A stretch of DNA of 64,000 nt from Trichococcus palustris (lineage in GTDB: Bacteria > Bacillota > Bacilli > Lactobacillales > Aerococcaceae): the NCBI RefSeq assembly GCF_900114465.1, contig NZ_FOTD01000004.1, forward strand, positions 1 through 64,000, read 5' to 3'. Made by a program: the position numbers and the translations under genes. Below the pieces are notes generated by a model, which searched no databases, was not told the DNA's origin, and saw nothing but the letters and a program-made list of their open reading frames with translations. Below are positions 1 to 64,000 of the stretch, in pieces; within the stretch, counting starts at the first letter, position 1, and every line of letters starts with the position of its first letter.

Positions 1-215
1 CGGAGCTCGCCACTCTCCTCCGGTGAACCGGAGTTCCGCCGGAGCAGGGAATCCCAAAAAATGTTACCTCCGGACAGCTAGGCTTCGCCGGAGTTAGGCT
101 GCCTGGAAATAAGTCTGCTCCGGCCAACATTCGCCTTGTCGGAACAGCATACCACGGAAGACTCCGTTCTCCGACGCACACCTCCTTCAGTGGAGTTCGC
201 CATTCCACTTCCGCA
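1..215. repeat. GC-rich palindromic repeat, family A (partial unit)
   Basis: This stretch has alternating CTCCGGTGAA and TTCGCCGGAG style half-palindromes and the phrases 'ttacctccggacagctaggc' and 'ctccggccaacattcgcc'. The same phrases recur at 46.4-47.0 kb and 48.1-48.5 kb, and in opposite orientation at 41.5-42.1 kb. About one unit is present and it may continue left of the window. No coding sense is seen. Confidence 0.85.
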
Positions 216-225
216 AATAGGGTTC

Positions 226-263
226 AAAAAAGGCTATCTCATTTTATTTGAGACAGCCTTTTT
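226..263 (-). terminator. Intrinsic terminator of the ABC transporter operon
   Basis: The hairpin AGGCTaTCTCA / TGAGAcAGCCT is followed on the minus strand by a U tract. It lies directly after the permease stop codon, so the operon ends here without an ATPase gene. Confidence 0.85.
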
Positions 264-264
264 C

Positions 265-948
265 TTAGCGTTCGATGTATAAAGATACTTTCTTTTCGAT
301 GCGATTTTGAAAAATGGAAAAGATGCTGCAGATTGCCCAATAGATGAGGGCGACCAGAATGTACATCGTCATGTAGTCGAATTCGCGTCCGCCGACGATC
401 TTCGCGTTCTGGAACATTTCCGGAACGGTGATCATCGCCGCCAAGGAAGAGCCCTTGATCAGATCCAATAGGACATTGCTCATCGGCGGAATCGCGATCC
501 GCAAAGCTTGCGGCACAATCACTTTCCGCATGATGAAGGACCATTTCAGCCCCAAAGCATAAGCCGCTTCCCACTGTCCATGATTGACGGAAGAGAGGGA
601 GGAGCGGATGATTTCCGAACTGTAGGCGGCAGAGCTTAGGCTGAAGCCGATGATGGCGGAAGTTACGGCCGTAAATTGGATGCCGATGAAGGGAAAACCA
701 AAATAGAGCAGAAATAGAAAAACCAACGTCGGTGTCCCGCGCATGAAGGAAATGTAAATCCGTGCCGGCCACTGCAATAGCTTGAAGCGGGACATTCTCA
801 TCAATGCCAGAAAGAATCCAAGGAGAGTGCCAATGATCATGCTGGTCAGCGATATACCCAATGTAAAGCCCAAGCCTTTCAGGACAAACGGTATGCTGTC
901 TAAAGCCAGCGATGGATTAAAGATATACTGCCATTGTATGCCAGCCAT
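265..948 (-). CDS. Polar amino-acid ABC transporter permease
   Basis: This 227-residue integral membrane protein is of the HisM/GlnP (PAAT) type. It would form the membrane channel for an amino acid delivered by the binding protein encoded just upstream. Several hydrophobic segments are visible, and a conserved inner-membrane loop with an EAAYALGLKW stretch (about residues 128-137) is the permease signature that contacts the ATPase. It starts 18 bases after the binding-protein gene with an AGGTG ribosome site, so the two are cotranscribed. A terminator follows at once and no ATP-binding subunit is encoded here; it must be supplied from elsewhere. The substrate is not readable from sequence. 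Confidence 0.9.
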   Translation of the reverse strand: MAGIQWQYIFNPSLALDSIPFVLKGLGFTLGISLTSMIIGTLLGFFLALMRMSRFKLLQWPARIYISFMRGTPTLVFLFLLYFGFPFIGIQFTAVTSAIIGFSLSSAAYSSEIIRSSLSSVNHGQWEAAYALGLKWSFIMRKVIVPQALRIAIPPMSNVLLDLIKGSSLAAMITVPEMFQNAKIVGGREFDYMTMYILVALIYWAICSIFSIFQNRIEKKVSLYIER

Positions 949-966
949 GTTCCAAACACCTGCTTC

Positions 967-1854
967 CTATTTTACGTCGCTGACATCGATGATCGGGAAA
1001 TCGTAGTTGAGTTGGACAGAAACATCTTCGCCGCCATAGAATTGTTTAGACAACGCCGTCAAGGTTCCATCTGCTCTCATTTCTTCCAAAGCGCCGTTTA
1101 TTTTATCTGTCAGTTCGTCGTTCCCTTTTTTGATGGCGTAGTTCGTTTCCGATGGGTTATAGAAGATATTATGCACTTTTACTGGGATATCTGGTAAAGC
1201 GGCTGTCGCCATTTTTTGCGCATAATAATCGTTCAAAATGACATCTGTCCGGCCGTTCGCGACATCGGATAAATACATGTCGTTTGTGGCGTTGTCATAG
1301 ATTTTTTCTTCAGCCCCAAAATGTCTAGCAACCTTCATGTAGGTTGTCGTTGCTGCGCCTGCAGCGATCTTTCCTTTCAAATCTTCCAATGTCTTGATGC
1401 CGGAATCGTCGGATTTACGGACGACCATTGCTCCGAAGGAATATTTATAAGGAATTGTATAGTTGTATTTATCGGCATTTTCGCCAGCGCGGTCGATTCC
1501 GATTGCTGCAATATCAACGGCGCCGCTGTTGACGGATGTTAACATGCCGTCAACACCCATTTCGGTAAATGCGACTTCCACCCCTAAACGTTTTGCCGCT
1601 TCACGGATGATTTCGACTTCGTAGCCGGTCAAATCATTCGTTTCTTTAATATGGTAAGAATTAGGGTACAGCGTGCCTGAGGTAGCCACTTTGATCACGC
1701 CGGCCTCTTTGATTGCCGACCAGGAAGTATCCGTATTGCTGCTTGCTGTCGCACTTGAGTCGCTTGATGCTGTAGCTCCGCTGCCGCAAGCCGCCAATGT
1801 TAAACCTAATAAAGCCGTTAAACCACCGAATAAAAATTTCTTCTTCTTAACCAT
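967..1854 (-). CDS. Amino-acid ABC transporter substrate-binding lipoprotein
   Basis: This is a 295-residue extracellular solute-binding protein (SBP family 3). The N-terminus MVKKKKFLFGG, a hydrophobic run and the lipobox LAAC-G (cysteine near residue 23) mark a lipoprotein, followed by a Ser/Thr/Ala-rich linker. The core reads like polar or sulfur amino-acid binding proteins: GYEVEIIREAAKRLG, then a DGML..VNSGAVDIAA stretch. AAAGGGG lies 5' of the ATG. It is the first gene of a two-gene operon with the permease. The ligand (cystine, glutamine or another amino acid) cannot be decided. Confidence 0.9.
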   Translation of the reverse strand: MVKKKKFLFGGLTALLGLTLAACGSGATASSDSSATASSNTDTSWSAIKEAGVIKVATSGTLYPNSYHIKETNDLTGYEVEIIREAAKRLGVEVAFTEMGVDGMLTSVNSGAVDIAAIGIDRAGENADKYNYTIPYKYSFGAMVVRKSDDSGIKTLEDLKGKIAAGAATTTYMKVARHFGAEEKIYDNATNDMYLSDVANGRTDVILNDYYAQKMATAALPDIPVKVHNIFYNPSETNYAIKKGNDELTDKINGALEEMRADGTLTALSKQFYGGEDVSVQLNYDFPIIDVSDVK

Positions 1855-1895
1855 CCGTTAAATCGCCCCTTTAAAGTAAGTTATAAACTAGACTA

Positions 1896-1924
1896 AAGAT
1901 AGCATTAAACGAGTGTGAAGGCAA
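1896..1924 (-). promoter_or_regulatory. Candidate promoter of the ABC transporter operon
   Basis: On the minus strand TTGCCT, a 17-base spacer and TATCTT lie about 40 bases before the ATG at 1854. Each hexamer matches consensus at 4 of 6 positions. Confidence 0.5.
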
Positions 1925-1933
1925 TAAAAATAA

Positions 1934-2070
1934 TACAGAAAAATTCGTCTGTTTTATGTATAAATTAGTTAATTTTTGAGCAATCAAAACATTTCCGTTC
2001 AAAAATTGATACAGAAAACTATTTTTGTTTTTCGAAAATAGTACAGAATTTAAATAGAATGATACAGAAA
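1934..2070. repeat. Four irregular direct repeats TACAGAA
   Basis: TACAGAA (TTCTGTA on the minus strand) occurs at 1934, 2010, 2042 and 2063, all upstream of the transporter promoter in an AT-rich, gene-free stretch. They could be binding sites of a regulator of amino-acid uptake or chance in AT-rich DNA. Confidence 0.4.
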
Positions 2071-2094
2071 AAGGACCCTGGAAAGGGTCCTTTT
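2069..2094 (-). terminator. Intrinsic terminator after the PII-like gene
   Basis: AAAGGACCCT, loop GGAA and AGGGTCCTTT form a strong hairpin. Read on the minus strand it is followed by TTTTTCTG and ends the DUF1538/PII operon. Confidence 0.85.
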
Positions 2095-2111
2095 CTGCAG
2101 GTAACTGATCT

Positions 2112-2777
2112 TCAACGGATGCCGCGCACATTCTCGGCATCGAAGCTGAAGAGGATGCCGTTTCCGGGTTCATCCAGCTGGAGGCACTCCACGATGGCCG
2201 CTTCGACGGCACCGGCAACGGAGGATGCCACCAAATTCATGATGATGTCTTGACCGGTATCAAGTCCGATGCCGAACAATATCTGCAACGGATCCGTCAA
2301 CACCCCTTGCCCGTGGAAAAACGTGCCACCGCGCGAACCGGCTGAGCTTGCCGCTGCGACGACCGCATCGCTGGAACCGGCAGGCGCAACAGTAAGAAAG
2401 CACTCATGTCGGGATACGGAAGGGGCAGCCTGCACATCCAGGATCAGGAGTTCCCCGTGCGTGCCCAAAAGGTGCGCAACGGGGGTGGAAAAGAGGATGC
2501 CGCGGTTCGGTTGTTCAAATTCAAACAAAGTGCTGATATGTTCAATGGCAGGCAACGTATTTTCTCGGGAGCTGACCATAAATAATATTTCTTTTTTCAC
2601 TTCTTGGAAGCCGATCGTCCGCAACAGATTGCTGGAAACCGTACCGGAAGCGGAGAAGATGGTCCCGCCGGTTATCCCTTTTTTCTTCGCTTCCGTCAAA
2701 ACCTTGCTGGCTTTGCCGATATTGACGATGACAAAAATGACATCATAGAAACCATCCTTTTCAAGTTGAACACTCAC
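2112..2777 (-). CDS. P-II-like protein with two tandem domains
   Basis: The 221-residue protein has two GlnB-like halves. The first carries NIGKASKVLTEAKKKGITGG and ends NRGILFSTPV; the second carries GSSDAVVAAASSAGSRGG and ends GNGILFSFDAENV. PII proteins are trimeric small-molecule sensors that bind partner transporters or enzymes; this one lacks a recognisable T-loop uridylylation tyrosine, so its ligand is unknown. The start is GTG, placed 7 bases after GGAGGG. It lies 12 bases after the DUF1538 gene, the usual neighbour of such PII-like proteins, which suggests it senses or gates that membrane protein. Since that gene is truncated here, the PII gene may be functionless. Confidence 0.75.
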   Translation of the reverse strand: MSVQLEKDGFYDVIFVIVNIGKASKVLTEAKKKGITGGTIFSASGTVSSNLLRTIGFQEVKKEILFMVSSRENTLPAIEHISTLFEFEQPNRGILFSTPVAHLLGTHGELLILDVQAAPSVSRHECFLTVAPAGSSDAVVAAASSAGSRGGTFFHGQGVLTDPLQILFGIGLDTGQDIIMNLVASSVAGAVEAAIVECLQLDEPGNGILFSFDAENVRGIR

Positions 2778-2789
2778 CGCGAATCCCTC

Positions 2790-3722
2790 CTATATCTTCT
2801 TATTTTTTGAAATGATACCCAAAAATTGCAGCGACAGAATCGGCATCATGGCTACCATGGCGATCATGCCGAAGCCTTCCAAAAGAACATTGGCATCCGG
2901 TGTGATTTCAGCTACGCCTTGGATGAAGGCCAGAATGAACGTGGCCGTCATCGGACCGGATGCCACACCGCCCGCATCAAACGCCATCCCGATGAATAGG
3001 TTAGGTACTCGGTAGGAAAGGATGATTGCCATCAGGTATCCCGGCACGAGGAAATGCCACAGCTCCAACCAAGGGACAAGCACGCGGATGACGGACAAGA
3101 GGACGGCCAAGCCAACCCCGATGGATAGGGCAAGTAACACGACAGTACGCTTTACACTTCCATTTGTAACATCTTCTATCTCGTGCGTCAACACATACAC
3201 AGCGGGTTCCGCCAAAATGACCAAAACACCCAACAGGAAGCCGATGACAAGTACGGGAATCGAACTAGTCATGCCGGCAATCAGCACCCCCAATTTCCGG
3301 CCGACTGCCATGAAACCGGCATTGACCCCCGTCAAGAAGAGCACAAGACCGATGAACAGGTAGGCCATCCCGAAGAAGATACGATTGAATGACGCTTTCG
3401 GCAGCGTAACTTCGGAAAGGAAAAGGTGGTAGATGATGAAGATGAGCAGAATCGGCGAAACGGCCAAGAGAATTTCGCCGGCGATCTTCGGCAGTTCATG
3501 CTGAAAGGGGATTGACCAATGCGTCGTCAAATCGGAACCGGCTGGAATCGTGCCGGAAAGCGGCTCATTCGAATGGACGAATAACCCCATGATCAGGACG
3601 GCCAGGATTGCACCGGTGGAGGCGATACCGACCAGACCGAAGCTATCTTTTTCAGCTGATTGGGAGCGGTGGTTCATCGAAGCGACCCCAATCGCCAAAG
3701 CCAGCATCAAAGTCAATGGCAA
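2790..3722 (-). pseudogene. DUF1538 membrane protein, 5'-truncated
   Basis: The 310-residue open frame has about eight hydrophobic segments. Its C-terminal repeat contains AFDAGGVASGPMTATFILAF, and the first residues of the frame (PLTLMLALAIGVAS) align to the part just after GPMT in that repeat. The N-terminal half of the first repeat is therefore missing. The frame opens with TTG, has no ribosome site and is closed upstream by an in-frame TAA only 9 bases before. The break falls at about 3720-3731, next to the unrelated promoter region of the divergent phosphoesterase gene. Intact family members usually carry two DUF1538 domains and work with PII-like proteins. Confidence 0.7.
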
Positions 3723-3890
3723 ACAAATCGTTTATCAAATAGAAAGTGACACGTTCTTGATTCGGGCAAACGGCCAATATGCATATATTTATAGGCGCGT
3801 TTATTCTCCGGGGATTTCATTCGCGGACCGCCGCATATACTTTGACGGAACGGCGGGAAAGCATTAAAATGAAGGAAATAAAGTGTTTCC

Positions 3891-4781
3891 ATGAAAGTTA
3901 GGATGATGAAAATGAGCAAAAAAAATAATGGGCTGTTTGGCGCCGCGATGTTGGCAGGGGCGGCCGGTTACCTTTACCTTCAGAACACCTGGATAGAGAA
4001 GACGGACTATCGCATCCCGGTCAAGAGTTTGGCAGCCGAAAATGAGGGCTTGAAGATTGTTCAGCTGGCCGATCTGCATATGCCGCGGGAACAGGTGGAT
4101 CTGGAAAGACTGACCGAAAAAGTCAGGGACGAAAAGCCGGATTTCATTTTCCTGACGGGCGATCAGATTGAAGGGGACCGTCCTTTCGACCCCTTTGCGG
4201 CAGAAAAATTCTTCCGTGCGCTCGCCGACATTGCACCGACCTACGCCATCACCGGCAACCATGACCGCCATTCGCCGATGTACAACATTTCGGTCGACAT
4301 CTATCAGAAAACGGGCATCACGTTCCTGGATGACAAAGCGGTCAGCGTCATGGCAACGGGCAGGAAACCGATCGTCATCATGGGGCTGACCGATAAAAAG
4401 GCTGCCGTCCAGAAGATGACGAAGGATTTCTTGAAGAAGATCAAAGTACGCAACGATTGGGTGGGGCAGACCAGATTGCTGCTGGCACACCGGCCGGAAA
4501 ACTTCCTGCGTTACCATGCCGATCCGGAAAAATCGCCGGACCTCACCTTCGCCGGCCATGCACACGGCGGGCAGGTCCGCATCCCGAAAGTGGGCGGACT
4601 CTTTGCGCCGGGACAAGGCCATCTGCCAAAACGCACTGCAGGCGTCTATGTCCTGCTTTCCAATCCGGCGAAAAAAATCGTCATCAGCCGCGGCATCGGA
4701 GCATCCTCATTCCCATTCCGCATCAACAACCGGCCGGAAATGGTCGTCGTGACCTTGACAAAGGATACGACGACAGCATAA
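3891..4781 (+). CDS. Membrane-anchored metallophosphoesterase (YkuE-like)
   Basis: This is a calcineurin-like phosphoesterase of about 290 residues. An N-terminal hydrophobic anchor (GLFGAAMLAGAAGYLYL) is followed by the metal-binding blocks LADLHMP (D-x-H), FLTGDQIE (G-D), ITGNHDRHS (G-N-H-D) and FAGHAHGGQ (G-H-x-H). These are the five conserved motifs for a two-metal centre. The family acts on phosphoesters at the membrane surface; the substrate is unknown. The first ATG (3891) has GAAGGAA 13 bases upstream; ATG 3912, giving MSKKNNGL, has TTAGGAT closer and may be the true start. Confidence 0.85.
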   Translation: MKVRMMKMSKKNNGLFGAAMLAGAAGYLYLQNTWIEKTDYRIPVKSLAAENEGLKIVQLADLHMPREQVDLERLTEKVRDEKPDFIFLTGDQIEGDRPFDPFAAEKFFRALADIAPTYAITGNHDRHSPMYNISVDIYQKTGITFLDDKAVSVMATGRKPIVIMGLTDKKAAVQKMTKDFLKKIKVRNDWVGQTRLLLAHRPENFLRYHADPEKSPDLTFAGHAHGGQVRIPKVGGLFAPGQGHLPKRTAGVYVLLSNPAKKIVISRGIGASSFPFRINNRPEMVVVTLTKDTTTA

Positions 4782-4900
4782 GGAATCAGAATCAGGGACG
4801 GCCGGAAGCGGACGTCCCCAACCAGAATGCCTGCCTGAACCGCCATTTGCCCGCCGATTCAGGCAAATCTTACTGTAAACTTTGGATTACATTCTTTTTA

Positions 4901-4914
4901 TGAAAGCGCATTAA
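4901..4914 (+). promoter_or_regulatory. Possible cre (CcpA) site before the aldo/keto reductase
   Basis: TGAAAGCGCATTAA matches the catabolite-responsive element consensus at all but two constrained positions. It sits upstream of a weak candidate promoter (TTGTTA at 4930). Prediction only. Confidence 0.35.
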
Positions 4915-4981
4915 TATCTTTTGTATTTCTTGTTAAATTGGGTTACACTTAAGGTAATAAGTAGAAGGAGCGTGGATTATC

Positions 4982-5860
4982 ATGGTAAAGAGCTTAATGG
5001 ATAGGATGCCTTTGAACGATGGTTTTACAATCCCTGGTATTGGTTTTGGGACATGGGATGTCAGCGATGCTGAAGCCGAAGAACTAGTCTTCATGGCCAT
5101 CATGCGCGGTTTCCGCCTGATTGACACAGCAAGCATGTACAAAAATGAAGCCGGCGTAGGCCGCGGAATCAATAAAGCAATCAATGCTGGTATTTCCAGA
5201 GATGACATTTTTGTGGTTACAAAGCTCTGGGAAGACGAAATGGGCTATGACAAAGCGACCGATGCCATCAAAGCCAGCTTTGCCCGCTTAGGATTGCAAC
5301 AAATCGACTTATTCTTGATTCACCGCCCTAGCAAAGAGGATGGCGTGAACATCGAAACTTGGAAAGCGCTGGAAGATGCGAAAGATTCCGGACGCGTAAA
5401 AAGTATCGGCGTCTCCAACTTCTCGCGCGGCGAATTGAAGGAATTGATGGAAAATTCCCGCATCAAACCTGCCGTTAACCAATTGGAGATCAACCCATTC
5501 CACAACATGGAAGAGGTGGATGATTTCGGCTACGACAACAATATCGTGTCCATGGCGTACAGCCCATTGGCAAGAGGCAGAGCCTTGGAAGAAGGTAAAG
5601 TCATCAAGATCGCCGAAAAATACAACAAAACACCAGCACAGATCGTATTGAAATGGGCTGTGCAACGCGACATCATTCCAATTCCGAAAACAAAGGATCC
5701 CGACCGTATGAAGGAAAATCTGGACCTGTTCGACTTCATGTTGACGGATGAAGAAATGGAAAAAATCACCCGCATCAAACAAGCCAGTAATTTTGAAAGA
5801 GGGCACCAAGACCACAATCTCGGCAAGAGAATCGGTGTTGACACCCACACTCTAAAATAA
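4982..5860 (+). CDS. Aldo/keto reductase
   Basis: The 292-residue NADPH-dependent (beta/alpha)8-barrel reductase acts on aldehydes or ketones in the cytosol. The catalytic tetrad is visible: Asp in LIDTAS, Tyr in SMYKNEAGVG, Lys in VVTKLW and His in LFLIHRPS. The cofactor-binding end is IPIPKTKDPDRMKENLD. Length is typical of the family. AAGGAG precedes ATG 4982. It is a single-gene unit ended by the terminator at 5927. The substrate cannot be predicted. Confidence 0.93.
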   Translation: MVKSLMDRMPLNDGFTIPGIGFGTWDVSDAEAEELVFMAIMRGFRLIDTASMYKNEAGVGRGINKAINAGISRDDIFVVTKLWEDEMGYDKATDAIKASFARLGLQQIDLFLIHRPSKEDGVNIETWKALEDAKDSGRVKSIGVSNFSRGELKELMENSRIKPAVNQLEINPFHNMEEVDDFGYDNNIVSMAYSPLARGRALEEGKVIKIAEKYNKTPAQIVLKWAVQRDIIPIPKTKDPDRMKENLDLFDFMLTDEEMEKITRIKQASNFERGHQDHNLGKRIGVDTHTLK

Positions 5861-5926
5861 TCAATAAGAATATGCCAAAAAGTCAGTGAAACAGCTTTTT
5901 GGGACGTAATCCCACATAACTAACGG

Positions 5927-5956
5927 CTGGAAGTCTTCGGATTTCCAGTTTTTTTT
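5927..5956 (+). terminator. UUCG-tetraloop terminator
   Basis: CTGGAAGTC, loop TTCG and GATTTCCAG are followed by eight T. This is a textbook intrinsic terminator for the aldo/keto reductase gene. Confidence 0.92.
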
Positions 5957-6058
5957 CGGAGTTTTGCAAATCTTGCCATCCTTGGCAGTGGTTAGACAAC
6001 CTTCTATGGAAAAAAGGTATAATGGAAAGAAAAGAAATGGAATGAGGATGGAACGAGA

Positions 6059-6760
6059 ATGAATTTTCACTACGACGAAGAGGCTATTCGCTATCTGAAG
6101 GAAAAGGATGCCGCATTGGGGGCGGTCATCGACCGGATCGGACCCATCGAGCGGCCGATCGACGCGGACCTTTTTTCTGCTTTAGTCAATAACATCGTCG
6201 GCCAACAGATTTCGATGAAAGCCCAGGAGACGGTGTGGGGAAGGATGCTGGCTAAATTCGGGGCCATCACACCGGAAAATATCCAGCGGGCGACGGTAGA
6301 GGAAATCCAGCAATGCGGACTCTCCACCCGCAAAGCGACCTACATCCATGAAGCCGCAGAAAAAGTGATTACAGGGGAATGCGACTTGGCTGCGCTGAGG
6401 GACATGAGTGATAAGGACGTGATCGACAAGCTGTCGCAATTGCGTGGCATCGGCAAATGGACGGCGGAGATGCTGCTCATCTTTTCGATGGGCCGTCCGG
6501 ACGTGATGAGCTGGGATGACCTGGCCATCCACCGCGGACTCAGGATGCTGCACCATCACCGCAAAATCACGAAGGAACTGTTCCAGAAATATAAACGCCG
6601 CTACTCGCCGTATGGTTCGGTGGCGAGCCTCTACCTGTGGGAAGTGTCCGTCGGGATCCTCCCGGAGATGAAGGACTACGCGCCGCTGACGGAAGCCGAG
6701 AAAAAGAAGCGCCTGAAGCAGCGCAAAGAACTGAAGCGTGCCGAAAAGCAAACCTTATGA
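6059..6760 (+). CDS. DNA-3-methyladenine glycosylase, AlkA/HhH-GPD family
   Basis: This 233-residue base-excision repair enzyme removes alkylated bases from DNA. It has the helix-hairpin-helix LSQLRGIGKWTAEMLLIF (about residues 123-140) and the downstream catalytic aspartate in MSWDDLAIHRGLR. An N-terminal VGQQISMKAQ stretch is typical of the HhH-GPD fold. It lacks the FeS cysteines of the EndoIII branch, which supports the AlkA assignment. GAGGA lies 10 bases before the ATG; TATAAT at 6018 is a likely -10. Confidence 0.88.
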   Translation: MNFHYDEEAIRYLKEKDAALGAVIDRIGPIERPIDADLFSALVNNIVGQQISMKAQETVWGRMLAKFGAITPENIQRATVEEIQQCGLSTRKATYIHEAAEKVITGECDLAALRDMSDKDVIDKLSQLRGIGKWTAEMLLIFSMGRPDVMSWDDLAIHRGLRMLHHHRKITKELFQKYKRRYSPYGSVASLYLWEVSVGILPEMKDYAPLTEAEKKKRLKQRKELKRAEKQTL

Positions 6761-6789
6761 CGGAGAGCACCGGTTCCCTTGATAAATAA

Positions 6790-6975
6790 TTTTATGAGCA
6801 ATGCCCGGCGAAGCACCGCTGAACGGTTATTTTTGAGGAAATCAGTTCGAAATAACCGGCGAAGCCTCGTTCACCGGTAATCTGCCTTTAGAAGAAGCTA
6901 TAATTCTCGGTGAGGTGGGCCTCGCTGGGTATTTCCAATCAAATAATATCGGAATACCCGGTGAAGCCCTGGTTG
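6790..6975. repeat. GC-rich palindromic repeat, family B
   Basis: Short inverted repeats of the type CCGGCGAAGC...GTTCACCGG alternate with linkers such as 'tgcctttagaagaagctata'. The same family recurs at 8.7-9.1, 13.0-13.1 and 30.3-30.4 kb. Confidence 0.8.
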
Positions 6976-7020
6976 CCAAAAGACCTCAAACGTCGCACTG
7001 TGATGTTTGGGGTCTTTTGG
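6976..7020 (+). terminator. Strong stem-loop, possible terminator
   Basis: CCAAAAGACCtCAAAC pairs with GTTTGgGGTCTTTTGG around a 13-base loop. The only U run is within the 3' arm, so termination efficiency is uncertain. It separates the glycosylase from the channel gene. Confidence 0.55.
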
Positions 7021-7227
7021 CGGGGAAACAACTTTTTTCCGTCAAGGTTGATCGGCTTGTACGGCGCTTGAACGAAGGCATTTCTGATTGTGCCGCCCCT
7101 AGAACTATTGTATGCGATATTCTCCAAAGGCGGTCGGTTCTCGTTAGTTTCGTTCATCCAGATTCTTACGTACGACGGGTGAAAAAAGCTTTTTGGAAAG
7201 CGCTTTCGCTTCGTGTTCAACTGCCTG

Positions 7228-7238
7228 TCTGCTATACT
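7228..7238 (+). promoter_or_regulatory. Extended -10 promoter of the channel gene
   Basis: TGCTATACT (TGn plus a 5/6 -10 hexamer) lies about 50 bases before ATG 7290. No good -35 is seen. Confidence 0.4.
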
Positions 7239-7289
7239 AAATATGTGGAAAACTGCTCATGGATTTATGCTTAGAAGGAGGAAAAAAGA

Positions 7290-8591
7290 ATGGACCAACT
7301 GACGAATGCCTTGCAAGGGTTGTGGGTCTCTCTTGTCAACATGCTTCCCAAGCTCCTCGGCGCCCTGTTGCTGTTGCTATTGGCCTGGATTGTCGCCACA
7401 CTGGTGAAAAAAGCTGTGGTGAAGGGATTGGACACTTTCAAATTCGATGACAAATTTGTGAAATGGGGGGTTGCGAGCACGAAGGAAGATGCACGCCGCA
7501 TCTTTGGTTCGCTTGGGAAGGTCTTCTACTACCTGATTTGGCTCTTCTTCATTCCGGGTATTCTCTCGCAGATCGGTCTCTCCAATATCGCCGCACCGAT
7601 CACCAACATGTTTGATAGCTTCCTGGCCTTCCTGCCAAACCTCTTTGGAGCAGCCATTATCTTGGCGGTTGGCTATTTCGTGGCCAAATTCGTCAAAGAG
7701 CTAGTTCAAAGCTTGCTGGAATCAATCAATGTTGACCGTTGGATTTCCAAGTACACCCAGAACACGAATCAGAGTGCGCCATCCGGCCCTACTCAAGTAC
7801 AGGCACAGAAGAATACGATTGCCCGGGTCCTGGCCAATGTCGCCTTTGTGACAGTCTTGATTCCGGTACTGACTATGGCGCTAGATACGTTGCAGATCCG
7901 TTCCATCTCTGTACCGATCGTGAATGTGCTGAACCAGGTTTTGTCGGCTATCCCGAATATACTGATAGCGGTGATCCTGCTGATTGTGGGGACCCTGATT
8001 GCCACATTTGTGGCGAATCTTCTCGAAGGACTGTTGGAGAACGCTGGAATCAACCGCTTCTCCCACTACCTGAACCCTAATGGGAAATCCCATCTCAGCC
8101 TCTCACAAGTAATCGCGAAGGTTGTACAGGCTGTCATCATTGTCTTCTTCGTGGTGGAGGCACTGCATGCGCTGAAACTGGAGGTGCTGAACACCATTGG
8201 GGTTGCGATCATTGGCTACCTGCCATCCGTCCTGATTGGCCTCATTATTTTGGGATTGGGAATCTTTGGCGGGAATGCGCTCTCCGCATTCCTGAAGGAG
8301 TCTACCGGCAGCGCCATGATGGGCGAGACGGTCAAATACCTCCTGTATATATTGACTGTCTTCATGACGTTGGATCAGCTGAAATTTGCTTCCACGATTG
8401 TGACAACAGCCTTCCTCTTCATCATTGGCGGCCTGGCCGTGGCATTTGCCCTAGCATTTGGTCTGGGCGGCAAGGAATTTGCCAAACACCAGCTCCAAAA
8501 ACTTGATCACAAGATTGATGAAGAAACAGCGAATCCTTCCGGCGACGCCGAGAAGACGGAAGCAGAAGAAAAACTGTATCCGTTTGAATAA
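7290..8591 (+). CDS. Mechanosensitive channel-type membrane protein with repeated TM helices
   Basis: The 433-residue protein carries several repeats of the 'conserved TM helix' found in CmpX/MscS-related proteins: LPKLLGALLLLLLAWIVA, FLAFLPNLFGAAIILAVGYFVAKFV, VLSAIPNILIAVILLIVGTLIATFV and TIGVAIIGYLPSVLIGLIIL. It probably forms a small-conductance channel or stress-sensing membrane complex. The C-terminus is charged and cytosolic (EKTEAEEKLYPFE). GAAGGAGG precedes the ATG. It stands alone between two terminators. A true MscS beta domain is not obvious, so gating by tension is inference. Confidence 0.8.
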   Translation: MDQLTNALQGLWVSLVNMLPKLLGALLLLLLAWIVATLVKKAVVKGLDTFKFDDKFVKWGVASTKEDARRIFGSLGKVFYYLIWLFFIPGILSQIGLSNIAAPITNMFDSFLAFLPNLFGAAIILAVGYFVAKFVKELVQSLLESINVDRWISKYTQNTNQSAPSGPTQVQAQKNTIARVLANVAFVTVLIPVLTMALDTLQIRSISVPIVNVLNQVLSAIPNILIAVILLIVGTLIATFVANLLEGLLENAGINRFSHYLNPNGKSHLSLSQVIAKVVQAVIIVFFVVEALHALKLEVLNTIGVAIIGYLPSVLIGLIILGLGIFGGNALSAFLKESTGSAMMGETVKYLLYILTVFMTLDQLKFASTIVTTAFLFIIGGLAVAFALAFGLGGKEFAKHQLQKLDHKIDEETANPSGDAEKTEAEEKLYPFE

Positions 8592-8636
8592 CATTAACAC
8601 TGCAAGAAGCAGTAACCACTACAAGCTGTCTGTTGA

Positions 8637-8674
8637 CATCCTGGTTCCTTTTGGAGCCGGGATGCTCTTTTTTT
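8637..8674 (+). terminator. Intrinsic terminator after the channel gene
   Basis: CATCCtGGTTCC, loop TTTT and GGAGCCgGGATG are followed by CTCTTTTTTT. Confidence 0.85.
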
Positions 8675-8689
8675 GTGAACAATTCTCGC

Positions 8690-9120
8690 CGAGGCTCTGC
8701 TCACCGGCTATTATGAGGAAATCAGGGGCAAAATACTCGGCGAAGCCTCGTTCACCGGTAATCTGCCCTTAGAAGAAGTTGGAATAACCGATAAGGCCCC
8801 GCTCGCCGGAATTCACGAAACAGAGAAGAAGATACCAGAATCCCCGGCGAAGCCGCGTTCACCGGTAATATGCCCTTAGAAGAAGTTGGAATAACCGATA
8901 AGGCCCCGCTCGCCGGAATTCACGAAACAGAGAAGAAGATACCAGAATCCCCGGCGAAGCCGCGTTCACCGGTAATATGCCCTTAGAAGAAGTTGGAATA
9001 ACCGATAAGGCCCCGCTCGCCGGAATTCACGAAACAGAGAAGAAGATACCAGAATCCCCGGCGAAGCCGTGTTCACCGGTAGTATGCCCTTAGAAGAAAT
9101 TGAAATACCCGATGAGGCCC
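8690..9120. repeat. 107-bp tandem repeat array, family B
   Basis: Units starting at 8841, 8948 and 9055 are spaced exactly 107 bases and are nearly identical. A diverged unit precedes them (from about 8734) and the last is incomplete. Each unit contains two half-palindrome pairs (CCGGCGAAGC...GTTCACCGG and AAGGCCCCGCTCGCC) and the linker 'cgaaacagagaagaagatac'. The rest of the 8592-9292 gap holds no gene; a weak TAAAAT -10 lies at 9237. Confidence 0.93.
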
Positions 9121-9292
9121 TATTTCACTTGATATTGCGTCTGAAAAAGTCAACTGGAATTTAGTTTTTCAAATAACATCCCGCTTTTCTTCACGAAGGC
9201 ATGGGGTTATCGATAACGAAAACGCGGACGATAGTGTAAAATAAGAACGAAACGGTAAAAAACGAATAAATTACAGGTAAGGGGATATAGCT

Positions 9293-10291
9293 ATGATTTC
9301 ATTAGGCATCATCGGAACAAGCAGCATCGCGCACGAGTTCGCCAAAGCGGCGATCGATTCAGGGGAATTCCGCATCAAAGCCGTATACAGCCGCACACAA
9401 TTCAACGCCCAAAGCTTCGGTGAAGGCTACGGCGCGGATATTTTTATGACTGATCTGGAGAAATTTGCAGCATTGGAGGAAATCGATGCCATCTATATCG
9501 CGTCGCCCAACAGTGTGCACTTCGAACAGGCCATGCTGGGAATCGCGAACGGGAAGCATCTCATCGTCGAAAAGCCGATCTTCTCGAACACGAAGGAATG
9601 GGAAGCAGCCTTTGCCGCAGCCAAAGCCAAGAACGTCTTCGTATTCGAAGCCGCGCGCCATCTGCATGAACCGAATTTCGCCATCGTCAAAAGCGAAGTC
9701 GCCAAACTGGGTGAAATCGACGGGGCATCCTTCACCTACGCCAAGTATTCTTCCCGTTACGACCAAGTGCTTGCCGGCGAAGAACCGAACATCTTCTCGC
9801 TGAATTTCTCCGGGGGCTCCCTTGCCGATTTGGGCGTCTACTTGCTGTACGCGGCCATCGCCTGGTTCGGCGTGCCTGATGACGTGGACTATGCCGCGAA
9901 GAAGATCCAAACGGGCGTGGACGGCGCAGGGACGATGATCTTGCGTTACCCTTATTTCACGGCTACGCTGCATGCCTCCAAAATCTATAATTCCTTTGCC
10001 ACATCGGAAATTTACAGCGGCAAGAAGACTCTCGTCTTGGACAACGTCAACATGATCCGATCCATCGAAATGATGGACGGGGAGAACGAAGAACGCTACC
10101 AATTGGCCGAAGCTTCCGCCGGACATCCCATGGCCGATGAGGTGTGCGCTTTTGCCCGCGTCTTGAATGATGCCGAAAATCCTGTTATGATGGAAGACTA
10201 TGAACGTTGGACGGAAACGAGCCGCGACGTCAACCGGATTATGGAAACATTGCGCAGAAAAGCAGGCATCGTCTTCGCTGCGGATGAATAA
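9293..10291 (+). CDS. Gfo/Idh/MocA family oxidoreductase
   Basis: This 332-residue NAD(P)-dependent sugar or cyclitol dehydrogenase-like protein has an N-terminal Rossmann fold (MISLGIIGTSSIAHEFAKAA), the family motif VEKPIFSNTKEWEAAF (EKP near residue 93) and a C-terminal alpha/beta domain with LADLGVYLLYAAIAWFG, where the usual dimer-interface histidine region lies. AAGGGG lies 5' of the ATG. It is an isolated gene, so no pathway can be assigned. A second, distinct family member is at 57418. Confidence 0.9.
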   Translation: MISLGIIGTSSIAHEFAKAAIDSGEFRIKAVYSRTQFNAQSFGEGYGADIFMTDLEKFAALEEIDAIYIASPNSVHFEQAMLGIANGKHLIVEKPIFSNTKEWEAAFAAAKAKNVFVFEAARHLHEPNFAIVKSEVAKLGEIDGASFTYAKYSSRYDQVLAGEEPNIFSLNFSGGSLADLGVYLLYAAIAWFGVPDDVDYAAKKIQTGVDGAGTMILRYPYFTATLHASKIYNSFATSEIYSGKKTLVLDNVNMIRSIEMMDGENEERYQLAEASAGHPMADEVCAFARVLNDAENPVMMEDYERWTETSRDVNRIMETLRRKAGIVFAADE

Positions 10292-10384
10292 AACGAAACC
10301 TATACAAATTGGAAACAATGATGGAGCCTGTGTCCTTTCGCATCGGAAATGGCGCACGCTTCATACAGAAATGAGGACACAAAT

Positions 10385-11713
10385 ATGATGATGGAAGAAT
10401 TGGCAATGCCATTCGAGAAATACTGGCGCGAACTGTCTTTTCAGTTGCCGACACCGATCCAGGAGAATGTCTATAAACCCTTGACCGAAGGCAAAGATGT
10501 GGTCGGGTTATCCCCAACGGGAACAGGGAAGACACTGGCTTACGCCATCCCTTTGCTGCAAAAGACCGTAGCGAACAAAGAGTTGCAGCTGATCGTCCTT
10601 GTCCCTTCGCAAGAATTGGCGCACCAAGTAGGACGCGTCCTTTCCGAATGGGGCTCCTTGAAGGACCTGAGCGTGCAAGTGATCATCGGTGGGGCAAACG
10701 TCAGCCGCCAGATCGATAAATTGAAAGAAAAACCCGAAATCGTCGTTGGGACACCGGGCCGCCTGATGGAATTGGCGACCCAGAAGAAATTGAAACTGCA
10801 CAACGTCAAGACAGTCGTCTTGGATGAAGCCGACTACCTGTTGAAACAGGAGCATCTCTCTTCCTTGCGCGAATTAGTGAAAAAAATGCCGGGCGAACGC
10901 CAAATGGCCTTCTTCTCGGCAACGAACAGCGAAAACCTGAAGGACATCGAGAAATGGTTCAACACGAAGCCGCTTTGGTTCGATACGACCAGCGATGGCC
11001 AGTTCACCGATCAAACCGTTCACGGTTACATCGAGGCGCCGAACCGCAAACGTGCGGAAATGCTGCGCCGCCTAGGTAACCTCGAAGGGATGCAAGCATT
11101 GGTATTCGTGAATTCCACCCAAGAATTGGATTACTTGGCGCAAAAGCTGCAGTTTGAAGGCATCAACGTGCGCATGCTGCACAGCGAATACGGCAAATCC
11201 CAACGGAAGAACGCTTTGGAAGAATTCACCAAAGGGAACGCGACCTTCCTGTTGACGACTGACGTTTCGGCACGCGGAATCGATATCCCGGAATTGCCGT
11301 ATGTCATCCACTACGATATTCCGTTATCCAAAGAGGCATACCTGCATCGGTCCGGAAGAACCGGCCGGATGGGCAAAAAAGGGATCGTTCTGTCATTGGT
11401 GACTGACCGCGCTATTCGTGACGTCAAGCGTTTCGCGCCGCACCCCGATGAAGTGAAAGAATTCTTCATCTACGGCGGCGAGCTTGTCGACACCTTGCCG
11501 AAACGCGAAGAAACGAAACCGCGCAGTACAGAAGGGAAACCGGCTGCCGTCAAAACGCCGAAGAAAGCGGTCGAAAGACCAATGGCGGATGAATCAGGGG
11601 AATACAGACCCGAACCCGTCAAAAAAGCGAAACCGAAAAAGAAAGTCCGCAACAAATCGCAAAAAAATAAAGGCGCCAGAAGAAAACCGAGCGCCGAGCA
11701 ATCGGAACAATAA
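10385..11713 (+). CDS. DEAD-box RNA helicase
   Basis: The 442-residue ATP-dependent RNA helicase shows all core motifs: SPTGTGKT (Walker A), VLVPSQELA, VGTPGRL, VLDEADYLL (DEAD), FFSATN (SAT), then in RecA domain 2 LVFVNS, TTDVSARGID and HRSGRTGRMGKKG. A Lys/Arg-rich tail (about residues 370-442) would bind RNA. It probably unwinds structured RNA in ribosome assembly or mRNA decay, especially in the cold (inference). I chose ATG 10385 because GAGGA sits 8 bases upstream; an in-frame start at 10349 lacks one. A terminator follows at 11723. Confidence 0.93.
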   Translation: MMMEELAMPFEKYWRELSFQLPTPIQENVYKPLTEGKDVVGLSPTGTGKTLAYAIPLLQKTVANKELQLIVLVPSQELAHQVGRVLSEWGSLKDLSVQVIIGGANVSRQIDKLKEKPEIVVGTPGRLMELATQKKLKLHNVKTVVLDEADYLLKQEHLSSLRELVKKMPGERQMAFFSATNSENLKDIEKWFNTKPLWFDTTSDGQFTDQTVHGYIEAPNRKRAEMLRRLGNLEGMQALVFVNSTQELDYLAQKLQFEGINVRMLHSEYGKSQRKNALEEFTKGNATFLLTTDVSARGIDIPELPYVIHYDIPLSKEAYLHRSGRTGRMGKKGIVLSLVTDRAIRDVKRFAPHPDEVKEFFIYGGELVDTLPKREETKPRSTEGKPAAVKTPKKAVERPMADESGEYRPEPVKKAKPKKKVRNKSQKNKGARRKPSAEQSEQ

Positions 11714-11722
11714 GAAAGATTA

Positions 11723-11762
11723 CGACTCAATCCGCAAATTGTGGATTGAGTCGTTTTTTTTT
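11723..11762 (+). terminator. Intrinsic terminator after the helicase gene
   Basis: CGACTCAATCC and GGATTGAGTCG form an 11-bp perfect stem followed by nine T. Confidence 0.95.
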
Positions 11763-11790
11763 CGGTAAAGGTAAGGGATTAAAAGAAAGA

Positions 11791-11806
11791 GTCGCACCGT
11801 TGCGAC
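11791..11806. promoter_or_regulatory. Candidate LacI-type operator (autoregulation)
   Basis: GTCGCACCGTTGCGAC is a near-perfect 16-bp dyad with a central CG, as LacI-family sites have. It overlaps the -35 of the LacI gene, where binding would block RNA polymerase. Confidence 0.5.
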
Positions 11807-11828
11807 AAAAAGGTAGGACGTGTATAAT
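11800..11828 (+). promoter_or_regulatory. Promoter of the LacI-family gene
   Basis: TTGCGA, 17 bases and TATAAT; the -10 is perfect and about 75 bases before the ATG. Confidence 0.75.
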
Positions 11829-11899
11829 TTAGAGCGACATAGCGTAGCATTAGCTATTGGGAAACCTACGCTCAGTAGGGAAAGGGAAGGAAACTGTAA

Positions 11900-12880
11900 A
11901 TGGTAACCATCAACGACATCGCAAAACAGGCCGGCGTCGCGAAAAGCACGGTTTCGCGCTACTTGAACGGCGGAGCGGTCAGTGAGAAGACAAAGGCGAA
12001 GCTGGATGCCATCGTGGCGAGGAACGACTATACGCCAAACAAGTTCGCCCAAAGCCTGAAGGCGAAACGGACGCATATGGTCGGGGCCATCATCCCGCGC
12101 TTGAATTCCTATGCGACGAATGAAGCCTTGAAGGGGCTGGAGAACAGCTTGCGTCTTTCCAAAAATCAGCTCCTCATCACCAATGCGGACCAGAACCGGG
12201 AACGGGAAATCGAAGCCATCTACACATTGGCCAAGCAAAAGGTCGACGGCATCGTGCTGTTCGCCGCCGAAATCACTCCGGAACACGAAAAGGCCTTCGA
12301 GGAAAGCGCCACCCCCGTCGTCATCGTCGGGCAGTCCCATCCGAACTATCATTGCGTCATCCACGACGATGAAAAGGCCGGTTATTCCGTGGGTGCATAT
12401 GCGGTTGCGAACGGGCATCGAAACATCCTTGTTTTCGGCGTGGATGAGGCGGACCAGGCGGTCGGGATCACTCGCCGCAAGGGAATCGAAAAAGCCTTCG
12501 TCGGCAAGGACATCACCTATACCTTCGTCAAGACGAGCTTCTCCATGATGGATGCCTACAAACTGGCGTTGGAGGTACTGCCGGAAACCAAGGCAACCTT
12601 CATCATCGGTGCGACCGATAATATCGCCATTGGGATCATGCGTGCGGCCCACGAGCTGCAGATGGACATACCCAATCGGCTCTCCTTGGCCGGCTTCGGC
12701 GGCTATGAAATAACGGAAGCCGTCCATCCGCGGATCACGACCGTCCACTTCCCTTTCCATGAAGCGGGCATCTTGGCGGCCGACATCCTGCTGCAGCTCA
12801 TCGAAGGAAAAGAAATGCCCTATGTGGAAAAACTGGACAACCACCTGATGATCCGAGAGTCGACGCAGGCAATAAAATAA
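11900..12880 (+). CDS. LacI/GalR-family transcriptional regulator
   Basis: The 326-residue regulator has an N-terminal helix-turn-helix (MVTINDIAKQAGVAKSTVSRYLNGG), a hinge helix region (FAQSLKAKRTHMVG) and a periplasmic-binding-protein-like effector domain to residue about 310 (IPRLNSYATNEALKGL..., KVDGIVLFAAE, GATDNIAIGIMRAAHELQMDIP). It should bind a sugar or sugar phosphate and repress a catabolic operon. It is flanked by unrelated genes. The sucrose operon at 24.8 kb has LacI-type operators (GGAACCGGTTCC), but its sites differ from the dyad at 11791, so a link is not shown. Confidence 0.9.
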   Translation: MVTINDIAKQAGVAKSTVSRYLNGGAVSEKTKAKLDAIVARNDYTPNKFAQSLKAKRTHMVGAIIPRLNSYATNEALKGLENSLRLSKNQLLITNADQNREREIEAIYTLAKQKVDGIVLFAAEITPEHEKAFEESATPVVIVGQSHPNYHCVIHDDEKAGYSVGAYAVANGHRNILVFGVDEADQAVGITRRKGIEKAFVGKDITYTFVKTSFSMMDAYKLALEVLPETKATFIIGATDNIAIGIMRAAHELQMDIPNRLSLAGFGGYEITEAVHPRITTVHFPFHEAGILAADILLQLIEGKEMPYVEKLDNHLMIRESTQAIK

Positions 12881-12916
12881 AGGTTTCATGAATGAGAGAG
12901 CCTTAGGAATGTTGAG

Positions 12917-12955
12917 AGACAATTGTCCTCTTACTGTTTCTGAGGGTCTTTTTTT
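12917..12955 (+). terminator. Weak candidate terminator after the LacI gene
   Basis: AGAC...CCTC pairs with GAGG...GTCT and is followed by seven T. The stem is interrupted, so this is tentative. Confidence 0.35.
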
Positions 12956-12974
12956 GTAGAACAAGGCGCTGGAC

Positions 12975-13145
12975 ATTAAATTCCCGGCGAAAAACTGTTC
13001 AATGGGAATAGCAAGTGAAATATATGTTAAATGCACGATGAAGCCCTGTTCATCGTGCATTACAAGAGAAAAGTGCGTCAAAAAACCGGCGAAGCACTGT
13101 TCACCGGGAATCAGAAGAGAAAAGTGAGTAAAATTCCCGACGAGC
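12975..13145. repeat. Palindromic repeats, family B with swapped stems
   Basis: Three hairpins share the loop region GAA-6 bases-TTC but have different arms. One is a perfect 12-bp stem at 13031-13060 with arms ATGCACGATGAA and TTCATCGTGCAT; another at 13085-13106 has arms CCGGCGAA and TTCACCGG. The linker 'agaagagaaaagtgagt' is repeated. Confidence 0.8.
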
Positions 13146-13165
13146 CTTTTATCATCAAAAAACGA

Positions 13166-13195
13166 TTGTTACCCTAATTGCAAAACTGGTTGACA
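13166..13195. promoter_or_regulatory. Candidate BirA operator of the biotin operon
   Basis: TTGTTACC, 14 bases and GGTTGACA resemble the BirA dyad TTGTTAACC...GGTTAACAA. The right half contains the -35 of the bio promoter, so repression by biotinyl-AMP-bound BirA would be direct. The left half lacks one base of the consensus. Confidence 0.5.
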
Positions 13196-13218
13196 GTTAT
13201 TTTTTTCTATGTCATTAT
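13190..13218 (+). promoter_or_regulatory. Promoter of bioYBDA
   Basis: TTGACA (perfect), 17 bases, CATTAT (4/6), about 40 bases before the bioY ATG. Confidence 0.65.
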
Positions 13219-13256
13219 TGTATTTTAACAATATCCGAATGATGGGAGACAAAGAA

Positions 13257-13850
13257 ATGAGCGAACAAGAACACAATTTATACGCAAAAGAGATGTCCAA
13301 GAAAAAATTATCCACCAGGGAAATGGTTTTATGCGCTTTATTTGCCGCACTCATTGCGGTTGGCGCATTTATCCGGGTGCCCGTACCGGTTGTGCCGTTT
13401 ACGTTCCAATTTCTCTTCACCATGCTGGCCGGTCTTTTGCTGGGGGGAAGACTCGGGGCGACGAGCGTATCGCTTTATCTTATGATGGGTCTTGCCGGCT
13501 TGCCTGTATTCGCTGAAGGGGGCGGCTTCGGCTATATCCTGAAGCCGAGCTTCGGTTACCTGATCGGCTTTTGCGTGGCGAGCTACGTGACCGGTGTGAT
13601 GGCGAACAAGGATGCGTATCCGACGTTCAGGCGTCTGCTTCTGGCGAACTTCGTCGGACTGGCCATCGTTTATGCGATGGGGCTGGTTTATTATTACGTC
13701 ATTTGCAATTATGTGATCGGCACCCCGATCGCGATGTGGCCGCTGTTCTTATACGGCTTCCTTTTATCCGTACCCGGCGACATCCTGCTCTGCTTTTTGG
13801 GCGCATCGCTCGCCAAACGGCTGATTCCGGTCATCAGAAAAGGTCTTTGA
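13257..13850 (+). CDS. bioY: Biotin transporter BioY (ECF S component)
   Basis: This 197-residue membrane protein has six hydrophobic segments and the BioY hallmarks VPVPVVPFTFQFLFTMLAGLLLG and LAGLPVFAEGGG. It binds biotin as the substrate-specific S unit of an ECF transporter and works with the shared EcfA/EcfT energising module, not encoded here. I chose ATG 13257, which has GGGAGA 8 bases upstream; the longer frame from 13209 would place the start inside the promoter. It is the first gene of bioY-bioB-bioD-bioA and lies next to a BirA-like operator. Confidence 0.95.
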   Translation: MSEQEHNLYAKEMSKKKLSTREMVLCALFAALIAVGAFIRVPVPVVPFTFQFLFTMLAGLLLGGRLGATSVSLYLMMGLAGLPVFAEGGGFGYILKPSFGYLIGFCVASYVTGVMANKDAYPTFRRLLLANFVGLAIVYAMGLVYYYVICNYVIGTPIAMWPLFLYGFLLSVPGDILLCFLGASLAKRLIPVIRKGL

Positions 13851-13870
13851 GGGAGGGGGAGACAGGGACA

Positions 13871-14842
13871 ATGACAAGACTGGAAGAAATCAAAGACAAG
13901 ATCTACGCAGGCGAATACATCTCGAAGGCTGAGGCTTTGGAAATCAGCGAAGCGCCGCTCCAGGAACTTTGCACAGCGGCAAATGATATACGGGAACATT
14001 TTTGCGGAAATGTTTTCGATATCTGCACCATCATCAACGGCAAAAGCGGCAAATGCTCGGAAAACTGCAAGTTCTGTGCGCAGTCCCAATTCTATCGCAC
14101 GAAAGTAGACGCCTATTCGTTGCTCGGAACGGAAGCCATCGTGGAGCAGGCCAAATACAACGAGGAGCGCGGCGTGCTGCGCTATTCCATCGTTACATCC
14201 GGAAAACGCTTGTCGCGCAGGGAGGTCGACAAGGTATGCGATAGCCTGCGTGCCGTTCAAGAAGAATCCGACATTGCGCTATGCGGCTCTTTCGGGCTTT
14301 TGGATGAGACGCAATTCGCCAAGCTGAAAGCAGCGGGCATCACAAGAGTCCACAACAACCTTGAGACCTCAAGGAACAACTTCCCCAATATTTGCACAAC
14401 CCATACCTATGACGATAAAATCGCCGCAATCCGGGCCGCACAGCAGGCCGGTCTGACCGTTTGCAGCGGCGGCATCATGGGGTTAGGCGAGACGATGGAA
14501 GACCGGATCGACATGGTGCTGGATCTCCGCGGACTGGGCATCCGCTCCATCCCCATCAATATGCTCAGCCCCATAGCGGGTACGCCCTACGAAGACAACG
14601 AAATCGTGACGGATGAAGAGATGCTCCGCATTGTCGCGGTTATCCGCTTTCTGGTGCCGGATGCCTTCATCCGATTGGCGGGCGGCAGGGGACTCCTTGC
14701 CGATAAGGGACGGCAGTGCTTCTTATCCGGTGCCAATGCGGCCATTTCCGGCGATATGTTGACGACGGACGGCATCACGATCGAGCAGGACATGAAGTTG
14801 TTGGGCGAACTAGGATTTGAGGTGACGTTGCGGGATGACTAA
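13871..14842 (+). CDS. bioB: Biotin synthase
   Basis: The 323-residue radical-SAM enzyme inserts sulfur into dethiobiotin. It has the CSENCKFC motif (Cys 62, 66, 69) for the 4Fe-4S cluster, downstream conserved stretches GLGETMEDRIDM and NMLSPIAGTPYED, and the C-terminal RLAGGRG arginines. GGAGGGGGAGACAGGG precedes ATG 13871, 20 bases after bioY. Its stop overlaps the bioD start by 8 bases, which implies translational coupling. The extra frame upstream of 13871 overlaps bioY and is not used. Confidence 0.96.
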   Translation: MTRLEEIKDKIYAGEYISKAEALEISEAPLQELCTAANDIREHFCGNVFDICTIINGKSGKCSENCKFCAQSQFYRTKVDAYSLLGTEAIVEQAKYNEERGVLRYSIVTSGKRLSRREVDKVCDSLRAVQEESDIALCGSFGLLDETQFAKLKAAGITRVHNNLETSRNNFPNICTTHTYDDKIAAIRAAQQAGLTVCSGGIMGLGETMEDRIDMVLDLRGLGIRSIPINMLSPIAGTPYEDNEIVTDEEMLRIVAVIRFLVPDAFIRLAGGRGLLADKGRQCFLSGANAAISGDMLTTDGITIEQDMKLLGELGFEVTLRDD

Positions 14843-15518
14843 GGGTCTTTTTGTCACAGCGACCGGTACGGATATCGGCAAGACGTTCGTGACCGCGCTC
14901 ATCGTCAAAAAGTTGCGTGCTGCGGGATACAACGCAGGCTACTACAAGGCTGCGCTCAGCGGGGTGGAGAAGACAGAAGCCGGGTTCCTTGCCGGGGATG
15001 CCGGCTACGTGACCCGGTCAGCGGGCATGGAAGAGGATCCGGGAAAGTTTGTTTCCTATGTCTATGAAAATGCCGTATCGCCGCACTTGGCGGCGCAATT
15101 GGAAGGGAATCCCGTTGAGATGCGGGTTGTGAAGGCTGCCTATGCCAAAGCGACAGCCGAATATGACTATGTGACGATGGAAGGCAGCGGCGGGATCGTG
15201 TGCCCCATTCGTTATGACAGCGGGGCGCATATCCTTCTGGAGGATATCATCAAGGAATTGAAGCTGAGCACAATCCTCGTAGCCGATGCAGGGCTGGGGA
15301 CCATCAATGCGGTTGTGCTCACGATAGCATACATGAAGCAACGCAACATTGCGGTGAAGGGGATCATCTTCAACCATTTCCACGCAGGCAACGTGATGGA
15401 GTGGGATAACAAGAAGATGGTCGAAGCGCTCACCGGCGTTCCCGTGATCGCCTTCGTGAAGGAGAATGATACGGAAATCAGCATGGATGCGGACGCCCTG
15501 GCCGCATTGTACGAATAG
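14835..15518 (+). CDS. bioD: Dethiobiotin synthetase
   Basis: This 227-residue ATP-dependent carboxylase closes the ureido ring of DAPA to make dethiobiotin. It shows the P-loop-like TATGTDIGKTFVTALIV (residues 7-23), YYKAALSGVE for substrate contacts and MEGSGGIVCPI, a family signature. It overlaps bioB and is followed 10 bases later by bioA. Confidence 0.95.
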   Translation: MTKGLFVTATGTDIGKTFVTALIVKKLRAAGYNAGYYKAALSGVEKTEAGFLAGDAGYVTRSAGMEEDPGKFVSYVYENAVSPHLAAQLEGNPVEMRVVKAAYAKATAEYDYVTMEGSGGIVCPIRYDSGAHILLEDIIKELKLSTILVADAGLGTINAVVLTIAYMKQRNIAVKGIIFNHFHAGNVMEWDNKKMVEALTGVPVIAFVKENDTEISMDADALAALYE

Positions 15519-15528
15519 GGGGATGGAA

Positions 15529-16872
15529 ATGGATTTAGTGGAAAAGGATTTGAAATACATCTGGCATCCTTGCTCACAGATGAAGGATTATGAGGAGCTG
15601 AAGCCGATCATCATTGATAACGGCAAAGGCGTCTACCTGTATGATAAAAACGGGAAGGAATACATCGACATCGTCAGTTCCTGGTGGTGCAACCTGCTGG
15701 GGCACCGTAACCCCACCATCAATGAAGCCATCATCAGCCAGTTGGGTCGGTTGGAACACGTAATCTTTGCAAACTTTTCCCACGAACCGGCAATCGCGTT
15801 GTGCGAACAGCTGATGGAAGTGATTCCGAAGGGGCTTTCCAAGTTCAACTTTTCGGATAACGGCTCTGCGGCTGTGGAATGTGCGCTGAAGATGAGCTTC
15901 CAGTACCAATATCAGACCGGCCACAAAGAGAAGACGAAATTCATGTGCCTGACGGATGGCTATCACGGCGAAACTTTGGGCGCACTGTCCGTCGGGAGCA
16001 TGGATTTGTACGCAAAAATATATAAACCCATGCTGATGGATACGGTCCACATCGAATCCCCGGACTGTTATCGTTGTCCTTTTGGGAAGAACCGGGGCAA
16101 CTGCAGCTGCGAATGCTTCGCCTATGCCGAAAAAGCCTTCGCTGCGCATGGGGAAGAAACCTGCGCCATGATCGTGGAACCGCTTGTGCAGGGCAGTGCC
16201 GGCATGCGCATTTATCCGGCGCTTTACTTGAAAAAAATGCGGGAGCTTTGCGACCGCTACGGCGTCTTGTTGATCGCCGATGAGATTGCGACGGGATTCG
16301 GCCGGACCGGCAAGATGTTCGCCTTTGATCATGCCGGCGTCAGCCCGGACATCATGTGCGTCTCCAAAGGGCTTACGGGCGGATATCTGCCCATGGCCAT
16401 TACCATCACTACCGATAAAATATACGATGCGTTTTATGCGGAGTATAGCGAAGGGAAGGCCTTCATGCACAGCCATACCTACAGCGGCAATCCGCTAGGG
16501 TGCGCTGCTGCGCTCGCCGTCCAGAAAGTCCTCCGGGAAGAGCACATTTTGGAGAAGGCGGCAATCCGTGCCGAGTATACGACCAAGCGGCTGAACGAAG
16601 CGCTGCTGGACCATCCGAATGTAGGCGAAATCCGTCATATCGGCCTCATCCATGCCATTGAACTGGTTACCGACAAACAAGCAAAGACAGGCTTTGATGG
16701 TAGCCTCAGAATCGGCTATCAGATCTATAAAAAGGCGCTTGAGAACGGATTGATTCTAAGGCCGCTCGGCAATGTCCTCTATTTCAATCCTCCGCTGACG
16801 ATAACCGAAACGGAAATCGATAAAGCAATCGCCATTTGTGCAAACGCCCTTTCCGAAGTCCTCGGCAAATAG
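15529..16872 (+). CDS. bioA: Adenosylmethionine-8-amino-7-oxononanoate aminotransferase
   Basis: This 447-residue class-III PLP aminotransferase converts KAPA to DAPA with SAM as amino donor. It carries IWHPCSQMKDYE at the N-terminus (BioA-specific), SSWWCNLLGH, LLIADEIATGFGRTG (cofactor aspartate) and VSKGLTGGYLPM with the PLP lysine near residue 280. I chose ATG 15529, 6 bases after AGGGGG; ATG 15523 is too close to that site. No bioF, bioW, bioC or bioH follows, so the cell would need imported KAPA or a distant bioF. No convincing terminator is seen after the stop. Confidence 0.95.
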   Translation: MDLVEKDLKYIWHPCSQMKDYEELKPIIIDNGKGVYLYDKNGKEYIDIVSSWWCNLLGHRNPTINEAIISQLGRLEHVIFANFSHEPAIALCEQLMEVIPKGLSKFNFSDNGSAAVECALKMSFQYQYQTGHKEKTKFMCLTDGYHGETLGALSVGSMDLYAKIYKPMLMDTVHIESPDCYRCPFGKNRGNCSCECFAYAEKAFAAHGEETCAMIVEPLVQGSAGMRIYPALYLKKMRELCDRYGVLLIADEIATGFGRTGKMFAFDHAGVSPDIMCVSKGLTGGYLPMAITITTDKIYDAFYAEYSEGKAFMHSHTYSGNPLGCAAALAVQKVLREEHILEKAAIRAEYTTKRLNEALLDHPNVGEIRHIGLIHAIELVTDKQAKTGFDGSLRIGYQIYKKALENGLILRPLGNVLYFNPPLTITETEIDKAIAICANALSEVLGK

Positions 16873-17079
16873 TGCTGTTTGGGTATTCACATTCAAACGG
16901 GATCGGACAGCAACGGCTTACGGCTGACTGCAATTTTCCTTTACGTGTTCGCGCATTCTATCACAATGCTAAAAAGAAAACAGTTGCCATCTTATTGAAT
17001 AATGAAAATGTTGCGCTGATTTATTTGTGAAATAATGTATAATGATAGGATGTTATTTTAAAGGAGGAAAAGAGAGAAC

Positions 17080-17874
17080 ATGAATGATGCAAAAAGGTTG
17101 AAAAAATATTTGGCGGTTTTAGGGGCATTCGTCTTTTTGGGTTTAGGTGGCTGCGGCCAAAAACAAACGGCGGAAACAGACAGCAGTGCGCAAGAAACAA
17201 CGGAGCAAACGGCTGAAAAAGGAAACGAAGAGCAACTCGACTATGGAAATCAAGAAGAATGGACCTTTGAGTCAGGGAAAATGCAATCCCCGATCAACAT
17301 CGAAACGAGCAAAGCCGAAACGATGAGCGAGGACGGCTCCATCACGTTGAACTATCTACAGGATGCCATCGATGTGGTCGATAATGGGCACAGTATCGAA
17401 ATAAAGGATGGCGGGCAAGCGTTGATTGCCGGACGCAGTTTTGAACTGACGCAATTCCATCTGCATTCCCCAAGCGAACATACGCTGGATGGGGAACACT
17501 TCCCGATCGAACTTCATTTTGTCCACAAGGCACAAGACGGCCGCCTGGCGGTCATCGCGGTTTTCTTCAAAGAAGGGACAGCGAATGCTGCCTTTGAAAC
17601 GATCTTGGATGATGTGAAGGCAAACGAAGGAACAGCTGCTGCGAGCGGGATTAGCCTAAACGTCACCGAGTTGCTTCCGGCGAATAAAAGCTATTACCAT
17701 TATTTAGGCTCATTGACGACGCCTCCTCTTACCGAGAATGTCGAGTGGTATGTGATGGCGAACCCGGTGGAAGTATCCGCGGAGCAGATCGCTGCGTTCA
17801 ACGAATATTATGAAGGCAACAACAGAGAAGTCCAACCATTGGGAGAACGTGCTGTTTTGAAATATGAAGAGTAG
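17080..17874 (+). CDS. Alpha-class carbonic anhydrase, lipoprotein
   Basis: The 264-residue zinc enzyme interconverts CO2 and bicarbonate outside the membrane. The signal peptide ends in the lipobox GLGGC (Cys25), followed by an acidic Thr/Glu-rich linker. Zinc ligands are His127 and His129 in QFHLHS and His146 in ELHFVH; MQSPINIE and LGSLTTPPLTENVEW are family signatures. AAAGGAGG precedes the ATG and TATAAT lies at 17038. Alpha-type enzymes are less common in Firmicutes than beta or gamma ones. It is a single gene, and its role in carbon supply or surface pH is inference. Confidence 0.93.
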   Translation: MNDAKRLKKYLAVLGAFVFLGLGGCGQKQTAETDSSAQETTEQTAEKGNEEQLDYGNQEEWTFESGKMQSPINIETSKAETMSEDGSITLNYLQDAIDVVDNGHSIEIKDGGQALIAGRSFELTQFHLHSPSEHTLDGEHFPIELHFVHKAQDGRLAVIAVFFKEGTANAAFETILDDVKANEGTAAASGISLNVTELLPANKSYYHYLGSLTTPPLTENVEWYVMANPVEVSAEQIAAFNEYYEGNNREVQPLGERAVLKYEE

Positions 17875-17951
17875 CGAACACTATTTGATATAATTCCTAT
17901 CCGACCAAGCTGTTTTCCCCCAGCAAGGCGGGGTATTTGGCGAAAATAATG

Positions 17952-18087
17952 TCGGGAAAACCTTCCGAAAAGGCCGCGACGTTTTTTTGGATTGCGTCAT
18001 CCCCAAAATAACCTTCCGCGGTCCCTATGGCAGGTTATTTTGGGGATGACGCTCTATTTTAACCCGCCGAATCGATTTCGGCGGGTT
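17952..18087. repeat. Dispersed three-hairpin element C, copy 1
   Basis: Three parts occur in order: a GTCGGG...CGAC hairpin with CCTTccgaAAGG followed by GTTTTTTT; a perfect 21-bp inverted repeat (17994-18014 with 18032-18052); and a terminator-like AACCCGCCGAA / TTCGGCGGGTT hairpin (18061-18087). A diverged copy lies inverted at 24375-24513. It separates convergent genes and probably ends transcription from both sides. Confidence 0.85.
18061..18087. terminator. Bidirectional terminator hairpin
   Basis: AACCCGCCGAA and TTCGGCGGGTT form an 11-bp stem between the convergent carbonic anhydrase and alcohol dehydrogenase genes. Confidence 0.7.
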
Positions 18088-18109
18088 ATTCTGTTCTTTC
18101 CTCTGTCAG

Positions 18110-19063
18110 TCAGTCCAACACTGCGACAAGACGTCCTTTTACTTCACCTTTTTTCAATCGCTCCAGACCCTCAGCGACTTCCTCAAAGCTGATTATCGCT
18201 AATTGCGGTTTCAATTTACCGGTTTTGAAGTAATCGTAGACACCTTCAATATCTTCCGGGGTGCCGCCGTTGCTGCCTTTCAAGGTCAATTGTTTTGTGA
18301 TCATGAGATAGGTGCTGACTGTGGATTGCAGAACACCCATACCAACGATGACGACAGTGCCTTTGAAAGCTACGGCATCCAACGCATCGGCAGTAGTTGC
18401 CCCGAAACCGGCATAGTCAACGATCAATTCCGGTGCATCCGCTTTCAATTCTGGGACCGTCTCATAAACCTTTTTGCAGCCGATCTCAAGGGCCAGCTTG
18501 CGCGCTTCAGGGCTTTTATCGACAGCATACACTTCGCAGCCTTCGATAAGGGCCATCTGAGCAGCGAATTGTCCTAGTCCACCGATGCCGATGATGCCGA
18601 CTTTCATGCCAGCTTTCGCTTTGCCTTTCGTGAACATAGCATGATAGGATGTCATCCCTGCATCCGTCGCGGCTGCGCCCTGCACAAAACTCACTTCATC
18701 CGGCAAATGAACGCACTGGACAGCGGGAACCAACAATTTCGTAGCATAGCCACCATCGCGATAGTAACCGATCGCTTCACCGGTGACGGGATGCATGGGA
18801 CAAACGCCAACGCGGTCGCCGACTTTGAATTCAGTGACGCCTTCGCCGACTTCGCTGATGACACCGGCACATTCATGCCCGAAGATCACCGGAGCAGCGG
18901 GAATCAACGCCATCCAGCCTGGATCTTCCAATGCGGCAACGTCGGAGTGGCACAAGCCCGCAGCTTTCACATCGATGACCACTTCACCAGGTACAACTTT
19001 TGGATCATCCTTTTCGATAAGCTTGGGTGCAACTCCAGTTTTTGTAAATAACCAACCTCTCAT
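18110..19063 (-). CDS. Zinc-type (MDR) alcohol dehydrogenase
   Basis: This 317-residue medium-chain dehydrogenase is NAD(P)H-linked. The catalytic zinc site is visible as GLCHSDV (Cys) and GHECAGVISEVGEGV (His-Glu). The Rossmann motif is GIIGIGGLGQFAAQMA. The structural-zinc four-cysteine loop is missing: the segment after VCPMHPVTGEAIG has no C-x2-C-x2-C. ATG 19063 has AGGAGG 8 bases upstream; a TTG two codons earlier is possible. A candidate promoter TTGACA-N17-TACTGT lies at 19133-19105. The substrate alcohol is unknown. Confidence 0.9.
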   Translation of the reverse strand: MRGWLFTKTGVAPKLIEKDDPKVVPGEVVIDVKAAGLCHSDVAALEDPGWMALIPAAPVIFGHECAGVISEVGEGVTEFKVGDRVGVCPMHPVTGEAIGYYRDGGYATKLLVPAVQCVHLPDEVSFVQGAAATDAGMTSYHAMFTKGKAKAGMKVGIIGIGGLGQFAAQMALIEGCEVYAVDKSPEARKLALEIGCKKVYETVPELKADAPELIVDYAGFGATTADALDAVAFKGTVVIVGMGVLQSTVSTYLMITKQLTLKGSNGGTPEDIEGVYDYFKTGKLKPQLAIISFEEVAEGLERLKKGEVKGRLVAVLD

Positions 19064-19104
19064 ATACAAAACCTCCTATTAAATTGTACAAATATGATAC
19101 GTTT

Positions 19105-19133
19105 ACAGTAATTTTATTGCTTGAATATGTCAA
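19105..19133 (-). promoter_or_regulatory. Candidate promoter of the alcohol dehydrogenase
   Basis: On the minus strand a perfect TTGACA is followed after 17 bases by TACTGT (3/6). Confidence 0.35.
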
Positions 19134-19250
19134 AAAAAGCAAAGGTAAACAAATGTAATGACCGCGTATTTTTGTTTGTATAGGCCATTCTTGCTATTTT
19201 CGTAATGCGGTTACAAAAAACGAGCTTAAGCGCTATAGGCGTTATTTTTT

Positions 19251-19259
19251 TGTTATACT
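19251..19259 (+). promoter_or_regulatory. Extended -10 promoter of the AEC transporter
   Basis: TGTTATACT (TGn plus TATACT) lies 34 bases before ATG 19293. No clear -35. Confidence 0.5.
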
Positions 19260-19292
19260 GTAACGAAAAGTTCAGTAAGCAGGAGGAAAAAA

Positions 19293-20204
19293 ATGGGAGA
19301 GATAGCAGCAAAAGCCGCCTCGCTGATTTTGATCATCGTAATCGGCTATGGCATCAAACGGAAAGGTTGGGTTAGCGCGGAAGATTTTCCAAAAATTTCA
19401 AAAATCGTTCTGCGGATCACGTTGCCTTGCGCCTTAGTGACGAGTTTCAATAACTTCGATATCACCTATAATCTTTTGTTCTTGACCGCCCTTGGCATCG
19501 TCGCCAATCTGATCCAACAAGTAACCGGTTATCTGCTAAACCACAGGAAGGGCGGCAAGGCGCAGGCGTTCGGCATCGTCAACATCGGCAGTTACAATGT
19601 AGGTGCTTTTGCGATGCCATACATTGCCGGGTTGATGGGACCGCAATCGATCATCTTTGCTTCCCTGTTCGATGTTGGCAATTCTTTCGGAGCGGCCGGA
19701 ATCGGCTATGGTTGGGCCCGTTCGGTTGCGGATGAAAAGGAAAAGACGACCGTACGGGGCTTCCTCAAGCTCATGTTTCTTTCCCCTTTGTTTGACACAT
19801 ATTTGTTTCTGTTATTGATGCGTCTCTTTGATCTGCAGCTGCCGGCTGCGGTCATCACCTTCACGTCCACGGTCGGCGGCGCGAACACTTTTCTGGCGAT
19901 GCTGATGATCGGGATAGGACTGGAACTGGGATTGGATGCCCACCGATTCAAGCTGGCCTTCAAATATTTGGCCATCCGCTATGGCTTCTCATTGCTTTTT
20001 TCCATTCTGATCGTCCTCTTCCTTCCGGTGTCGCTGGTTGTGAAGACGATCCTCTGCATGCTGTTCTTTGCTCCGATCGCTTCCATGGCGACCGGTTTCA
20101 CCGAGGAAGCGGGTGGGGACGTCGAAACATCCGCCTTTATGAACTCCGTTTCCATCCTGATTGGAATCTTTGCGATGCCGCTGGTTTTGGCGATCATGGG
20201 ATAA
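19293..20204 (+). CDS. AEC family transporter (auxin efflux carrier/malate permease type)
   Basis: The 303-residue inner-membrane carrier has about ten hydrophobic segments. Its two halves each begin with a family-like pattern: LILIIVIGYGIKRKGW...ISKIVLRITLPCALVTSF in the first and FLAMLMIGIGLELGL in the second. Members export or import organic anions such as malate. AGGAGG lies 7 bases before the ATG. It is monocistronic with a strong terminator; the substrate is unknown. Confidence 0.88.
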   Translation: MGEIAAKAASLILIIVIGYGIKRKGWVSAEDFPKISKIVLRITLPCALVTSFNNFDITYNLLFLTALGIVANLIQQVTGYLLNHRKGGKAQAFGIVNIGSYNVGAFAMPYIAGLMGPQSIIFASLFDVGNSFGAAGIGYGWARSVADEKEKTTVRGFLKLMFLSPLFDTYLFLLLMRLFDLQLPAAVITFTSTVGGANTFLAMLMIGIGLELGLDAHRFKLAFKYLAIRYGFSLLFSILIVLFLPVSLVVKTILCMLFFAPIASMATGFTEEAGGDVETSAFMNSVSILIGIFAMPLVLAIMG

Positions 20205-20243
20205 CCGACGAGAACGATAGACAATAAGCTTCTAAAATAATGC

Positions 20244-20288
20244 AAGCCGCATAACACTAGGATTGGTGTTACGCGGCTTATTTTTTTT
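20244..20288 (+). terminator. Intrinsic terminator after the AEC gene
   Basis: AAGCCGCaTAACAC and GTGTTAcGCGGCTT are followed by ATTTTTTTT. Confidence 0.92.
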
Positions 20289-20392
20289 CGGATGGCTACG
20301 GCATTAGGGCAATCCTGACTGGATGGTTTCATTATTTTTGGTAAGTTACGCAAAAACATCAATGCCGAGAACAGATTGCTTGTCATCCGTAT

Positions 20393-20406
20393 TGATAACG
20401 CTTTCT
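20393..20406 (+). promoter_or_regulatory. Possible cre site
   Basis: TGATAACGCTTTCT differs from the CcpA consensus at two positions and lies just upstream of the extended -10 at 20416. Confidence 0.35.
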
Positions 20407-20415
20407 GTTTTGGGG

Positions 20416-20443
20416 TGCTATAATTGTTCTTATAAGAACAATT
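20416..20443 (+). promoter_or_regulatory. Extended -10 promoter with a 22-bp perfect palindrome on it
   Basis: TGCTATAAT (20416-20424) is followed by a perfect 22-bp palindrome at 20422-20443 with arms AATTGTTCTTA and TAAGAACAATT. Its position from the -10 into the transcript start is typical of a repressor operator. A leader of about 165 bases follows before the SGNH hydrolase gene. Confidence 0.7.
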
Positions 20444-20608
20444 AATTTTTGTGGAGTTGGCGACTGCTGACAGGGCAACTGCTGAAGAGGGATTCCGAAA
20501 AGGAAAGGAACGAGACGATAGTAGAATAGGTGACTGTATTCGACGCTAAATGTAATAATCATACTCTGCTTTGATTCGCAAAAAAATCTAAAAAAGGGGA
20601 CATCTATC

Positions 20609-21376
20609 ATGCTTATTCAGAAAATTCAGAAAATATCGATCACAATCTTCAGTTTATTTTTGCTTTCCTTCATGGCCACTGGGACGGCATCCGCAAATAC
20701 AAATATGAAGACAATCGATTATGTTGCTCTGGGCGATTCACTGGCAGCTGGTCAGAATCCATATGGTACCGAACATGGATATAGTTATCCAAACAGCATA
20801 AAAAATATGCTGGCAAGTTCAGGGAATCCAGGTAGTTATCAAAACTTTGGCGTATCTGGCTATACAACATGGGATATTCTAAATCAACTTAATAACCCTA
20901 AAATCCAGAAGTTCCTTACTAATGCCGAAATTGTAACGCTCGATGTAGGGGCCAATGATATATTAGGTCTTCCTGCAGTTCAAGCTTATTTGGCAGCACC
21001 TTCAGCTTCAACACTATCTACTGCACAGACTGTAGTTATGGCAGAGCTCCCAAACATTGGGTACAGAATCGGTACTATAATCAGCTCAATAAAAGGTATA
21101 AACCCTACTGCAAAAATATATGTTATGGGTTATTATGACGCATTCCCAAGTAATCCTGAGCTTATAGGTCTTATACAGGGATTAAATGGCGCCATATTAA
21201 GTGCAGCTGCTGCAACCGGAGTAACTTATGTTAACACCTGGGGTACAGTTACTCCAGCCGATCTTCCTAATGCTAGTGACATACACCCAAATCACGAAGG
21301 CTACAAAGCAATTTCAGCTGATTTTTGTTCAGTTATTGCAGATGATTTTTGGGCAGCTATTGCTACTGGATTATAA
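20609..21376 (+). CDS. Secreted SGNH/GDSL hydrolase
   Basis: This 255-residue extracellular esterase/lipase-type enzyme has a signal peptide of about 29 residues ending ATGTASA. Block I is VALGDSLAAG with the nucleophile Ser44, block III is DVGANDILG, and block V is SDIHPNHEGY with the catalytic Asp and His. AAAGGGG precedes the ATG. Such enzymes deacylate lipids or glycans at the cell surface; the substrate here is unknown. Base composition is more AT-rich than its neighbours, so it may be acquired. Transcription is probably set by the palindromic operator at 20422. Confidence 0.9.
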   Translation: MLIQKIQKISITIFSLFLLSFMATGTASANTNMKTIDYVALGDSLAAGQNPYGTEHGYSYPNSIKNMLASSGNPGSYQNFGVSGYTTWDILNQLNNPKIQKFLTNAEIVTLDVGANDILGLPAVQAYLAAPSASTLSTAQTVVMAELPNIGYRIGTIISSIKGINPTAKIYVMGYYDAFPSNPELIGLIQGLNGAILSAAAATGVTYVNTWGTVTPADLPNASDIHPNHEGYKAISADFCSVIADDFWAAIATGL

Positions 21377-21389
21377 ACTGAAACAAACT

Positions 21390-21421
21390 GCCCCGGGTTC
21401 AAATTACTCTGAACTTGGGGC
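21390..21421 (+). terminator. Terminator-like hairpin after the SGNH gene
   Basis: GCCCCgGGTTCA and TGAACtTGGGGC pair; the T run (TTATATTTT) is interrupted. Confidence 0.7.
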
Positions 21422-21526
21422 TTATATTTTAGACTATCACTACTTTGCTTAGGAAATTCTTTTCCCAAGTAATCTATAATTTGCACCTTTAACTTCAACG
21501 TTTTCTGCAAGGAGAAGGGATAGCTT

Positions 21527-22900
21527 ATGAAAAAACGTACGAAAACAGTGAGTGCTTGCCTACTTGCCATAATGATCTTATCTGGCTGCAACAGCGTGAC
21601 TTCTGCGCAGCAGGGAAGCGCCAACGATAGCACGTCGGCTCAAAGTGTTAGTAAGGAAGCAAACTCGGGAAAGAGTGCCTCGGCACCAACCAGCGAAAGC
21701 AAGGCGAATGCCCAGGCGGTTCCGGTGACATTCCCCGACAAAGTCATGGAACAGTATGTGCGGAGGCTCATCAAAAAAGCCAGCGGAGACATCTACAGAA
21801 GTGATGTGGAAGCGATCGACTTCCTATATTTGGGGAATAAGGAAATCACCGACATCAGTGGAATCGAATATTTAGTAAATTTGAAGACACTTCACCTGAA
21901 CAACACCGGAGTAAGCGACATAAGCGGTTTGGCCGGCTTGGAGAATCTGCAATATCTGGACTTGAGCCATACAAAGGTTGAGGACATCAGCGCATTGGCT
22001 AGCTTGACCAATCTGGAAATCCTTTATCTGAACGATAATCCGATTGCCGACATCGCTTCCTTGTCAAGGCTGACGAAAATAAAGACACTTTACTTGAATA
22101 TGACCTCCGTAAGCGACATCAGTCCGTTGGCGAATATGGCCACTCTTCAGACGCTGAATGTGCGCAACACCAAAGTCAAAACGATCGATGCCCTCGCATC
22201 CTTGCGGGAATTGAACTATCTCGGCATGGGGAACACACCGTTGGAAACGATCGACGCCCTGACGAATGTGACGAGCCTAACCTTTTTGGAAATGGACAAC
22301 ACCCAAGTTGCTGACATCGGACCATTGGCGGCATTGGTCGATTTGAATGCGCTGTATATGAGAGGCACAAAGGTGAGCGACATCAGTCCGTTGTCTGCAT
22401 TGACGAACCTGAATACATTGGACATGAACGATACCGCAATAGCGGATATAGCGGTCCTGGCGGCGTTGACCAATTTGACGCGGCTTGGGATGAACAACAC
22501 CAAAGTCAAGGAGTTGGACGGCTTGTCCGGGTTGACGAAATTGATGCATCTCTCATTGAACAACAACGGCTTAAGCGACATCACAGCCTTGGGCGGCTTG
22601 ACGGGATTGATAAATCTAGATCTTTCCGATAATCAAATCAGCGACATAGGCAGCTTATCCGGGTTGACGAATGTGCGGCATCTGAACCTGTCCGCCAACC
22701 AAATCGAGGACCTCCATGCCTTGGAAAGCCTGGCAAACCTGTGGTATCTAGATGTGTTGAGAAACCCGGTCAGCGATGTCAGCCCTTTGATGGGATTGAA
22801 CAAGCTGAGCAAACTCTACATAAGCGGCGATGAAATCAGCGCCAACGATCAGGAGCTTTTGGGAGAAACGTTGCCGAATTGCGATATCGACTGGCAGTAA
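21527..22900 (+). CDS. Leucine-rich repeat lipoprotein (internalin-like repeats)
   Basis: The 457-residue surface lipoprotein has a lipobox LSGC (Cys near residue 23), then a Ser/Ala-rich linker to about residue 70. A capping segment (FPDKVMEQYVRRLIKKASGD) leads into about 15 repeats of 22 residues with the pattern LxxLxxLxLxxxxIxDIxxL (for example LKTLHLNNTGVSDISGLAGL). This is the SDS22/internalin class, which binds proteins or polymers. There is no LPXTG signal; the lipid is the only anchor. The repeat DNA is itself repetitive and could recombine. Its binding partner is unknown. Confidence 0.9.
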   Translation: MKKRTKTVSACLLAIMILSGCNSVTSAQQGSANDSTSAQSVSKEANSGKSASAPTSESKANAQAVPVTFPDKVMEQYVRRLIKKASGDIYRSDVEAIDFLYLGNKEITDISGIEYLVNLKTLHLNNTGVSDISGLAGLENLQYLDLSHTKVEDISALASLTNLEILYLNDNPIADIASLSRLTKIKTLYLNMTSVSDISPLANMATLQTLNVRNTKVKTIDALASLRELNYLGMGNTPLETIDALTNVTSLTFLEMDNTQVADIGPLAALVDLNALYMRGTKVSDISPLSALTNLNTLDMNDTAIADIAVLAALTNLTRLGMNNTKVKELDGLSGLTKLMHLSLNNNGLSDITALGGLTGLINLDLSDNQISDIGSLSGLTNVRHLNLSANQIEDLHALESLANLWYLDVLRNPVSDVSPLMGLNKLSKLYISGDEISANDQELLGETLPNCDIDWQ

Positions 22901-23011
22901 AGTGGATGAGCAGATAACTGGGATGGATTGCCGATTCGTAGCAATTATCCTTACGAATGGAATAAGTAGCTGGAGGAAGTGTTTCCATTTTGACTGTAGT
23001 GCTACCTAATG

Positions 23012-23059
23012 TGCACCGCCAACTGTTAGAAAGAAAACTAACAGTTGGCGGTGCATTTT
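23012..23059 (+). terminator. Strong terminator after the LRR gene
   Basis: An 18-bp perfect stem (TGCACCGCCAACTGTTAG and its complement) has an 8-base loop and a TTTT tail. Confidence 0.88.
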
Positions 23060-23168
23060 CTGCTCAGAGTGTTCTGAAGTGACTTTAGCGGAATTGTTTA
23101 TTAAAATATAGGAAAGCGTATACATCTAGCTGCCAGATTGCCTTTGGATAGGAAAGAAGGAGAACAGA

Positions 23169-24227
23169 TTGGAAAATCAGCCTAACAAAAAGAATAGAAG
23201 AGGTTTGAAGATTTTCTTTGGCTTATTGCTCGTGATATTGGTCAGTTTTTCTGTTTATGCGTATTCAGTCTATCACAATGTGAACAATACGGCGGAAGCT
23301 ATGTATGCCCCCGTCGAGACGGAGGATTATCGGGATTTTTCCGGGACGGCGGCAACTTCAGATTCTACTGCGGCAACGGAAGACAGTACAGCGACTTCCG
23401 AAGCGGTTGTGATGTCGGATGAGGGTGCGGCGACGTCAAATACAGCAGCGGCCTCCAGTCCGTCTGAACTTGTGGAACGCGGACAAGCCATATCGATTCT
23501 GTTGTTGGGTGTCGATACCGGGGACCTCGGCAGAACCGAACAGGGGCGTTCCGACTCCATGATTGTGGCAACAATCAACCCGACTACCGAAAAGACCACC
23601 TTATTGAGCATTCCGCGTGATACCTATGCGGAGATCATCGGTCATGGGACCTGGGACAAAATCAATCACGCCTATGCCTTCGGAGGGACAGCCATGTCCA
23701 TCAATTCTGTCCAAAAGCTGCTGGATATCCCCATCGATTTTTATGTGACAGTGAATATGGCAGGCATCAAAGAGGTTGTGGATGCGGTCGGCGGAATCGA
23801 TGTGAACAGCCCGCTAGCCTTCAGCCAAAACGGCTATGACTTCGTGGTAGGTGCGAACCATTTGGCTGGGGAGGCTGCATTGGCATTTTCCAGGATGCGC
23901 TACGAAGATCCGGCAGGGGATACCGGGCGCCAAGGCAGACAGCGCCTGGTCATTGAAGCGGTCCTTAAAAAGATGGCTACACCCGAAACCTTGCTGAACT
24001 ATCAGGATATCCTGGCATCGCTTTCCACCAATGTGCAGACAAACTTCCAGATGTCTGATTACTTAATGCTGCGAAGCAACGAATATCTGGCAGCTGCAAA
24101 TAACGTCCAGCAAGAACAGCTTGGCGGAGCGGGCGGCATGATGGACAGCATCTACTATAACTTTGTGGATGATGCCGAATTGGCGCGCGTCCAATCCATA
24201 ATGCAGGCACAGCTCGAGTTGGAATAG
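23169..24227 (+). CDS. LytR-CpsA-Psr (LCP) family protein
   Basis: This 352-residue membrane-anchored enzyme attaches teichoic acids or capsular polysaccharide to peptidoglycan. A basic N-terminus and one transmembrane helix (about residues 13-35) precede a Ser/Thr/Ala-rich linker (about 50-100). The LCP domain shows ILLLGVDTGD, RSDSMIVATINP, LLSIPRDTYAEI and FSRMRYEDPAGDTGRQGRQR, with the conserved Arg and Asp residues that hold the polyprenyl-phosphate substrate. The start is TTG, with AAGGAG 8 bases upstream. It is monocistronic. Confidence 0.93.
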   Translation: MENQPNKKNRRGLKIFFGLLLVILVSFSVYAYSVYHNVNNTAEAMYAPVETEDYRDFSGTAATSDSTAATEDSTATSEAVVMSDEGAATSNTAAASSPSELVERGQAISILLLGVDTGDLGRTEQGRSDSMIVATINPTTEKTTLLSIPRDTYAEIIGHGTWDKINHAYAFGGTAMSINSVQKLLDIPIDFYVTVNMAGIKEVVDAVGGIDVNSPLAFSQNGYDFVVGANHLAGEAALAFSRMRYEDPAGDTGRQGRQRLVIEAVLKKMATPETLLNYQDILASLSTNVQTNFQMSDYLMLRSNEYLAAANNVQQEQLGGAGGMMDSIYYNFVDDAELARVQSIMQAQLELE

Positions 24228-24374
24228 GATGAGTGACGAAATATCTAAGGAAAGGATTTCCGGCGTACCGATCTTGGATCAGTGGGAATTAATCGAATAG
24301 AAAATAATAAAGGAACCGGGGCATATCATATTGATATGCTCTTTGCTTTTTGTCTGGTAGGGAGGACTGTGGGG

Positions 24375-24513
24375 AACCCGCCGAAAGAGGTTCGGCGGGT
24401 TGAAATACAGGGTACTACCCAACACTGACCCGCCACAGATGCCGCGAAAGGTTATTGTTGGGATGTAACAGTCCAAAAAACCGCCGCCGACTTTTCGGAA
24501 GGTTTTCCCGACA
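24375..24513. repeat. Dispersed three-hairpin element C, copy 2 (inverted)
   Basis: Reverse-complementing this stretch gives, in the same order as copy 1, the 'gtcgggaaaaccttccgaaa' hairpin, a 'taacctttcgcggc' segment and an AACCCGCCGAA...TTCGGCGGGTT hairpin. The middle stem has drifted and is no longer perfect. Apart from this element and the promoter region at 24719-24831, the 24228-24871 gap holds no gene I can support. Confidence 0.8.
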
Positions 24514-24718
24514 CCTATCTGCACCGAATAACCCGCCGGCTCTACCCGAATCAGCATACGGGAAAAGGAGCTGTTACATTTTTTTTCTGAAGTTCACCTG
24601 ATTGGCCTGGCGTGGTCGGGTGGACAGGCTGATTGTCCATCAAATCATCCGTGGATTGGTATTTTTGTTGTCGTCAGGTATGCTTAATCGCCAAAAAAAT
24701 AATCTCGAAAATATTTTT

Positions 24719-24756
24719 TGAAAACGCTTGACTTTATTCGTGAAAGGGGTTACTAT
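24719..24756 (+). promoter_or_regulatory. Promoter of the sucrose operon with cre-like overlap
   Basis: TTGACT, 17 bases and TACTAT. TGAAAACGCTTGAC at 24719-24732 matches the left two thirds of a cre site and overlaps the -35. Confidence 0.6.
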
Positions 24757-24767
24757 TTGGATATAGA

Positions 24768-24779
24768 GGAACCGGTTCC
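24768..24779. promoter_or_regulatory. Sucrose-operon operator 1
   Basis: GGAACCGGTTCC is a perfect palindrome with central CG, the LacI-family type, placed just after the -10. Confidence 0.8.
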
Positions 24780-24819
24780 GGATGAACGGAAGCAAGCTCT
24801 TATTCTTTTAATTGAAAAA

Positions 24820-24831
24820 GGAACCGGTTCC
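24820..24831. promoter_or_regulatory. Sucrose-operon operator 2
   Basis: This is a second identical GGAACCGGTTCC, centred 52 bases from the first, about five helical turns, which favours cooperative binding or looping. Confidence 0.8.
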
Positions 24832-24871
24832 GAAAAATGCAACTATTTTATCAGGAAAGAAGGAATAGGCA

Positions 24872-26356
24872 ATGGATTACAAGAAAATAGCGGATGAGTT
24901 ACTGAAAGATATCGGGGGAAAAGAAAACGTACAGGCAGCCACCCACTGCGCCACCCGTTTGCGTCTCGTATTGAATGACGAGGACAAAGTGGATCGTGCG
25001 AAATTGGAAACGCGTGACGAAGTCAAAGGAACCTTCTCGACAGGCGGACAATACCAGATCATTCTGGGTGCCGGAACAGTCAATGAAGTTTATAAAGAAT
25101 TCATCAAAGCGGCCGGCATCGATGCCATGTCCAAAGAACAGGTGAAGACGGCAGGCAGCAAAAAACTGAATCCTCTGCAACAGGCAGTCAAGACGCTTTC
25201 CGATATCTTCGTACCGATCATCCCAGCCATCGTAGCTTGCGGGTTAATGATGGGATTGAACAACGTCTTCACCGCACCGGATCTGTTTGTGACCGGAAAA
25301 TCGCTGATTGAAGCTTATCCCGCCATCTCAGGCCTAGCTGCCATGATCAACACCTTCTCTAATGCCGCATACGTCTTCCTGCCTATCCTGATTGGATTCA
25401 GCGCCACGCAAAAATTCGGCGGCAATCCTTATCTGGGAGCGGTACTGGGTATGTTGATGGTCCATCCGGATCTATTGAACGCTTACAGTTATCCGGCAGC
25501 CATCGCCGACGGTACGGTACCTTACTGGAATATCTTCGGATTTGAAATCGCAAAAGTCGGCTATCAAGGAACGGTATTGCCAATCCTGTTTTCAGCCTTC
25601 ATCCTTGCGAAAATCGAATCGTTCCTGCACAAACGGATCCATTCTTCATTGGACAACCTGATCACACCATTGGTTTCGCTTTTCATCACCGGCTTCTTGA
25701 CCTTCGTTTTGATCGGCCCACTTACGCGTACGGCAGGGGATGCTATGACGAGCGGCTTGGTTTGGCTCTATGACACAACCGGCCCGGTAGGCGGCTTCAT
25801 CATCGGTCTGTTCTATGCACCACTCGTCATCACTGGTATGCACCACAGCTTCATCGCAGTGGAAACGCAGTTGTTGGCAGACATCGCAAAAACCGGCGGA
25901 ACGTTCATTTTCCCGATTGCAGCTATGTCGAACGTATCACAAGGAGCAGCGGCATTGGCCATGTTCTTTATCTTGAAAGATGAAAAAACGAAAGGTTTAG
26001 CTTCCGCATCTGCCATTTCGGCCTATCTAGGCATCACGGAACCGGCCATGTTCGGGATCAACCTGAAATATCGCTATCCATTCTATGCGGCAATCATCGG
26101 ATCCGCCATCAGTAGCGCCTACATCACTTTATTCAAAGTGAAGGCAGTCGCATTAGGTGCAGCTGGTATCCCAGGAATCATCGCGATCACGCAAGGCAAG
26201 CTTTTCCATTACGTCATCGGCATGCTTATCGCAACGGTGATTACCTTCAGTCTGACGTATGCATTCAGCACAAAAGAATGGTCAAAAGCGGTTGAAAAAG
26301 GAGGGAAGGCTGCCGGAACACCAAAAGCTTTTCGCTTATTCAACAAGGCAGAATAA
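24872..26356 (+). CDS. PTS EIIBC component, sucrose type
   Basis: This 494-residue transporter phosphorylates a beta-glucoside-class sugar, most likely sucrose, during uptake. The EIIB domain is N-terminal with the phosphocysteine in THCATRLRLVL (Cys26). A linker follows to about residue 105, then the EIIC membrane domain (IFVPIIPAIVACGLMMGL..., TGMHHSFIAVE, SAYLGITEPAMFGI). The C-terminal EIIA domain present in many ScrA proteins is missing, so phosphate must come from an EIIA encoded elsewhere. The neighbour scrB sets the sugar as sucrose. AGGAAAGAAGGA precedes the ATG. Confidence 0.9.
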   Translation: MDYKKIADELLKDIGGKENVQAATHCATRLRLVLNDEDKVDRAKLETRDEVKGTFSTGGQYQIILGAGTVNEVYKEFIKAAGIDAMSKEQVKTAGSKKLNPLQQAVKTLSDIFVPIIPAIVACGLMMGLNNVFTAPDLFVTGKSLIEAYPAISGLAAMINTFSNAAYVFLPILIGFSATQKFGGNPYLGAVLGMLMVHPDLLNAYSYPAAIADGTVPYWNIFGFEIAKVGYQGTVLPILFSAFILAKIESFLHKRIHSSLDNLITPLVSLFITGFLTFVLIGPLTRTAGDAMTSGLVWLYDTTGPVGGFIIGLFYAPLVITGMHHSFIAVETQLLADIAKTGGTFIFPIAAMSNVSQGAAALAMFFILKDEKTKGLASASAISAYLGITEPAMFGINLKYRYPFYAAIIGSAISSAYITLFKVKAVALGAAGIPGIIAITQGKLFHYVIGMLIATVITFSLTYAFSTKEWSKAVEKGGKAAGTPKAFRLFNKAE

Positions 26357-26432
26357 GGAAGAATGGCTTACCGACACAACCGGCCGCCGTTTCATGCATA
26401 AAAGAAAATTTGAAGAGCGTGATTGGCAATTG

Positions 26433-26490
26433 TAAGGAAATTTCCGCAGCGAAGCCCATCATAAGGGGAATCACGCTGCGGTTTTCCTTA
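26433..26490 (+). other. Stem-loop between the EIIBC gene and scrB
   Basis: TAAGGAAAtttCCGCAGCG pairs with CGCTGCGGttTTCCTTA around a 22-base loop. No U tract follows, so an mRNA processing or stability element is more likely than a terminator. Confidence 0.6.
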
Positions 26491-26523
26491 TGAAACCATT
26501 ACGTTCAGAAAGGAATATCACAA

Positions 26524-28005
26524 ATGAAAGAATGGACTCGCGCGGAGCGCTATAAAAAAATAACGGATCATCCGGAAGAATACTTTGTGGCATTGGCGGA
26601 AAAGGTGGATGCGTCTGCGTTTCGGCAGCACTATCATATCCAACCCCATACAGGGTTATTGAATGATCCGAACGGGTTCATCCACTTCGACGGCAAATGG
26701 CATCTGTTCTACCAATGGTTTCCTATGGGGCCGGTACACGGCTTGAAGCATTGGTACCATGTGACTTCTACGGATCTGGTCCATTGGCAGGATGAAGGGA
26801 TCGGGCTTTTGCCCGATACCGCCTACGATAGCCACGGCGCCTATTCGGGCAGCGGCTTCGTCAAGGACGGTCAGCTGCACATCATGTACACCGGCAATGT
26901 CCGCTCAAAAGAGTGGGAACGCACGCCCAACCAGATCGTTGCGCGCATGCAGGCGGACGGCAGCTTCGAGAAATTCCTTCCGCCGGCCATCCAAGGCATC
27001 CCGGAAGGCTACACCGATCATTTCCGCGATCCGAAAGTGTGGAAAGTGGAGGATACGTATTACGCCATTTTGGGAGCCCAGCGGACAGATGAAACAGGAA
27101 CCGCAGTCGTCTACGAATCTGCGGACGCTTTGTCCTGGAAGCTGAAAGGGGAACTGGACATTCAATTGCCGGACTTCGGCTATATGTGGGAATGCCCCGA
27201 CCTGTTCGAAATCGATGGCCAGATGGTATTGCTGTTCTCGCCGCAGGGCCTTGAACCAGAGGGCGACCATTACCAGAACATCTTCCAGACCGGCTATGTC
27301 ATCGGCAAGGACTTCCAACTGGACAGCTTGGATTTGGAAAATGATGGCTTCCACGAGCTGGATGCCGGCTTCGATTTCTACGCAACCCAGACGGCTGAGA
27401 GCCCGGACGGAAGGCGCATCCTGACCGCATGGATGGGGCTGCCGGAAATGGCGTACCCGACCGACCGCGAAGGCTGGGCGCATTGCCTGACTTTGCCGAG
27501 GGAATTGGGCATCCGCAACGGCAGGCTGATCCAACGGCCGGTCCGCGAATTGGAAGAGCTGCGCACCAGCAAATCTATTGCCGAAGAGGGGACCCTGAAA
27601 GGCAAAATAGCCTTCGAAAGGGAAGGCCGCAACAGCTATGAAATGAAGCTGACGTTGGACTTGTCGGAACAGGCACCGGTGACGGTCAATCTCTGCGAAG
27701 ACGATGACCAGGAGAACCGCTTCAGCATCACAATCGATCCAACAACCAAAAAAATAACCATCGACCGCAGCGCCTGCGGCATCCCGTTCGGCGAAGAATA
27801 CGGCACGGCCCGTTCGCTGCGATTGGAAGAAATGGATCAGGTAAGCCTGCACATTTTTGTGGACACAAGCTCCATCGAAATCTTCGTGAACGACGGCGAA
27901 GGCACCTTCACCTCCCGTATCTTCCCGAACGAGGGCGAGAAGAACATTTCACTCGAATCACCAGAGAAAACTACATTCAACCTGGAAATCTGGGAATTGG
28001 GATGA
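26524..28005 (+). CDS. scrB: Sucrose-6-phosphate hydrolase (GH32)
   Basis: The 493-residue cytosolic beta-fructosidase cleaves sucrose-6-phosphate to glucose-6-phosphate and fructose. GH32 motifs are HTGLLNDPNGF (nucleophile Asp48), FRDPKVW (transition-state Asp) and MWECPDLF (acid/base Glu), in a five-blade propeller. A beta-sandwich C-terminal module ends FVDTSSIEIFVNDGEGTFTSRIFP. There is no signal peptide, as expected for use with PTS uptake. It lies 167 bases after the EIIBC gene, and a terminator follows. Confidence 0.95.
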   Translation: MKEWTRAERYKKITDHPEEYFVALAEKVDASAFRQHYHIQPHTGLLNDPNGFIHFDGKWHLFYQWFPMGPVHGLKHWYHVTSTDLVHWQDEGIGLLPDTAYDSHGAYSGSGFVKDGQLHIMYTGNVRSKEWERTPNQIVARMQADGSFEKFLPPAIQGIPEGYTDHFRDPKVWKVEDTYYAILGAQRTDETGTAVVYESADALSWKLKGELDIQLPDFGYMWECPDLFEIDGQMVLLFSPQGLEPEGDHYQNIFQTGYVIGKDFQLDSLDLENDGFHELDAGFDFYATQTAESPDGRRILTAWMGLPEMAYPTDREGWAHCLTLPRELGIRNGRLIQRPVRELEELRTSKSIAEEGTLKGKIAFEREGRNSYEMKLTLDLSEQAPVTVNLCEDDDQENRFSITIDPTTKKITIDRSACGIPFGEEYGTARSLRLEEMDQVSLHIFVDTSSIEIFVNDGEGTFTSRIFPNEGEKNISLESPEKTTFNLEIWELG

Positions 28006-28007
28006 CA

Positions 28008-28044
28008 AAAAAGCTGAGAGCCTAATGGTTTCTCAGCTTTTTTT
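28008..28044 (+). terminator. Intrinsic terminator of the sucrose operon
   Basis: AAAAGCTGAGA and TCTCAGCTTTT form the stem, followed by TT; it is A/U-flanked on both sides. Confidence 0.88.
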
Positions 28045-28121
28045 GCGGTAACGCCATAATGGGACAGCATTATGCTATATGAAGTATTCTTACATCCTGT
28101 ATCATTTTTTCGAAATTATGG

Positions 28122-28415
28122 ATGTTGATAAAAATAATTATATTTTTTGGAACTCTTTTAAATATTATAAAAAAATGGGATAATAAACCTTATCTGTTCT
28201 ATCTTTTGCAAAAAGTGCTGATGAACCCAAGACCATATCGGATAAATTCTGATAGGAATGCGAAGCAAAGAATAAAGAATCAAGTAAATATAATTAAATT
28301 TGAAACGAAAGAATTCAGTGTAGTCAATTTTGATCATTGGAGGGGATTAGGTGAATGCTCTTTTTTACATATTCTTGCTTTATCTAGCATGGAAAGTTAT
28401 CTATTCTTTTCATGA
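28122..28415 (+). CDS. Doubtful small ORF before the J-domain gene
   Basis: This is a 97-codon AT-rich frame with no ribosome site before its ATG, and it overlaps the next gene by 65 bases in another frame. The middle (PRPYRINSDRNAKQRIKNQ) does not look like a known domain. It could be a decayed gene or chance. Otherwise 28045-28350 holds nothing I recognise. Confidence 0.2.
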   Translation: MLIKIIIFFGTLLNIIKKWDNKPYLFYLLQKVLMNPRPYRINSDRNAKQRIKNQVNIIKFETKEFSVVNFDHWRGLGECSFLHILALSSMESYLFFS

Positions 28416-28860
28416 TTCAGGCTGCCTGTTTGTACTATTTCTGATTTTTTTGATTTTTACATTGTCTTTTCCATTTAACCTTATTCCAATTGCGTGGATC
28501 TGGTTCCGGTACATACATATCGTAAACGGATCATCTGCATATCAAGAGTATGTAAAAAGAGAAAGTGCCCAAAACGCACAAGGTGATAAAAGGACAACAC
28601 AAAATCAAAGCTACACAAATAACACAAATCAGAATCAATACAAGCAACGTTCTGAATACGGCTATAACAGTCAATACTCTACACATTTGAGCACATTAGG
28701 ACTTTCAACGAATGCTATCCACTCTCATGATGAAATTAAAAAACAGTATCGGACCTTAAGTAAAAGATACCATCCCGACTCGCCTAATGGGAATGAAAAA
28801 ATATTTATCAAAGTCCAAGAAAGTTATGAGTATTTACGGGAACATTATCCTGAACATTAG
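28351..28860 (+). CDS. Membrane-anchored J-domain protein
   Basis: The 169-residue protein has two N-terminal hydrophobic segments (about residues 3-18 and 24-50), a polar Gln/Asn/Ser-rich linker (about 60-110) and a C-terminal J-domain with KKQYRTLSKRYHPDSP (HPD motif) and KVQESYEYLREH. J-domains stimulate DnaK; the membrane anchor suggests recruitment of DnaK to the membrane. It lacks the G/F and zinc regions of DnaJ. The start is GTG, with GGAGGGG 8 bases upstream. The sequence is AT-rich compared with neighbours, perhaps acquired. Confidence 0.82.
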   Translation: MNALFYIFLLYLAWKVIYSFHDSGCLFVLFLIFLIFTLSFPFNLIPIAWIWFRYIHIVNGSSAYQEYVKRESAQNAQGDKRTTQNQSYTNNTNQNQYKQRSEYGYNSQYSTHLSTLGLSTNAIHSHDEIKKQYRTLSKRYHPDSPNGNEKIFIKVQESYEYLREHYPEH

Positions 28861-28897
28861 ATTTACGCAAAGAAGCTATTTTAAAAAAGTGAAACCT

Positions 28898-28947
28898 TAC
28901 CCGAAAATGGGACACTCAAAAAAGTGTTCCGTTCGCGGGTTATTTTT
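28898..28947 (+). terminator. Terminator after the J-domain gene
   Basis: ACCCG...GGACACT pairs with AGTGTTCC...CGGGT and is followed by TATTTTTG. Confidence 0.7.
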
Positions 28948-28960
28948 GATAATGCGAAAA

Positions 28961-28969
28961 TGATATAAT
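28961..28969 (+). promoter_or_regulatory. Extended -10 promoter of the iron alcohol dehydrogenase
   Basis: TGATATAAT has a perfect -10 preceded by TGn; it lies about 100 bases before the ATG. Confidence 0.55.
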
Positions 28970-29065
28970 GAACGAAAATCATCCGACCGGGCCCATTTCT
29001 GGGATTGACAGTCGGATGGAAGCTTTACTATCGGCAGAAATGACAAATAGAAGGGGTGTCAACAG

Positions 29066-30211
29066 ATGGAGTGGATCTATCAACAACCGGTGAAGATTGT
29101 GTTCGGAAACGGGAAAGTCAATGAATTAAAAGGGGTTATCCAGGAATTGGGCAAGGCAAACGGGATACTGGTATGCTCGCGTTCTTTCAAGAAGTCCGGT
29201 CTGGCCGACAAGGTTTTCGAACAGGCGGAAGGGCTGCTGACCGCAGTCTTCAGCGATGTCTCGGCTAACCCGGAAGTGACCGAAGTGGATGCCTGCGCAG
29301 CGCTCATGAGGGAACAGGGCAGCGGCTTTGTGGTGGCGCTGGGCGGAGGCAGCGTGATGGACTTGGCGAAGGCGGCCGCAACGATTGCGACCACGGAAGA
29401 TTCCATCACGCTCTATCACGGAACAGGCAAAGAGCTACCTGCAGCACATCTGCCTTTGATTGCCGTACCGACGACTGCCGGGACCGGTAGCGAGGTGACT
29501 GGTGTTGCGGTGCTGTCGGACCATGCGTCGGGGAAAAAGGCGCCGATCAGTTCTCCGAATTTTTACCCGGAATATGCCGTCATCGATCCCGAGTTGACGT
29601 ATACGTGTCCGCAAGCGGTGACCGCCAGTTCAGGGATAGACGTCCTGTGCCAAGCCATCGAGGGCTACTGGAGCGTGAACCATCAACCGATCTGCGACGC
29701 GGCCGCTGTCCATGCTGCCAAATTGGTCTTTGACTATCTGCCACTCGCCTACCAGGAGCCTTTCAATGCGTCAGCCCGCGAAAAGATGGCGGAAGCCTCC
29801 ATCGTGTCCGGATTGGCGTTTGCGATTCCGAAGACGACCTCGTCCCATGCCGTTTCGTATCCGCTGACGAATGTGTATGGCATTCCTCACGGGGAAGCGT
29901 GCGGATTGACGATCGATTATTTCACCAGAGTGAACGCACAAGGCAAAGACGGCCAACGGGTAGAAGACTTCGCGAAAGCGGTCGGCTTCGCGGATATGGA
30001 TGCCATGGCGGATGCGATCATTGAGCTGAAACGGGAAATTGGCTTGCGAACGGACCTGACGGATTTTGACTTGTCGCAAACGCAAATCGATGAACTGGTC
30101 CAACTTTGCCATCACCCGAATCTGGACAATAACCCCGTGAAGATTACCAATGACATCCTCTATGATCTGTTCGATACATTAACTTCACAAGCAACAAAAA
30201 AGCAGCCATAA
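29066..30211 (+). CDS. Iron-containing alcohol dehydrogenase
   Basis: This 381-residue group-III dehydrogenase interconverts an alcohol and an aldehyde or ketone with NAD(P)H. The nucleotide motif is ALGGGSVMDLAKA and the proximal loop is PTTAGTGSEVT. Metal-site segments are SSGIDVLCQAIEGYWS, SSHAVSYPL and GIPHGEACG. The second ligand of the usual D-x3-H pattern is Gln here (DVLCQ), so metal coordination may differ. AAGGGG precedes the ATG, and the terminator overlaps the last codons. Confidence 0.9.
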   Translation: MEWIYQQPVKIVFGNGKVNELKGVIQELGKANGILVCSRSFKKSGLADKVFEQAEGLLTAVFSDVSANPEVTEVDACAALMREQGSGFVVALGGGSVMDLAKAAATIATTEDSITLYHGTGKELPAAHLPLIAVPTTAGTGSEVTGVAVLSDHASGKKAPISSPNFYPEYAVIDPELTYTCPQAVTASSGIDVLCQAIEGYWSVNHQPICDAAAVHAAKLVFDYLPLAYQEPFNASAREKMAEASIVSGLAFAIPKTTSSHAVSYPLTNVYGIPHGEACGLTIDYFTRVNAQGKDGQRVEDFAKAVGFADMDAMADAIIELKREIGLRTDLTDFDLSQTQIDELVQLCHHPNLDNNPVKITNDILYDLFDTLTSQATKKQP

Positions 30212-30229
30212 CCGGCTGCTTTTTTGTTG
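30193..30229 (+). terminator. Terminator overlapping the stop codon
   Basis: AACAAAAAAGCAGCC and GGCTGCTTTTTTGTT form a 15-bp stem whose 5' arm encodes the last residues of the dehydrogenase. Confidence 0.92.
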
Positions 30230-30264
30230 CTTATGACATGTAGGAAGTTTCAAAAGAAAAACGA

Positions 30265-30412
30265 GCAATATTCTCGGTGAAACCCCCTCCGTCGAGATTT
30301 CAATGGAAAAGCGAACAGTATTCCCGACGAAGCCCCATTCATCGAGAATTTTAAGAGAAAAGCGAGCAAAATTAATGGTGAAGCCACGTTCGTCGGGATT
30401 TTGAAGTGGAAA
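30265..30412. repeat. Palindromic repeats, family B
   Basis: Three imperfect units of about 55 bases share 'gaaaagcgagcaaaatt' type linkers and CCCGACGAAGC...ATTCATCGAGA type inverted halves. Confidence 0.75.
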
Positions 30413-30417
30413 CGACT

Positions 30418-31191
30418 TCATATCAGCCCGACAGCGAGCAAAATACCGACCAAGGCCAACATGACGCCCACGATAATCTTCACCACCCGTAAGGTTACTT
30501 TCCCCAGAAGTTGCGCACCGACGAGTGCACCCGCAAAAGCGGCAACGATCGCAGCGGCAACCAATGCCCAGTCGGCATCCCTGCCAATGGTGTTCAGATG
30601 CCCGAAGTAAACGGAAAGCCGGGTAAGGTCGATCAAGAAGGCAGCGACGACTCCGGTCGCGATGAAGGCTTCCTTTTCGAGACCCGCTTTGCTCAGGAAA
30701 GCGGAGCGGAAGGCGCCTTGGTGCCCGGACAGTCCCCCGAAGAAGCCGCTGAGTGCGCCGCCCAACGGCAGCCATTTCTTATCGAACGCCATCTTTTCGA
30801 AGCGCGGGAGCAATTCCAAAAGGGAAAAGCCGATCATCAGGAGCCCGATGACGACCTTGACCGCCGTTATCTGGAATCCCTGTTGGCCGATCGTATAGCT
30901 TGTGATTGGCGGTAATTCTGAAAAATAGTTCAACAGCCAAGCGCCTGCGAAAGCCGCAACAATACCGGGCAGGGCGAATTTCAGCAGCACTTCCTTGTCC
31001 GCTTTCCGCCCGACAAGCACCAGCTTGAAGGCATTGTTCGCAAAATGGACGACCGCCGTCATGGCTATCGCCGTTTCCAATGGGAAAAACAATGCGAATG
31101 CAGGCAAAAGGAGAGTACTCAGCCCGAATCCGGAGAAAAGTGCCAGGAACGATGCACCAAGGGCAACAAGACAGACAATCACATACATCAT
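30418..31191 (-). CDS. TauE/SafE family anion exporter
   Basis: The 257-residue membrane protein has about eight hydrophobic segments in two homologous halves. The N-terminal half has GASFLALFSGFGLSTLLLPAF, and the second half has GALSGFFGGLSGHQGAFRSAF, a glycine-rich family signature. Members move sulfite, sulfoacetate or related sulfur anions. ATG 31191 (MMYVIV) is chosen because the transmembrane domain starts there; an upstream start at 31218 has no better ribosome site. Confidence 0.87.
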   Translation of the reverse strand: MMYVIVCLVALGASFLALFSGFGLSTLLLPAFALFFPLETAIAMTAVVHFANNAFKLVLVGRKADKEVLLKFALPGIVAAFAGAWLLNYFSELPPITSYTIGQQGFQITAVKVVIGLLMIGFSLLELLPRFEKMAFDKKWLPLGGALSGFFGGLSGHQGAFRSAFLSKAGLEKEAFIATGVVAAFLIDLTRLSVYFGHLNTIGRDADWALVAAAIVAAFAGALVGAQLLGKVTLRVVKIIVGVMLALVGILLAVGLI

Positions 31192-31384
31192 TTTTTCCAC
31201 AACCTTTGCTTTTGTCATATGAAAAAATACTAGGAAAGTTACTGCGGACATCGGCAAGACAGTTTGTTTCGTTACTTCTATTGTGCGCCCAATGGAGCGG
31301 GTGATGCAAGTGATACGGCGCAGAATACGCATTCACCTTTTTCTATCAAAAGATGAAGTCCATTATGGATGCGGAGTCCTTTAT

Positions 31385-31565
31385 ATAATGGCGAAAATCT
31401 TTCCAGGCCCACAAGTTTGCCGTAGATTATCCGAAACGGACGGCTGGGCTGATTCTGTTGGGGACACCCGCCACACTGGCTTCACGGCCGAATCTGTTTG
31501 CGGAATTGACGGACCCGCTCGATCCCGACTTTGTGAAGAGTTTTGCGGAAAGCGTCCTTTCACAC
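31385..31565 (+). pseudogene. Alpha/beta-hydrolase fragment
   Basis: Read from 31390 the plus strand gives about 57 residues with YPKRTAGLILLGTPATLASR and DPLDPDFVKSFAESVLS, typical of the helix after the nucleophile elbow in alpha/beta hydrolases. There is no start, nucleophile or C-terminus. The fragment stops where homology to yeiH begins at 31561. Confidence 0.6.
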
Positions 31566-31687
31566 CGGCCGTTTTCAGCACTTGGAAATCGAGGATCAGC
31601 CCGTTCAGGACGATGGCGTATTCCAGCAGGCGCTTTTCCGAAAATTTCGTCCCTTTGTCCAACTCGGGCCGGTTCAGGAGGGTGTTC
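31561..31687 (-). pseudogene. Internal fragment of a YeiH gene
   Basis: About 127 bases are nearly identical to 35787-35912 inside the intact YeiH gene, coding RPELDKGTKFSEKRLLEYAI and flanks. Same orientation as the intact gene. Only about 42 codons are present. The remaining 31688-31834 has no gene I can name. Confidence 0.85.
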
Positions 31688-31834
31688 TGGATATCCATAA
31701 AAGTAATGATGTATTGGATCAGTATGTGCCGTGGTCGAAAAATATCCATGCGACATGTAGTAGCAAATAAAGAAATAGCCGGATACTCGCGAAAAGATCG
31801 CATGGTATACGGCTATTCATGATGCGTACCAATG

Positions 31835-31892
31835 GGTTTTGTATTTTTTTATATTTCGGACTTACCTTCAAATATACAAAAATACAAAAACC
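31835..31892. repeat. AT-rich inverted repeat
   Basis: GGTTTTGTATTTTT...ATATTT is complementary to AAATATAC...AAATACAAAAACC, separated by about 13 bases. It abuts the terminator at 31893. Confidence 0.65.
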
Positions 31893-31931
31893 AGACAGCC
31901 GCCTCTCTAAAAATAAGAGAGGCGGCTGTCT
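31893..31931 (-). terminator. Terminator of the PTS cassette (minus strand)
   Basis: A perfect 16-bp stem, AGACAGCCGCCTCTCT with its complement, precedes a U-rich run on the minus strand. The stem resembles that of the terminator at 34867. Confidence 0.88.
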
Positions 31932-32008
31932 AGGTTGGTATGGTTTCAGCTAACAAAAAACGGAGGCATAGCTGCAGGTTCTGTAGGTAATTTAGCAATC
32001 AGCTTTAA

Positions 32009-33319
32009 CTATAGCTGATTTTCAATAACGCTTTGACGACTAAGACTGTTCTCATATACTTTGAAGAAGGGGTAATAAATGAAGATGCTTAGAACAACTA
32101 GACCGCAATAAAAGAGAACGTTTCTGAAGTCCATAGTAGCTAAGTATGCTTGCGCAAAGAATGGCGTAAAAGAAGGATCAATGATATACCCCATGGAAAT
32201 GATACCACTTAGTTGGGCATAATAAGTCAAAACTAGGTTAATGATAGGTGTCAATAAGAATGGAATGGCCAAAATTGGATTAAAAACAATTGGCAAGCCA
32301 AAAATAACCGGTTCATTAATGCCGCAGATACCAGGTATTAACGAAATCTTACTCAAAGTCTTAAGGTGAACCAACTTACTGCGCAGCATCAAGATAATCA
32401 ATCCTAATGTTCCGCCGGCACCACCTAGAACAGAAATTCTGAACATCTGTAAGTTCATTGCAACAGTTGCTGCATGACCGTTAGCAATTAATTCACTGTT
32501 GATACCAGTATTTGTAATCCCAATTGAAAATACAATGGGGAAAATGATGGAAGTTCCATTGATTCCGAAAAGCCATAAAAAGTTACCAAATGTGACGATA
32601 GCAATGAATCCCCACAAATTCCCGGAAAAACTTAATGCAGGGGTCAGCAATAACATAATGAATTGCGGGAAAGTACTACCAGTCAAAGCAATAATGATTA
32701 AATTTGTTCCATAAATCAAAATGATATTCAGAAACAGCGGCAACATGGAATTAACGAATGCTGTGACAGCTGGGGGAACCGTGTCTGGCATAGAAATCTT
32801 CCAGTTCCAAACTTCTACCATCCGAGATATTTCCACGACTACCAAACCGATAATGATGGCTACAAATAATCCATTAGTGCCAAGAAACTCAGTTGAAATC
32901 TGCCCATCGACACTGCTTGCAACAACAAGCGTAAAAATTGCCAGAGAGATCATCCCATTCATGGCAGCATTTAACTTGTACTCTCGTGCTAATGAATAGG
33001 CAATTCCGAAAGCACAAATTAAACCGAAAATACCCATTGTCATATTGTAGGGAGCAGTCAGAAGCTCATAATTTGCGGAGGCAAAGTGTTTCCAAGCTGC
33101 TAAAAAGCGCACGAATATATTTGCTGTTTGTGGGTCATACAAATCAATATTAATGGGTGGGTTGGCAAAAATTAAGAAAAGCGATCCTACAACGATGAAG
33201 GGAAGCCCGAACATCATACCTGAGGAAATGGCTTTTAAATGAATTTGATTGCCTATTTTTGTACCTATCGGACTTAACATGCGGTCTAGTTTTTCTAAAA
33301 AGGAATCCTTCTTGTTCAT
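32009..33319 (-). CDS. PTS EIIC permease, lactose/cellobiose family
   Basis: The 436-residue membrane transporter has a CelB-like N-terminus (LDRMLSPIGTKIGNQIHLKA) and the substrate-loop region IPGICGINEPVIFGLPIVFN, whose Asn-Glu-Pro is conserved. It is EIIC only: no EIIB or EIIA is encoded nearby, so it must borrow them. It lies 20 bases downstream of the RarA-C-like gene, with which it is cotranscribed, divergent from an RpiR regulator. The DNA is clearly AT-rich, which suggests acquisition. The sugar is unknown. Confidence 0.9.
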   Translation of the reverse strand: MNKKDSFLEKLDRMLSPIGTKIGNQIHLKAISSGMMFGLPFIVVGSLFLIFANPPINIDLYDPQTANIFVRFLAAWKHFASANYELLTAPYNMTMGIFGLICAFGIAYSLAREYKLNAAMNGMISLAIFTLVVASSVDGQISTEFLGTNGLFVAIIIGLVVVEISRMVEVWNWKISMPDTVPPAVTAFVNSMLPLFLNIILIYGTNLIIIALTGSTFPQFIMLLLTPALSFSGNLWGFIAIVTFGNFLWLFGINGTSIIFPIVFSIGITNTGINSELIANGHAATVAMNLQMFRISVLGGAGGTLGLIILMLRSKLVHLKTLSKISLIPGICGINEPVIFGLPIVFNPILAIPFLLTPIINLVLTYYAQLSGIISMGYIIDPSFTPFFAQAYLATMDFRNVLFYCGLVVLSIFIYYPFFKVYENSLSRQSVIENQL

Positions 33320-33339
33320 TACATCGTCTCCCTATTATC

Positions 33340-33954
33340 CTATATTTGCCAACTATTGAATACGAATGCGTTTGGAACAGTGTTATTAGGGTCATATTTT
33401 TTCAATATGGCTTCGTAATCTTCTTTATAGTGATTGGTCACTTCCATTTGAGGGACGACTTTACTGGCTTCGTTTAAGAAATGGAATGAATCTCGACCCA
33501 TTTCCATACCGCGAGTCGTATGCTTATCCAAAGCGAAGTCAGGCACCTCAGGAACATATCCCATAGCAAAACTTTTGATGACAATATTTTTTAGTAGATC
33601 TGTTGAGCGATCTTTTTCTGATTCAGTTAGGACGCGGATAGCATGAAAGAAAAACATTGCGCGATCGGCTTCATTGTAAGCAAATTCTTTTCGCATTTGG
33701 TTGAAGTTATTCACCATCACTGCAGCATTAGGATTTCCCATGCCAATGTCTTCAACAGAGATAGCTAACAGTCTGCGCCAAAGTTTTTCTTCGAATTGAG
33801 GCGAGGTGATGTACATTTCATATGCAAATTCACAAGCTTCTTTTGTCATACCGCGACGGATGCATTTTTGTAGACTTGAGATCACCTCATCTCCGTTCAA
33901 ATTATTTCTCGTGGTTGTTCTAGCCCACGGATCAGCAATATACTTTTCTTTCAT
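33340..33954 (-). CDS. Stand-alone RarA/MgsA C-terminal-domain-like protein
   Basis: The 204-residue protein has the stretch GDEVISSLQKCIRRG, then WRRLLAISVEDIGMGNPNAA and ATP-independent helical segments. This matches the clamp-loader-like C-terminal region of RarA/MgsA (SALQKSIRG, RRLL-IA-EDIGL-P-A), but the AAA+ ATPase half is missing. ATG 33954 has GGAG 9 bases upstream; METIPMKEK from 33969 is an alternative. It is the first gene of a two-gene operon with a PTS permease. Its function there is unknown; an interaction role is inference. Confidence 0.65.
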   Translation of the reverse strand: MKEKYIADPWARTTTRNNLNGDEVISSLQKCIRRGMTKEACEFAYEMYITSPQFEEKLWRRLLAISVEDIGMGNPNAAVMVNNFNQMRKEFAYNEADRAMFFFHAIRVLTESEKDRSTDLLKNIVIKSFAMGYVPEVPDFALDKHTTRGMEMGRDSFHFLNEASKVVPQMEVTNHYKEDYEAILKKYDPNNTVPNAFVFNSWQI

Positions 33955-33981
33955 AGGTATCGTCTCCATTTCTTTTTCTTG

Positions 33982-33990
33982 TGATATGAT
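33982..33990 (+). promoter_or_regulatory. Extended -10 promoter of the RpiR gene
   Basis: TGATATGAT lies 22 bases before the ATG at 34013, within the 58-base divergent spacer. Confidence 0.4.
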
Positions 33991-34012
33991 AGGTTTTAAA
34001 GAGGTGATCAGT

Positions 34013-34738
34013 ATGAATATTGAAAATTTGTCAAATAAATATAATTTAAATGAAACGGAAAAAAACATTCTCTTATTTATCGAAACACACGCGAAAGAAA
34101 TCAAATCACTAGGGATCCGCGGTGTCGCGAAGCAGTGTTATACCTCGCCAGCTACTATCATCAATTTAGCCAAAAAAATGAATTTCTCTGGATACAGTGA
34201 GCTGGTTTTCAAAATCAAAGGAAATGAGGTAATGGACAAGGAACTTGCTTTGTCTGAAACGACGAAAACATTATTTTATAAAAAGTTAGCAGAACGCTAC
34301 TATGAGGAATTTGAGAAGATAATGAATGATTATCAAGACAAAACGATCATGATTTTAGGTTCTGGTTTTTCTCAGATTATTGGCAATTATATAAATGAGT
34401 CTCTAATCATCAATGGCTTTCGAAGTATTTCGAATTCTCACTTAGAATTGATTCAAAAGGAGTATGCAAAAGAGACACTAATTATTGTAGTCACAGAATC
34501 AGGTGAAACGTCTCGATTAAAAGAATTAGTGAAACAAGCAAATGAAAATGAGATTGAGGTGTTAAGTTTCATTGGCAATGCGAATTCAGCTATTGCGGAT
34601 TATTCCAGATTAGCTATAGCAACCAATGATAATATTCAATTTTCAAAGAATCCTCATGAACCACATCTTTTTTACGGATCTATTTTACTTATTTTCGAAT
34701 TCCTGCTAAGCAAATATTTAAAGCAAACCATCAGCTGA
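34013..34738 (+). CDS. RpiR/MurR-family transcriptional regulator
   Basis: The 241-residue regulator has an N-terminal helix-turn-helix (SLGIRGVAKQCYTSPATIIN) and a SIS sugar-phosphate-binding domain (DKTIMILGSGFSQIIG, TLIIVVTESGETSRL, VLSFIGNANSAIAD). It is divergent from the RarA-C-like/PTS operon across 58 bases and very probably controls it in response to the phosphorylated sugar. The start is ATG 34013, behind AGAGGTGATC. The gene is AT-rich like the rest of the cassette. Confidence 0.9.
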   Translation: MNIENLSNKYNLNETEKNILLFIETHAKEIKSLGIRGVAKQCYTSPATIINLAKKMNFSGYSELVFKIKGNEVMDKELALSETTKTLFYKKLAERYYEEFEKIMNDYQDKTIMILGSGFSQIIGNYINESLIINGFRSISNSHLELIQKEYAKETLIIVVTESGETSRLKELVKQANENEIEVLSFIGNANSAIADYSRLAIATNDNIQFSKNPHEPHLFYGSILLIFEFLLSKYLKQTIS

Positions 34739-34866
34739 TAAATTCATCTTAACAGGTCAACAAGCGTTAGCCTAGCTTATCAGGCCATTCTAAAACCTGT
34801 TTTAAAATCTAAAAACACGTTCAAAACATTAAAAAATAGGAATACCTAGTTGCTTTACAAATGCAG

Positions 34867-34919
34867 AAAAACAAGGCAGCCGCCTCTCCAACGATGGATG
34901 AGGCGGCTGCCTTGTTTTT
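34867..34919 (+). terminator. Terminator of the RpiR gene
   Basis: A 15-bp GC-rich core (CAAGGCAGCCGCCTC and its complement) sits in A/T tails AAAAA and TTTTT. Its stem shares CAGCCGCCTCTC with the terminator at 31893 on the other side of the cassette. Confidence 0.9.
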
Positions 34920-34975
34920 AGTCTGTAAAAATATGAAAAGCACGTATGTCGGCTGAACGAAGAGCGGGAAATGCG

Positions 34976-35006
34976 AAAGAGGCTGGACAAAAGTCCCAGC
35001 CTCTTT
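34976..35006 (-). terminator. Terminator of the YeiH gene
   Basis: On the minus strand AAAGAGGCTGGGAC, loop TTTT and GTCCAGCCTCTTT. Confidence 0.85.
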
Positions 35007-35013
35007 AGTGCTA

Positions 35014-36057
35014 TTACCCAAAAAATACCCGTATCAACACAACAGCCATTAAAACCTGTATCACTCCAACAGCCAACCCATACAGCATGGCTTTCGGTCC
35101 TTCCTTGACGATGTCGGCGAATTTGACGCGCATGCCGATTGCGGCCAAGGCGGCGACTTCGAACTGCGAGCTGATTGCTTTCGAACCGGCCAGGACGGGT
35201 TCCGGCACGCTACCGAAGCTCCTGATAAGGAACAGGATGAGGAAACCGAAGATGAACCAAGGCACACCGACGGAAAGCTTAGCCTTTTCAGCCGGCTTGG
35301 CGATGTCGACGGCCGACCGCGAGAAGAGCGGCTCGCCGTCGACGGTGTTCATACGTCCATAAACGAGCGCCACACCAACCAACAGCAGCACGCGCATCAG
35401 CTTGAAGACAGTCGCCAAGGAGACGACCTCGTCATTCACCAACTTGGCGGAAGCGATGACTTGTCCGATCGATTGCACCGTTCCGCCGATCAGCGCGGAA
35501 GTCTGGATGGTTTCGCTCTTGTAGAGCAGGGCGGACAGTAGCGGCAAAAGGACCATCAGGAAAGTCCCGGTCACATTGACGATGGTGATGGATATGCCTT
35601 TTTCCTTGTCTTCGGCCTTCACGATCGGTGCTACGGTACCGATAGCGGAAGAACCGCAGACCGCATTTCCTGCACCCATCAACAGGGAGAACTTCTTGTT
35701 GAAGCCCAATGCCTTGCCCAGATGATAGGTGACGAAAATCGTCAGTCCCATCTGCAGGACGATGAAAAGCAAGCCTTTCGCACCGGCCGTCTTCAGCACC
35801 TGGAAGTCGAGGATCAGCCCGTTCAGGACGATGGCGTATTCTAGCAGTCGCTTTTCCGAAAATTTCGTCCCTTTGTCCAACTCGGGCCGGTTTAGGAGGG
35901 TGTTTCCCAAAAGAATACCCAGTAGGATGGCGATCAGGGCAGCTCCGAGCGTCGGTAGGAATCTCGCCAATAGCTGGCTCACGGCGGAAATGAGGATGCT
36001 CACGGCCAATCCTGGTAGGATGCCATCCAGCTCCTTTTTGATTGCGTTTATTTTCAT
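35014..36057 (-). CDS. YeiH family putative sulfate/anion exporter
   Basis: This 347-residue membrane protein has about ten hydrophobic segments and family features: LLGILLGNTLLNRPELDKG, LLMGAGNAVCGSSAIGTVAPIVKA and SALIGGTVQSIGQVIASA. The start is ATG 36057, with GGGAG 12 bases upstream. The longer frame to 36177 runs into the divergent LysR gene and is not used. YeiH is commonly paired with a divergent LysR regulator, as here. The transport role is annotation-level only; an internal piece of this gene is duplicated at 31561. Confidence 0.9.
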   Translation of the reverse strand: MKINAIKKELDGILPGLAVSILISAVSQLLARFLPTLGAALIAILLGILLGNTLLNRPELDKGTKFSEKRLLEYAIVLNGLILDFQVLKTAGAKGLLFIVLQMGLTIFVTYHLGKALGFNKKFSLLMGAGNAVCGSSAIGTVAPIVKAEDKEKGISITIVNVTGTFLMVLLPLLSALLYKSETIQTSALIGGTVQSIGQVIASAKLVNDEVVSLATVFKLMRVLLLVGVALVYGRMNTVDGEPLFSRSAVDIAKPAEKAKLSVGVPWFIFGFLILFLIRSFGSVPEPVLAGSKAISSQFEVAALAAIGMRVKFADIVKEGPKAMLYGLAVGVIQVLMAVVLIRVFFG

Positions 36058-36175
36058 GTGTTGCTTACACTCCCGTAAAATGACATATGATAGAGTTATT
36101 TTACCTGAAGTTTTGTATAAATAAAAATAATGATTTATTATATAGGTATAAGAATAACTAATGGGAGGATCCGCC

Positions 36176-37057
36176 ATGCTGGATTACCGCTACAAAACCT
36201 TCTTGACGCTCGTCGAGGAGCTGAACTATACCCGCGCCGCCAAAAAGCTGAACATCACGCAACCGGCCGTCACGCAGCATATGCAACACCTGCAGCAGGA
36301 ACTGGGCGTCCAGCTGTTCCGCTATGAGGGCAAACAGCTTATCGTCACGGAAAAAGGGAGATATCTCCAGGAACAACTCATCCTTCTGAATCAGGACGTG
36401 CAACGGATCCGGAAGCAGCTCACCCAGAATGATGATGCGCCGACCTTGTCTTTCGGTGCCACCTTGACGATCGGCGAGTATGTCATGCCGAGCCTGATCG
36501 GGAGCTATCTGGGGGCACATCCCCGCCACCACCTGTCGATGATTGTCGATAATACCGCCACTTTGGTCGAACTGATCAAGAAAGGAAAAATCGATTTCGC
36601 CCTCATCGAAGGGGATTTCAACCAAAGCCAGCTCGGTTTCGAAAAGTTCTCCGAGGAGCCCTTTATCGGCATCTGTTCAAAAGACAGCCCGTTATGGCGA
36701 AGAGAACAGCCCCTTTCGGCTATCTTCCAGGAGCATCTCTTCGTCCGGGAAGAGGGGTCGGGTTCGCGGCGGATACTGGAGAACGCTTTGTTGCAGGAGG
36801 GGACGAATCTCAGCAGTTTCGAACAATCGACCATCATCGGCAGCATCGGATCGATCAAAAATTTGGTAGGACAGAACCGTGGGATTTCTTTTCTGTACCG
36901 CATCTCCGTCCAAGAGGAACTGGAGAAGGGGACGCTGAAGGAAATCCCCATCCGCTACTTTGCCGTTTCGCACCCCTTCCATGTCATCCATCTGAAAGAG
37001 AACCGGGATTTGGATAAGCTGCGTCATTTTATGTCCTTTCAATCTAACAAATTTTAA
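36176..37057 (+). CDS. LysR-family regulator (YeiE/CysL-like)
   Basis: The 293-residue regulator has an N-terminal winged helix (LNYTRAAKKLNITQPAVTQHM) and a two-lobe effector domain (LSFGATLTIGEYVMPSLIG onward). It diverges from the YeiH gene across about 118 bases, so it most likely activates that exporter. GGGAGG lies 7 bases before ATG 36176. An imperfect TTATT-N13-AATAA dyad at about 36136-36158 is a possible binding site. The effector is unknown; CysL/YeiE relatives respond to sulfur compounds. Confidence 0.9.
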   Translation: MLDYRYKTFLTLVEELNYTRAAKKLNITQPAVTQHMQHLQQELGVQLFRYEGKQLIVTEKGRYLQEQLILLNQDVQRIRKQLTQNDDAPTLSFGATLTIGEYVMPSLIGSYLGAHPRHHLSMIVDNTATLVELIKKGKIDFALIEGDFNQSQLGFEKFSEEPFIGICSKDSPLWRREQPLSAIFQEHLFVREEGSGSRRILENALLQEGTNLSSFEQSTIIGSIGSIKNLVGQNRGISFLYRISVQEELEKGTLKEIPIRYFAVSHPFHVIHLKENRDLDKLRHFMSFQSNKF

Positions 37058-37250
37058 AGTGTCCCGCTATCCTCATTTCGGGATATTTCCGCCTCTTTTC
37101 TTCCTCATCATTCGGCTTTACGGGGCTATTTTGTGTTTCCGCCAAAGCCACGTTGCGCGTACGTTCTTTTTCGCGAAAAAGGGCAGCGCTGGACGGTTCC
37201 AATCCAAATGCGCCGCTCTGTGAATAAGCCACTTGTCCAGCATTAAACCT

Positions 37251-37279
37251 TTGACAATAGGTGCGTAGTAGTGTAATTT
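37251..37279 (+). promoter_or_regulatory. Candidate guaC promoter
   Basis: A perfect TTGACA is followed after 17 bases by TAATTT (3/6). The leader to the ATG is about 105 bases. Confidence 0.4.
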
Positions 37280-37387
37280 ACTATAGGGACTTTACGATAG
37301 AAGACAGCTTTTGCCTTCACGTCCGTGTGTCTGTGTAAAGCGATTCCCATAAGGAAAAGTGCACTAACAGAAAGAGGGAAAATAGAA

Positions 37388-38419
37388 ATGAAAATTTTTG
37401 ACTATGAAGACGTCCAATTAATTCCGAACAAGAGTATTGTTCAAAGCCGCTCAGAATGCGACACGACTGTAGTACTTGGAGGCCGCACGTTCAAATTGCC
37501 GGTGGTGCCTGCGAACATGCAGACCATCCTGGACGAAGAACTTGCAGAAAAATTAGCCAGAGAAGGTTATTTCTATATCATGCACCGTTTTGATGAAGCA
37601 AGCCGTTTGCCATTCATCCAATCTATGCATGCAAAAGGTTTGTTTGCTTCCATCAGCTTGGGAATCAAAGAAGCCGAATTCGATTTCGTAAATGAATTAG
37701 TGGCTAAAAAAGCCGTACCTGAATATACAACCATCGACGTGGCGCATGGCCATTCCGACGAAGTCATTCGCATGATCAAACACGTCAAAGAAGTGATGCC
37801 GGAAACATTCCTGATCGCCGGAAACGTCGGCACTCCTGAAGGCGTCCGTGAATTGGAAAACGCCGGAGCCGATGCTACAAAAGTAGGGATTGGACCTGGT
37901 AAAGTATGCACAACGAAAATTAAGACCGGTTTCGGGACAGGTGGTTGGCAATTGGCTGCAGTCAGCTGGTGTGCAAAAGCTGCCAGCAAACCGATCATCG
38001 CTGACGGCGGGGTCCGTACAAACGGAGATATCGCAAAATCGATCCGTTTCGGCGCAACCATGGTTATGGTAGGCTCGCTATTGGCAGGCCACGACGAATC
38101 ACCGGGCCAAACCAAAGAAATCAACGGCAGACTGTACAAAGAATACTTCGGCAGTGCTTCCGAATATCAAAAAGGCCAGCGCAAGAACGTGGAAGGCAAG
38201 AAAATCTTGACGCCTTACCGCGGAACCATCGTCGATACATTGAACGAAATGCGTGAAGATCTGCAATCATCCATCTCTTATGCAGGTGGGAAAGACATCA
38301 CTGCCATCCGCAAGTGCGACTATGTTTTGGTTAAAAACTCCATCTACAACGGCGACAGCAACCAAGGCATCATCGAAGCCGGCCGCAGCTCATTCGGCGA
38401 AGGCGATACGATCCTTTAA
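37388..38419 (+). CDS. guaC: GMP reductase
   Basis: This 343-residue TIM-barrel enzyme reduces GMP to IMP with NADPH, returning guanine nucleotides to the purine pool. It belongs to the Firmicutes GuaC type: [15 protein letters not shown] at the start, [38 protein letters not shown] with the catalytic cysteine near residue 174, and [20 protein letters not shown] for phosphate binding. The C-terminus is about 16 residues longer than in B. subtilis. GAGGG lies 10 bases before ATG 37388. It is single, with no purine riboswitch seen. Confidence 0.95.
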
Positions 38420-38452
38420 AACTGCAAAACTATTTCTGAACACAATCCATAT

Positions 38453-38491
38453 AGAAAGAGACCCTTACATGAAAGTGTAGGGGTCTCTTTC
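38453..38491 (+). terminator. Terminator after guaC
   Basis: GAAAGAGACCCTTACA, loop and TGTAGGGGTCTCTTTC form a long stem ending in CTTTC. Confidence 0.88.
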
Positions 38492-39447
38492 TTGAAACAA
38501 AAGTTTATTTTTATAATTTTATTTATAGCGTAATAGGGAAATAGTTAAGCCTATGAACAAGATGGCAATGCCATAATGCTTGAAAAGCAGGCACAGTCAA
38601 CTCATTTGTCAAAAATTAAAAGGATATTTGATTATGTATGCGTTTACATTATTAAAGCAGGGAAAACACAAAAAAGTACAATTTCGTATTTTTTATATAT
38701 TTATAACGGAAAATTAACTTTTTGCGAAGGGTAATGTCAACATAAAATATATTTTGGATAATGGTAAATCCATTAGGAAATTAGCTTAATTGCAAAAAAA
38801 CATTTAATTTAAACATATTTTAAAAATGAATGACGACAAATTGGATGAATATAACGAATTAAAGAGTTTTTTTTTACATTTTATCAGGAAATGGAAATCT
38901 GAAAAGAAGGATGCTATACTATGTTCAACAAAGGAAATTCTTTGTTGGCAGTACAACAGAAGTTTGAGAAACGACAAGGATGACGATCGGCCAAAGATTG
39001 TCATTGCCGCAAAAGACACTTGCTGGGGGTAGATTTGTATTAATCAATTAACATTGAAGCAGTCACATGCTATTTCTCTGGTAACCCATAGATGCGATCC
39101 TTTTCTCCGATTTACAAACCTTCATAATAATTAAACTGTTTTTACAAGAAGATGACTCATCCTCAATCAATGATGAAATTCCTCGCTACAAATAATGAAT
39201 AATGCAATCTATTTTATGGGTTTGTCAGGAAAAACGTGGATGAAAAAACTGCTTCACGCAATCTGCAGGTTAGGACATAACTGTCCTGGCCTGTTTTTCC
39301 TTTTTCGAGAAGTCCGGGGCTGCCTGTGTTGGATTAACGAGCAAAGGGATACGGTCATCGATCGGCTCTGCGTACGTAATTTATCCTATAATTAACTTTT
39401 GCCACAGAAAGTGCTCACCTGGATTTGCACCTGAACAAACATCATAC
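38492..39447. other. AT-rich gene-poor stretch with possible gene remnants
   Basis: There is no gene I can support in 950 bases. Short frames at 38826-39032 and 39195-39395 lack ribosome sites and known motifs. A good hairpin with a T tail at 39266-39298 (CAGGTTAGGACA / TGTCCTGGCCTG, TTTTT) has no obvious gene before it, so it may end a lost gene or a small RNA. Confidence 0.5.
39266..39298 (+). terminator. Orphan terminator
   Basis: A 12-bp stem with two G-U pairs, loop TAAC, then TTTTT. No supported gene lies upstream on this strand. Confidence 0.6.
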
Positions 39448-39618
39448 TTATCCTATTAACCAAATGATATTAGGGGAATACTTTGCTGGTGCTTTTGCCA
39501 CTTGTTCATGCTGAATATCCTTGCTGGACAGGTTGGCATCAGTAGTGATTTCCTTTAAAAACAAACTACTGCTACCCATTACTCCTAGAACTATGGACAA
39601 AACAATAAACTTTTTCAT
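39448..39618 (-). CDS. Candidate peptide pheromone precursor (PapR/SHP-like)
   Basis: This 56-codon gene starts at ATG 39618 with AAAGGGG about 10 bases upstream and stops with TAA at 39450-39448. The product has MKK, a hydrophobic stretch FIVLSIVLGVMGSSSLFL (a Sec signal), a polar middle rich in D, E, K and Q, and a short hydrophobic C-terminus KYSPNIIWLIG. That layout matches PapR of the PlcR system, and the tail recalls hydrophobic SHP peptides. It is divergent from, and 116 bases away from, an Rgg/PlcR-type regulator. A perfect -10 TATAAT lies at 39668-39663 with no good -35, as expected for a promoter needing an activator. A role as a signal is inference; a small secreted peptide is directly readable. 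Confidence 0.75.
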   Translation of the reverse strand: MKKFIVLSIVLGVMGSSSLFLKEITTDANLSSKDIQHEQVAKAPAKYSPNIIWLIG

Positions 39619-39662
39619 GATAGCTACCCCTTTTCTGAAAAATATTTTTTCTTGATAATTAC

Positions 39663-39668
39663 ATTATA
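39663..39668 (-). promoter_or_regulatory. -10 of the peptide gene
   Basis: TATAAT on the minus strand, 45 bases before the peptide ATG. No -35 within 16-18 bases. Confidence 0.55.
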
Positions 39669-39686
39669 AAGAAGAGAAATGCAATC

Positions 39687-39711
39687 TGGTATAATTAGTC
39701 GTATAATACTA
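39687..39711 (+). promoter_or_regulatory. Regulator promoter and candidate dyad
   Basis: TGGTATAAT (extended -10, 39687-39695) is followed by a second TATAAT at 39702. TAGT-cg-TATA-at-ACTA (39696-39711) is a partial dyad centred on TATA, placed between the two divergent genes, and is a candidate binding site of the regulator. Confidence 0.45.
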
Positions 39712-39734
39712 TTAAAAAGAAGAAGGTGCAGCCA

Positions 39735-40598
39735 ATGAAAAAAGAGTTCGGAGAAGTTCTTAAAGATATCAGGATAGATAGGGGGTATTCTCAACAGTAT
39801 GTCGCAGAAGGCATTATGGGGCAATCAGCTTACTCAAAAATAGAAAGAAGTGAAATGGAACCTACTTTTCGAAAATGGTTGGCAATCCTGGAAAAACTGA
39901 ATATTTCAGTAGATGAGTTCCGTTACATATTAAACAAAGAAGACTTGACCACAAAAGAAAAGCTAATCAATGAATTTTTCTCCTTGAATTATAATCACCT
40001 TGATGATTTAAAATGGCTTAAAGATGAGATAGTTGCCTACTTAAAGGAAGAGGAAGACTATCTGTTGAGAGACCTTTACTACGCATGTGAAAGCCTGATA
40101 GTTTTAAATGAAACTCAAAACGTAGAAAAAGCACAATTCTTTGCCAAAAAAATTTGGGAACGTATGGAGAAATTTGATAAATGGTATTTATTGGATATCC
40201 GATTAATAAACACCATATTATTTATTTTCCCGATTGATGTAGCCGTGAACATCGGTGAAAGAGTAACCGAACAATTAGTCCCTTACCATAATCTAAAGGA
40301 AGCTGAAATTCCATTGATCAATGTAGATATTAATTTAGCTGTTTTGCTGTTTGAGGATAAAAAATATCATGAAGCACTTTCCTACTTGGAAAAAGCGATT
40401 CCCTTATGCAAGAAATATCAAAAATATATTCAACTAGCACTTGCCTATGCCAGAAAAGGGATCATCTTACAAAAAACAGGGAAAATGGATGAAGGTGCCG
40501 AGCACATCGAGAAGGCATACGCTATATTAAACGCTATCGAAGACAGGAAACTAATAAATGACTTAGAAAAAGAAGTTTCGCATTACATGAGTATGTAA
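39735..40598 (+). CDS. Rgg/PlcR-type (RRNPPA) transcriptional regulator
   Basis: The 287-residue protein has an N-terminal Xre-type helix-turn-helix (KKEFGEVLKDIRIDRGYSQQ, QSAYSKIERSEMEPTFRKW) and then an all-helical TPR-like region. Its last part, ALSYLEKAIPLCKKYQKYIQ and YARKGIILQKTGKMDEGAEH, has clear TPR character. Length and layout fit Rgg, PlcR and MutR, which bind imported peptides in the TPR groove. ATG 39735 has AAGAAGG 8 bases before it. The neighbour on the other strand is the candidate pheromone gene. Which genes it controls is not known; the peptide gene itself is the first candidate. Confidence 0.85.
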   Translation: MKKEFGEVLKDIRIDRGYSQQYVAEGIMGQSAYSKIERSEMEPTFRKWLAILEKLNISVDEFRYILNKEDLTTKEKLINEFFSLNYNHLDDLKWLKDEIVAYLKEEEDYLLRDLYYACESLIVLNETQNVEKAQFFAKKIWERMEKFDKWYLLDIRLINTILFIFPIDVAVNIGERVTEQLVPYHNLKEAEIPLINVDINLAVLLFEDKKYHEALSYLEKAIPLCKKYQKYIQLALAYARKGIILQKTGKMDEGAEHIEKAYAILNAIEDRKLINDLEKEVSHYMSM

Positions 40599-40612
40599 TG
40601 CGAAACTTCTTT
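40569..40612 (+). terminator. Terminator overlapping the regulator stop
   Basis: AAGAAGTTTCGCATTACAT pairs perfectly with its complement around GAGT and ends in CTTCTTT. The stop codon is inside the 3' arm. Confidence 0.88.
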
Positions 40613-40618
40613 GGTTGC

Positions 40619-40679
40619 GTTCTGAAACGCAAGGCTTAAAATTGCTGTGTGCTTAGATGCGTTTCATCACACTCTCTAT
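40619..40679. repeat. Stem-loop repeat D, short copy
   Basis: It begins GTTCTGAAACGC and ends GCGTTTCATCACACTCTCTA. The ends are shared with the copy at 40780-40894, and GAAACGC/GCGTTTC form the stem. Confidence 0.7.
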
Positions 40680-40739
40680 TAGTTGAGTTCTGAATTGCAG
40701 AGGATTCCGCCTAAGTGGTCTAGTCCGCATGGGCAAAAT

Positions 40740-40772
40740 AAAAAGCCCAGCTTTCCAATAAGTTGGGCTTCG
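40740..40772 (-). terminator. Terminator downstream of tRNA-Arg
   Basis: On the minus strand AAGCCCAaCTT and AAGcTGGGCTT are followed by TTTATTTT. Confidence 0.8.
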
Positions 40773-40779
40773 TAAACGT

Positions 40780-40894
40780 GTTCTGAAAGTCAACTCCGGC
40801 ATGCGTTTCGCTTTTTTCTGTGGTTGCTCTGCGAGCAATCCTCAAAAAAGGTTCCAACGATCCGGAGCTAAACGACTTTCATCACACTCTCTAT
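40780..40894. repeat. Stem-loop repeat D, long copy
   Basis: It begins GTTCTGAAAGTC and ends GACTTTCATCACACTCTCTA. The stems are GAAAGTC/GACTTTC and CTCCGG/CCGGAG around about 60 bases. It directly follows tRNA-Arg on the minus strand. Confidence 0.7.
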
Positions 40895-40900
40895 CATTAC

Positions 40901-40972
40901 GGTCCTAAGAAGAATTGAACTTCCGACACCTCGTTTAGGAAACGAGTGCTCTATCCGCTGAGCTATAGGACC
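40901..40972 (-). tRNA. tRNA-Arg (anticodon CCU)
   Basis: On the minus strand the acceptor arms GGTCCTA and TAGGACC, D-arm GCTC...GAGC, anticodon stem CTCGT/ACGAG with loop TTCCTAA, and T-arm GGAAG TTCAATT CTTCT all pair. The anticodon is CCT, reading AGG. CCA is not encoded. Confidence 0.96.
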
Positions 40973-41050
40973 AATACAACACTAGTTATTTTCTCACTTA
41001 TCCGGGTAATTGTCTAGACCATATTGACCGAAATTTCCGATTAAATGATA

Positions 41051-41082
41051 AAAAAAGCCTGAAAGGGGGCCTTCAGGCTTAA
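41051..41082 (-). terminator. Terminator of the small membrane protein gene
   Basis: On the minus strand AAGCCTGA...TTCAGGCTT is followed by TTTTTT. Confidence 0.85.
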
Positions 41083-41095
41083 GAAGTGGGCAGAA

Positions 41096-41383
41096 TCATT
41101 TGTTTTCCAGGGTATCGATGCGGGTTTCCAGCTCAGCGACAACCGATTGTAGGGAGGACACTTCTTCGTTAAGCGTGTCCACTTCGTGCTGGAGCATTTC
41201 GATGTCGGAGGGCACAACTTCACCTTTGTTCGGTTCGCTCAGCTGCTGGAACAGGAACGTAAGCCCAAAAATAAGCACGACCGCCCCGAATATGTACAGC
41301 CAACTTTTGCGCGAGGTATCCTTCGGGTTTCGCGTCGGCTTCAAATCTTCCAAGTTCTCAAGCGTTTTTTTTGTATCTCCCAC
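41096..41383 (-). CDS. Small membrane protein with C-terminal coiled coil
   Basis: The 95-residue protein has a polar N-terminus, one transmembrane helix (SWLYIFGAVVLIFGLTFLF) and a heptad-rich tail (IEMLQHEVDTLNEEVSSLQS and onward). This suggests an oligomeric membrane protein with an outward coiled coil. The start is taken as GTG 41383, with TAAGGTG 7 bases upstream; an in-frame ATG at 41440 has no ribosome site. I recognise no family. Confidence 0.6.
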   Translation of the reverse strand: MGDTKKTLENLEDLKPTRNPKDTSRKSWLYIFGAVVLIFGLTFLFQQLSEPNKGEVVPSDIEMLQHEVDTLNEEVSSLQSVVAELETRIDTLENK

Positions 41384-41499
41384 AGGTAACACCTTACTTT
41401 CGTATAATGGCAGTATCTTCGTGTGATGATTTACCTTCATTATAGCCTATCGCCTGATGGAAAAAAAGCGAGGCCCCCTGCGGTAAGGAATTTTTAAAT

Positions 41500-42085
41500 A
41501 TTCCCGGCGAGCGCGGATGCTCCGACCAAGGAGACGTTCGCCGGGGAACAGAGTCTTCCGGGGTACCCAGCCCCGGCGAGGGGAATGTTAGCCGGGGCAG
41601 ATTTATTTCCGGGCAACCGAACTCCGGCGAAGCCTAGCTGTCCGGAGGTGATATTTTTTTTTGTCTCTTCTCCGGCGAAAGTGCGGTTCACCGGAGAAAC
41701 GCGGCTGCTCCGACCAAGGAGGCGTTCGCCGGGGAACGGAATCTTCCAGGGTACCCAGCTCCGGCGAGGGGAATGTTAGCCGGGGCAGATTTATTTCCGG
41801 GCAACCGAACTCCGGCGAAGCCTCGCTGTCCGGAGGTGATATTTTTTTGGATTCTCTTCTCCGGCGAAAGGGCGGTTCACCGGAGGAGCGCAGCTGCTCC
41901 GACCAAGGAGGCGTTCGCCGTGGAATGGAATCCTTCGGAGTGCACTGCTTCGATGAGCAATCTGTTGGCCGGAGGAGACTCGATTCCGGGCAACCGAACT
42001 CCGGCGAAGCCTAGCTGTCCGGAGGTGATATTTTTTTTGGATTCTCTTCTCCGGCGAAAGCCCGCTTCACCGGAGGAGTGCACAC
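41500..42085. repeat. Family A repeat array, three units near 188 bp
   Basis: 'tccgaccaagga' recurs at 41521, 41709 and 41898. Each unit holds CTCCGGCGAA...TTCACCGGAG hairpins, 'ccgggcaaccgaactccggc' and 'ctgtccggaggtgatatttt'. Orientation is opposite to the arrays at 46.4 and 48.1 kb. Open frames across it are by-products of the repeat. Confidence 0.93.
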
Positions 42086-42122
42086 TTTCGCGGATAATCC
42101 ACCGCCAGCCCCATCCACCATC

Positions 42123-42152
42123 CAAAAAAGCCTCCCCGTCGCCGGGGAGGCT
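42123..42152 (-). terminator. Terminator of the aminopeptidase gene
   Basis: On the minus strand AGCCTCCCC...GGGGAGGCT is followed by TTTTT. Confidence 0.92.
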
Positions 42153-42169
42153 CACATGCACTTAATAAA

Positions 42170-43414
42170 TTAGAACGCCCAATCGCCATTGCGGAAGATT
42201 GGCATAATCGAACCGTCTTTGCGGATGCCGTCGACGTCCATATCGGGCGAACCGATCATGAAGTCAACGTGGATATTGGATCGGTTCAGGCCGGCTGCGG
42301 CCAATTCGTCTTGGGTCATCTCCGTGCCGCCGATGACGCTTGTTGCGTAGGCGGAGCCCAATGCCAAGTGGTTCGAAGCATTTTCGTCGAACAGCGTGTT
42401 GAAGAAGACGATGCCGGATTGGGAGATAGGGGATGGATCCGGAACAAGGGCAACTTCACCCAAGCTGCGCGCGCCATCGTTATCCCAGATCAGGTGCTGC
42501 AGAACATCATCGCCTTTTTCCGCAGAACAGGTTTCTACTTTTCCGTCTTTGAAGGTGAAAATCATGCCGTCGATGATGTTGCCGTTGTAGCTCAACGGTT
42601 TCGTCGATTTCACGACACCGTCGATTCTGCGGCCGTCCGGAGCCGAGAAGACCTCTTCCGTAGGCATGTTCGCGATGAAGTCTTCGCCCTGGGCATTGAC
42701 GCTGCCGGCGGATTCCCACACGTGGTTTGCAGGCATGCCGACCGTCAAATCGGTGCCGGCTGGCGTTGTGTAATGCAAAGCATCGAATTGTTCGTCGTTC
42801 AACACTTGCGCTTTCGTCAACAGACGCGCTTCGTGTTCATCCCAGGCTTTCACTGGATCCGCCTCATAGATGCGGCACGTTTTGAAGATTTCGTTCCATA
42901 AGGCGTCGACTTGTTCCTCTTCGGTCGCCAATGCAGGGAATACTTTCGCAGCCCATTTCGCGCCGGCAGCGGAAGCGACCGTCCAAGAAACTTTGTTTGC
43001 TTGCGTGGCGATGCGTTGTTCGTGGAACGCCAAGCTGGCAGCCTTTGTGGCGGCAGCCAATTTCTTGCTGTCGACGCCGTTCAGTGCATCCGGATCGGAA
43101 GAGCGGACCGAAAGGCGGCTGGCTTTCTTCGCGATCAAATCAAGCGATTCATCGATTTTGTATTGTTCGATATTCGTCAGGCGTTCTTCGGAAGTATGCA
43201 AATATTTCTCGCGCGTGATTTCGTCGTCCGCCCATTTGACGATGACTTCTTCAGCGCCCAAGGCATAAGCCTCTTTTGTCAACAGACGGGCAAAGGGTGC
43301 CTGATCGACGTCGACGTTGATCAAAACCGTGTGGCCTTTTTGGACGTTGATCCCTTTTGAAACCAACAGTTTTGCGTATTTTTTTAGATTTTCTTCGAAA
43401 TGTGGTAATACCAT
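42170..43414 (-). CDS. M29-family aminopeptidase (PepS/AmpS)
   Basis: This 414-residue cytosolic metallo-aminopeptidase has the N-terminal LPHFEENLKKYAKLLVSKG and the metal-site segments typical of thermophilic aminopeptidase T: TDLTVGMPANHVWESAG, NMPTEEVFSAPDGRRIDG and SNHLALGSAY with further C-terminal ligands in NIHVDFMIG. It releases N-terminal residues from peptides. ATG 43414 has GGAG 9 bases upstream; the longer frame adds a non-conserved N-terminus. Monocistronic. Confidence 0.92.
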   Translation of the reverse strand: MVLPHFEENLKKYAKLLVSKGINVQKGHTVLINVDVDQAPFARLLTKEAYALGAEEVIVKWADDEITREKYLHTSEERLTNIEQYKIDESLDLIAKKASRLSVRSSDPDALNGVDSKKLAAATKAASLAFHEQRIATQANKVSWTVASAAGAKWAAKVFPALATEEEQVDALWNEIFKTCRIYEADPVKAWDEHEARLLTKAQVLNDEQFDALHYTTPAGTDLTVGMPANHVWESAGSVNAQGEDFIANMPTEEVFSAPDGRRIDGVVKSTKPLSYNGNIIDGMIFTFKDGKVETCSAEKGDDVLQHLIWDNDGARSLGEVALVPDPSPISQSGIVFFNTLFDENASNHLALGSAYATSVIGGTEMTQDELAAAGLNRSNIHVDFMIGSPDMDVDGIRKDGSIMPIFRNGDWAF

Positions 43415-43540
43415 TTGCTCTTCACTCCTAAAATTTTCAATTATATAAGCAATATCATAGCACAAATGCAGGCGAAATGGCCAGAAGACGCACTTCCAAG
43501 CCTTCCAGAATGGCAAAACAATGCCCGCAAACGCAAAAAA

Positions 43541-43562
43541 AACCTCAGCCGAAGCTAAGGTT
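43541..43562 (-). terminator. UUCG-type terminator for the coiled-coil gene
   Basis: On the minus strand AACCTTAGC, loop TTCG and GCTGAGGTT are followed by TTTTTT. It lies about 200 bases past the stop of the gene at 43760; nothing else was recognised in 43563-43759. Confidence 0.8.
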
Positions 43563-43759
43563 TAGTCTATTTAACCTTGGGGGGATTAAACAGAAGCAAT
43601 CAAAGTAACTTCGATTGCATAAATATAATCTCATATTTCATAGGAGAACGCAACACTTTTCCAATTAAAAGTATCGAAATTGCCATCCTTGTTGCAATTT
43701 TGCTGTACCGGAAAATGCCCAGGAGGGTACCCGAAAGGCATCGCAGCATCGCCTTATGC

Positions 43760-44656
43760 TCATGCCGTTTCTTCTTCATCACCGAGCACCGCCAATGTCG
43801 TCTCCAGTTCGTGTTTCTTCTGCGCCAACTCTTCCATCACCTGTTCGACGCTGTCCTGCAGTTTCTTCAGGTTTTCGAGATTCTTCTCGATGATGGCTTT
43901 CGTGCCCCAATCGGAGAAGAGATTATCGAAGAAGATGTCCAGCGCACGCTGGGTGGAGGAGATGGTCTCCAGGTCAGTCTCATAGACGTAATCCAAGTCC
44001 TTCAATTCCCGCGCAAAACTGTAGACCGTCTGTTCCAGATGCAGGACCGAAGCCTCGGCCGCGTCCAGCTTGTCGTATTTCAGGAAATCCAGAATCCGTT
44101 TGCTGTCTGTGATCAGATCCCAGGCCGAGATGGATTCGGCCGCGTCCAGATTCGACACCATATCGGCGATTGCTTCCAGGACGCTGAAGCCCGCCTGCTG
44201 CGCCTCGTTCGTTTCCTTCCATTCGTGCTGAAGGGCGAGGATCTGCTGTTGCTGTTCGCTGATGACTTGCTGCATATCCGGATGCTTGTGCAGCAAGTCA
44301 TCCCTGATGTTGCGCAGCCGCAGCTTCTTTTCCTCGATGTCGCACTCAATCTCCTTGATGTGCCGGATGGAGGCGATCTTCATTGCATAAGCCTTGTCGA
44401 ACTCCACCTTGGCGCCGATGATTTCCTTGTATTCCTTCTGGTAGCGCCGGTCGAAGTTGCCGAAAAACTTCAGCAACGTATTGGACAGGCTGTCTGCGGT
44501 CAGCTTCTCCAAGTCGCGGTTCTGCTTCTCCAGGTTCGCTATCGCCTTATCGAGCTCCTCCTGATACGTCTTCAGGTTTTCTTCGGCGTTGAACAGCTTC
44601 CGCGCCAATGAACCCAACTGCAACATCAATATTTCATATTCCATGCCTACGTCCAT
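43760..44656 (-). CDS. Coiled-coil protein of unknown function
   Basis: The roughly 298-residue soluble protein is almost entirely alpha-helical, with Leu/Glu/Lys-rich heptads through residues about 15-150 and 240-290 (LEKQNRDLEKLTADSL, KKLQDSVEQVMEELAQ). There is no signal peptide, membrane segment or nucleotide motif. It lies 80 bases downstream of the flavodoxin gene but behind a terminator. The start could be ATG 44656 or ATG 44644; neither has a strong ribosome site. A role in envelope or cell-division scaffolding would be a guess. Confidence 0.65.
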   Translation of the reverse strand: MDVGMEYEILMLQLGSLARKLFNAEENLKTYQEELDKAIANLEKQNRDLEKLTADSLSNTLLKFFGNFDRRYQKEYKEIIGAKVEFDKAYAMKIASIRHIKEIECDIEEKKLRLRNIRDDLLHKHPDMQQVISEQQQQILALQHEWKETNEAQQAGFSVLEAIADMVSNLDAAESISAWDLITDSKRILDFLKYDKLDAAEASVLHLEQTVYSFARELKDLDYVYETDLETISSTQRALDIFFDNLFSDWGTKAIIEKNLENLKKLQDSVEQVMEELAQKKHELETTLAVLGDEEETA

Positions 44657-44683
44657 CGGTAGGTACACCGCCTTTTTTTAAAA

Positions 44684-44730
44684 AAGGAAGAGCCAGAAAC
44701 AGGGGTACCCCGGATACAGAACTCTTCCTT
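44684..44730 (-). terminator. Terminator of the flavodoxin gene
   Basis: AAGGAAGAG...CTCTTCCTT with inner GGGGTACCCC is followed by TTTTTT on the minus strand. Confidence 0.82.
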
Positions 44731-44736
44731 AATGTT

Positions 44737-45189
44737 TTATTTTTTTTTAAACGCTTCGACGATACTGTTGGAGAATTTTTGCAGGTTCGCAATGTCTTCC
44801 TCTTCCGCATTCAAGTCGATCTTCACGTTCTCAGCGCCGATTGTTGCGCCGACCTTTTTGAATTGCGCTTCGAAATCATCGACAGCCTTGCAGTAATATT
44901 CATAGAACGTATCCCCCGAACCGACCACACCGGCGATTTTTCCGGTAAAGTCGACGTCTTCCATATCTTCGTAGAAGTCCATGAATTCATCCGGCAGATC
45001 GCCGTCTGTACCGTATGTGTAGGTAGCGATGATGTTGATGTCATACTTCAAAAAGTCATCCGGTTCCACTTGGGTGCATTCCTTGACTTCGACTTCCACC
45101 CCTAAACCTTCCAGTTGATCCGCAACGATATCGGCGATTTCTTCCGTGTTCCCTGTCAAACTTGCGTATACGATTAATGCTGTTGCCAT
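44737..45189 (-). CDS. Flavodoxin
   Basis: The 150-residue FMN-binding electron carrier has the phosphate-binding loop ASLTGNTEEIADIV (residues 9-22), the acidic surface typical of flavodoxins and the flavin-stacking segments ATYTYGTDGDLPDEF and GSGDTFYEYYCKAVD. It passes low-potential electrons to partner enzymes; a partner such as biotin synthase (bioB) is possible but not shown by context. AAGGAA precedes the ATG. Confidence 0.93.
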   Translation of the reverse strand: MATALIVYASLTGNTEEIADIVADQLEGLGVEVEVKECTQVEPDDFLKYDINIIATYTYGTDGDLPDEFMDFYEDMEDVDFTGKIAGVVGSGDTFYEYYCKAVDDFEAQFKKVGATIGAENVKIDLNAEEEDIANLQKFSNSIVEAFKKK

Positions 45190-45360
45190 ACTATTCCTTC
45201 TTTCATTGTACGATTCTCTTCATACCAAAAGTATACCAAAGTTCGACCGAAAAGGCAGTGAAAATGTCGGGAAATGCGATCCGAATCTTTCGACGCCCCA
45301 AAAAACCGGTGCAGCTGCAAGGCGGAACATCAAAAAGACATCTGAAAACGGAAATGTCTG

Positions 45361-45388
45361 TTGAAAAAAAGGTTGGAACCGTTATAAT
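45361..45388 (+). promoter_or_regulatory. Promoter of the BadF-type kinase
   Basis: TTGAAA, 16 bases, TATAAT, about 37 bases before the ATG. Confidence 0.65.
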
Positions 45389-45424
45389 GGAAAGGCATAC
45401 ACAAAGTACCATTGGAGGATGACA

Positions 45425-46348
45425 ATGATAGCTGAATATACAGAACATACAATAGAGGAAAACGAAGATCATTTCCATTACACAGTAGGGGTGGAGGCTG
45501 GCGGCACCGTGACGCGAGCGATCGCCTACAACCGAAACGGCGAAGAAATCGCATCCGTCGAGACGGGCTTCGGCAATCCGCATCTGAACAGGGAAGAGGC
45601 ATTCCTGAACATCGAATCAGCCATCCAAACGATTTTGAGCGACACGGGCATCGAATCCTGCCGCGGGATTCTGCTTGGTGTGGCCGGATTGGACGAAACC
45701 CAGTCGCGGGAGGAGTTGGAGGAGCAGTACGCAGACTTGCCCATCCCGATCGTCGTAGTGAACGATGCCCAGCTGGCATACTACGCCAAGCTGAAGCACG
45801 AGGACGGCATCATCGCCGTGGCGAATATCGGCTCGATCCTGTTCGCAAAAAAAGACGGGAAGTTCATCCGCCATGGCGGATGGGGGGATCGATTGGGCGA
45901 TGAAGGGAGCAGCTTCGACATCGTCAAAAAGGCCGTCCAACAAATGCTGAAACGCAAGGAAGAAGGGCACGGTCCGTCACCGCTTGACCGCGAACTGCTG
46001 GAGAGCTTCGGCGCGACGAATGTCTTCGAACTGGTCAGTAACTTTTACGGCAACACCAAGGATTATATCCTTTCCCATGCGGCGGTCATCACCCGCAGCC
46101 GCGAACCGGAAGCCATCGCCTTGATGGAGGATGCCGGCAGAACCATCGCAACGGCCATCGACCGGTTGGCGCGCCAAGTCGGCTTCGGCGAAGAGCTGCT
46201 GCTGGGAAGCAACGGCACCGTCATGAACAACGGCATCATCGCCAAGACCGTCACCGAATCCTTGGAGGGAGCGGGCTACCGCGTCACCAACGTCCGCAAA
46301 GACGTCGATCCGACGATTGGCGCCTACCATTATTTCTACGGACAATGA
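45425..46348 (+). CDS. BadF/BadG/BcrA-type ATPase, probable N-acetylglucosamine kinase
   Basis: This 307-residue ASKHA-fold kinase shows the phosphate-1 motif VGVEAGGTVTRAI (residues near 23), phosphate-2 VANIGSILFAKK and adenosine-site LLLGSNGTVMNNG. Related Firmicutes proteins phosphorylate N-acetylglucosamine, for example in cell-wall sugar recovery; substrate specificity here is inferred only. GGAGG lies 6 bases before ATG 45425, so I prefer it to ATG 45419. Confidence 0.82.
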   Translation: MIAEYTEHTIEENEDHFHYTVGVEAGGTVTRAIAYNRNGEEIASVETGFGNPHLNREEAFLNIESAIQTILSDTGIESCRGILLGVAGLDETQSREELEEQYADLPIPIVVVNDAQLAYYAKLKHEDGIIAVANIGSILFAKKDGKFIRHGGWGDRLGDEGSSFDIVKKAVQQMLKRKEEGHGPSPLDRELLESFGATNVFELVSNFYGNTKDYILSHAAVITRSREPEAIALMEDAGRTIATAIDRLARQVGFGEELLLGSNGTVMNNGIIAKTVTESLEGAGYRVTNVRKDVDPTIGAYHYFYGQ

Positions 46349-46373
46349 CTACCATATATCAAAAATGATAAAT

Positions 46374-46415
46374 ACCGTCGCATGGAGCGAAAGCTTCCGT
46401 GCGGCGGTGTTTTTT
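46374..46415 (+). terminator. Terminator after the kinase gene
   Basis: ACCGTCGCATGGAGC, loop GAAA and GCTTCCGTGCGGCGGT pair over about 15 bp and are followed by TTTTTT. Confidence 0.9.
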
Positions 46416-46435
46416 CGATCCATTCCCGGAAGACC

Positions 46436-47052
46436 CCGCGCTCCTCCGGTGAACCGCATTTTCGCCGGAGAAGAGACTCCCCAAAAAATATTACCTCCGG
46501 ACATCTAGGCTTCGCCGGAGTTCGGTCGCCTGAAAATAAATCTACTCCGGCCAACATTCGCCTTGCCGGAGATGGGTATCCCGAAAGATTCCGTTCTCCG
46601 CTCAACTCCTCCTTGGTAGGAGCATCCGCGCTCCTCCAGTGAAGCGCACTTTCGCCGGAGAAGAGACTCCTAAAAAAATATTACCTCCGGACACAGCTAG
46701 GCTTCGCCGGAGTTCGGCCGCCCGGAAATAAATCTGTTCCGGCCAATATTTCCCTCGCCAGAGCAGGGTACCCCTGAAGGTCCCGTTCCCCGGCGAACGC
46801 TTCCTTGGTCGGAGCATCCGCGCTCCTCCGGTGAACCACACTTTCGCCGGAGAAGAGACTCCCCAAAAAATATTACCTCCGGACAGCTAGGCTTCGCCGG
46901 AGTTCGACCGCCCGGAAATAAATCTGTTCCGGCCAACATTTCCCTCGCCGGAGCAGTGTTGTTCTTTGGTAAAGACATCCTTGTCGGATCTACTTTATCG
47001 CAAAAGGCAAGAACTCCGGTGAAGCCAACGTTCACCGGAGTTCTTGCCTTTC
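46436..47052. repeat. Family A repeat array, three units near 190 bp
   Basis: 'gctcctcc' plus GTGAAnCnCAnTTTCGCCGGAG recurs at about 46439, 46631 and 46821, each followed by 'aagagactcc' and the AAAATATTACCTCCGGACA phrase. The array ends in a perfect 21-bp inverted repeat (47003-47023 with 47031-47051) whose core is CTCCGGTGAA...TTCACCGGAG; it may terminate the NERD gene. Confidence 0.93.
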
Positions 47053-47067
47053 ACCATTATCTATGGA

Positions 47068-47976
47068 TTATACATAGTAGCGTCCATGTCCTTTACCAAT
47101 GGGACGATAACTGCTCCTGAGTATGCGGTAGACGCAATCTTTGTTTGCCACGCCGCACCAATCCGCTATGCGGACGGTTGTGATCTTTTCATTCGGAAAC
47201 AGCAAACGGAATTCTTCAACATTCTGTTTGATTATATTTGTAGCACTCGACTTCTTCTTGCACACCGGACAAAGGACGGATTTTCCTCCTTTGAAATGCA
47301 CTGCCGATCCGCAAGCATAACAAACTAATTCTTTATGGAGTTTTTCGTAGCAGAATTCTGGCATCTCGTCCACAAAGTTGTCCGGATTGTGCAGCTTTTT
47401 CAACATATCTGCCAGTCGGCTTTGTTCCGGTTCCAACTTGCCTTTCAGTTGGAGCGTCTTGAAATAATGCGGTAACTGACTAGGAAGCAGATAATCCTCA
47501 TTTCGCTGCGCACCCAACAGTGTAAACTCCGGGTTGACGTAGGCAATATACGCCTCAATTCGCATCTGAATTCTCAAAGCAGCAAGTAGAATTTCCAATC
47601 TGGCTCTGGTTTTCTGCAACTGCAGTGTCGGATTTTCCAAGGTAACACCTGTTGTTTTGGTAAATGTCACTGGCCCCCAATAATGCACACCTTGATAGTT
47701 TTTCACTTCAAATAGCAATATTCTGTCGGAACAAATCACCAATGAATCAATCTGGAAGATGGATCGATTATGTTTCAACAGCAAATCGTTCAGCACCAGA
47801 CAGTGCGAATCGAGCGCATCGGTGTACTCGTCAAATCGGCATTCGCCTTCAAACCCTTTCTTCAGACTCATATAGTATTGATAATCGTCATTACTCAGTT
47901 TCATGCGCCTATACAATGCTTCGTAAATATCGAGAAGTCGCGGTTTAGCTCGTTCTTTGTATGCGATAGTGCTCAC
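47068..47976 (-). CDS. NERD-domain protein with zinc ribbon
   Basis: The 302-residue protein has a nuclease-related domain in residues about 40-170: GFEGECRFDEYTD, QIDSLVICSDRILLFEVKNY (a D...E-x-K restriction-like active site) and NPTLQLQKTRARLE. A zinc ribbon follows, CYACGSAVHFKGGK with CPVCKKK, then a helical C-terminus. The start is GTG, after GGATAAGAG. NERD proteins are linked to DNA processing or defence, but no function is proven here. It is boxed in between two family A arrays. Confidence 0.8.
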   Translation of the reverse strand: MSTIAYKERAKPRLLDIYEALYRRMKLSNDDYQYYMSLKKGFEGECRFDEYTDALDSHCLVLNDLLLKHNRSIFQIDSLVICSDRILLFEVKNYQGVHYWGPVTFTKTTGVTLENPTLQLQKTRARLEILLAALRIQMRIEAYIAYVNPEFTLLGAQRNEDYLLPSQLPHYFKTLQLKGKLEPEQSRLADMLKKLHNPDNFVDEMPEFCYEKLHKELVCYACGSAVHFKGGKSVLCPVCKKKSSATNIIKQNVEEFRLLFPNEKITTVRIADWCGVANKDCVYRILRSSYRPIGKGHGRYYV

Positions 47977-48087
47977 CTCTTATCCTTGTTCACCATTAAT
48001 ATACGTCAATAGCGAACAATTGCTTCAGTATTTGGATGAACATATTCCGACAAGAAAGGTTTTGACAGGGATTGAATGTTTTGCTGA

Positions 48088-48465
48088 CATAGCTTCTCCG
48101 GTGAACCACACTTTCGCCGGAGAAGAGACTCCAAACAAAATATTACCTCCGGACAGTTAGGCTTCGCCGGAGTTCGGTCGCCCGGGAACGAGTCTCCTCC
48201 GGCCAACATTCCCCACGCCGGAGCAGGGTATCCCGGAAGACTCCGTTCCCCGGCGAACGCCACCTTGGTCGGAGCATCCGCGCTTCTCCGGTGAAGTGCA
48301 CTTTCGCCGGAGAAGAGACTCCAAAAAAATATTACCTCCGGACAGCTAGGCTTCGCCGGAGTTCGTCCGCCCGGAAACGAGTCTCCTCCGGCCAACATTC
48401 CTCCCATCGGAGCAGAATCATTACCGGCAACCTCAACTCCGGGGAACCCACGGTTCACCGGAGCA
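48088..48465. repeat. Family A repeat array, two units
   Basis: CTCCGGTGAA at about 48089 and again at 48285 starts units with the same 'aagagactcc', 'ttacctccggacag' and 'ctcctccggccaacattcc' phrases as the array at 46.4 kb. Confidence 0.92.
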
Positions 48466-48548
48466 CGCGGCGGCCCCAACACGGTCGCCGCTGTGCCGGG
48501 ATTCTTCTGCTTGTGCAAAAAAGTTTTAACAAAACCGACACATATCGC

Positions 48549-48577
48549 TTTACAAATTATACCTACCGGGGTATTAT
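48549..48577 (+). promoter_or_regulatory. Promoter of the CoA-disulfide reductase gene
   Basis: TTTACA, 17 bases, TATTAT, about 50 bases before the ATG. Confidence 0.65.
48559..48574. promoter_or_regulatory. Candidate CsoR/CstR-type operator
   Basis: ATACC-N6-GGTAT with a GC-rich centre (ATACCTACCGGGGTAT) occupies the -35/-10 spacer. CstR-type persulfide sensors control CoA-disulfide reductase, rhodanese and TusA genes in related bacteria; the match is by eye. Confidence 0.4.
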
Positions 48578-48628
48578 AGTGACAACAAAACAAAAAACAT
48601 AAAACTTTGTGAAATGAGGATTATATAT

Positions 48629-51139
48629 ATGAAACGTAAAATTGTGATCATCGGCGGCGTGGCCGGCGGAGCTACTGCAGCGGCGCGCTTGAGAAGACTG
48701 AATGAGGAAGACGAAATCGTCATCTTCGAGAAGGGCGAATACATTTCCTTCGCGAACTGCGGCTTGCCGTACTACATCGGCGGCACCATCCAAGAACGCG
48801 ATAACCTGTTGCTGGAAACGGTCGGCGGCATGGCGAAAAAATTCAATGTCGACATCAAGAACTTCAGCGAAGTCATAAAAATCAACCGCGACAAGAAAAC
48901 AATCTCGGTCAAAAATGTGCAAACAAACACAATTACAGAGGAAAGCTACGACAAATTGATCATCTCGACCGGCGCAAAGCCCATCAAACCGGCAATCGAC
49001 GGCATCAACAAAGCGGAGAACGTTTTCACATTGCGTAACATTCCTGATATGGACAAGATCAAAGCTTATATCAACGAGCACCAAGTCAAGAAAGCAACCG
49101 TCATCGGCGGCGGCTTCATCGGCCTGGAAATGATGGAAAACCTATGGGATTTGGGCATCCAAGTATCGTTAGTGGAAATGAGCGACCAGGTCATGGCACC
49201 GATCGACTTCGAGATGGCGCAATCCGTCCACGCCCACATCGACATGCACAACGTCAACTTGATCTTGAATGACGGCGTCAAAGCCTTCGAAAATAACGGC
49301 TCGCAAGTCCGTTTGAACAGCGGAAAAGTCATTCCGACCGACATGACCATCCTGTCCATCGGCGTGATGCCGGAAAACAATTTGGCTCTCGATGCAAAAT
49401 TGGAAACGGGCGTAAGAGGCGCCATCGTCGTCAACGACCAGCTGCAGACATCCGATCCGGATATCTTTGCTGTAGGGGATGTCATCGAAGTAACAGACTT
49501 CGTCAACGGCAGCCCGACCGTCGTGCCATTGGCTTGGCCGGCTAACCGCCAAGGCCGCTTGGTGGCTGACCACCTGAACGGCATGGACGTCCGCTACAAA
49601 GGCACGATGGGAACATCGGTTGCGAAAGTATTTGAATTGACCGTTGCGTCAGCCGGAAACAACGAAAAGACATTGAAACGCGTAGGCACCGACTATAAAG
49701 TGGTCCATATCCACCCGAACTCACACGCGGGCTACTATCCAGGGGCTTCCCCGTTGGACATCAAATTGTTGTTCGGCTTGGACGGCAAGATTTTGGGTGT
49801 GCAGGCAGTAGGGATGGAAGGCGTCGAAAAACGCGTCGACGTCATCGCGACAGCCATGAAACTTGGCGCGACCGTCTACGATTTGCCGGATTTGGAATTG
49901 GCATACGCACCGCCTTATTCATCCGCCAAAGATCCAGCAAACATCGCCGGCTATGTGGCTTCCAACATCTTGGAAGGTACGATTGATACTTTCCAATGGC
50001 ATGAAGTGGATGTCCTAATCAAAAAAGGCGCCTTCCTGTTGGATGTCCGCGAAGACTTTGAATGGGCGACCGGTGTCCTGGGCAATGCCTACACGATCCC
50101 ATTGGGTGATATCCGCGACCGCATGAGCGAATTGCCGAAAGACGAAACCATCTACGTGTTCTGCCAAGTCGGCCACCGCGGCTACAACGCAGCCCGCATC
50201 CTGATGCAAAACGGCTTCACCGTCAAGAATCTGGACGGCGGCTTCAAGACGTACAAACAAGCCAATACGACTTTGACTTATAAAGAGGAAATTCCGGAAG
50301 CAGCTGTACATGTGCAGCCTGCCCATGCGACCGCACCGGCACAAGCAGCAGCCAACACGATCCAAGTCGATGCCTGCGGACTGCAATGCCCAGGCCCAAT
50401 CCTGAAGGTGAAGGAAAATATGGACAAGATGGTTGACGGCCAAGAATTGATCATCGAAGCTTCCGACTTCGGCTTCCTGAGCGATATCGCTTCATGGACG
50501 AAGAACACCGGCAACACCTTGATCTCGAAAGAAATCGACGGCAAAATCGTGCGCGCCCACATCTCTAAAGGGAAAACGGCTCCTGCAGTTCCAGCAACAC
50601 CGGTAGCCGGCTTCAACCCGACAGCGATGGCGGCCCAAGCAGCGCAAGCACCAGTCCTGCAGGAAACAAAAGACGGCGCGACGATGGTTGTCTTCAGTGG
50701 AGACTTGGACAAAGCCTTGGCCTCCTTCATCATCGCCAACGGAGCGGCAGCGTACGGCAAACAAGTGACGATGTTCTTTACTTTCTGGGGCTTGAACGTC
50801 ATCAAGCGTCCGGAAAGAGTGAACGTGGCGAAACGCGGCATGGAAAGAATGTTCGACATCATGTTGCCGAACCACGCCGGCCAATTGCCAATCTCGAAAA
50901 TGAACATGAGCGGTGTGGGATCGAAGATGATCCAAGCTGTCATGAAACAAAAGAACGTCGACAGCCTGCCGGTCATGATCGCCCAAGCGCAAAAAATGGG
51001 CGTGAAGATGGTAGCCTGCACGATGAGCATGGACATCATGGGCATCAAAGAGGAAGAAATCATCGCCGGCGTAGACTTCGGCGGCGTAGCAACCTACATC
51101 GGCGACACGATGGATGCAAACTTGAATTTGTTCATCTAA
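48629..51139 (+). CDS. CoA-disulfide reductase-like protein with rhodanese, TusA and DsrE-like domains
   Basis: This 836-residue four-part protein handles reactive sulfur. Part 1 (residues 1-450) is an FAD/NAD disulfide reductase with VIIGGVAGGATAAARLR and the single active cysteine SFANCGLPYY (Cys44). Part 2 is a rhodanese with catalytic FCQVGHRG (near 512). Part 3 is TusA/SirA with CGLQCPGPILKVKE (near 583-587). Part 4 is a DsrE/DsrF-like domain (VFSGDLDKALASFIIANGAA, MFFTFWGLNVIKR). Together they would reduce CoA persulfides or disulfides and relay the sulfur. GAGGA precedes ATG 48629. A terminator follows. Confidence 0.93.
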   Translation: MKRKIVIIGGVAGGATAAARLRRLNEEDEIVIFEKGEYISFANCGLPYYIGGTIQERDNLLLETVGGMAKKFNVDIKNFSEVIKINRDKKTISVKNVQTNTITEESYDKLIISTGAKPIKPAIDGINKAENVFTLRNIPDMDKIKAYINEHQVKKATVIGGGFIGLEMMENLWDLGIQVSLVEMSDQVMAPIDFEMAQSVHAHIDMHNVNLILNDGVKAFENNGSQVRLNSGKVIPTDMTILSIGVMPENNLALDAKLETGVRGAIVVNDQLQTSDPDIFAVGDVIEVTDFVNGSPTVVPLAWPANRQGRLVADHLNGMDVRYKGTMGTSVAKVFELTVASAGNNEKTLKRVGTDYKVVHIHPNSHAGYYPGASPLDIKLLFGLDGKILGVQAVGMEGVEKRVDVIATAMKLGATVYDLPDLELAYAPPYSSAKDPANIAGYVASNILEGTIDTFQWHEVDVLIKKGAFLLDVREDFEWATGVLGNAYTIPLGDIRDRMSELPKDETIYVFCQVGHRGYNAARILMQNGFTVKNLDGGFKTYKQANTTLTYKEEIPEAAVHVQPAHATAPAQAAANTIQVDACGLQCPGPILKVKENMDKMVDGQELIIEASDFGFLSDIASWTKNTGNTLISKEIDGKIVRAHISKGKTAPAVPATPVAGFNPTAMAAQAAQAPVLQETKDGATMVVFSGDLDKALASFIIANGAAAYGKQVTMFFTFWGLNVIKRPERVNVAKRGMERMFDIMLPNHAGQLPISKMNMSGVGSKMIQAVMKQKNVDSLPVMIAQAQKMGVKMVACTMSMDIMGIKEEEIIAGVDFGGVATYIGDTMDANLNLFI

Positions 51140-51191
51140 TAAGATTAATCCGGGAAATGGAAGAGTACCCCATACCCATGCAATGACAAAA

Positions 51192-51234
51192 GAAGCCTTC
51201 CCGACAAACCATTTGGTCGTCGGGAAGGCTTCTT
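51192..51234 (+). terminator. Terminator after the reductase gene
   Basis: GAAGCCTTCCCGAC and GTCGGGAAGGCTTC, 14-bp perfect stem, then TTTG. Confidence 0.85.
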
Positions 51235-51330
51235 TGTCTATAGGCATACAACTAGGAGATTCGGATAAAACCATTTATGATGGAAATAGATAAGCAACAA
51301 CAAATGGATATGCATAAGGAGGGATACACC

Positions 51331-52590
51331 ATGAGCATCGGCTATGCTTGTCTGAACATCGGGACACCGGGCACCAAGATGAGAAGCGTGATGCAGCGCA
51401 ATGCAACAGCCGAGAAGCTGACGGAAATGACCGCTCACAATCTCGCCGCGTTGGAGAAGATGATCGACTACAACTGGAAGAACAACATCAAGCTGTTTCG
51501 CATCAGTTCGGATTTGATCCCGTTTGGCTCCAGCCCAGTCAATAGGTTTCCCTGGTGGGATATCCACCAGGAGGCATTCCGAAGCATCGGGGCGAAGATA
51601 GAGAAGAGCGGGATGCGGGTGTCCTTCCATCCGGGACAATACACCGTCCTGAACTCGCCGACAGAGGATGTCGTGGCGCGCGCCATCCTGGAGTTGGACT
51701 ACCACAACAAAATGCTCGAGTATCTGGGTGTCGGCAACGCACACAAAATCGTCCTGCACGTCGGCGGCATCTACGGAGACAAGACGGCCGCCATGGAACG
51801 CTTCGCCGCGAACTTCGAAAGTCTGTCGGATGCCGTCAAGCACCGGCTAGTCATCGAGAACGATGACCAGCTCTACAACATCGAAGAAGTGTTGGAACTT
51901 GCGAACCGGTTGGAAATACCGGCGGTTTTCGACAATTTGCACCATGCCGTCAACCCACCGCCAGCCGGAGGAACGGACAGCTACTGGACCCGCGAAGCCG
52001 GCAAGACTTGGAAGGAAGAGGACGGCAAACAAAAGATCCATTATTCCCAACAGGCTCCCGGGAAACGGCCCGGTGCACATACCGATACCATCGTCTTGGA
52101 CACATTCCTTACTTTCTACGAAAAGTTGGAAGACAAACAGATTGACATCATGCTGGAAGTGAAGGACAAGAACCTTTCCGCCGTCAAATGTGTCAATGCG
52201 ATACTTCCCGAAAAAAGGCTATCCTTGCTGGAGAAGGAGTGGGGCCGCTACAAGTACACCATCCTCGAAAAATCGGCGGCTGATTACCAATCGATCCGGA
52301 CGCTCTTGAAGGACAAGACCGCCTATCCGGTTGTAGAGTTCTACCGGCTGATCGAGGATGCCCTCGCCAAGGAAACCCTCCCGGGCAGTGCCGAGAATGC
52401 AGCTTTGCACGTATGGGGCTACTTCAAGAATAATGTTACCGAAAAGGAGAGGGACCAGTTCCGGAAAAAATTGGACAACTACCGCAACGGCACAGGTAGC
52501 CTCGGTACGGTAAAACGTCAGTTGTTCAAATTAGCGATTGAGCATGAAGAGAAGTATTTACTGCAATCGTTGTATTTCTATTTCGACTGA
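51331..52590 (+). CDS. uvsE: UV damage repair endonuclease
   Basis: This 419-residue UVDE enzyme nicks DNA 5' of UV photoproducts and other lesions in a repair route independent of UvrABC. The TIM-barrel metal ligands lie in IGYACLNIG, LFRISSDLIPF, RVSFHPGQYTVLNSP, VLHVGGIYGDK, LVIENDD, VFDNLHHAVNPP and IMLEVKDK. The start is ATG 51331 behind AAGGAGGG. The C-terminal half and the downstream 300 bases are duplicated with deletions at 55886-56732. Confidence 0.95.
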   Translation: MSIGYACLNIGTPGTKMRSVMQRNATAEKLTEMTAHNLAALEKMIDYNWKNNIKLFRISSDLIPFGSSPVNRFPWWDIHQEAFRSIGAKIEKSGMRVSFHPGQYTVLNSPTEDVVARAILELDYHNKMLEYLGVGNAHKIVLHVGGIYGDKTAAMERFAANFESLSDAVKHRLVIENDDQLYNIEEVLELANRLEIPAVFDNLHHAVNPPPAGGTDSYWTREAGKTWKEEDGKQKIHYSQQAPGKRPGAHTDTIVLDTFLTFYEKLEDKQIDIMLEVKDKNLSAVKCVNAILPEKRLSLLEKEWGRYKYTILEKSAADYQSIRTLLKDKTAYPVVEFYRLIEDALAKETLPGSAENAALHVWGYFKNNVTEKERDQFRKKLDNYRNGTGSLGTVKRQLFKLAIEHEEKYLLQSLYFYFD

Positions 52591-52604
52591 ACCCAATCAA
52601 AGAA

Positions 52605-52650
52605 AAATCAAACCCGGGCACGTTCCAATGCCTTGGCTTGATTTTTTTCA
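52605..52650 (+). terminator. Terminator after uvsE
   Basis: AAATCAA...GGGCA pairs with TGCC...TTGATTT and is followed by TTTTTT; the copy at 56431 has a perfect stem. Confidence 0.8.
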
Positions 52651-52679
52651 GTATTCAGATGTTAATCTATCACAGAAAT

Positions 52680-53095
52680 CCTATGATAACCCGGCGCCAC
52701 GCCCCGAACTCCGGCGAGAGCCGGTTCCGCCGGAGAAGAGTACACCCGTAAATCCGCAACTCCGATGAGCACCCGTTCACCGGAGGACAGGCTTCACACA
52801 CGCCCCATCTCCGGCCAGCAATCGCTCACCGGAGAAAACCGATCACCGGCAATTGCAACTCCGGCGAACGTACTGTTCGTCGGAGCACACGACGCCACGC
52901 CCCGAACTCCGGCGAGAGCCGGTTCCGCCGGAGAAGAGTACACCCGTAAACCCGCAACTCCGATGAGCACCCGTTCACCGGAGGACAGGCCACGCCCATG
53001 CCCCCATCTCCGGCCAGCAATCGCTCACCGGAGAAAACCTATCACTGGCATCCCCACCTCCGGCGAACGTACTGTTCGTCGGAGCACGGCAACAC
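52680..53095. repeat. Family A variant array, two units near 210 bp
   Basis: 'gccacgccccgaactccggc' occurs at about 52692 and 52891. Units contain GAGAGCCGGTTCCGCCGGAG, GATGAGCACCCGTTCACCGG and CTCCGGCGAACGTACTGTTC. A third unit is at 56518. Confidence 0.93.
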
Positions 53096-53212
53096 CACAC
53101 TGGCAGACGAAAGAATGCAAATACTGGAGCGCTGATATTTCTTCCCGAATAGGACATTCCTGAAAGAATTCTCCATCAGTTAAGAAAATATCTGAACAAC
53201 AACATCATTTAA

Positions 53213-53263
53213 ATAACCAAATAATCGGGTCATCTTATTGTTTTGACCCATTTATTTGGTTAT
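53213..53263. promoter_or_regulatory. 20-bp inverted-repeat operator of the AbiEi-like gene
   Basis: ATAACCAAATAA-tc-GGGTCA is repeated inverted as TGACCC-a-TTTATTTGGTTAT (18 of 20 positions pair) around an 11-base loop. TATGAT at 53261 lies at its edge and the ATG 30 bases on. AbiEi antitoxins bind such repeats to repress their own operon. Confidence 0.6.
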
Positions 53264-53292
53264 GATGGAGTCAAACAAACGGAGGATTTGCT

Positions 53293-53940
53293 ATGTCTTC
53301 TGCACTTAAACTATCTGAATTGGAAAATTTCCTTAAACAGAATCAATTAGTGACGACACAACAACTTTTAGAATTTTATCGGACTTTTGAACCGGACTTA
53401 AAAGTTAATACGTTGCGTTGGCGCATTTATCATTTGAAGCAAGCGAACATCATTTATAGTCCGAAAAGAGGGGTCTTCGCTTTGCAGGAAAAGAAGGTAT
53501 TTATGCCTGAACAGACAGAAAATATGAAGGATCTGGCACGGCTGATCCAAGAAAAGTATCCTTATGTCAATTTTTCTTTATATCCTACTGAGTGGCTGGC
53601 GGGTCTTACAGGACATATGTATCAGTCCAAAAATATCATTTTGGAAGTGGATATAGATGCGTTGGATTCCGTTTTTCATTTTGTGAAAGATCGATACCCA
53701 AATGTATATCTTAGTCCGGATAAAGGGATTTATGATCTCTATACATCGCCTCGCGAGGAAAATATCATCGTCAATAGACTATATGTAGATGCCCCTTTGA
53801 ATCGAATACGAGGGAATTATCATCTGCCGAAGCTGGAAAAATTGTTGATTGATCTCATTGTCAATGAGCCCATTATATTGCCTATTGGCGTATCCGAAGT
53901 GAAAACAATCCTCACCAATGCACGCAGTAGTACAACTTAA
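53293..53940 (+). CDS. AbiEi-like antitoxin/regulator, 3' frameshifted
   Basis: The 215-residue protein starts with a winged helix (LSELENFLKQNQLVTTQQLL, TLRWRIYHLKQANIIY) followed by a nucleotidyltransferase-like fold region, the layout of AbiEi-type antitoxins; the family call is by eye. The frame stops at 53940, but shifting one frame near 53934 continues with NLNYSTILRCARKRRVEKKL to a stop at 54026, so the natural C-terminus is probably lost. No AbiEii toxin follows; the next gene is unrelated. CGGAGG precedes the ATG. Low GC suggests acquired DNA. Confidence 0.6.
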   Translation: MSSALKLSELENFLKQNQLVTTQQLLEFYRTFEPDLKVNTLRWRIYHLKQANIIYSPKRGVFALQEKKVFMPEQTENMKDLARLIQEKYPYVNFSLYPTEWLAGLTGHMYQSKNIILEVDIDALDSVFHFVKDRYPNVYLSPDKGIYDLYTSPREENIIVNRLYVDAPLNRIRGNYHLPKLEKLLIDLIVNEPIILPIGVSEVKTILTNARSSTT

Positions 53941-54163
53941 ATTATTCAACCATTTTGCGATGCGCTAGAAAAAGGCGCGTTGAAAAGAAACTGATTCCCT
54001 TTGGATTAATGGAAAGAGAATCTTAGGATTCCTGATTTACTGCTTATTTGGTTAATCAAGCAGTTCTATCAGAAATCGTCACAAATACAATGTAAATATA
54101 TTCGCATTCTATTTTTACGATAGGATGGATTTTAATGTTTATAAATGGAGGAGGGTATTTTCT

Positions 54164-55606
54164 GTGGACAATGAACTGGAAAGATTTATTAAACATAAGG
54201 AAAATCAGTATTTCGATCGAAAGAGCGCACGAATAAAACCAAGAGATATCATCAAACACATAGTTGCGTTTGCGAATGCAGATGGTGGTAATTTGGTTAT
54301 TGGAATAGAAGATAAAGGCGAAGTAACAGGGTTTAACTTTCAAGGGGCTAGTAGTCCTGATGAATTTATTTTAGCAATCAATACGATGACTAAACCCAAT
54401 CCTGTGTTTAGATATAAAGAAATTGCTATTAATAACGAATCCGGGAAACAAGATTCATTGTTGATTATTGAGGTGGAACCGAGTATAAATTCTGTTATAT
54501 TTGCATCAAACGATGAAGTCTATCTGCGTATCGGAGATAAAAGTGTCAGATTAACACATGACCAGATTACTAATTTAGAGTTTGATAAAGGTCAAAGAAT
54601 GTTTGAAGATTTAGAAATCGTTGATAGTGGCCTTTCTGATATAGATGAAGGTTTAATGGCTGCATATAAATCGTTAAAGCGGGCTGAAACAATTCCTACT
54701 GAAACTATATTAAATGGGCGAGGATTAATGAAAAATGGGAACCTTACAAATGCGGGAATGTTGCTTTTTGGAAAGAATACATTCTTGCATTTACCCAATT
54801 CAAGAATTCGGTTTTTAAGGTATGATGGGAAAAAGAGTGAGACTGGCAAGCGTTTAAACATCATCAAGGAATTTGACTATGAGGGGCCAATTCCAATGTT
54901 GATTGAAAAAATAACGAAAGATGTCAAGTCACAACTTCGTGAATTTCAATATTTAAAAGAGGATGGGAAATTTACTGTGATTCCGGAATACCCTGAGTTT
55001 GCTTGGTTTGAAGGTATCGTAAATGCGTTAACACACAGAGACTACTCTTTTAAAGGTGATTATGTAAGGATAAGTATGTATGATGATAGGTTAGAAATTT
55101 TTAGTCCAGGTGCTTTGCCCAATGTAGTTACTATTGAAAATATGAGACATACAAGATATGCTCGTAATCCAAGAATTGCACGTACTTTATCAGAGTTTGG
55201 CTGGGTCAAAGAATTGAATGAGGGTGTAAACAGAATTTATGATGAAATGCAACTGTCGTTTCTAAACGACCCTAAATATAGTGAACCTAACAAGAATTCT
55301 GTGCTACTCGTTTTGGAAAACAGCGTCACTTCTCGTCATCTAAGGGATACAGATAGATTAGATGAATATATGGGAAATCTGAATTTTGATAGTTTGGACA
55401 GAGCTGAGACTGCGGTTATTGCATATTTATACAATTATGACAGAATCACGGTAAAAGAAACCGCCGAGCTATTAGGGAAAAGTACGGGGTACAGCAGGGT
55501 CTTATTGCGAAAAATGTTACAGAAAAAGCTGGTTGCATGGCATGGAACAACCCCTAAAGACCCCACTCAGTACTACTCTTTAGAAAACATCGTATCTAAA
55601 TCATGA
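54164..55606 (+). CDS. Schlafen/AlbA_2-domain protein with GHKL-like ATPase and wHTH
   Basis: The 480-residue protein has an N-terminal AlbA_2 (Schlafen-like) domain: ENQYFDRKSARIKPRD, IVAFANADGGNLVIGIED. Its middle part has LMKNGNLTNAGMLLFGKN and an ATPase-4 type region WFEGIVNALTHRDYSFKG, FSPGALPNVVTIENM. It ends in a winged helix (ITVKETAELLGKSTGYSR). Such proteins occur in mobile and defence regions as regulators or nucleic-acid effectors; the role is unknown. GTG 54164 is chosen because GGAGGAGGG lies 8 bases before; ATG 54125 lacks a site. AT-rich. Confidence 0.82.
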   Translation: MDNELERFIKHKENQYFDRKSARIKPRDIIKHIVAFANADGGNLVIGIEDKGEVTGFNFQGASSPDEFILAINTMTKPNPVFRYKEIAINNESGKQDSLLIIEVEPSINSVIFASNDEVYLRIGDKSVRLTHDQITNLEFDKGQRMFEDLEIVDSGLSDIDEGLMAAYKSLKRAETIPTETILNGRGLMKNGNLTNAGMLLFGKNTFLHLPNSRIRFLRYDGKKSETGKRLNIIKEFDYEGPIPMLIEKITKDVKSQLREFQYLKEDGKFTVIPEYPEFAWFEGIVNALTHRDYSFKGDYVRISMYDDRLEIFSPGALPNVVTIENMRHTRYARNPRIARTLSEFGWVKELNEGVNRIYDEMQLSFLNDPKYSEPNKNSVLLVLENSVTSRHLRDTDRLDEYMGNLNFDSLDRAETAVIAYLYNYDRITVKETAELLGKSTGYSRVLLRKMLQKKLVAWHGTTPKDPTQYYSLENIVSKS

Positions 55607-55610
55607 CAAA

Positions 55611-55654
55611 GTAATGTAGAGTAATGTAGAGTAATGTAGAGTAATGTAGAGTAA
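55611..55654. repeat. 10-bp tandem repeat (four copies)
   Basis: GTAATGTAGA occurs four times in exact tandem from 55611 to 55650, plus GTAA. It starts 5 bases after the stop of the AlbA_2 gene and just before a TATAAT (55681). Confidence 0.97.
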
Positions 55655-55759
55655 GTTGATATATTCCCAACACCGTATACTATAATCATTGGATGTACGA
55701 GGGTGATAATCCAAAAAACAGCATAAGCGAATAGATACACACTGCTAAGCAAAGGCGGG

Positions 55760-55906
55760 GTGATCACGATATTCAACGCGGAAATGGTTCGGAAATTCAA
55801 CGAAACGGACTTCAAAATCTATGAATGCATTTTCCAGAACGAATCACTCATAGTCTGCATGACGATCCGTTAGTTGTCGGAATATGCGGACGTGTCGACC
55901 GCATCT
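55760..55906 (+). pseudogene. RpiR-family regulator, N-terminal remnant
   Basis: A GTG frame reads MITIFNAEMVRKFNETDFKI, then YECIFQNESLIVCMTIR, TAG (55871), then LSEYADVSTAS, the start of an RpiR winged helix. The TAG replaces a sense codon in the first helix, and homology stops at about 55905, where uvsE sequence begins. Confidence 0.65.
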
Positions 55907-56416
55907 ACGGCGACAAGACGGCCGCCAGCCGAAGGGACGGACAACTACTGGATCCGCGAAGCCGGCAAGACTTGGAAGGAAGAGGACGGCAAGCAGAAAA
56001 TCCATTATTCCCAACCAGCCCCCGGGAAACGGCCCGGTGCACATACCGACACCATCGTCTTGGACACATTCCTGGCTTTCTACGAGAAGCTGGAAGACAA
56101 GCAAATCGACATCATGCTGGAAGTGAAGGATAAGAATCTTTCGGCCGTCAAATGCGTAAATGCAACACTTCCCGAGAAAAGGCTGTCCCTGTTGGAAAAG
56201 GAGTGGGGCCGCTACAAATACACCATCCTCGAAAAAGCGGCGGCTGATTACCAATCCATCAGGACGCTGTTGAAGGACAAGTCCGCCTATCCTGTCACGG
56301 AGTTCTACCGGCTGATCGAGGATGCCCTCGCCACGGTAAAGAGGCAACTACTGAAATTGGCGGAAAAATACGAAGAAGTTTATCTGCTGCAGTCGCTGTA
56401 TTTCTATCTCGACTGA
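55886..56416 (+). pseudogene. Truncated, internally deleted copy of uvsE
   Basis: It matches uvsE from the GIYGDK region to the C-terminus (YLLQSLYFYLD). One deletion joins GACGGCCGCC to CCAGCCG and removes about 170 bases; a second removes the segment from ALAKETL to SLGTVKR. Missing metal ligands make it inactive. The terminator and repeat that follow uvsE are duplicated with it. Confidence 0.9.
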
Positions 56417-56430
56417 ATCCAATCAAAGAA

Positions 56431-56474
56431 AAAATCAAGCCAAGGCACGTTCTCCAATGCCTTGGCTTGATTTT
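56431..56474 (+). terminator. Terminator after the uvsE copy
   Basis: AAAATCAAGCCAAGGCA and its exact complement form a 17-bp stem, then TT. Confidence 0.88.
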
Positions 56475-56517
56475 TTCAGTATTCAGATGTTAATCTATCG
56501 CAGAAATCCTATGATAA

Positions 56518-56732
56518 CCCGGCGCCACGCCCCGAACTCCGGCGAGAGCCGGTTCCGCCGGAGAAGAGTACACCCGTAAACCCGAAACTCCGATGAGCAC
56601 CCGTTCACCGGAGGACAGGCCCCACCCACGCCCCATCTCCGGCCAGCAATCGCTCACCGGAGAAAACCTATCACTGGCATCCCCACCTCCGGCGGACGTA
56701 CTGTTCGTCGGAGCAACCGACGCCACGACCTA
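56518..56732. repeat. Family A variant, one unit
   Basis: It is the same 210-bp unit as at 52692 and continues the duplication of the uvsE 3' region. Confidence 0.93.
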
Positions 56733-56757
56733 GGCCGATTGCGCGGTTCTTTTGATG

Positions 56758-57204
56758 CTATAGCGCTACCTTGATGACGACTTTCTTGATAGGCTTCGGT
56801 TCTTCAATAGCGATGCCCGGCATATGCGCATCTTCTGGTGTGAACACCGCGAAGAAGCCTTCCTTCACCTGAAGCAGATCGCCAACGGCAACCAGGAAAT
56901 AGACATCATCCGCAGGTCTGTCTTCCGTTTTGGTTGTGCCCGCGATGTTCGTGTAGCCCATCTGTTCTGCGCCCTGCACGACATACTGGATATCGGTGTA
57001 TTTGTAGTGGGCTTCCCAACGGCATTCATCCAAAGGTTTCGTCTCGTATTCCTGTACCAAGGCAAAAACAGCGTCCCCATCGATGTCATATCTTCCGACT
57101 GGCAGAGTCGCGACATCCGTTTCCTTCAGGAAGGTAAGCCCCTTGTAGATCTTTTCGTTGAAATCCTTGTATAGTTCCATATTCGCAAGCGTATCAATAA
57201 TCAT
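56758..57204 (-). CDS. YhcH/YjgK/YiaL family protein
   Basis: The 148-residue cupin-like protein (DUF386) has GRYDIDGDAVFALVQEYETK, RWEAHYKYTDIQYVVQG and EGFFAVFTPEDAHMPG, the conserved Glu/His residues of the metal site. Relatives are sugar anomerases, such as that for sialic acid, or the small subunit of Ebg beta-galactosidase. GGAGG lies 9 bases before the ATG. It is divergent from the Gfo/Idh/MocA gene, so both may serve the same sugar pathway (inference). Confidence 0.88.
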   Translation of the reverse strand: MIIDTLANMELYKDFNEKIYKGLTFLKETDVATLPVGRYDIDGDAVFALVQEYETKPLDECRWEAHYKYTDIQYVVQGAEQMGYTNIAGTTKTEDRPADDVYFLVAVGDLLQVKEGFFAVFTPEDAHMPGIAIEEPKPIKKVVIKVAL

Positions 57205-57371
57205 AATAAACGTTCCTCCGTGTCAGTGAAATTATATGAATTCTTAAATTATAGTTCACTTTTTCTACTTTGGGTAGGGCTTACAGCCTCTCAAAAGTGA
57301 ACGTTTTGTGCCAATGTGTCATTTTATCTCTTACGCAACGGAATTAGTTAAAAGTGCGTATAGTGCCCAAA

Positions 57372-57380
57372 TGATATAAT
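57372..57380 (+). promoter_or_regulatory. Extended -10 promoter of the Gfo/Idh/MocA gene
   Basis: TGATATAAT, 38 bases before ATG 57418; no clear -35. Confidence 0.5.
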
Positions 57381-57417
57381 CGAATAAAGCGTTCAATCAG
57401 AAAAGGGGAATAGTTAT

Positions 57418-58407
57418 ATGGTAGAAACAGTATGGGGAATGATCGGCTGCGGGGATGTGACGGAGAAGAAAAGTGGGCCGGGGCTGTACAAATCCAAAGG
57501 CTCGCGGCTGAAAGGGGTATACAACCGGACGGAAGCCAAGGCGCATGATTGGGTGAAACGCCATGGACACGGACAGGTATATGAAACAATGGAGGAGCTG
57601 CTGGCAGACGAAGAGATCACGGCCGTCTACATTGCCACACCGCCGGCAACGCACTTCGACTATGCGATGAAAGTCATCGCGGCGAACAAGGTGCCGTTGA
57701 TCGAGAAACCGATGGCGCGTACGTTCGAGGAATGCCAAGCGATACTGGATGCGGCCGAAGAGAAGGGCTTGCCGGTATTCGTCAGCTTCTACCGCCGAGC
57801 GCTCGGAAAATTCCAGAAAATAAAGGAACTGTTGGACGAAGGAGCCATTGGGCAACCGCAATTGGTGGAAATCCGCCAATACCAGCAGCCGGCGCCGGAA
57901 GACTTCATCAAGGACAATTTGCCTTGGCGTCTGTTGCCGGCCGCTGGAGGCGGAAAGGACTTGGATATCCAAGTGCATGTGCTGGATTACTTGGCTTATT
58001 ATTTCGGTAATATCACCGCGATGACCGGCATCGTCGAGAACCGAGGCGGGCTCTATGAAGTGGAGGACACCGTCTCGGCATCCTTCCGCTTCAAAAACGG
58101 TGTGGTCGGATCGGCCGCCTGGTGCTATGTCGCGGCCTTCGATCTGGATGAGGTGACGATCATCGGTTCGGAAGGGTCTTTGGTCTTCGAAGGGACGAGC
58201 TTCGAATGGATCCGCCTCATCAAGGACGGGAAAACAACGACCTTCACTTTCGAAACGCCGGAGCATGTCGCCATGCCGTTTATCCAAACCGTCGTCGACG
58301 AATTGAACGGAAAAGGCAAGAGCCCCGCCGATGCCGCCAGCGCAGCGAACGGTATCCGGATGTTCGATGTGTTGCTGAAGGATTATCGCGAAAGATACGA
58401 GAGCTGA
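57418..58407 (+). CDS. Gfo/Idh/MocA family oxidoreductase
   Basis: The 329-residue NAD(P)-dependent dehydrogenase has the Rossmann start VWGMIGCGDVTEKKSGPGLY, AVYIATPPATHFDYAM, the motif LIEKPMARTFEECQ and the C-terminal catalytic region KDLDIQVHVLDYLAYYFG, where Asp and His are conserved. It oxidises or reduces a sugar or cyclitol; the substrate is unknown. AAAGGGG precedes the ATG. It is divergent from the YhcH gene. Confidence 0.91.
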   Translation: MVETVWGMIGCGDVTEKKSGPGLYKSKGSRLKGVYNRTEAKAHDWVKRHGHGQVYETMEELLADEEITAVYIATPPATHFDYAMKVIAANKVPLIEKPMARTFEECQAILDAAEEKGLPVFVSFYRRALGKFQKIKELLDEGAIGQPQLVEIRQYQQPAPEDFIKDNLPWRLLPAAGGGKDLDIQVHVLDYLAYYFGNITAMTGIVENRGGLYEVEDTVSASFRFKNGVVGSAAWCYVAAFDLDEVTIIGSEGSLVFEGTSFEWIRLIKDGKTTTFTFETPEHVAMPFIQTVVDELNGKGKSPADAASAANGIRMFDVLLKDYRERYES

Positions 58408-58659
58408 CCTTCGTACCGGAAGCTGTTACGCTGAAAAGGATGCCGAAACGTAACGAACGGCACGTCCGCCGTGAGCTTCTTTCGATTGTGTGAAGCAATA
58501 AAAAGAATCGAATCCTGCCGCAATAGGGTAACGTTCCCTTCAAAGAAATACAAAAATAAGCTTCTTGGCCTATGTGCCGACGGCCCTCAGTAAGCTCTCA
58601 AATTGTGACAGAAACCGTACAATTCCAATCATGGGGGCAAGAGAACGGCCGTGGATTCA

Positions 58660-58688
58660 TTGACACTGTATTTATTCGACCGTATGAT
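58660..58688 (+). promoter_or_regulatory. Promoter of the HIT gene
   Basis: TTGACA, 17 bases, TATGAT (11 of 12 consensus positions). Confidence 0.8.
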
Positions 58689-58719
58689 AAGAATATTGAA
58701 TCAGTACTGCTTTATCGAT

Positions 58720-58757
58720 GCTGTTTTGTCCGCTTCTATGCGAGGGGACAAAACAGC
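58720..58757 (+). other. Leader stem-loop of the HIT gene
   Basis: GCTGTTTTGTCC and GGACAAAACAGC form a perfect 12-bp stem in the 130-base leader; no U tract follows, so a stability or control element is likely. The rest of 58408-58818 shows no gene. Confidence 0.7.
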
Positions 58758-58818
58758 TTCGCAGATAAGCCTTCTGATTTACGCAAAGAGAAATACTACT
58801 AACAGGAGGTTTTTATTG

Positions 58819-59241
58819 ATGAAAGATCAAAATTGTGCTTATTGTATGGAAGGCGAACTAGTTGCAGCATTCGGCTACCCATGCTGCGAATTGGATTACA
58901 GCAAGGTCTATATCTTCAAGGAACAAAGCCACAAAGGCCGCGTCATCGTTGCCTACAAAGATCACGTGAGCGAATTGGTGAACATCACTGACGAAGAACG
59001 CAACGGCTACTTCGCAGACATCGCAAAAGTGGCGAACGCTTTGCACAAAGCTTTCAATCCTGAAAAAGTGAACTACGGTGCTTACGGAGACACTGGTAAA
59101 CACCTTCACTTCCACCTTGTGCCGAAGTACAAAGAGGATGCCTTCGAATGGGGATCAACGTTCGACATGAACCCGGGCCGCGTGACATTGACGGACGCTG
59201 AATACGAAGCATTGGCTGAACAAATCCGCACAAACATGTAA
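58819..59241 (+). CDS. HIT family hydrolase
   Basis: The 140-residue histidine-triad protein shows KHLHFHLVPKY (H-x-H-x-H, near residue 96) as the nucleotidyl-hydrolase site and CAYCMEGE/CCELD cysteines near the N-terminus, possibly a zinc site. HIT enzymes hydrolyse adenylated or dinucleoside substrates. The start is ATG 58819 behind AGGAGG; the longer frame from 58651 overlaps the promoter and hairpin leader. Confidence 0.9.
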   Translation: MKDQNCAYCMEGELVAAFGYPCCELDYSKVYIFKEQSHKGRVIVAYKDHVSELVNITDEERNGYFADIAKVANALHKAFNPEKVNYGAYGDTGKHLHFHLVPKYKEDAFEWGSTFDMNPGRVTLTDAEYEALAEQIRTNM

Positions 59242-59612
59242 TACAAGCATTGCTGATCCTGATACAGGTGGAGCAACCCGCTGTATGAAAATCCACGCAG
59301 AAAATTGTAGAAAATATGAATAACAGAGAGTTTTCTTCGTCCAATCATGACTACCTTCAAAGGCGGCCGTGAGCGGACGGCGAAAGCTCTTTTTTGATGT
59401 CAGGAAATAGTTGCTGCATTATCGAGCGGTTAGGCAATAATCCATCCAAACTGACGGTGGCACGAATGATAAATCTGTAAAACATCTTTTGTGGCGGAAT
59501 AAAGACGAATACCCGGAATGTTTACGATTGAATGCGCCTTCATTTGCAATATACGGAAATAATTGTAAAGAGTGTGTAATTATTGAGGTATTATCGATAT
59601 TTTTGGTGCAAA

Positions 59613-59641
59613 TTGCAATTTAATAGTGGTATCATTATAAA
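59613..59641 (+). promoter_or_regulatory. Promoter of the polysaccharide locus
   Basis: TTGCAA, 17 bases, TATAAA, followed by an AT-rich leader of about 225 bases to the first gene. The part of the gap before it (59242-59612) has no gene or repeat I recognise. Confidence 0.6.
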
Positions 59642-59867
59642 AGCTTTAAGATTTTTTTAATTCTTTGCAAATTTTAATATAAAAAAAAGAAATATGATTC
59701 GAAAATGCGCTGTGGAATAGCAAGAAACAGGAAATGTGATTGCTTTTTGTTTACGGATATTTCAAGCGTATGACGGTCTAAGCTGCTTATGTAAGAAGAT
59801 AGGACTGCAGGAGCTTGTTACTTATTTCGTTTAAAGGGTTGTTCTAAATTGCTGAGGGGGCTGTGGG

Positions 59868-61280
59868 ATGTACAAGGTCGCAACGAGTGCTTGGGTGAAA
59901 CATTTTGATTTTACGGTTATTGATATTTTAAGTTTGGAATTGGCATTTATACTTTCATTTATATTGCGTTTTGGTTGGGTCTCGCCGTACTCAATCCAGA
60001 TTTATGCAGTTCTGGGAGTCATTATGCCTATTTTGCATATCTTCATCGTCTTCTTCACGGAAGAGTATTCCGGCATCTTGAGAAGGGGCTATCTGAAGGA
60101 GTTCAAGGCCGTGCTGCAGCATAACTGCATCCTGTTGGCGTTGATCGTCTTCTATATGTTCATGACGCAGCGTTCGGGGGATTACTCCCGTAGTGTGCTG
60201 TTCACGATGTGGGGCTTGAATTGTATCCTGATGTGGGGCGCGCGGGTCTTGTTGAAGAAAGCCCTGTTCCGCGCCTATGCGCAGGAAAAGAATCAGTCGT
60301 ACATGCTAGTCGTCACCTCACAGTCATCGGTTGAGAATACGATTGAACAACTACAGACGGCGACGTACAGCGATTATGTCGTGAAAGGCATAGCGGTCGT
60401 CGATGCCGACATGGAAAATGAAACGGTGAAGGGTGTCCCGGTGGTGGCCAGTCAGGCTACGCTAGCGGAGTATCTCCGGACCAACACCGTCGATGGCGTG
60501 TTCATCAATGCACGCCATTCGGATGAAGAAATCGAGCGGATCACAGACGTCTTAGTGGATATGGGCATCACCGTCCATATCTCCTTGGACCACATATCCA
60601 GCGACATGCCGAATAAAGTGGTGGAAGAAATCAACGGGTATACGGTGCTGACCACCAGCATCAAGATGGCGACGACGCGCCAGTTGTTCTTCAAAAGAGT
60701 GATCGACATCTTCGGCGGCTTGGTCGGCTGTCTGGCGATGATCGTAGCCTTCATCATCTTCGCGCCGGTCATCTACATCCAATCGCCCGGTCCGATCTTC
60801 TTCTCGCAGGAGAGGGTAGGCCGGAACGGCAGACGCTTCCGCATCTACAAATTCCGTTCCATGTATATGGATGCCGAAGAACGCAAGAAAGAACTGATGG
60901 CCCAAAACAAGATGGATGGCCTGATGTTCAAGATGGACAACGATCCACGGATTATGCCGATAGGAGCCTGCATCCGTCGCCTGTCGATTGACGAATTGCC
61001 GCAAAGCATCAATATCCTAAAAGGGGATATGAGTCTTGTCGGAACAAGACCACCGACAGTGGACGAATATGAAAACTATAAGCTGCATCATAAGCGCAGA
61101 CTAGCAGCAAAACCGGGTCTAACGGGTATGTGGCAGGTGAGCGGCAGAAGTGATATCACAGACTTTGAGGAAGTCGTGAAACTGGATACAGAATATATCA
61201 GCAATTTTTCTTTGGGGTTATATCTGAAGATCCTATTTAAAACGGTGGGAGTTGTATTGGGCAGAAAAGGGTCTGTATAA
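59868..61280 (+). CDS. Polyprenyl-phosphate sugar-1-phosphate transferase (priming enzyme)
   Basis: The 470-residue membrane enzyme starts exopolysaccharide or capsule repeat-unit synthesis by moving a sugar phosphate to undecaprenyl phosphate. Four N-terminal transmembrane segments lead into a nucleotide-binding-like CoA domain (about residues 145-250). The C-terminal PglC-like catalytic domain has KRVIDIFGGLVG, QSPGPIFFSQERVGRNGRRF, YKFRSMYMDAE, DELPQSINILKGDMSLVGTR and KPGLTGMWQVSGRS. GAGGGGG precedes the ATG. It is the first gene of the locus. The sugar (galactose or glucose) cannot be read. Confidence 0.93.
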   Translation: MYKVATSAWVKHFDFTVIDILSLELAFILSFILRFGWVSPYSIQIYAVLGVIMPILHIFIVFFTEEYSGILRRGYLKEFKAVLQHNCILLALIVFYMFMTQRSGDYSRSVLFTMWGLNCILMWGARVLLKKALFRAYAQEKNQSYMLVVTSQSSVENTIEQLQTATYSDYVVKGIAVVDADMENETVKGVPVVASQATLAEYLRTNTVDGVFINARHSDEEIERITDVLVDMGITVHISLDHISSDMPNKVVEEINGYTVLTTSIKMATTRQLFFKRVIDIFGGLVGCLAMIVAFIIFAPVIYIQSPGPIFFSQERVGRNGRRFRIYKFRSMYMDAEERKKELMAQNKMDGLMFKMDNDPRIMPIGACIRRLSIDELPQSINILKGDMSLVGTRPPTVDEYENYKLHHKRRLAAKPGLTGMWQVSGRSDITDFEEVVKLDTEYISNFSLGLYLKILFKTVGVVLGRKGSV

Positions 61281-61309
61281 AATAATATGTTTTATGACAT
61301 TCATATGTG

Positions 61310-61560
61310 GTATAGAATACTTCATCAGGGGGCGGGATCCTTCATCCTTACGTTTAGCAAAACTTCCGCAACTGTTTAATGTACTGAAGAGTAATCTTGT
61401 AATTAAAAGATTACCCATGGTAGATAAGTATGTGAAACATAAGCTTCATCACGGGAAAAGTTTGGCAACAAGTCCTAGGCTGACAGAAATGTTAAGGGTG
61501 AGTGGCTGTAGTGATATAGGGACTATGAAAAGGTTGTATATTTAGATATCAAGTATCTCG
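61310..61560 (+). pseudogene. Decayed copy of the sugar transferase 3' end
   Basis: A degraded frame reads LRLAKLPQLFNVLKSNLV, KLHHGKSLATSPRLTEMLR and VSGCSDIG, matching IDELPQSINILKGDMS, KLHHKRRLAAKPGLTGMWQ and VSGRSDIT of the gene just before it. Key residues are lost and no start or domain core remains. Confidence 0.8.
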
Positions 61561-61626
61561 AGGGATAGAATATTACCTCATTTATATAGAATAAATTGAA
61601 TTTAGAGAGGGAGAGAATTTGTAATT

Positions 61627-62880
61627 ATGGAAAACAAGAAATTAAAAATTGCTGTTGCTGGTACAGGCTATGTGGGTTTAAGCAATGCTATTCTGTTTGC
61701 GCAGCAAAACAAAGTATATGCAGTAGATATCATCCCGGAAAAGGTCGAGATGATTAATAATAAAAAATCTCCTATCGTGGACAAGGAAATAGAGGAATAT
61801 CTAGCCACAAAAGACTTGGACTTAATTGCAACGCTGGATGCAATGGAAGCATACAGCGATGCTGATTTTGTTGTTATAGCTGCTCCTACGAACTACGACA
61901 GTAAGCGCAATTACTTTGACACATCTGCTGTTGAGACGGTAATTAGGCTGGTGATGGAGTATAACCCAAATGCGATTATGGTCATCAAGTCCACAATCCC
62001 AGTGGGTTACACACAATCAATTCGTGAGAAGACTGGGAGTAAGAACATCATCTTCAGTCCAGAGTTCCTGCGTGAGGGTAAGGCTCTATATGACAATCTG
62101 TATCCTTCTAGAATTATTGTCGGCACGGATATGGAAGATGAGCGTCTCATAGAATCTGCACATACATTTGCTGGTCTGTTGCAGGAAGGTGCTGTTAAGG
62201 AGAATATCGATACTCTATTTATGGGATTTACTGAAGCAGAGGCTGTGAAGTTGTTTGCAAACACATATCTCGCATTACGAGTTAGTTACTTCAATGAGTT
62301 GGATACCTACGCAGAGATAAAGGAATTGAATACCAAACAGATTATTGCTGGTGTTTGTCTTGATCCTCGTATTGGTAGTCACTACAATAATCCGTCTTTT
62401 GGCTACGGGGGCTACTGTTTGCCGAAAGACACAAAGCAACTGCTAGCTAACTATCAAGACGTTCCTGAGAATCTTATTGAGGCAATCGTTGAGGCAAACC
62501 GCACAAGAAAAAATTTTATTGCGGATCGTGTGCTACAAATGGCAGGATATTACGCTTACTGTGAGCACAACTCGTATGACAGTTCACAAGAGAAACCTGT
62601 GACGATTGGAGTATTTAGATTGACGATGAAGGCAGATAGTGATAATTTTCGTCAGAGTAGCATTCAAGGCGTTATGAAGCGTGTTAAGGCAAAAGGCGCG
62701 ACAGTTATCGTGTATGAACCGAATTTGGAAAATGGTAGTACATTCTTTGGTAGCAAGGTAGTCAATGATTTGGAAGAATTCAAGAAAAAATCTGATGCCA
62801 TTATTGCGAACCGTTATGATAGTGTTTTGGATGATATGGAAGATAAGGTTTATACGCGTGATTTGTTTAGGCGTGATTAA
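61627..62880 (+). CDS. UDP-glucose 6-dehydrogenase type nucleotide-sugar dehydrogenase
   Basis: This 417-residue NAD+-dependent enzyme makes a UDP-uronic acid, probably UDP-glucuronate, for the polysaccharide. It shows [20 protein letters not shown] (Rossmann), [20 protein letters not shown], the conserved Lys/Asn segment [19 protein letters not shown] and the catalytic cysteine in [14 protein letters not shown]. The ribosome site GGGAG is 14 bases upstream of the ATG, rather far. More AT-rich than the genes before 61 kb. Confidence 0.92.
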
Positions 62881-62903
62881 TAATTAAGAAAGGAGTTTCA
62901 TGT

Positions 62904-63380
62904 ATGCGTGTAAAAACAAAAAAGAAAAAATTATGTCTTGCTGCGTCTTCTGGTGGACATTATGAACAGTTAATGATGTTAAAACCGTTGTTAGATGAAT
63001 ATGATGGTTTTGTACTGACAGAGAGAATGGCTTACGCGGCTGATGCCAAAGGAATAAGAACTTATCATATAATGCAAGTTAACCGAGAGGAAAAAAGCTG
63101 TATTTTTCGGATGACTATTAATGCATTTATGTCTTTGTACATATTTTTTAAGGAACGGCCAACTTTTGTGATTTGCACTGGTGTTTTGTCAATGATTCCA
63201 ATGTGCTTACTAGTAAAACTGTTTGGTGGAAAACTGATTTATATTGAGTCGTTTGCAAAGGTGACATCGCCGACAAAAACAGGAAGATTGATGTATAGGT
63301 TTGCTGATCGCTTCTATATTCAATGGTCACAAATGAAAGAAGTCTATCCGGATGCTATTTATCTTGGAGGAATATATTGA
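62904..63380 (+). CDS. PssD/Alg14-type glycosyltransferase subunit
   Basis: The 158-residue protein forms the N-terminal half of a split GT28-type transferase: CLAASSGGHYEQLMMLKPLL (nucleotide-fold loop) and FVICTGVLSMIPMCLLVKLF (membrane-associated helix), ESFAKVTSPTKTG. It tethers its partner (the next gene) to the membrane. AAAGGAG lies 8 bases before ATG 62904. The partner starts 9 bases after its stop. Confidence 0.88.
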   Translation: MRVKTKKKKLCLAASSGGHYEQLMMLKPLLDEYDGFVLTERMAYAADAKGIRTYHIMQVNREEKSCIFRMTINAFMSLYIFFKERPTFVICTGVLSMIPMCLLVKLFGGKLIYIESFAKVTSPTKTGRLMYRFADRFYIQWSQMKEVYPDAIYLGGIY

Positions 63381-63389
63381 GGTGTAAAA

Positions 63390-63866
63390 ATGATTTTTGT
63401 TACGTTAGGTTCGCAGAAGTTTCAATTCAATCGTCTTTTAAAAAAGGTTGATGAGTTGATTGGGCAAGGTGAAATCACTGAGGAAGTATTTGCACAAATT
63501 GGTGCAAGCGATTATGAGCCGAAGAATTACGAGTACAAAGCTTTTTTGGATAGAAAAACGTTTGAGGAGATTATGAGTCGATGTGATATGGTGATTACAC
63601 ATGGAGGAACAGGTGCTATTATCGGCGCTGTTAAACAGGGAAAAAAAGTTGTAGCAATACCTAGGTTGAAAAGATTTAATGAACATGTCGATGATCATCA
63701 ATTACAATTAATTACGCAGTTTAAAGAACTTAATTTGATTTGTGATTGTTTGGATGTAGAATGTCTCGGAAGTGCAATTAATGGGGCGAAATCCCTTGTA
63801 TATAATGAATATGAATCAAATACTTTATGTTTTTTAGAGTCGTTGAAAGAATATATTAATTCCTAA
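63390..63866 (+). CDS. PssE/Alg13-type glycosyltransferase subunit
   Basis: The 158-residue catalytic half of a split GT28 glycosyltransferase begins MIFVTLGSQKFQFNRLLKKV and has the UDP-sugar motif MVITHGGTGAIIGAVKQGKK and VDDHQLQLITQF. With PssD it adds the second sugar, often glucuronate to glucose, fitting the dehydrogenase upstream. GAGG precedes the ATG. Confidence 0.9.
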   Translation: MIFVTLGSQKFQFNRLLKKVDELIGQGEITEEVFAQIGASDYEPKNYEYKAFLDRKTFEEIMSRCDMVITHGGTGAIIGAVKQGKKVVAIPRLKRFNEHVDDHQLQLITQFKELNLICDCLDVECLGSAINGAKSLVYNEYESNTLCFLESLKEYINS

Positions 63867-63884
63867 AATTAAGGATGGATTGTT

Positions 63885-64000
63885 GTGAAAAAGATTGAAA
63901 AATATATAGAGTACGCCACAACAAAGGCTTTGCTAGCATTTAAACAAAAAACATTTGTTTCTTCCAAAAGAATAAATATAAGATATTTGTTTCAAGCAGA
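63885..64000 (+). CDS. Partial gene at the window edge
   Basis: A GTG frame with AAGGATGGA upstream gives MKKIEKYIEYATTKALLAFK and onward to the edge without a stop. Too little is visible to name it; by place it belongs to the polysaccharide locus. Confidence 0.55.
   Translation, partial: MKKIEKYIEYATTKALLAFKQKTFVSSKRINIRYLFQA

What the first reader, a model, noticed from the sequence alone, without database searches (positions are those of the whole stretch)
39448..40598. Candidate new peptide-pheromone quorum-sensing pair (Rgg/PlcR-type regulator and divergent PapR-like peptide)
Seen: a 56-codon minus-strand gene with a good ribosome site, a signal-peptide-like N-terminus and a hydrophobic tail KYSPNIIWLIG, head-to-head with a 287-residue HTH plus TPR-like regulator; a perfect -10 without -35 before the peptide; and a dyad in the 116-base spacer. 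Known: RRNPPA regulators (Rgg, PlcR, NprR) often sit beside their secreted precursor, and mature signals are 5-10 C-terminal residues taken back by Opp. Inference: this is a self-sensing circuit whose mature signal is the last 7-10 residues.
Basis: partly seen in the sequence, partly recalled or inferred. Interest (0 to 1): 0.92.

Follow-up and report, generated by a model that had tools for sequence, protein, structure and literature searches.

The report
Rgg-type peptide pheromone pair in Trichococcus
A bacterium related to lactic acid bacteria carries a regulator gene head-to-head with a small gene that very probably makes a cell-to-cell signalling peptide, and some relatives carry a copy of the same switch in front of their flagella genes, suggesting that the signal can control swimming there.

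Summary
Window 39448-39618(-) encodes a 56-aa peptide divergent from a 287-aa HTH+TPR regulator (39735-40598, +) that passes Pfam's Rgg_C cut-off. The host is Trichococcus-like. The small ORF lies beside the orthologous regulator in 12 of 12 loci examined, one with its tail lost, and evolves as coding DNA (dN/dS 0.34). Regulators 36-45% identical in four other genera have divergent small ORFs with unrelated leaders but the same tail...DIWLIGGW...YSPTAIWLIGT...PVIWFMGGGG, against the window's ...YSPNIIWLIG. Of 433 near divergent small ORFs 27 carry such tails, against 2 of 5406 elsewhere. The spacer holds an operator-like block over the regulator's -10. In 13 Trichococcus genomes every exact match to its core (13 of 13) is at this spacer or at the fliS-flgB spacer of five relatives, where the promoter is copied. 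The window's own genome has flagellar genes but no such copy. Best reading: an Rgg-type self-sensing pheromone circuit, not PlcR/PapR, with an unusually long precursor, wired to the flagellar operon in five relatives. No peptide, binding or expression was shown.

The parts
39448..39618 (-). pheromone precursor gene, 56 aa (MKKFIVLSIVLGVMGSSSLFLKEITTDANLSSKDIQHEQVAKAPAKYSPNIIWLIG)
   Evidence: present in 12 of 12 ortholog loci, tail lost in one; dN/dS 0.34 over 11 copies
39451..39480 (-). predicted signal segment YSPNIIWLIG (ends inferred); core I-W-[LF]-[IVM]-G shared across genera
   Evidence: DIWLIGGW, YSPTAIWLIGT, PVIWFMGGGG in related divergent ORFs
39475..39507 (-). EQVAKAPAKYS, most conserved part of the precursor within the genus; possible processing region
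   Evidence: 91% mean identity, dN/dS 0.14; role inferred
39627..39632 (-). ribosome-binding site AAGGGG of the peptide gene
39663..39668 (-). -10 box TATAAT of the peptide promoter, no -35
   Evidence: TATAAT at the same 24-base distance from the operator core in 12 of 12 loci
39696..39711 (.). operator-like imperfect palindrome TAGTCGTATAATACTA (12 of 16 positions symmetric), within block 39693-39712, kept with at most one change in 12 of 12 loci
   Evidence: symmetry alone not significant
39702..39707 (+). -10 box TATAAT of the regulator, inside the operator-like block
39735..40598 (+). Rgg-type regulator, HTH plus TPR-like C-terminal domain, 287 aa
   Evidence: Pfam HTH_3 and Rgg_C over cut-off; AF2 mean pLDDT 91.5; Foldseek to PlcR, Lmo0325, ComR, Rgg2

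Best explanation
This is an Rgg-type intracellular peptide-pheromone circuit. The 56-aa precursor is made from a promoter with a -10 but no -35. It is exported and cut, and a C-terminal peptide of about 7-11 residues ending ...IIWLIG is taken up again by an oligopeptide permease. There it binds the TPR domain of the divergent Rgg-type regulator. The regulator sits on the palindrome-like block in the spacer: there it covers its own -10 (self-repression) and is placed upstream of the peptide's -10 (activation, or release from repression, when the peptide is bound), giving a positive feedback loop. In five Trichococcus relatives with flagellar genes a copy of this spacer lies between fliS and flgB and points at flgB, so there the same signal should also control the flagellar operon. 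Shown: gene conservation, coding selection, shared tail over different leaders in five genera, predicted receptor fold, operator copies. Inferred: export, cutting, uptake, binding, direction of control.
For: Regulator: Rgg_C 42.1 bits (cut-off 27) and HTH_3; AF2 pLDDT 91.5; Foldseek's best hits are PlcR, Lmo0325, ComR, NrpR and Rgg2; near-invariant N200 aligns with the Asn of Rgg2/Rgg3 'INCLI'. Peptide: present in 12 of 12 ortholog loci, dN/dS 0.34 over 11. Tail W[FLIVM][FLIVM]G: 27 of 433 near-divergent small ORFs against 2 of 5406 elsewhere in the same 87 loci; by group Trichococcus 10 of 12, g17 5 of 5, g41+g30 9 of 9, g26 2 of 5, the other 40 loci 1 of 40, Trichococcus paralogs 0 of 16. 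Operator: at 0 mismatches 13 of 13 hits in 13 genomes are at this spacer (8) or fliS-flgB (5); core-to-TATAAT distance 24 bases in 17 of 17; spacer-to-spacer local alignment scores 67-80 against shuffle maxima 28-35 in those five. g17: 15 distinct operator sites in 5 of 6 genomes, reversed control 0. Own genome has EcsB/PptB-like, one M50 protease and four OppA-type proteins.
Against: No expression, binding or mass-spectrometry data. The window's own genome shows no operator copy at its fliS-flgB spacer (best 6 mismatches in a 19-kb stretch of the cluster; alignment score 25, null level), so for this organism only the self-loop is seen. Within the genus the last 8 residues are not the most conserved part. 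G009 keeps an intact regulator although a transposase insertion removes the tail of its peptide. G003 (99% complete) lacks the ortholog. Three of five g26 loci and 39 of 40 further homolog loci show no such tail. The regulator is below NCBI's TIGR01716 cut-off (33.3 against 36.9), and with the single sequence PlcR ranks just above Rgg3. The tail pattern was written down after seeing the window, g17, g41 and g30, and the loci are related, so the Fisher P (5e-29) is inflated; independent lineages number about four. M50, EcsB and OppA are common and prove little. At up to 3 mismatches the reversed 20-mer also gives 8 hits against 17.
Confidence: 0.83

Rival explanations
1. The small gene is not a signal but a small secreted or membrane peptide (toxin, bacteriocin or leader peptide) that the regulator merely controls.
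For: Hydrophobic N-terminus and a 56-aa length above that of SHPs; no assay. In G009 the regulator survives without the peptide's tail.
Against: Leaders differ between genera while the I-W-x-x-G tail is kept. In g41 and g30 the whole precursor is 22-26 aa, the size of a SHP. No immunity or processing gene was recognised among the neighbours scanned; guaC lies upstream in 9 of 9 named loci and tRNA-Arg downstream in 6 of 9.
Confidence: 0.1
2. It is a PlcR/PapR-type system rather than Rgg-type.
For: Foldseek's best single hit is PlcR with PapR7 and DNA; with the single sequence PlcR (4.2e-6) ranks just above Rgg3 (5.8e-6); the precursor has a long signal-like N-terminus, as PapR does (recalled).
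Against: RNPP_C is below its cut-off (20.9 against 26.5) while Rgg_C is over (42.1 against 27). PMC9765709 (passages read) places PlcR in Bacillales with the pheromone immediately downstream, and Rgg in Lactobacillales. With the profile, Rgg3 and Rgg2 (E 3e-21, 9e-19) precede PlcR (6e-15).
Confidence: 0.05
3. The pair is real, but the fliS-flgB copies are relics of promoter transposition without function.
For: By eye, a transposase-like remnant lies beside the copy in four of the five genomes (a similar protein of another genome is PF13701). The region between the copy and flgB varies from 244 to 753 bases.
Against: In all five, the palindrome halves and the TATAAT that points at flgB are kept at the same distance, while the -10 that would point the other way is broken in two (TATAGG, TATAGT). 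5 of 6 genomes with FliS have a copy, at the same place.
Confidence: 0.25
4. The conserved spacer block is only a promoter element used by RNA polymerase, and the regulator binds elsewhere or senses something else.
For: The block contains the regulator's -10; the dyad is not significant by itself.
Against: The equivalent spacer block in g17 is a near-perfect palindrome (such as ATATTCATATATGAATATT) with extra genomic copies in 4 of 5 genomes that have the regulator and none in G065, which lacks it; reversed control 0. Two of five flgB copies keep the palindrome halves but not the -10 between them.
Confidence: 0.12

Closest known systems
Rgg2/Rgg3-SHP2/SHP3 of Streptococcus pyogenes
   Same: HTH plus Rgg C-terminal receptor; small precursor gene divergent from it; hydrophobic C-terminal signal (precursors and C-terminal eight residues in PMC5167397, passages read)
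   Different: Precursor 56 aa instead of 22-23; tail I-I-W-L-I-G with a tryptophan and no acidic residue instead of D-I-I-I-I-V-G-G; operator copy at flgB in relatives
PlcR-PapR of the Bacillus cereus group
   Same: Fold; precursor with signal-like N-terminus (recalled)
   Different: Gene order, Pfam class, taxon
ComR-ComS
   Same: Fold; tryptophan in the signal region (DWWRL in PMC5167397 Table 1)
   Different: comS lies downstream of comR, here divergent; single W followed by two hydrophobics and G
RopB-LCP
   Same: Divergent gene, hydrophobic signal; reported also in Carnobacteriaceae (PMC10518010, passages)
   Different: Most LCPs are 8-10 aa and have no leader; here 56 aa
RstA of Clostridioides difficile
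   Same: RRNPP regulator reported to control flgB transcription directly, from a promoter 496 bp upstream (PMC6414698, passages)
   Different: RstA's ligand is unknown and no precursor gene is adjacent; here a candidate signal is encoded head-to-head

Membership tests
Rgg (Rgg/SHP) | N-terminal HTH and Rgg C-terminal domain | tested here: met
   Pfam PF01381 and PF21259 over cut-off; but NCBIfam TIGR01716 33.3 bits, below its 36.9 cut-off
Rgg (Rgg/SHP) | RRNPPA receptor fold | tested here: met
   predicted only: AF2 pLDDT 91.5, Foldseek to PlcR, ComR, Rgg2, Rgg3
Rgg (Rgg/SHP) | adjacent small ORF coding for the precursor | tested here: met
   divergent, 12 of 12 ortholog loci
Rgg (Rgg/SHP) | short (about 20-25 aa) hydrophobic precursor | tested here: not met
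   56 aa here; 22-26 aa in the g41 and g30 relatives
Rgg (Rgg/SHP) | PptAB export, Eep processing, Opp/Ami import genes in the genome | tested here: inconclusive
   EcsB (PptB-like), one M50 protease, four SBP_bac_5 proteins present, but these families are widespread
Rgg (Rgg/SHP) | signal binds the receptor and changes transcription | not testable with these tools
   needs reporter and binding assays
PlcR-PapR | RNPP_C domain over cut-off | tested here: not met
   20.9 against 26.5 bits
PlcR-PapR | precursor gene directly downstream of the receptor | tested here: not met
   divergent; feature as stated in PMC9765709
ComR-ComS | precursor downstream, WW tail | tested here: not met
   divergent, single W; features from PMC5167397
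RopB-LCP | leaderless 8-10 aa signal gene | tested here: not met
   56-aa ORF with dN/dS below 0.5 in each of four segments

The most novel reading that the evidence does not exclude
A distinct branch of Rgg signalling in Carnobacteriaceae and neighbouring families uses one signal core (I-W-[LF]-[IVM]-G) carried on interchangeable export leaders (22-26-aa SHP-like, about 39-47-aa, 56-aa), so that different genera could cross-talk. In Trichococcus the flagellar flgB operon was brought under this pheromone by a copy of the rgg-peptide spacer, which makes swimming a density-dependent trait with a known candidate ligand.
Probability: 0.4. Interest if true: 0.82.

Novelty: new variant of a known kind. 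Interest (0 to 1): 0.68.

Why it matters
It offers a ready-to-synthesise candidate signal, its receptor and its operator in a genus for which the searches here found no Rgg system in print (PMC6950789, word search of the main text; supplementary tables of large surveys not readable). It also predicts something unusual and cheap to test: a peptide pheromone that acts directly on the flagellar operon. RstA of C. difficile shows that an RRNPP protein can do this, but its ligand is unknown (PMC6414698). The exchangeable-leader pattern gives a case for asking how the export and processing route of a pheromone changes while its signal core is kept.

Tried and rejected
PlcR/PapR filing: rejected on Pfam class, order and profile ranking, against a Foldseek top hit and a single-sequence ranking that favour PlcR slightly. 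ComS and LCP filing: rejected. Dyad as evidence: rejected. Adjacent target operon: none seen; guaC is convergent and tRNA-Arg follows. Tail-bearing peptide genes beside the Trichococcus paralogous Rgg-like proteins: 0 of 16 loci (the print was cut). A known RNA element in the fliS-flgB leader: Rfam found only group II intron pieces, in L108. Extra operator targets in g41 and g30: none at up to 3 mismatches; each of 9 genomes has one site, at the pair; reversed control 1. The G003 hit at 3 mismatches was treated as chance; it lies before a DtxR-like gene read by eye. The three 1-mismatch hits lie inside open frames of more than 100 codons and were treated as chance. Plasmid and phage relatives (31 and 3 records, 21-31% identity) were not followed for peptides. 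The MAG row L035 was dropped from the protein alignment and tree because its regulator has an internal stop. Alignment and tree used 46 of the 87 regulators; on the tree L002 (tail WFIN) and L009 (tail lost) were labelled as tail-bearing. The first dN/dS run missed two rows through a search pattern and was replaced. One search repeats with more rows.

Full report
What is there. The window holds a 56-codon ORF on the minus strand (39448-39618) and, 116 bases away and divergent, an ORF of 287 codons from ATG (39735-40598). The regulator matches Pfam HTH_3 (43.7 bits) and Rgg_C (42.1, cut-off 27), and TPR models; RNPP_C stays below its cut-off. NCBIfam TIGR01716 gives 33.3 bits, just below its cut-off of 36.9. 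The host genome (2.93 Mb, 52 contigs) has this one match at E <= 0.01. The nearest named relatives are Trichococcus species (T. alkaliphilus 88% identical).

Conservation of the pair. Of 13 Trichococcus genomes (own included), 12 have a match at E <= 1e-10 and 11 have the ortholog (76-100% identity); G003 has only paralogs (35% and less) and G011 (51% complete) has nothing. A further ortholog lies on a MAG contig (L035). In all 12 ortholog loci a divergent ORF starts 111-118 bases from the regulator. Eleven of the 12 end in a W-containing tail: ten end W[LF][IM]G, one ends WFIN. The twelfth (L009) reads into a DDE transposase insertion. Over the 11 copies with a tail dN/dS is 0.34; the only length difference is an in-frame 9-base deletion (L010). 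By segment: residues 38-48 91% identity and 0.14; 49-56 69% and 0.46; 1-20 66% and 0.34; 21-37 65% and 0.42. In the nine contig stretches with names, guaC was found upstream in 9 and tRNA-Arg downstream in 6.

The tail across genera. At E <= 1e-20 the family search (76 genomes) gave homologs in only one other genus (g17, 5 of 6 genomes). Four of their five loci have an ATG-started divergent ORF ending DIWLIGGW, DAWLIGGV, DVWLIGGL or DIWLIGGW; the fifth has one with TTG, ending DVWLIGGE. The order search (395 genomes, 62 with a match at E <= 1e-30) gave nine loci in genera g41 and g30, all nine with a divergent ORF of 22-26 aa such as MKKILKKLVLFLPVIWFMGGGG, and five in g26, two of them with TTG-started ORFs ending YSTTGIWLIGTGPT and YSPTAIWLIGT. 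I fetched 40 more homolog places and counted on 87 loci: the pattern W[FLIVM][FLIVM]G in the last 16 residues occurs in 27 of 433 small ORFs divergent and near the regulator, and in 2 of 5406 elsewhere. By group: Trichococcus orthologs 10 of 12, g17 5 of 5, g41+g30 9 of 9, g26 2 of 5, the 40 further loci 1 of 40, Trichococcus paralogs 0 of 16. The leaders look unrelated between the groups, so the tail is what is being kept. The pattern was fixed after seeing the window, g17, g41 and g30, and related loci are not independent; I count about four lineages. On a 46-regulator tree the label needs 4 changes against 14.3 in shuffles, with L002 and L009 counted as tail-bearing.

The receptor. AF2 on a 46-row alignment gives mean pLDDT 91.5. 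The best PDB matches are PlcR with PapR7 and DNA, Lmo0325, ComR, NrpR and Rgg2. By profile, Lmo0325, Rgg3, NrpR and Rgg2 rank above PlcR; by single sequence PlcR ranks second, just above Rgg3. The near-invariant N200 (in VDINLAV) aligns with the Asn of Rgg2 and Rgg3 in 'INCLI'. A peptide-anchoring conserved Asn is stated for Rap proteins in PMC11343458 (one passage); that N200 is its equivalent is my inference.

The spacer. The peptide's TATAAT (39663-39668, minus) has no -35. The regulator's TATAAT (39702-39707) lies inside the block AATTAGTCGTATAATACTAT (39693-39712), which is kept with at most one change in all 12 loci. Its symmetry, 12 of 16 positions, is not beyond chance (1324 of 2000 shuffles). 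In g17 the equivalent block is a near-perfect palindrome.

Second copies. In 13 Trichococcus genomes the 20-mer with up to 3 mismatches gives 17 sites: 11 at the pair, 5 between fliS and flgB (G002, G005, G006, G008, G010) and 1 in G003 at 3 mismatches; the reversed pattern gives 8. The core TAGTNNTATANGACTAWTT with up to 1 mismatch gives 19: 11 at the pair, 5 at fliS-flgB and 3 others, all three with a mismatch and inside open frames; reversed 1. Without mismatch, 13 of 13 are at the pair (8) or at fliS-flgB (5). FliS is found in 6 of 13 genomes: those five and the window's own. The core stands 24 bases before TATAAT in 12 of 12 pair spacers and 5 of 5 fliS-flgB copies, and the TATAAT of the copies points at flgB. 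In two of five the opposite -10 is broken while the palindrome halves remain. Local alignment of each genome's pair spacer with its fliS-flgB spacer scores 67-80; shuffle maxima (200 each) are 28-35. The window's own genome scores 25 (null maximum 27), and a 19-kb stretch of its flagellar cluster has no site better than 6 mismatches. Thus the link to flagella is strong in five relatives and not seen in the window's own genome. FliS and the rod-protein family of FlgB were confirmed by Pfam in own and one relative; in the other four FlgB was read by eye and FliS comes.

Other genera. In g41 and g30, each of 9 genomes has only the self site at up to 3 mismatches; reversed control 1. In g17, 5 of 6 genomes have sites (15 distinct by my count of the overlapping rows, 5 of them self), the sixth lacks both regulator and sites, and the reversed control is 0. 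Neighbours include secreted-looking proteins of no Pfam family and a VanZ-like gene in G062, with a similar locus in G064 by eye. The sites in L158, L161 and L174 were not read in context.

Mechanism. Shown: the pair, coding selection, the tail across leaders, the predicted fold, the operator copies. Inferred: export, processing, uptake, binding, and the sign of control. The genome has EcsB (taken here as the PptB-like part; recalled), one M50 protease and four OppA-type binding proteins, so the route known for SHPs (PptAB export, Eep; PMC5167397, passages) may be open. The position of the block over the regulator's -10 and 38 bases, centre to centre, from the peptide's -10 fits self-repression with control of the peptide promoter.

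What is known. PMC9765709 (passages) assigns Rgg to Lactobacillales, mainly Streptococcus, and PlcR to Bacillales. RRNPP_Detector (PMC10075063, passages) scanned 7,974 complete Firmicutes genomes and chromosomes; the word Trichococcus is not in its main text, Carnobacteriaceae appears once (two gene clusters), and its supplementary tables could not be read. LCPs, reported also in Carnobacteriaceae, have no leader (PMC10518010, passages). A search for Trichococcus with Rgg found 0 papers; Trichococcus with quorum sensing found 21, of which I saw the list of 15. The Trichococcus genome paper PMC6950789 has none of flagell, motil, quorum, Rgg or pheromone in its main text. RstA of C. difficile is the nearest precedent found for an RRNPP protein on flgB, with unknown ligand (PMC6414698, passages).

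Verdict. It is a new variant of a known kind: a long precursor, a tryptophan-core tail kept over exchangeable leaders, and a second promoter copy at flgB in relatives.

Noticed in passing
L009 (G009), upstream of the regulator: A DDE transposase insertion removes the tail of the pheromone gene while the regulator stays intact: a natural strain that may be signal-negative.
   Followed up: partly
L106, L108, L109, L110: fliS-flgB spacer: By eye, remnants like the start of a DDE_Tnp_1_4 transposase lie beside the copied promoter, and L108 also has group II intron pieces; promoter capture may have been helped by a mobile element.
   Followed up: partly
L155, L165, L172, L180 (G062); L157 (G064): Palindromes ATAGTCATATATGACTATT in front of secreted-looking proteins of no Pfam family (L155, L165, L172), and a site at a VanZ-like locus in G062 with a similar one in G064: a probable regulon of the related regulator.
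   Followed up: partly
L012-L021: A second Rgg-like protein (35-36% identity) beside a HAD-like gene (read by eye) in 10 Trichococcus genomes, without a tail-bearing peptide gene beside it, and with no match in the window's own genome.
   Followed up: no
window 41512-42075: Three copies of a 189-base tandem repeat between two minus-strand genes.
   Followed up: no
L035 (MAG contig named Paludibacteraceae): Contig that probably belongs to a Trichococcus (guaC 97% and regulator 80% identical); its regulator has an internal TAG while the peptide gene is intact.
   Followed up: no
24 Listeria records in the plasmid collection: Rgg/GadR/MutR-like regulators at 26-31% identity to the window's; partners not examined.
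   Followed up: no
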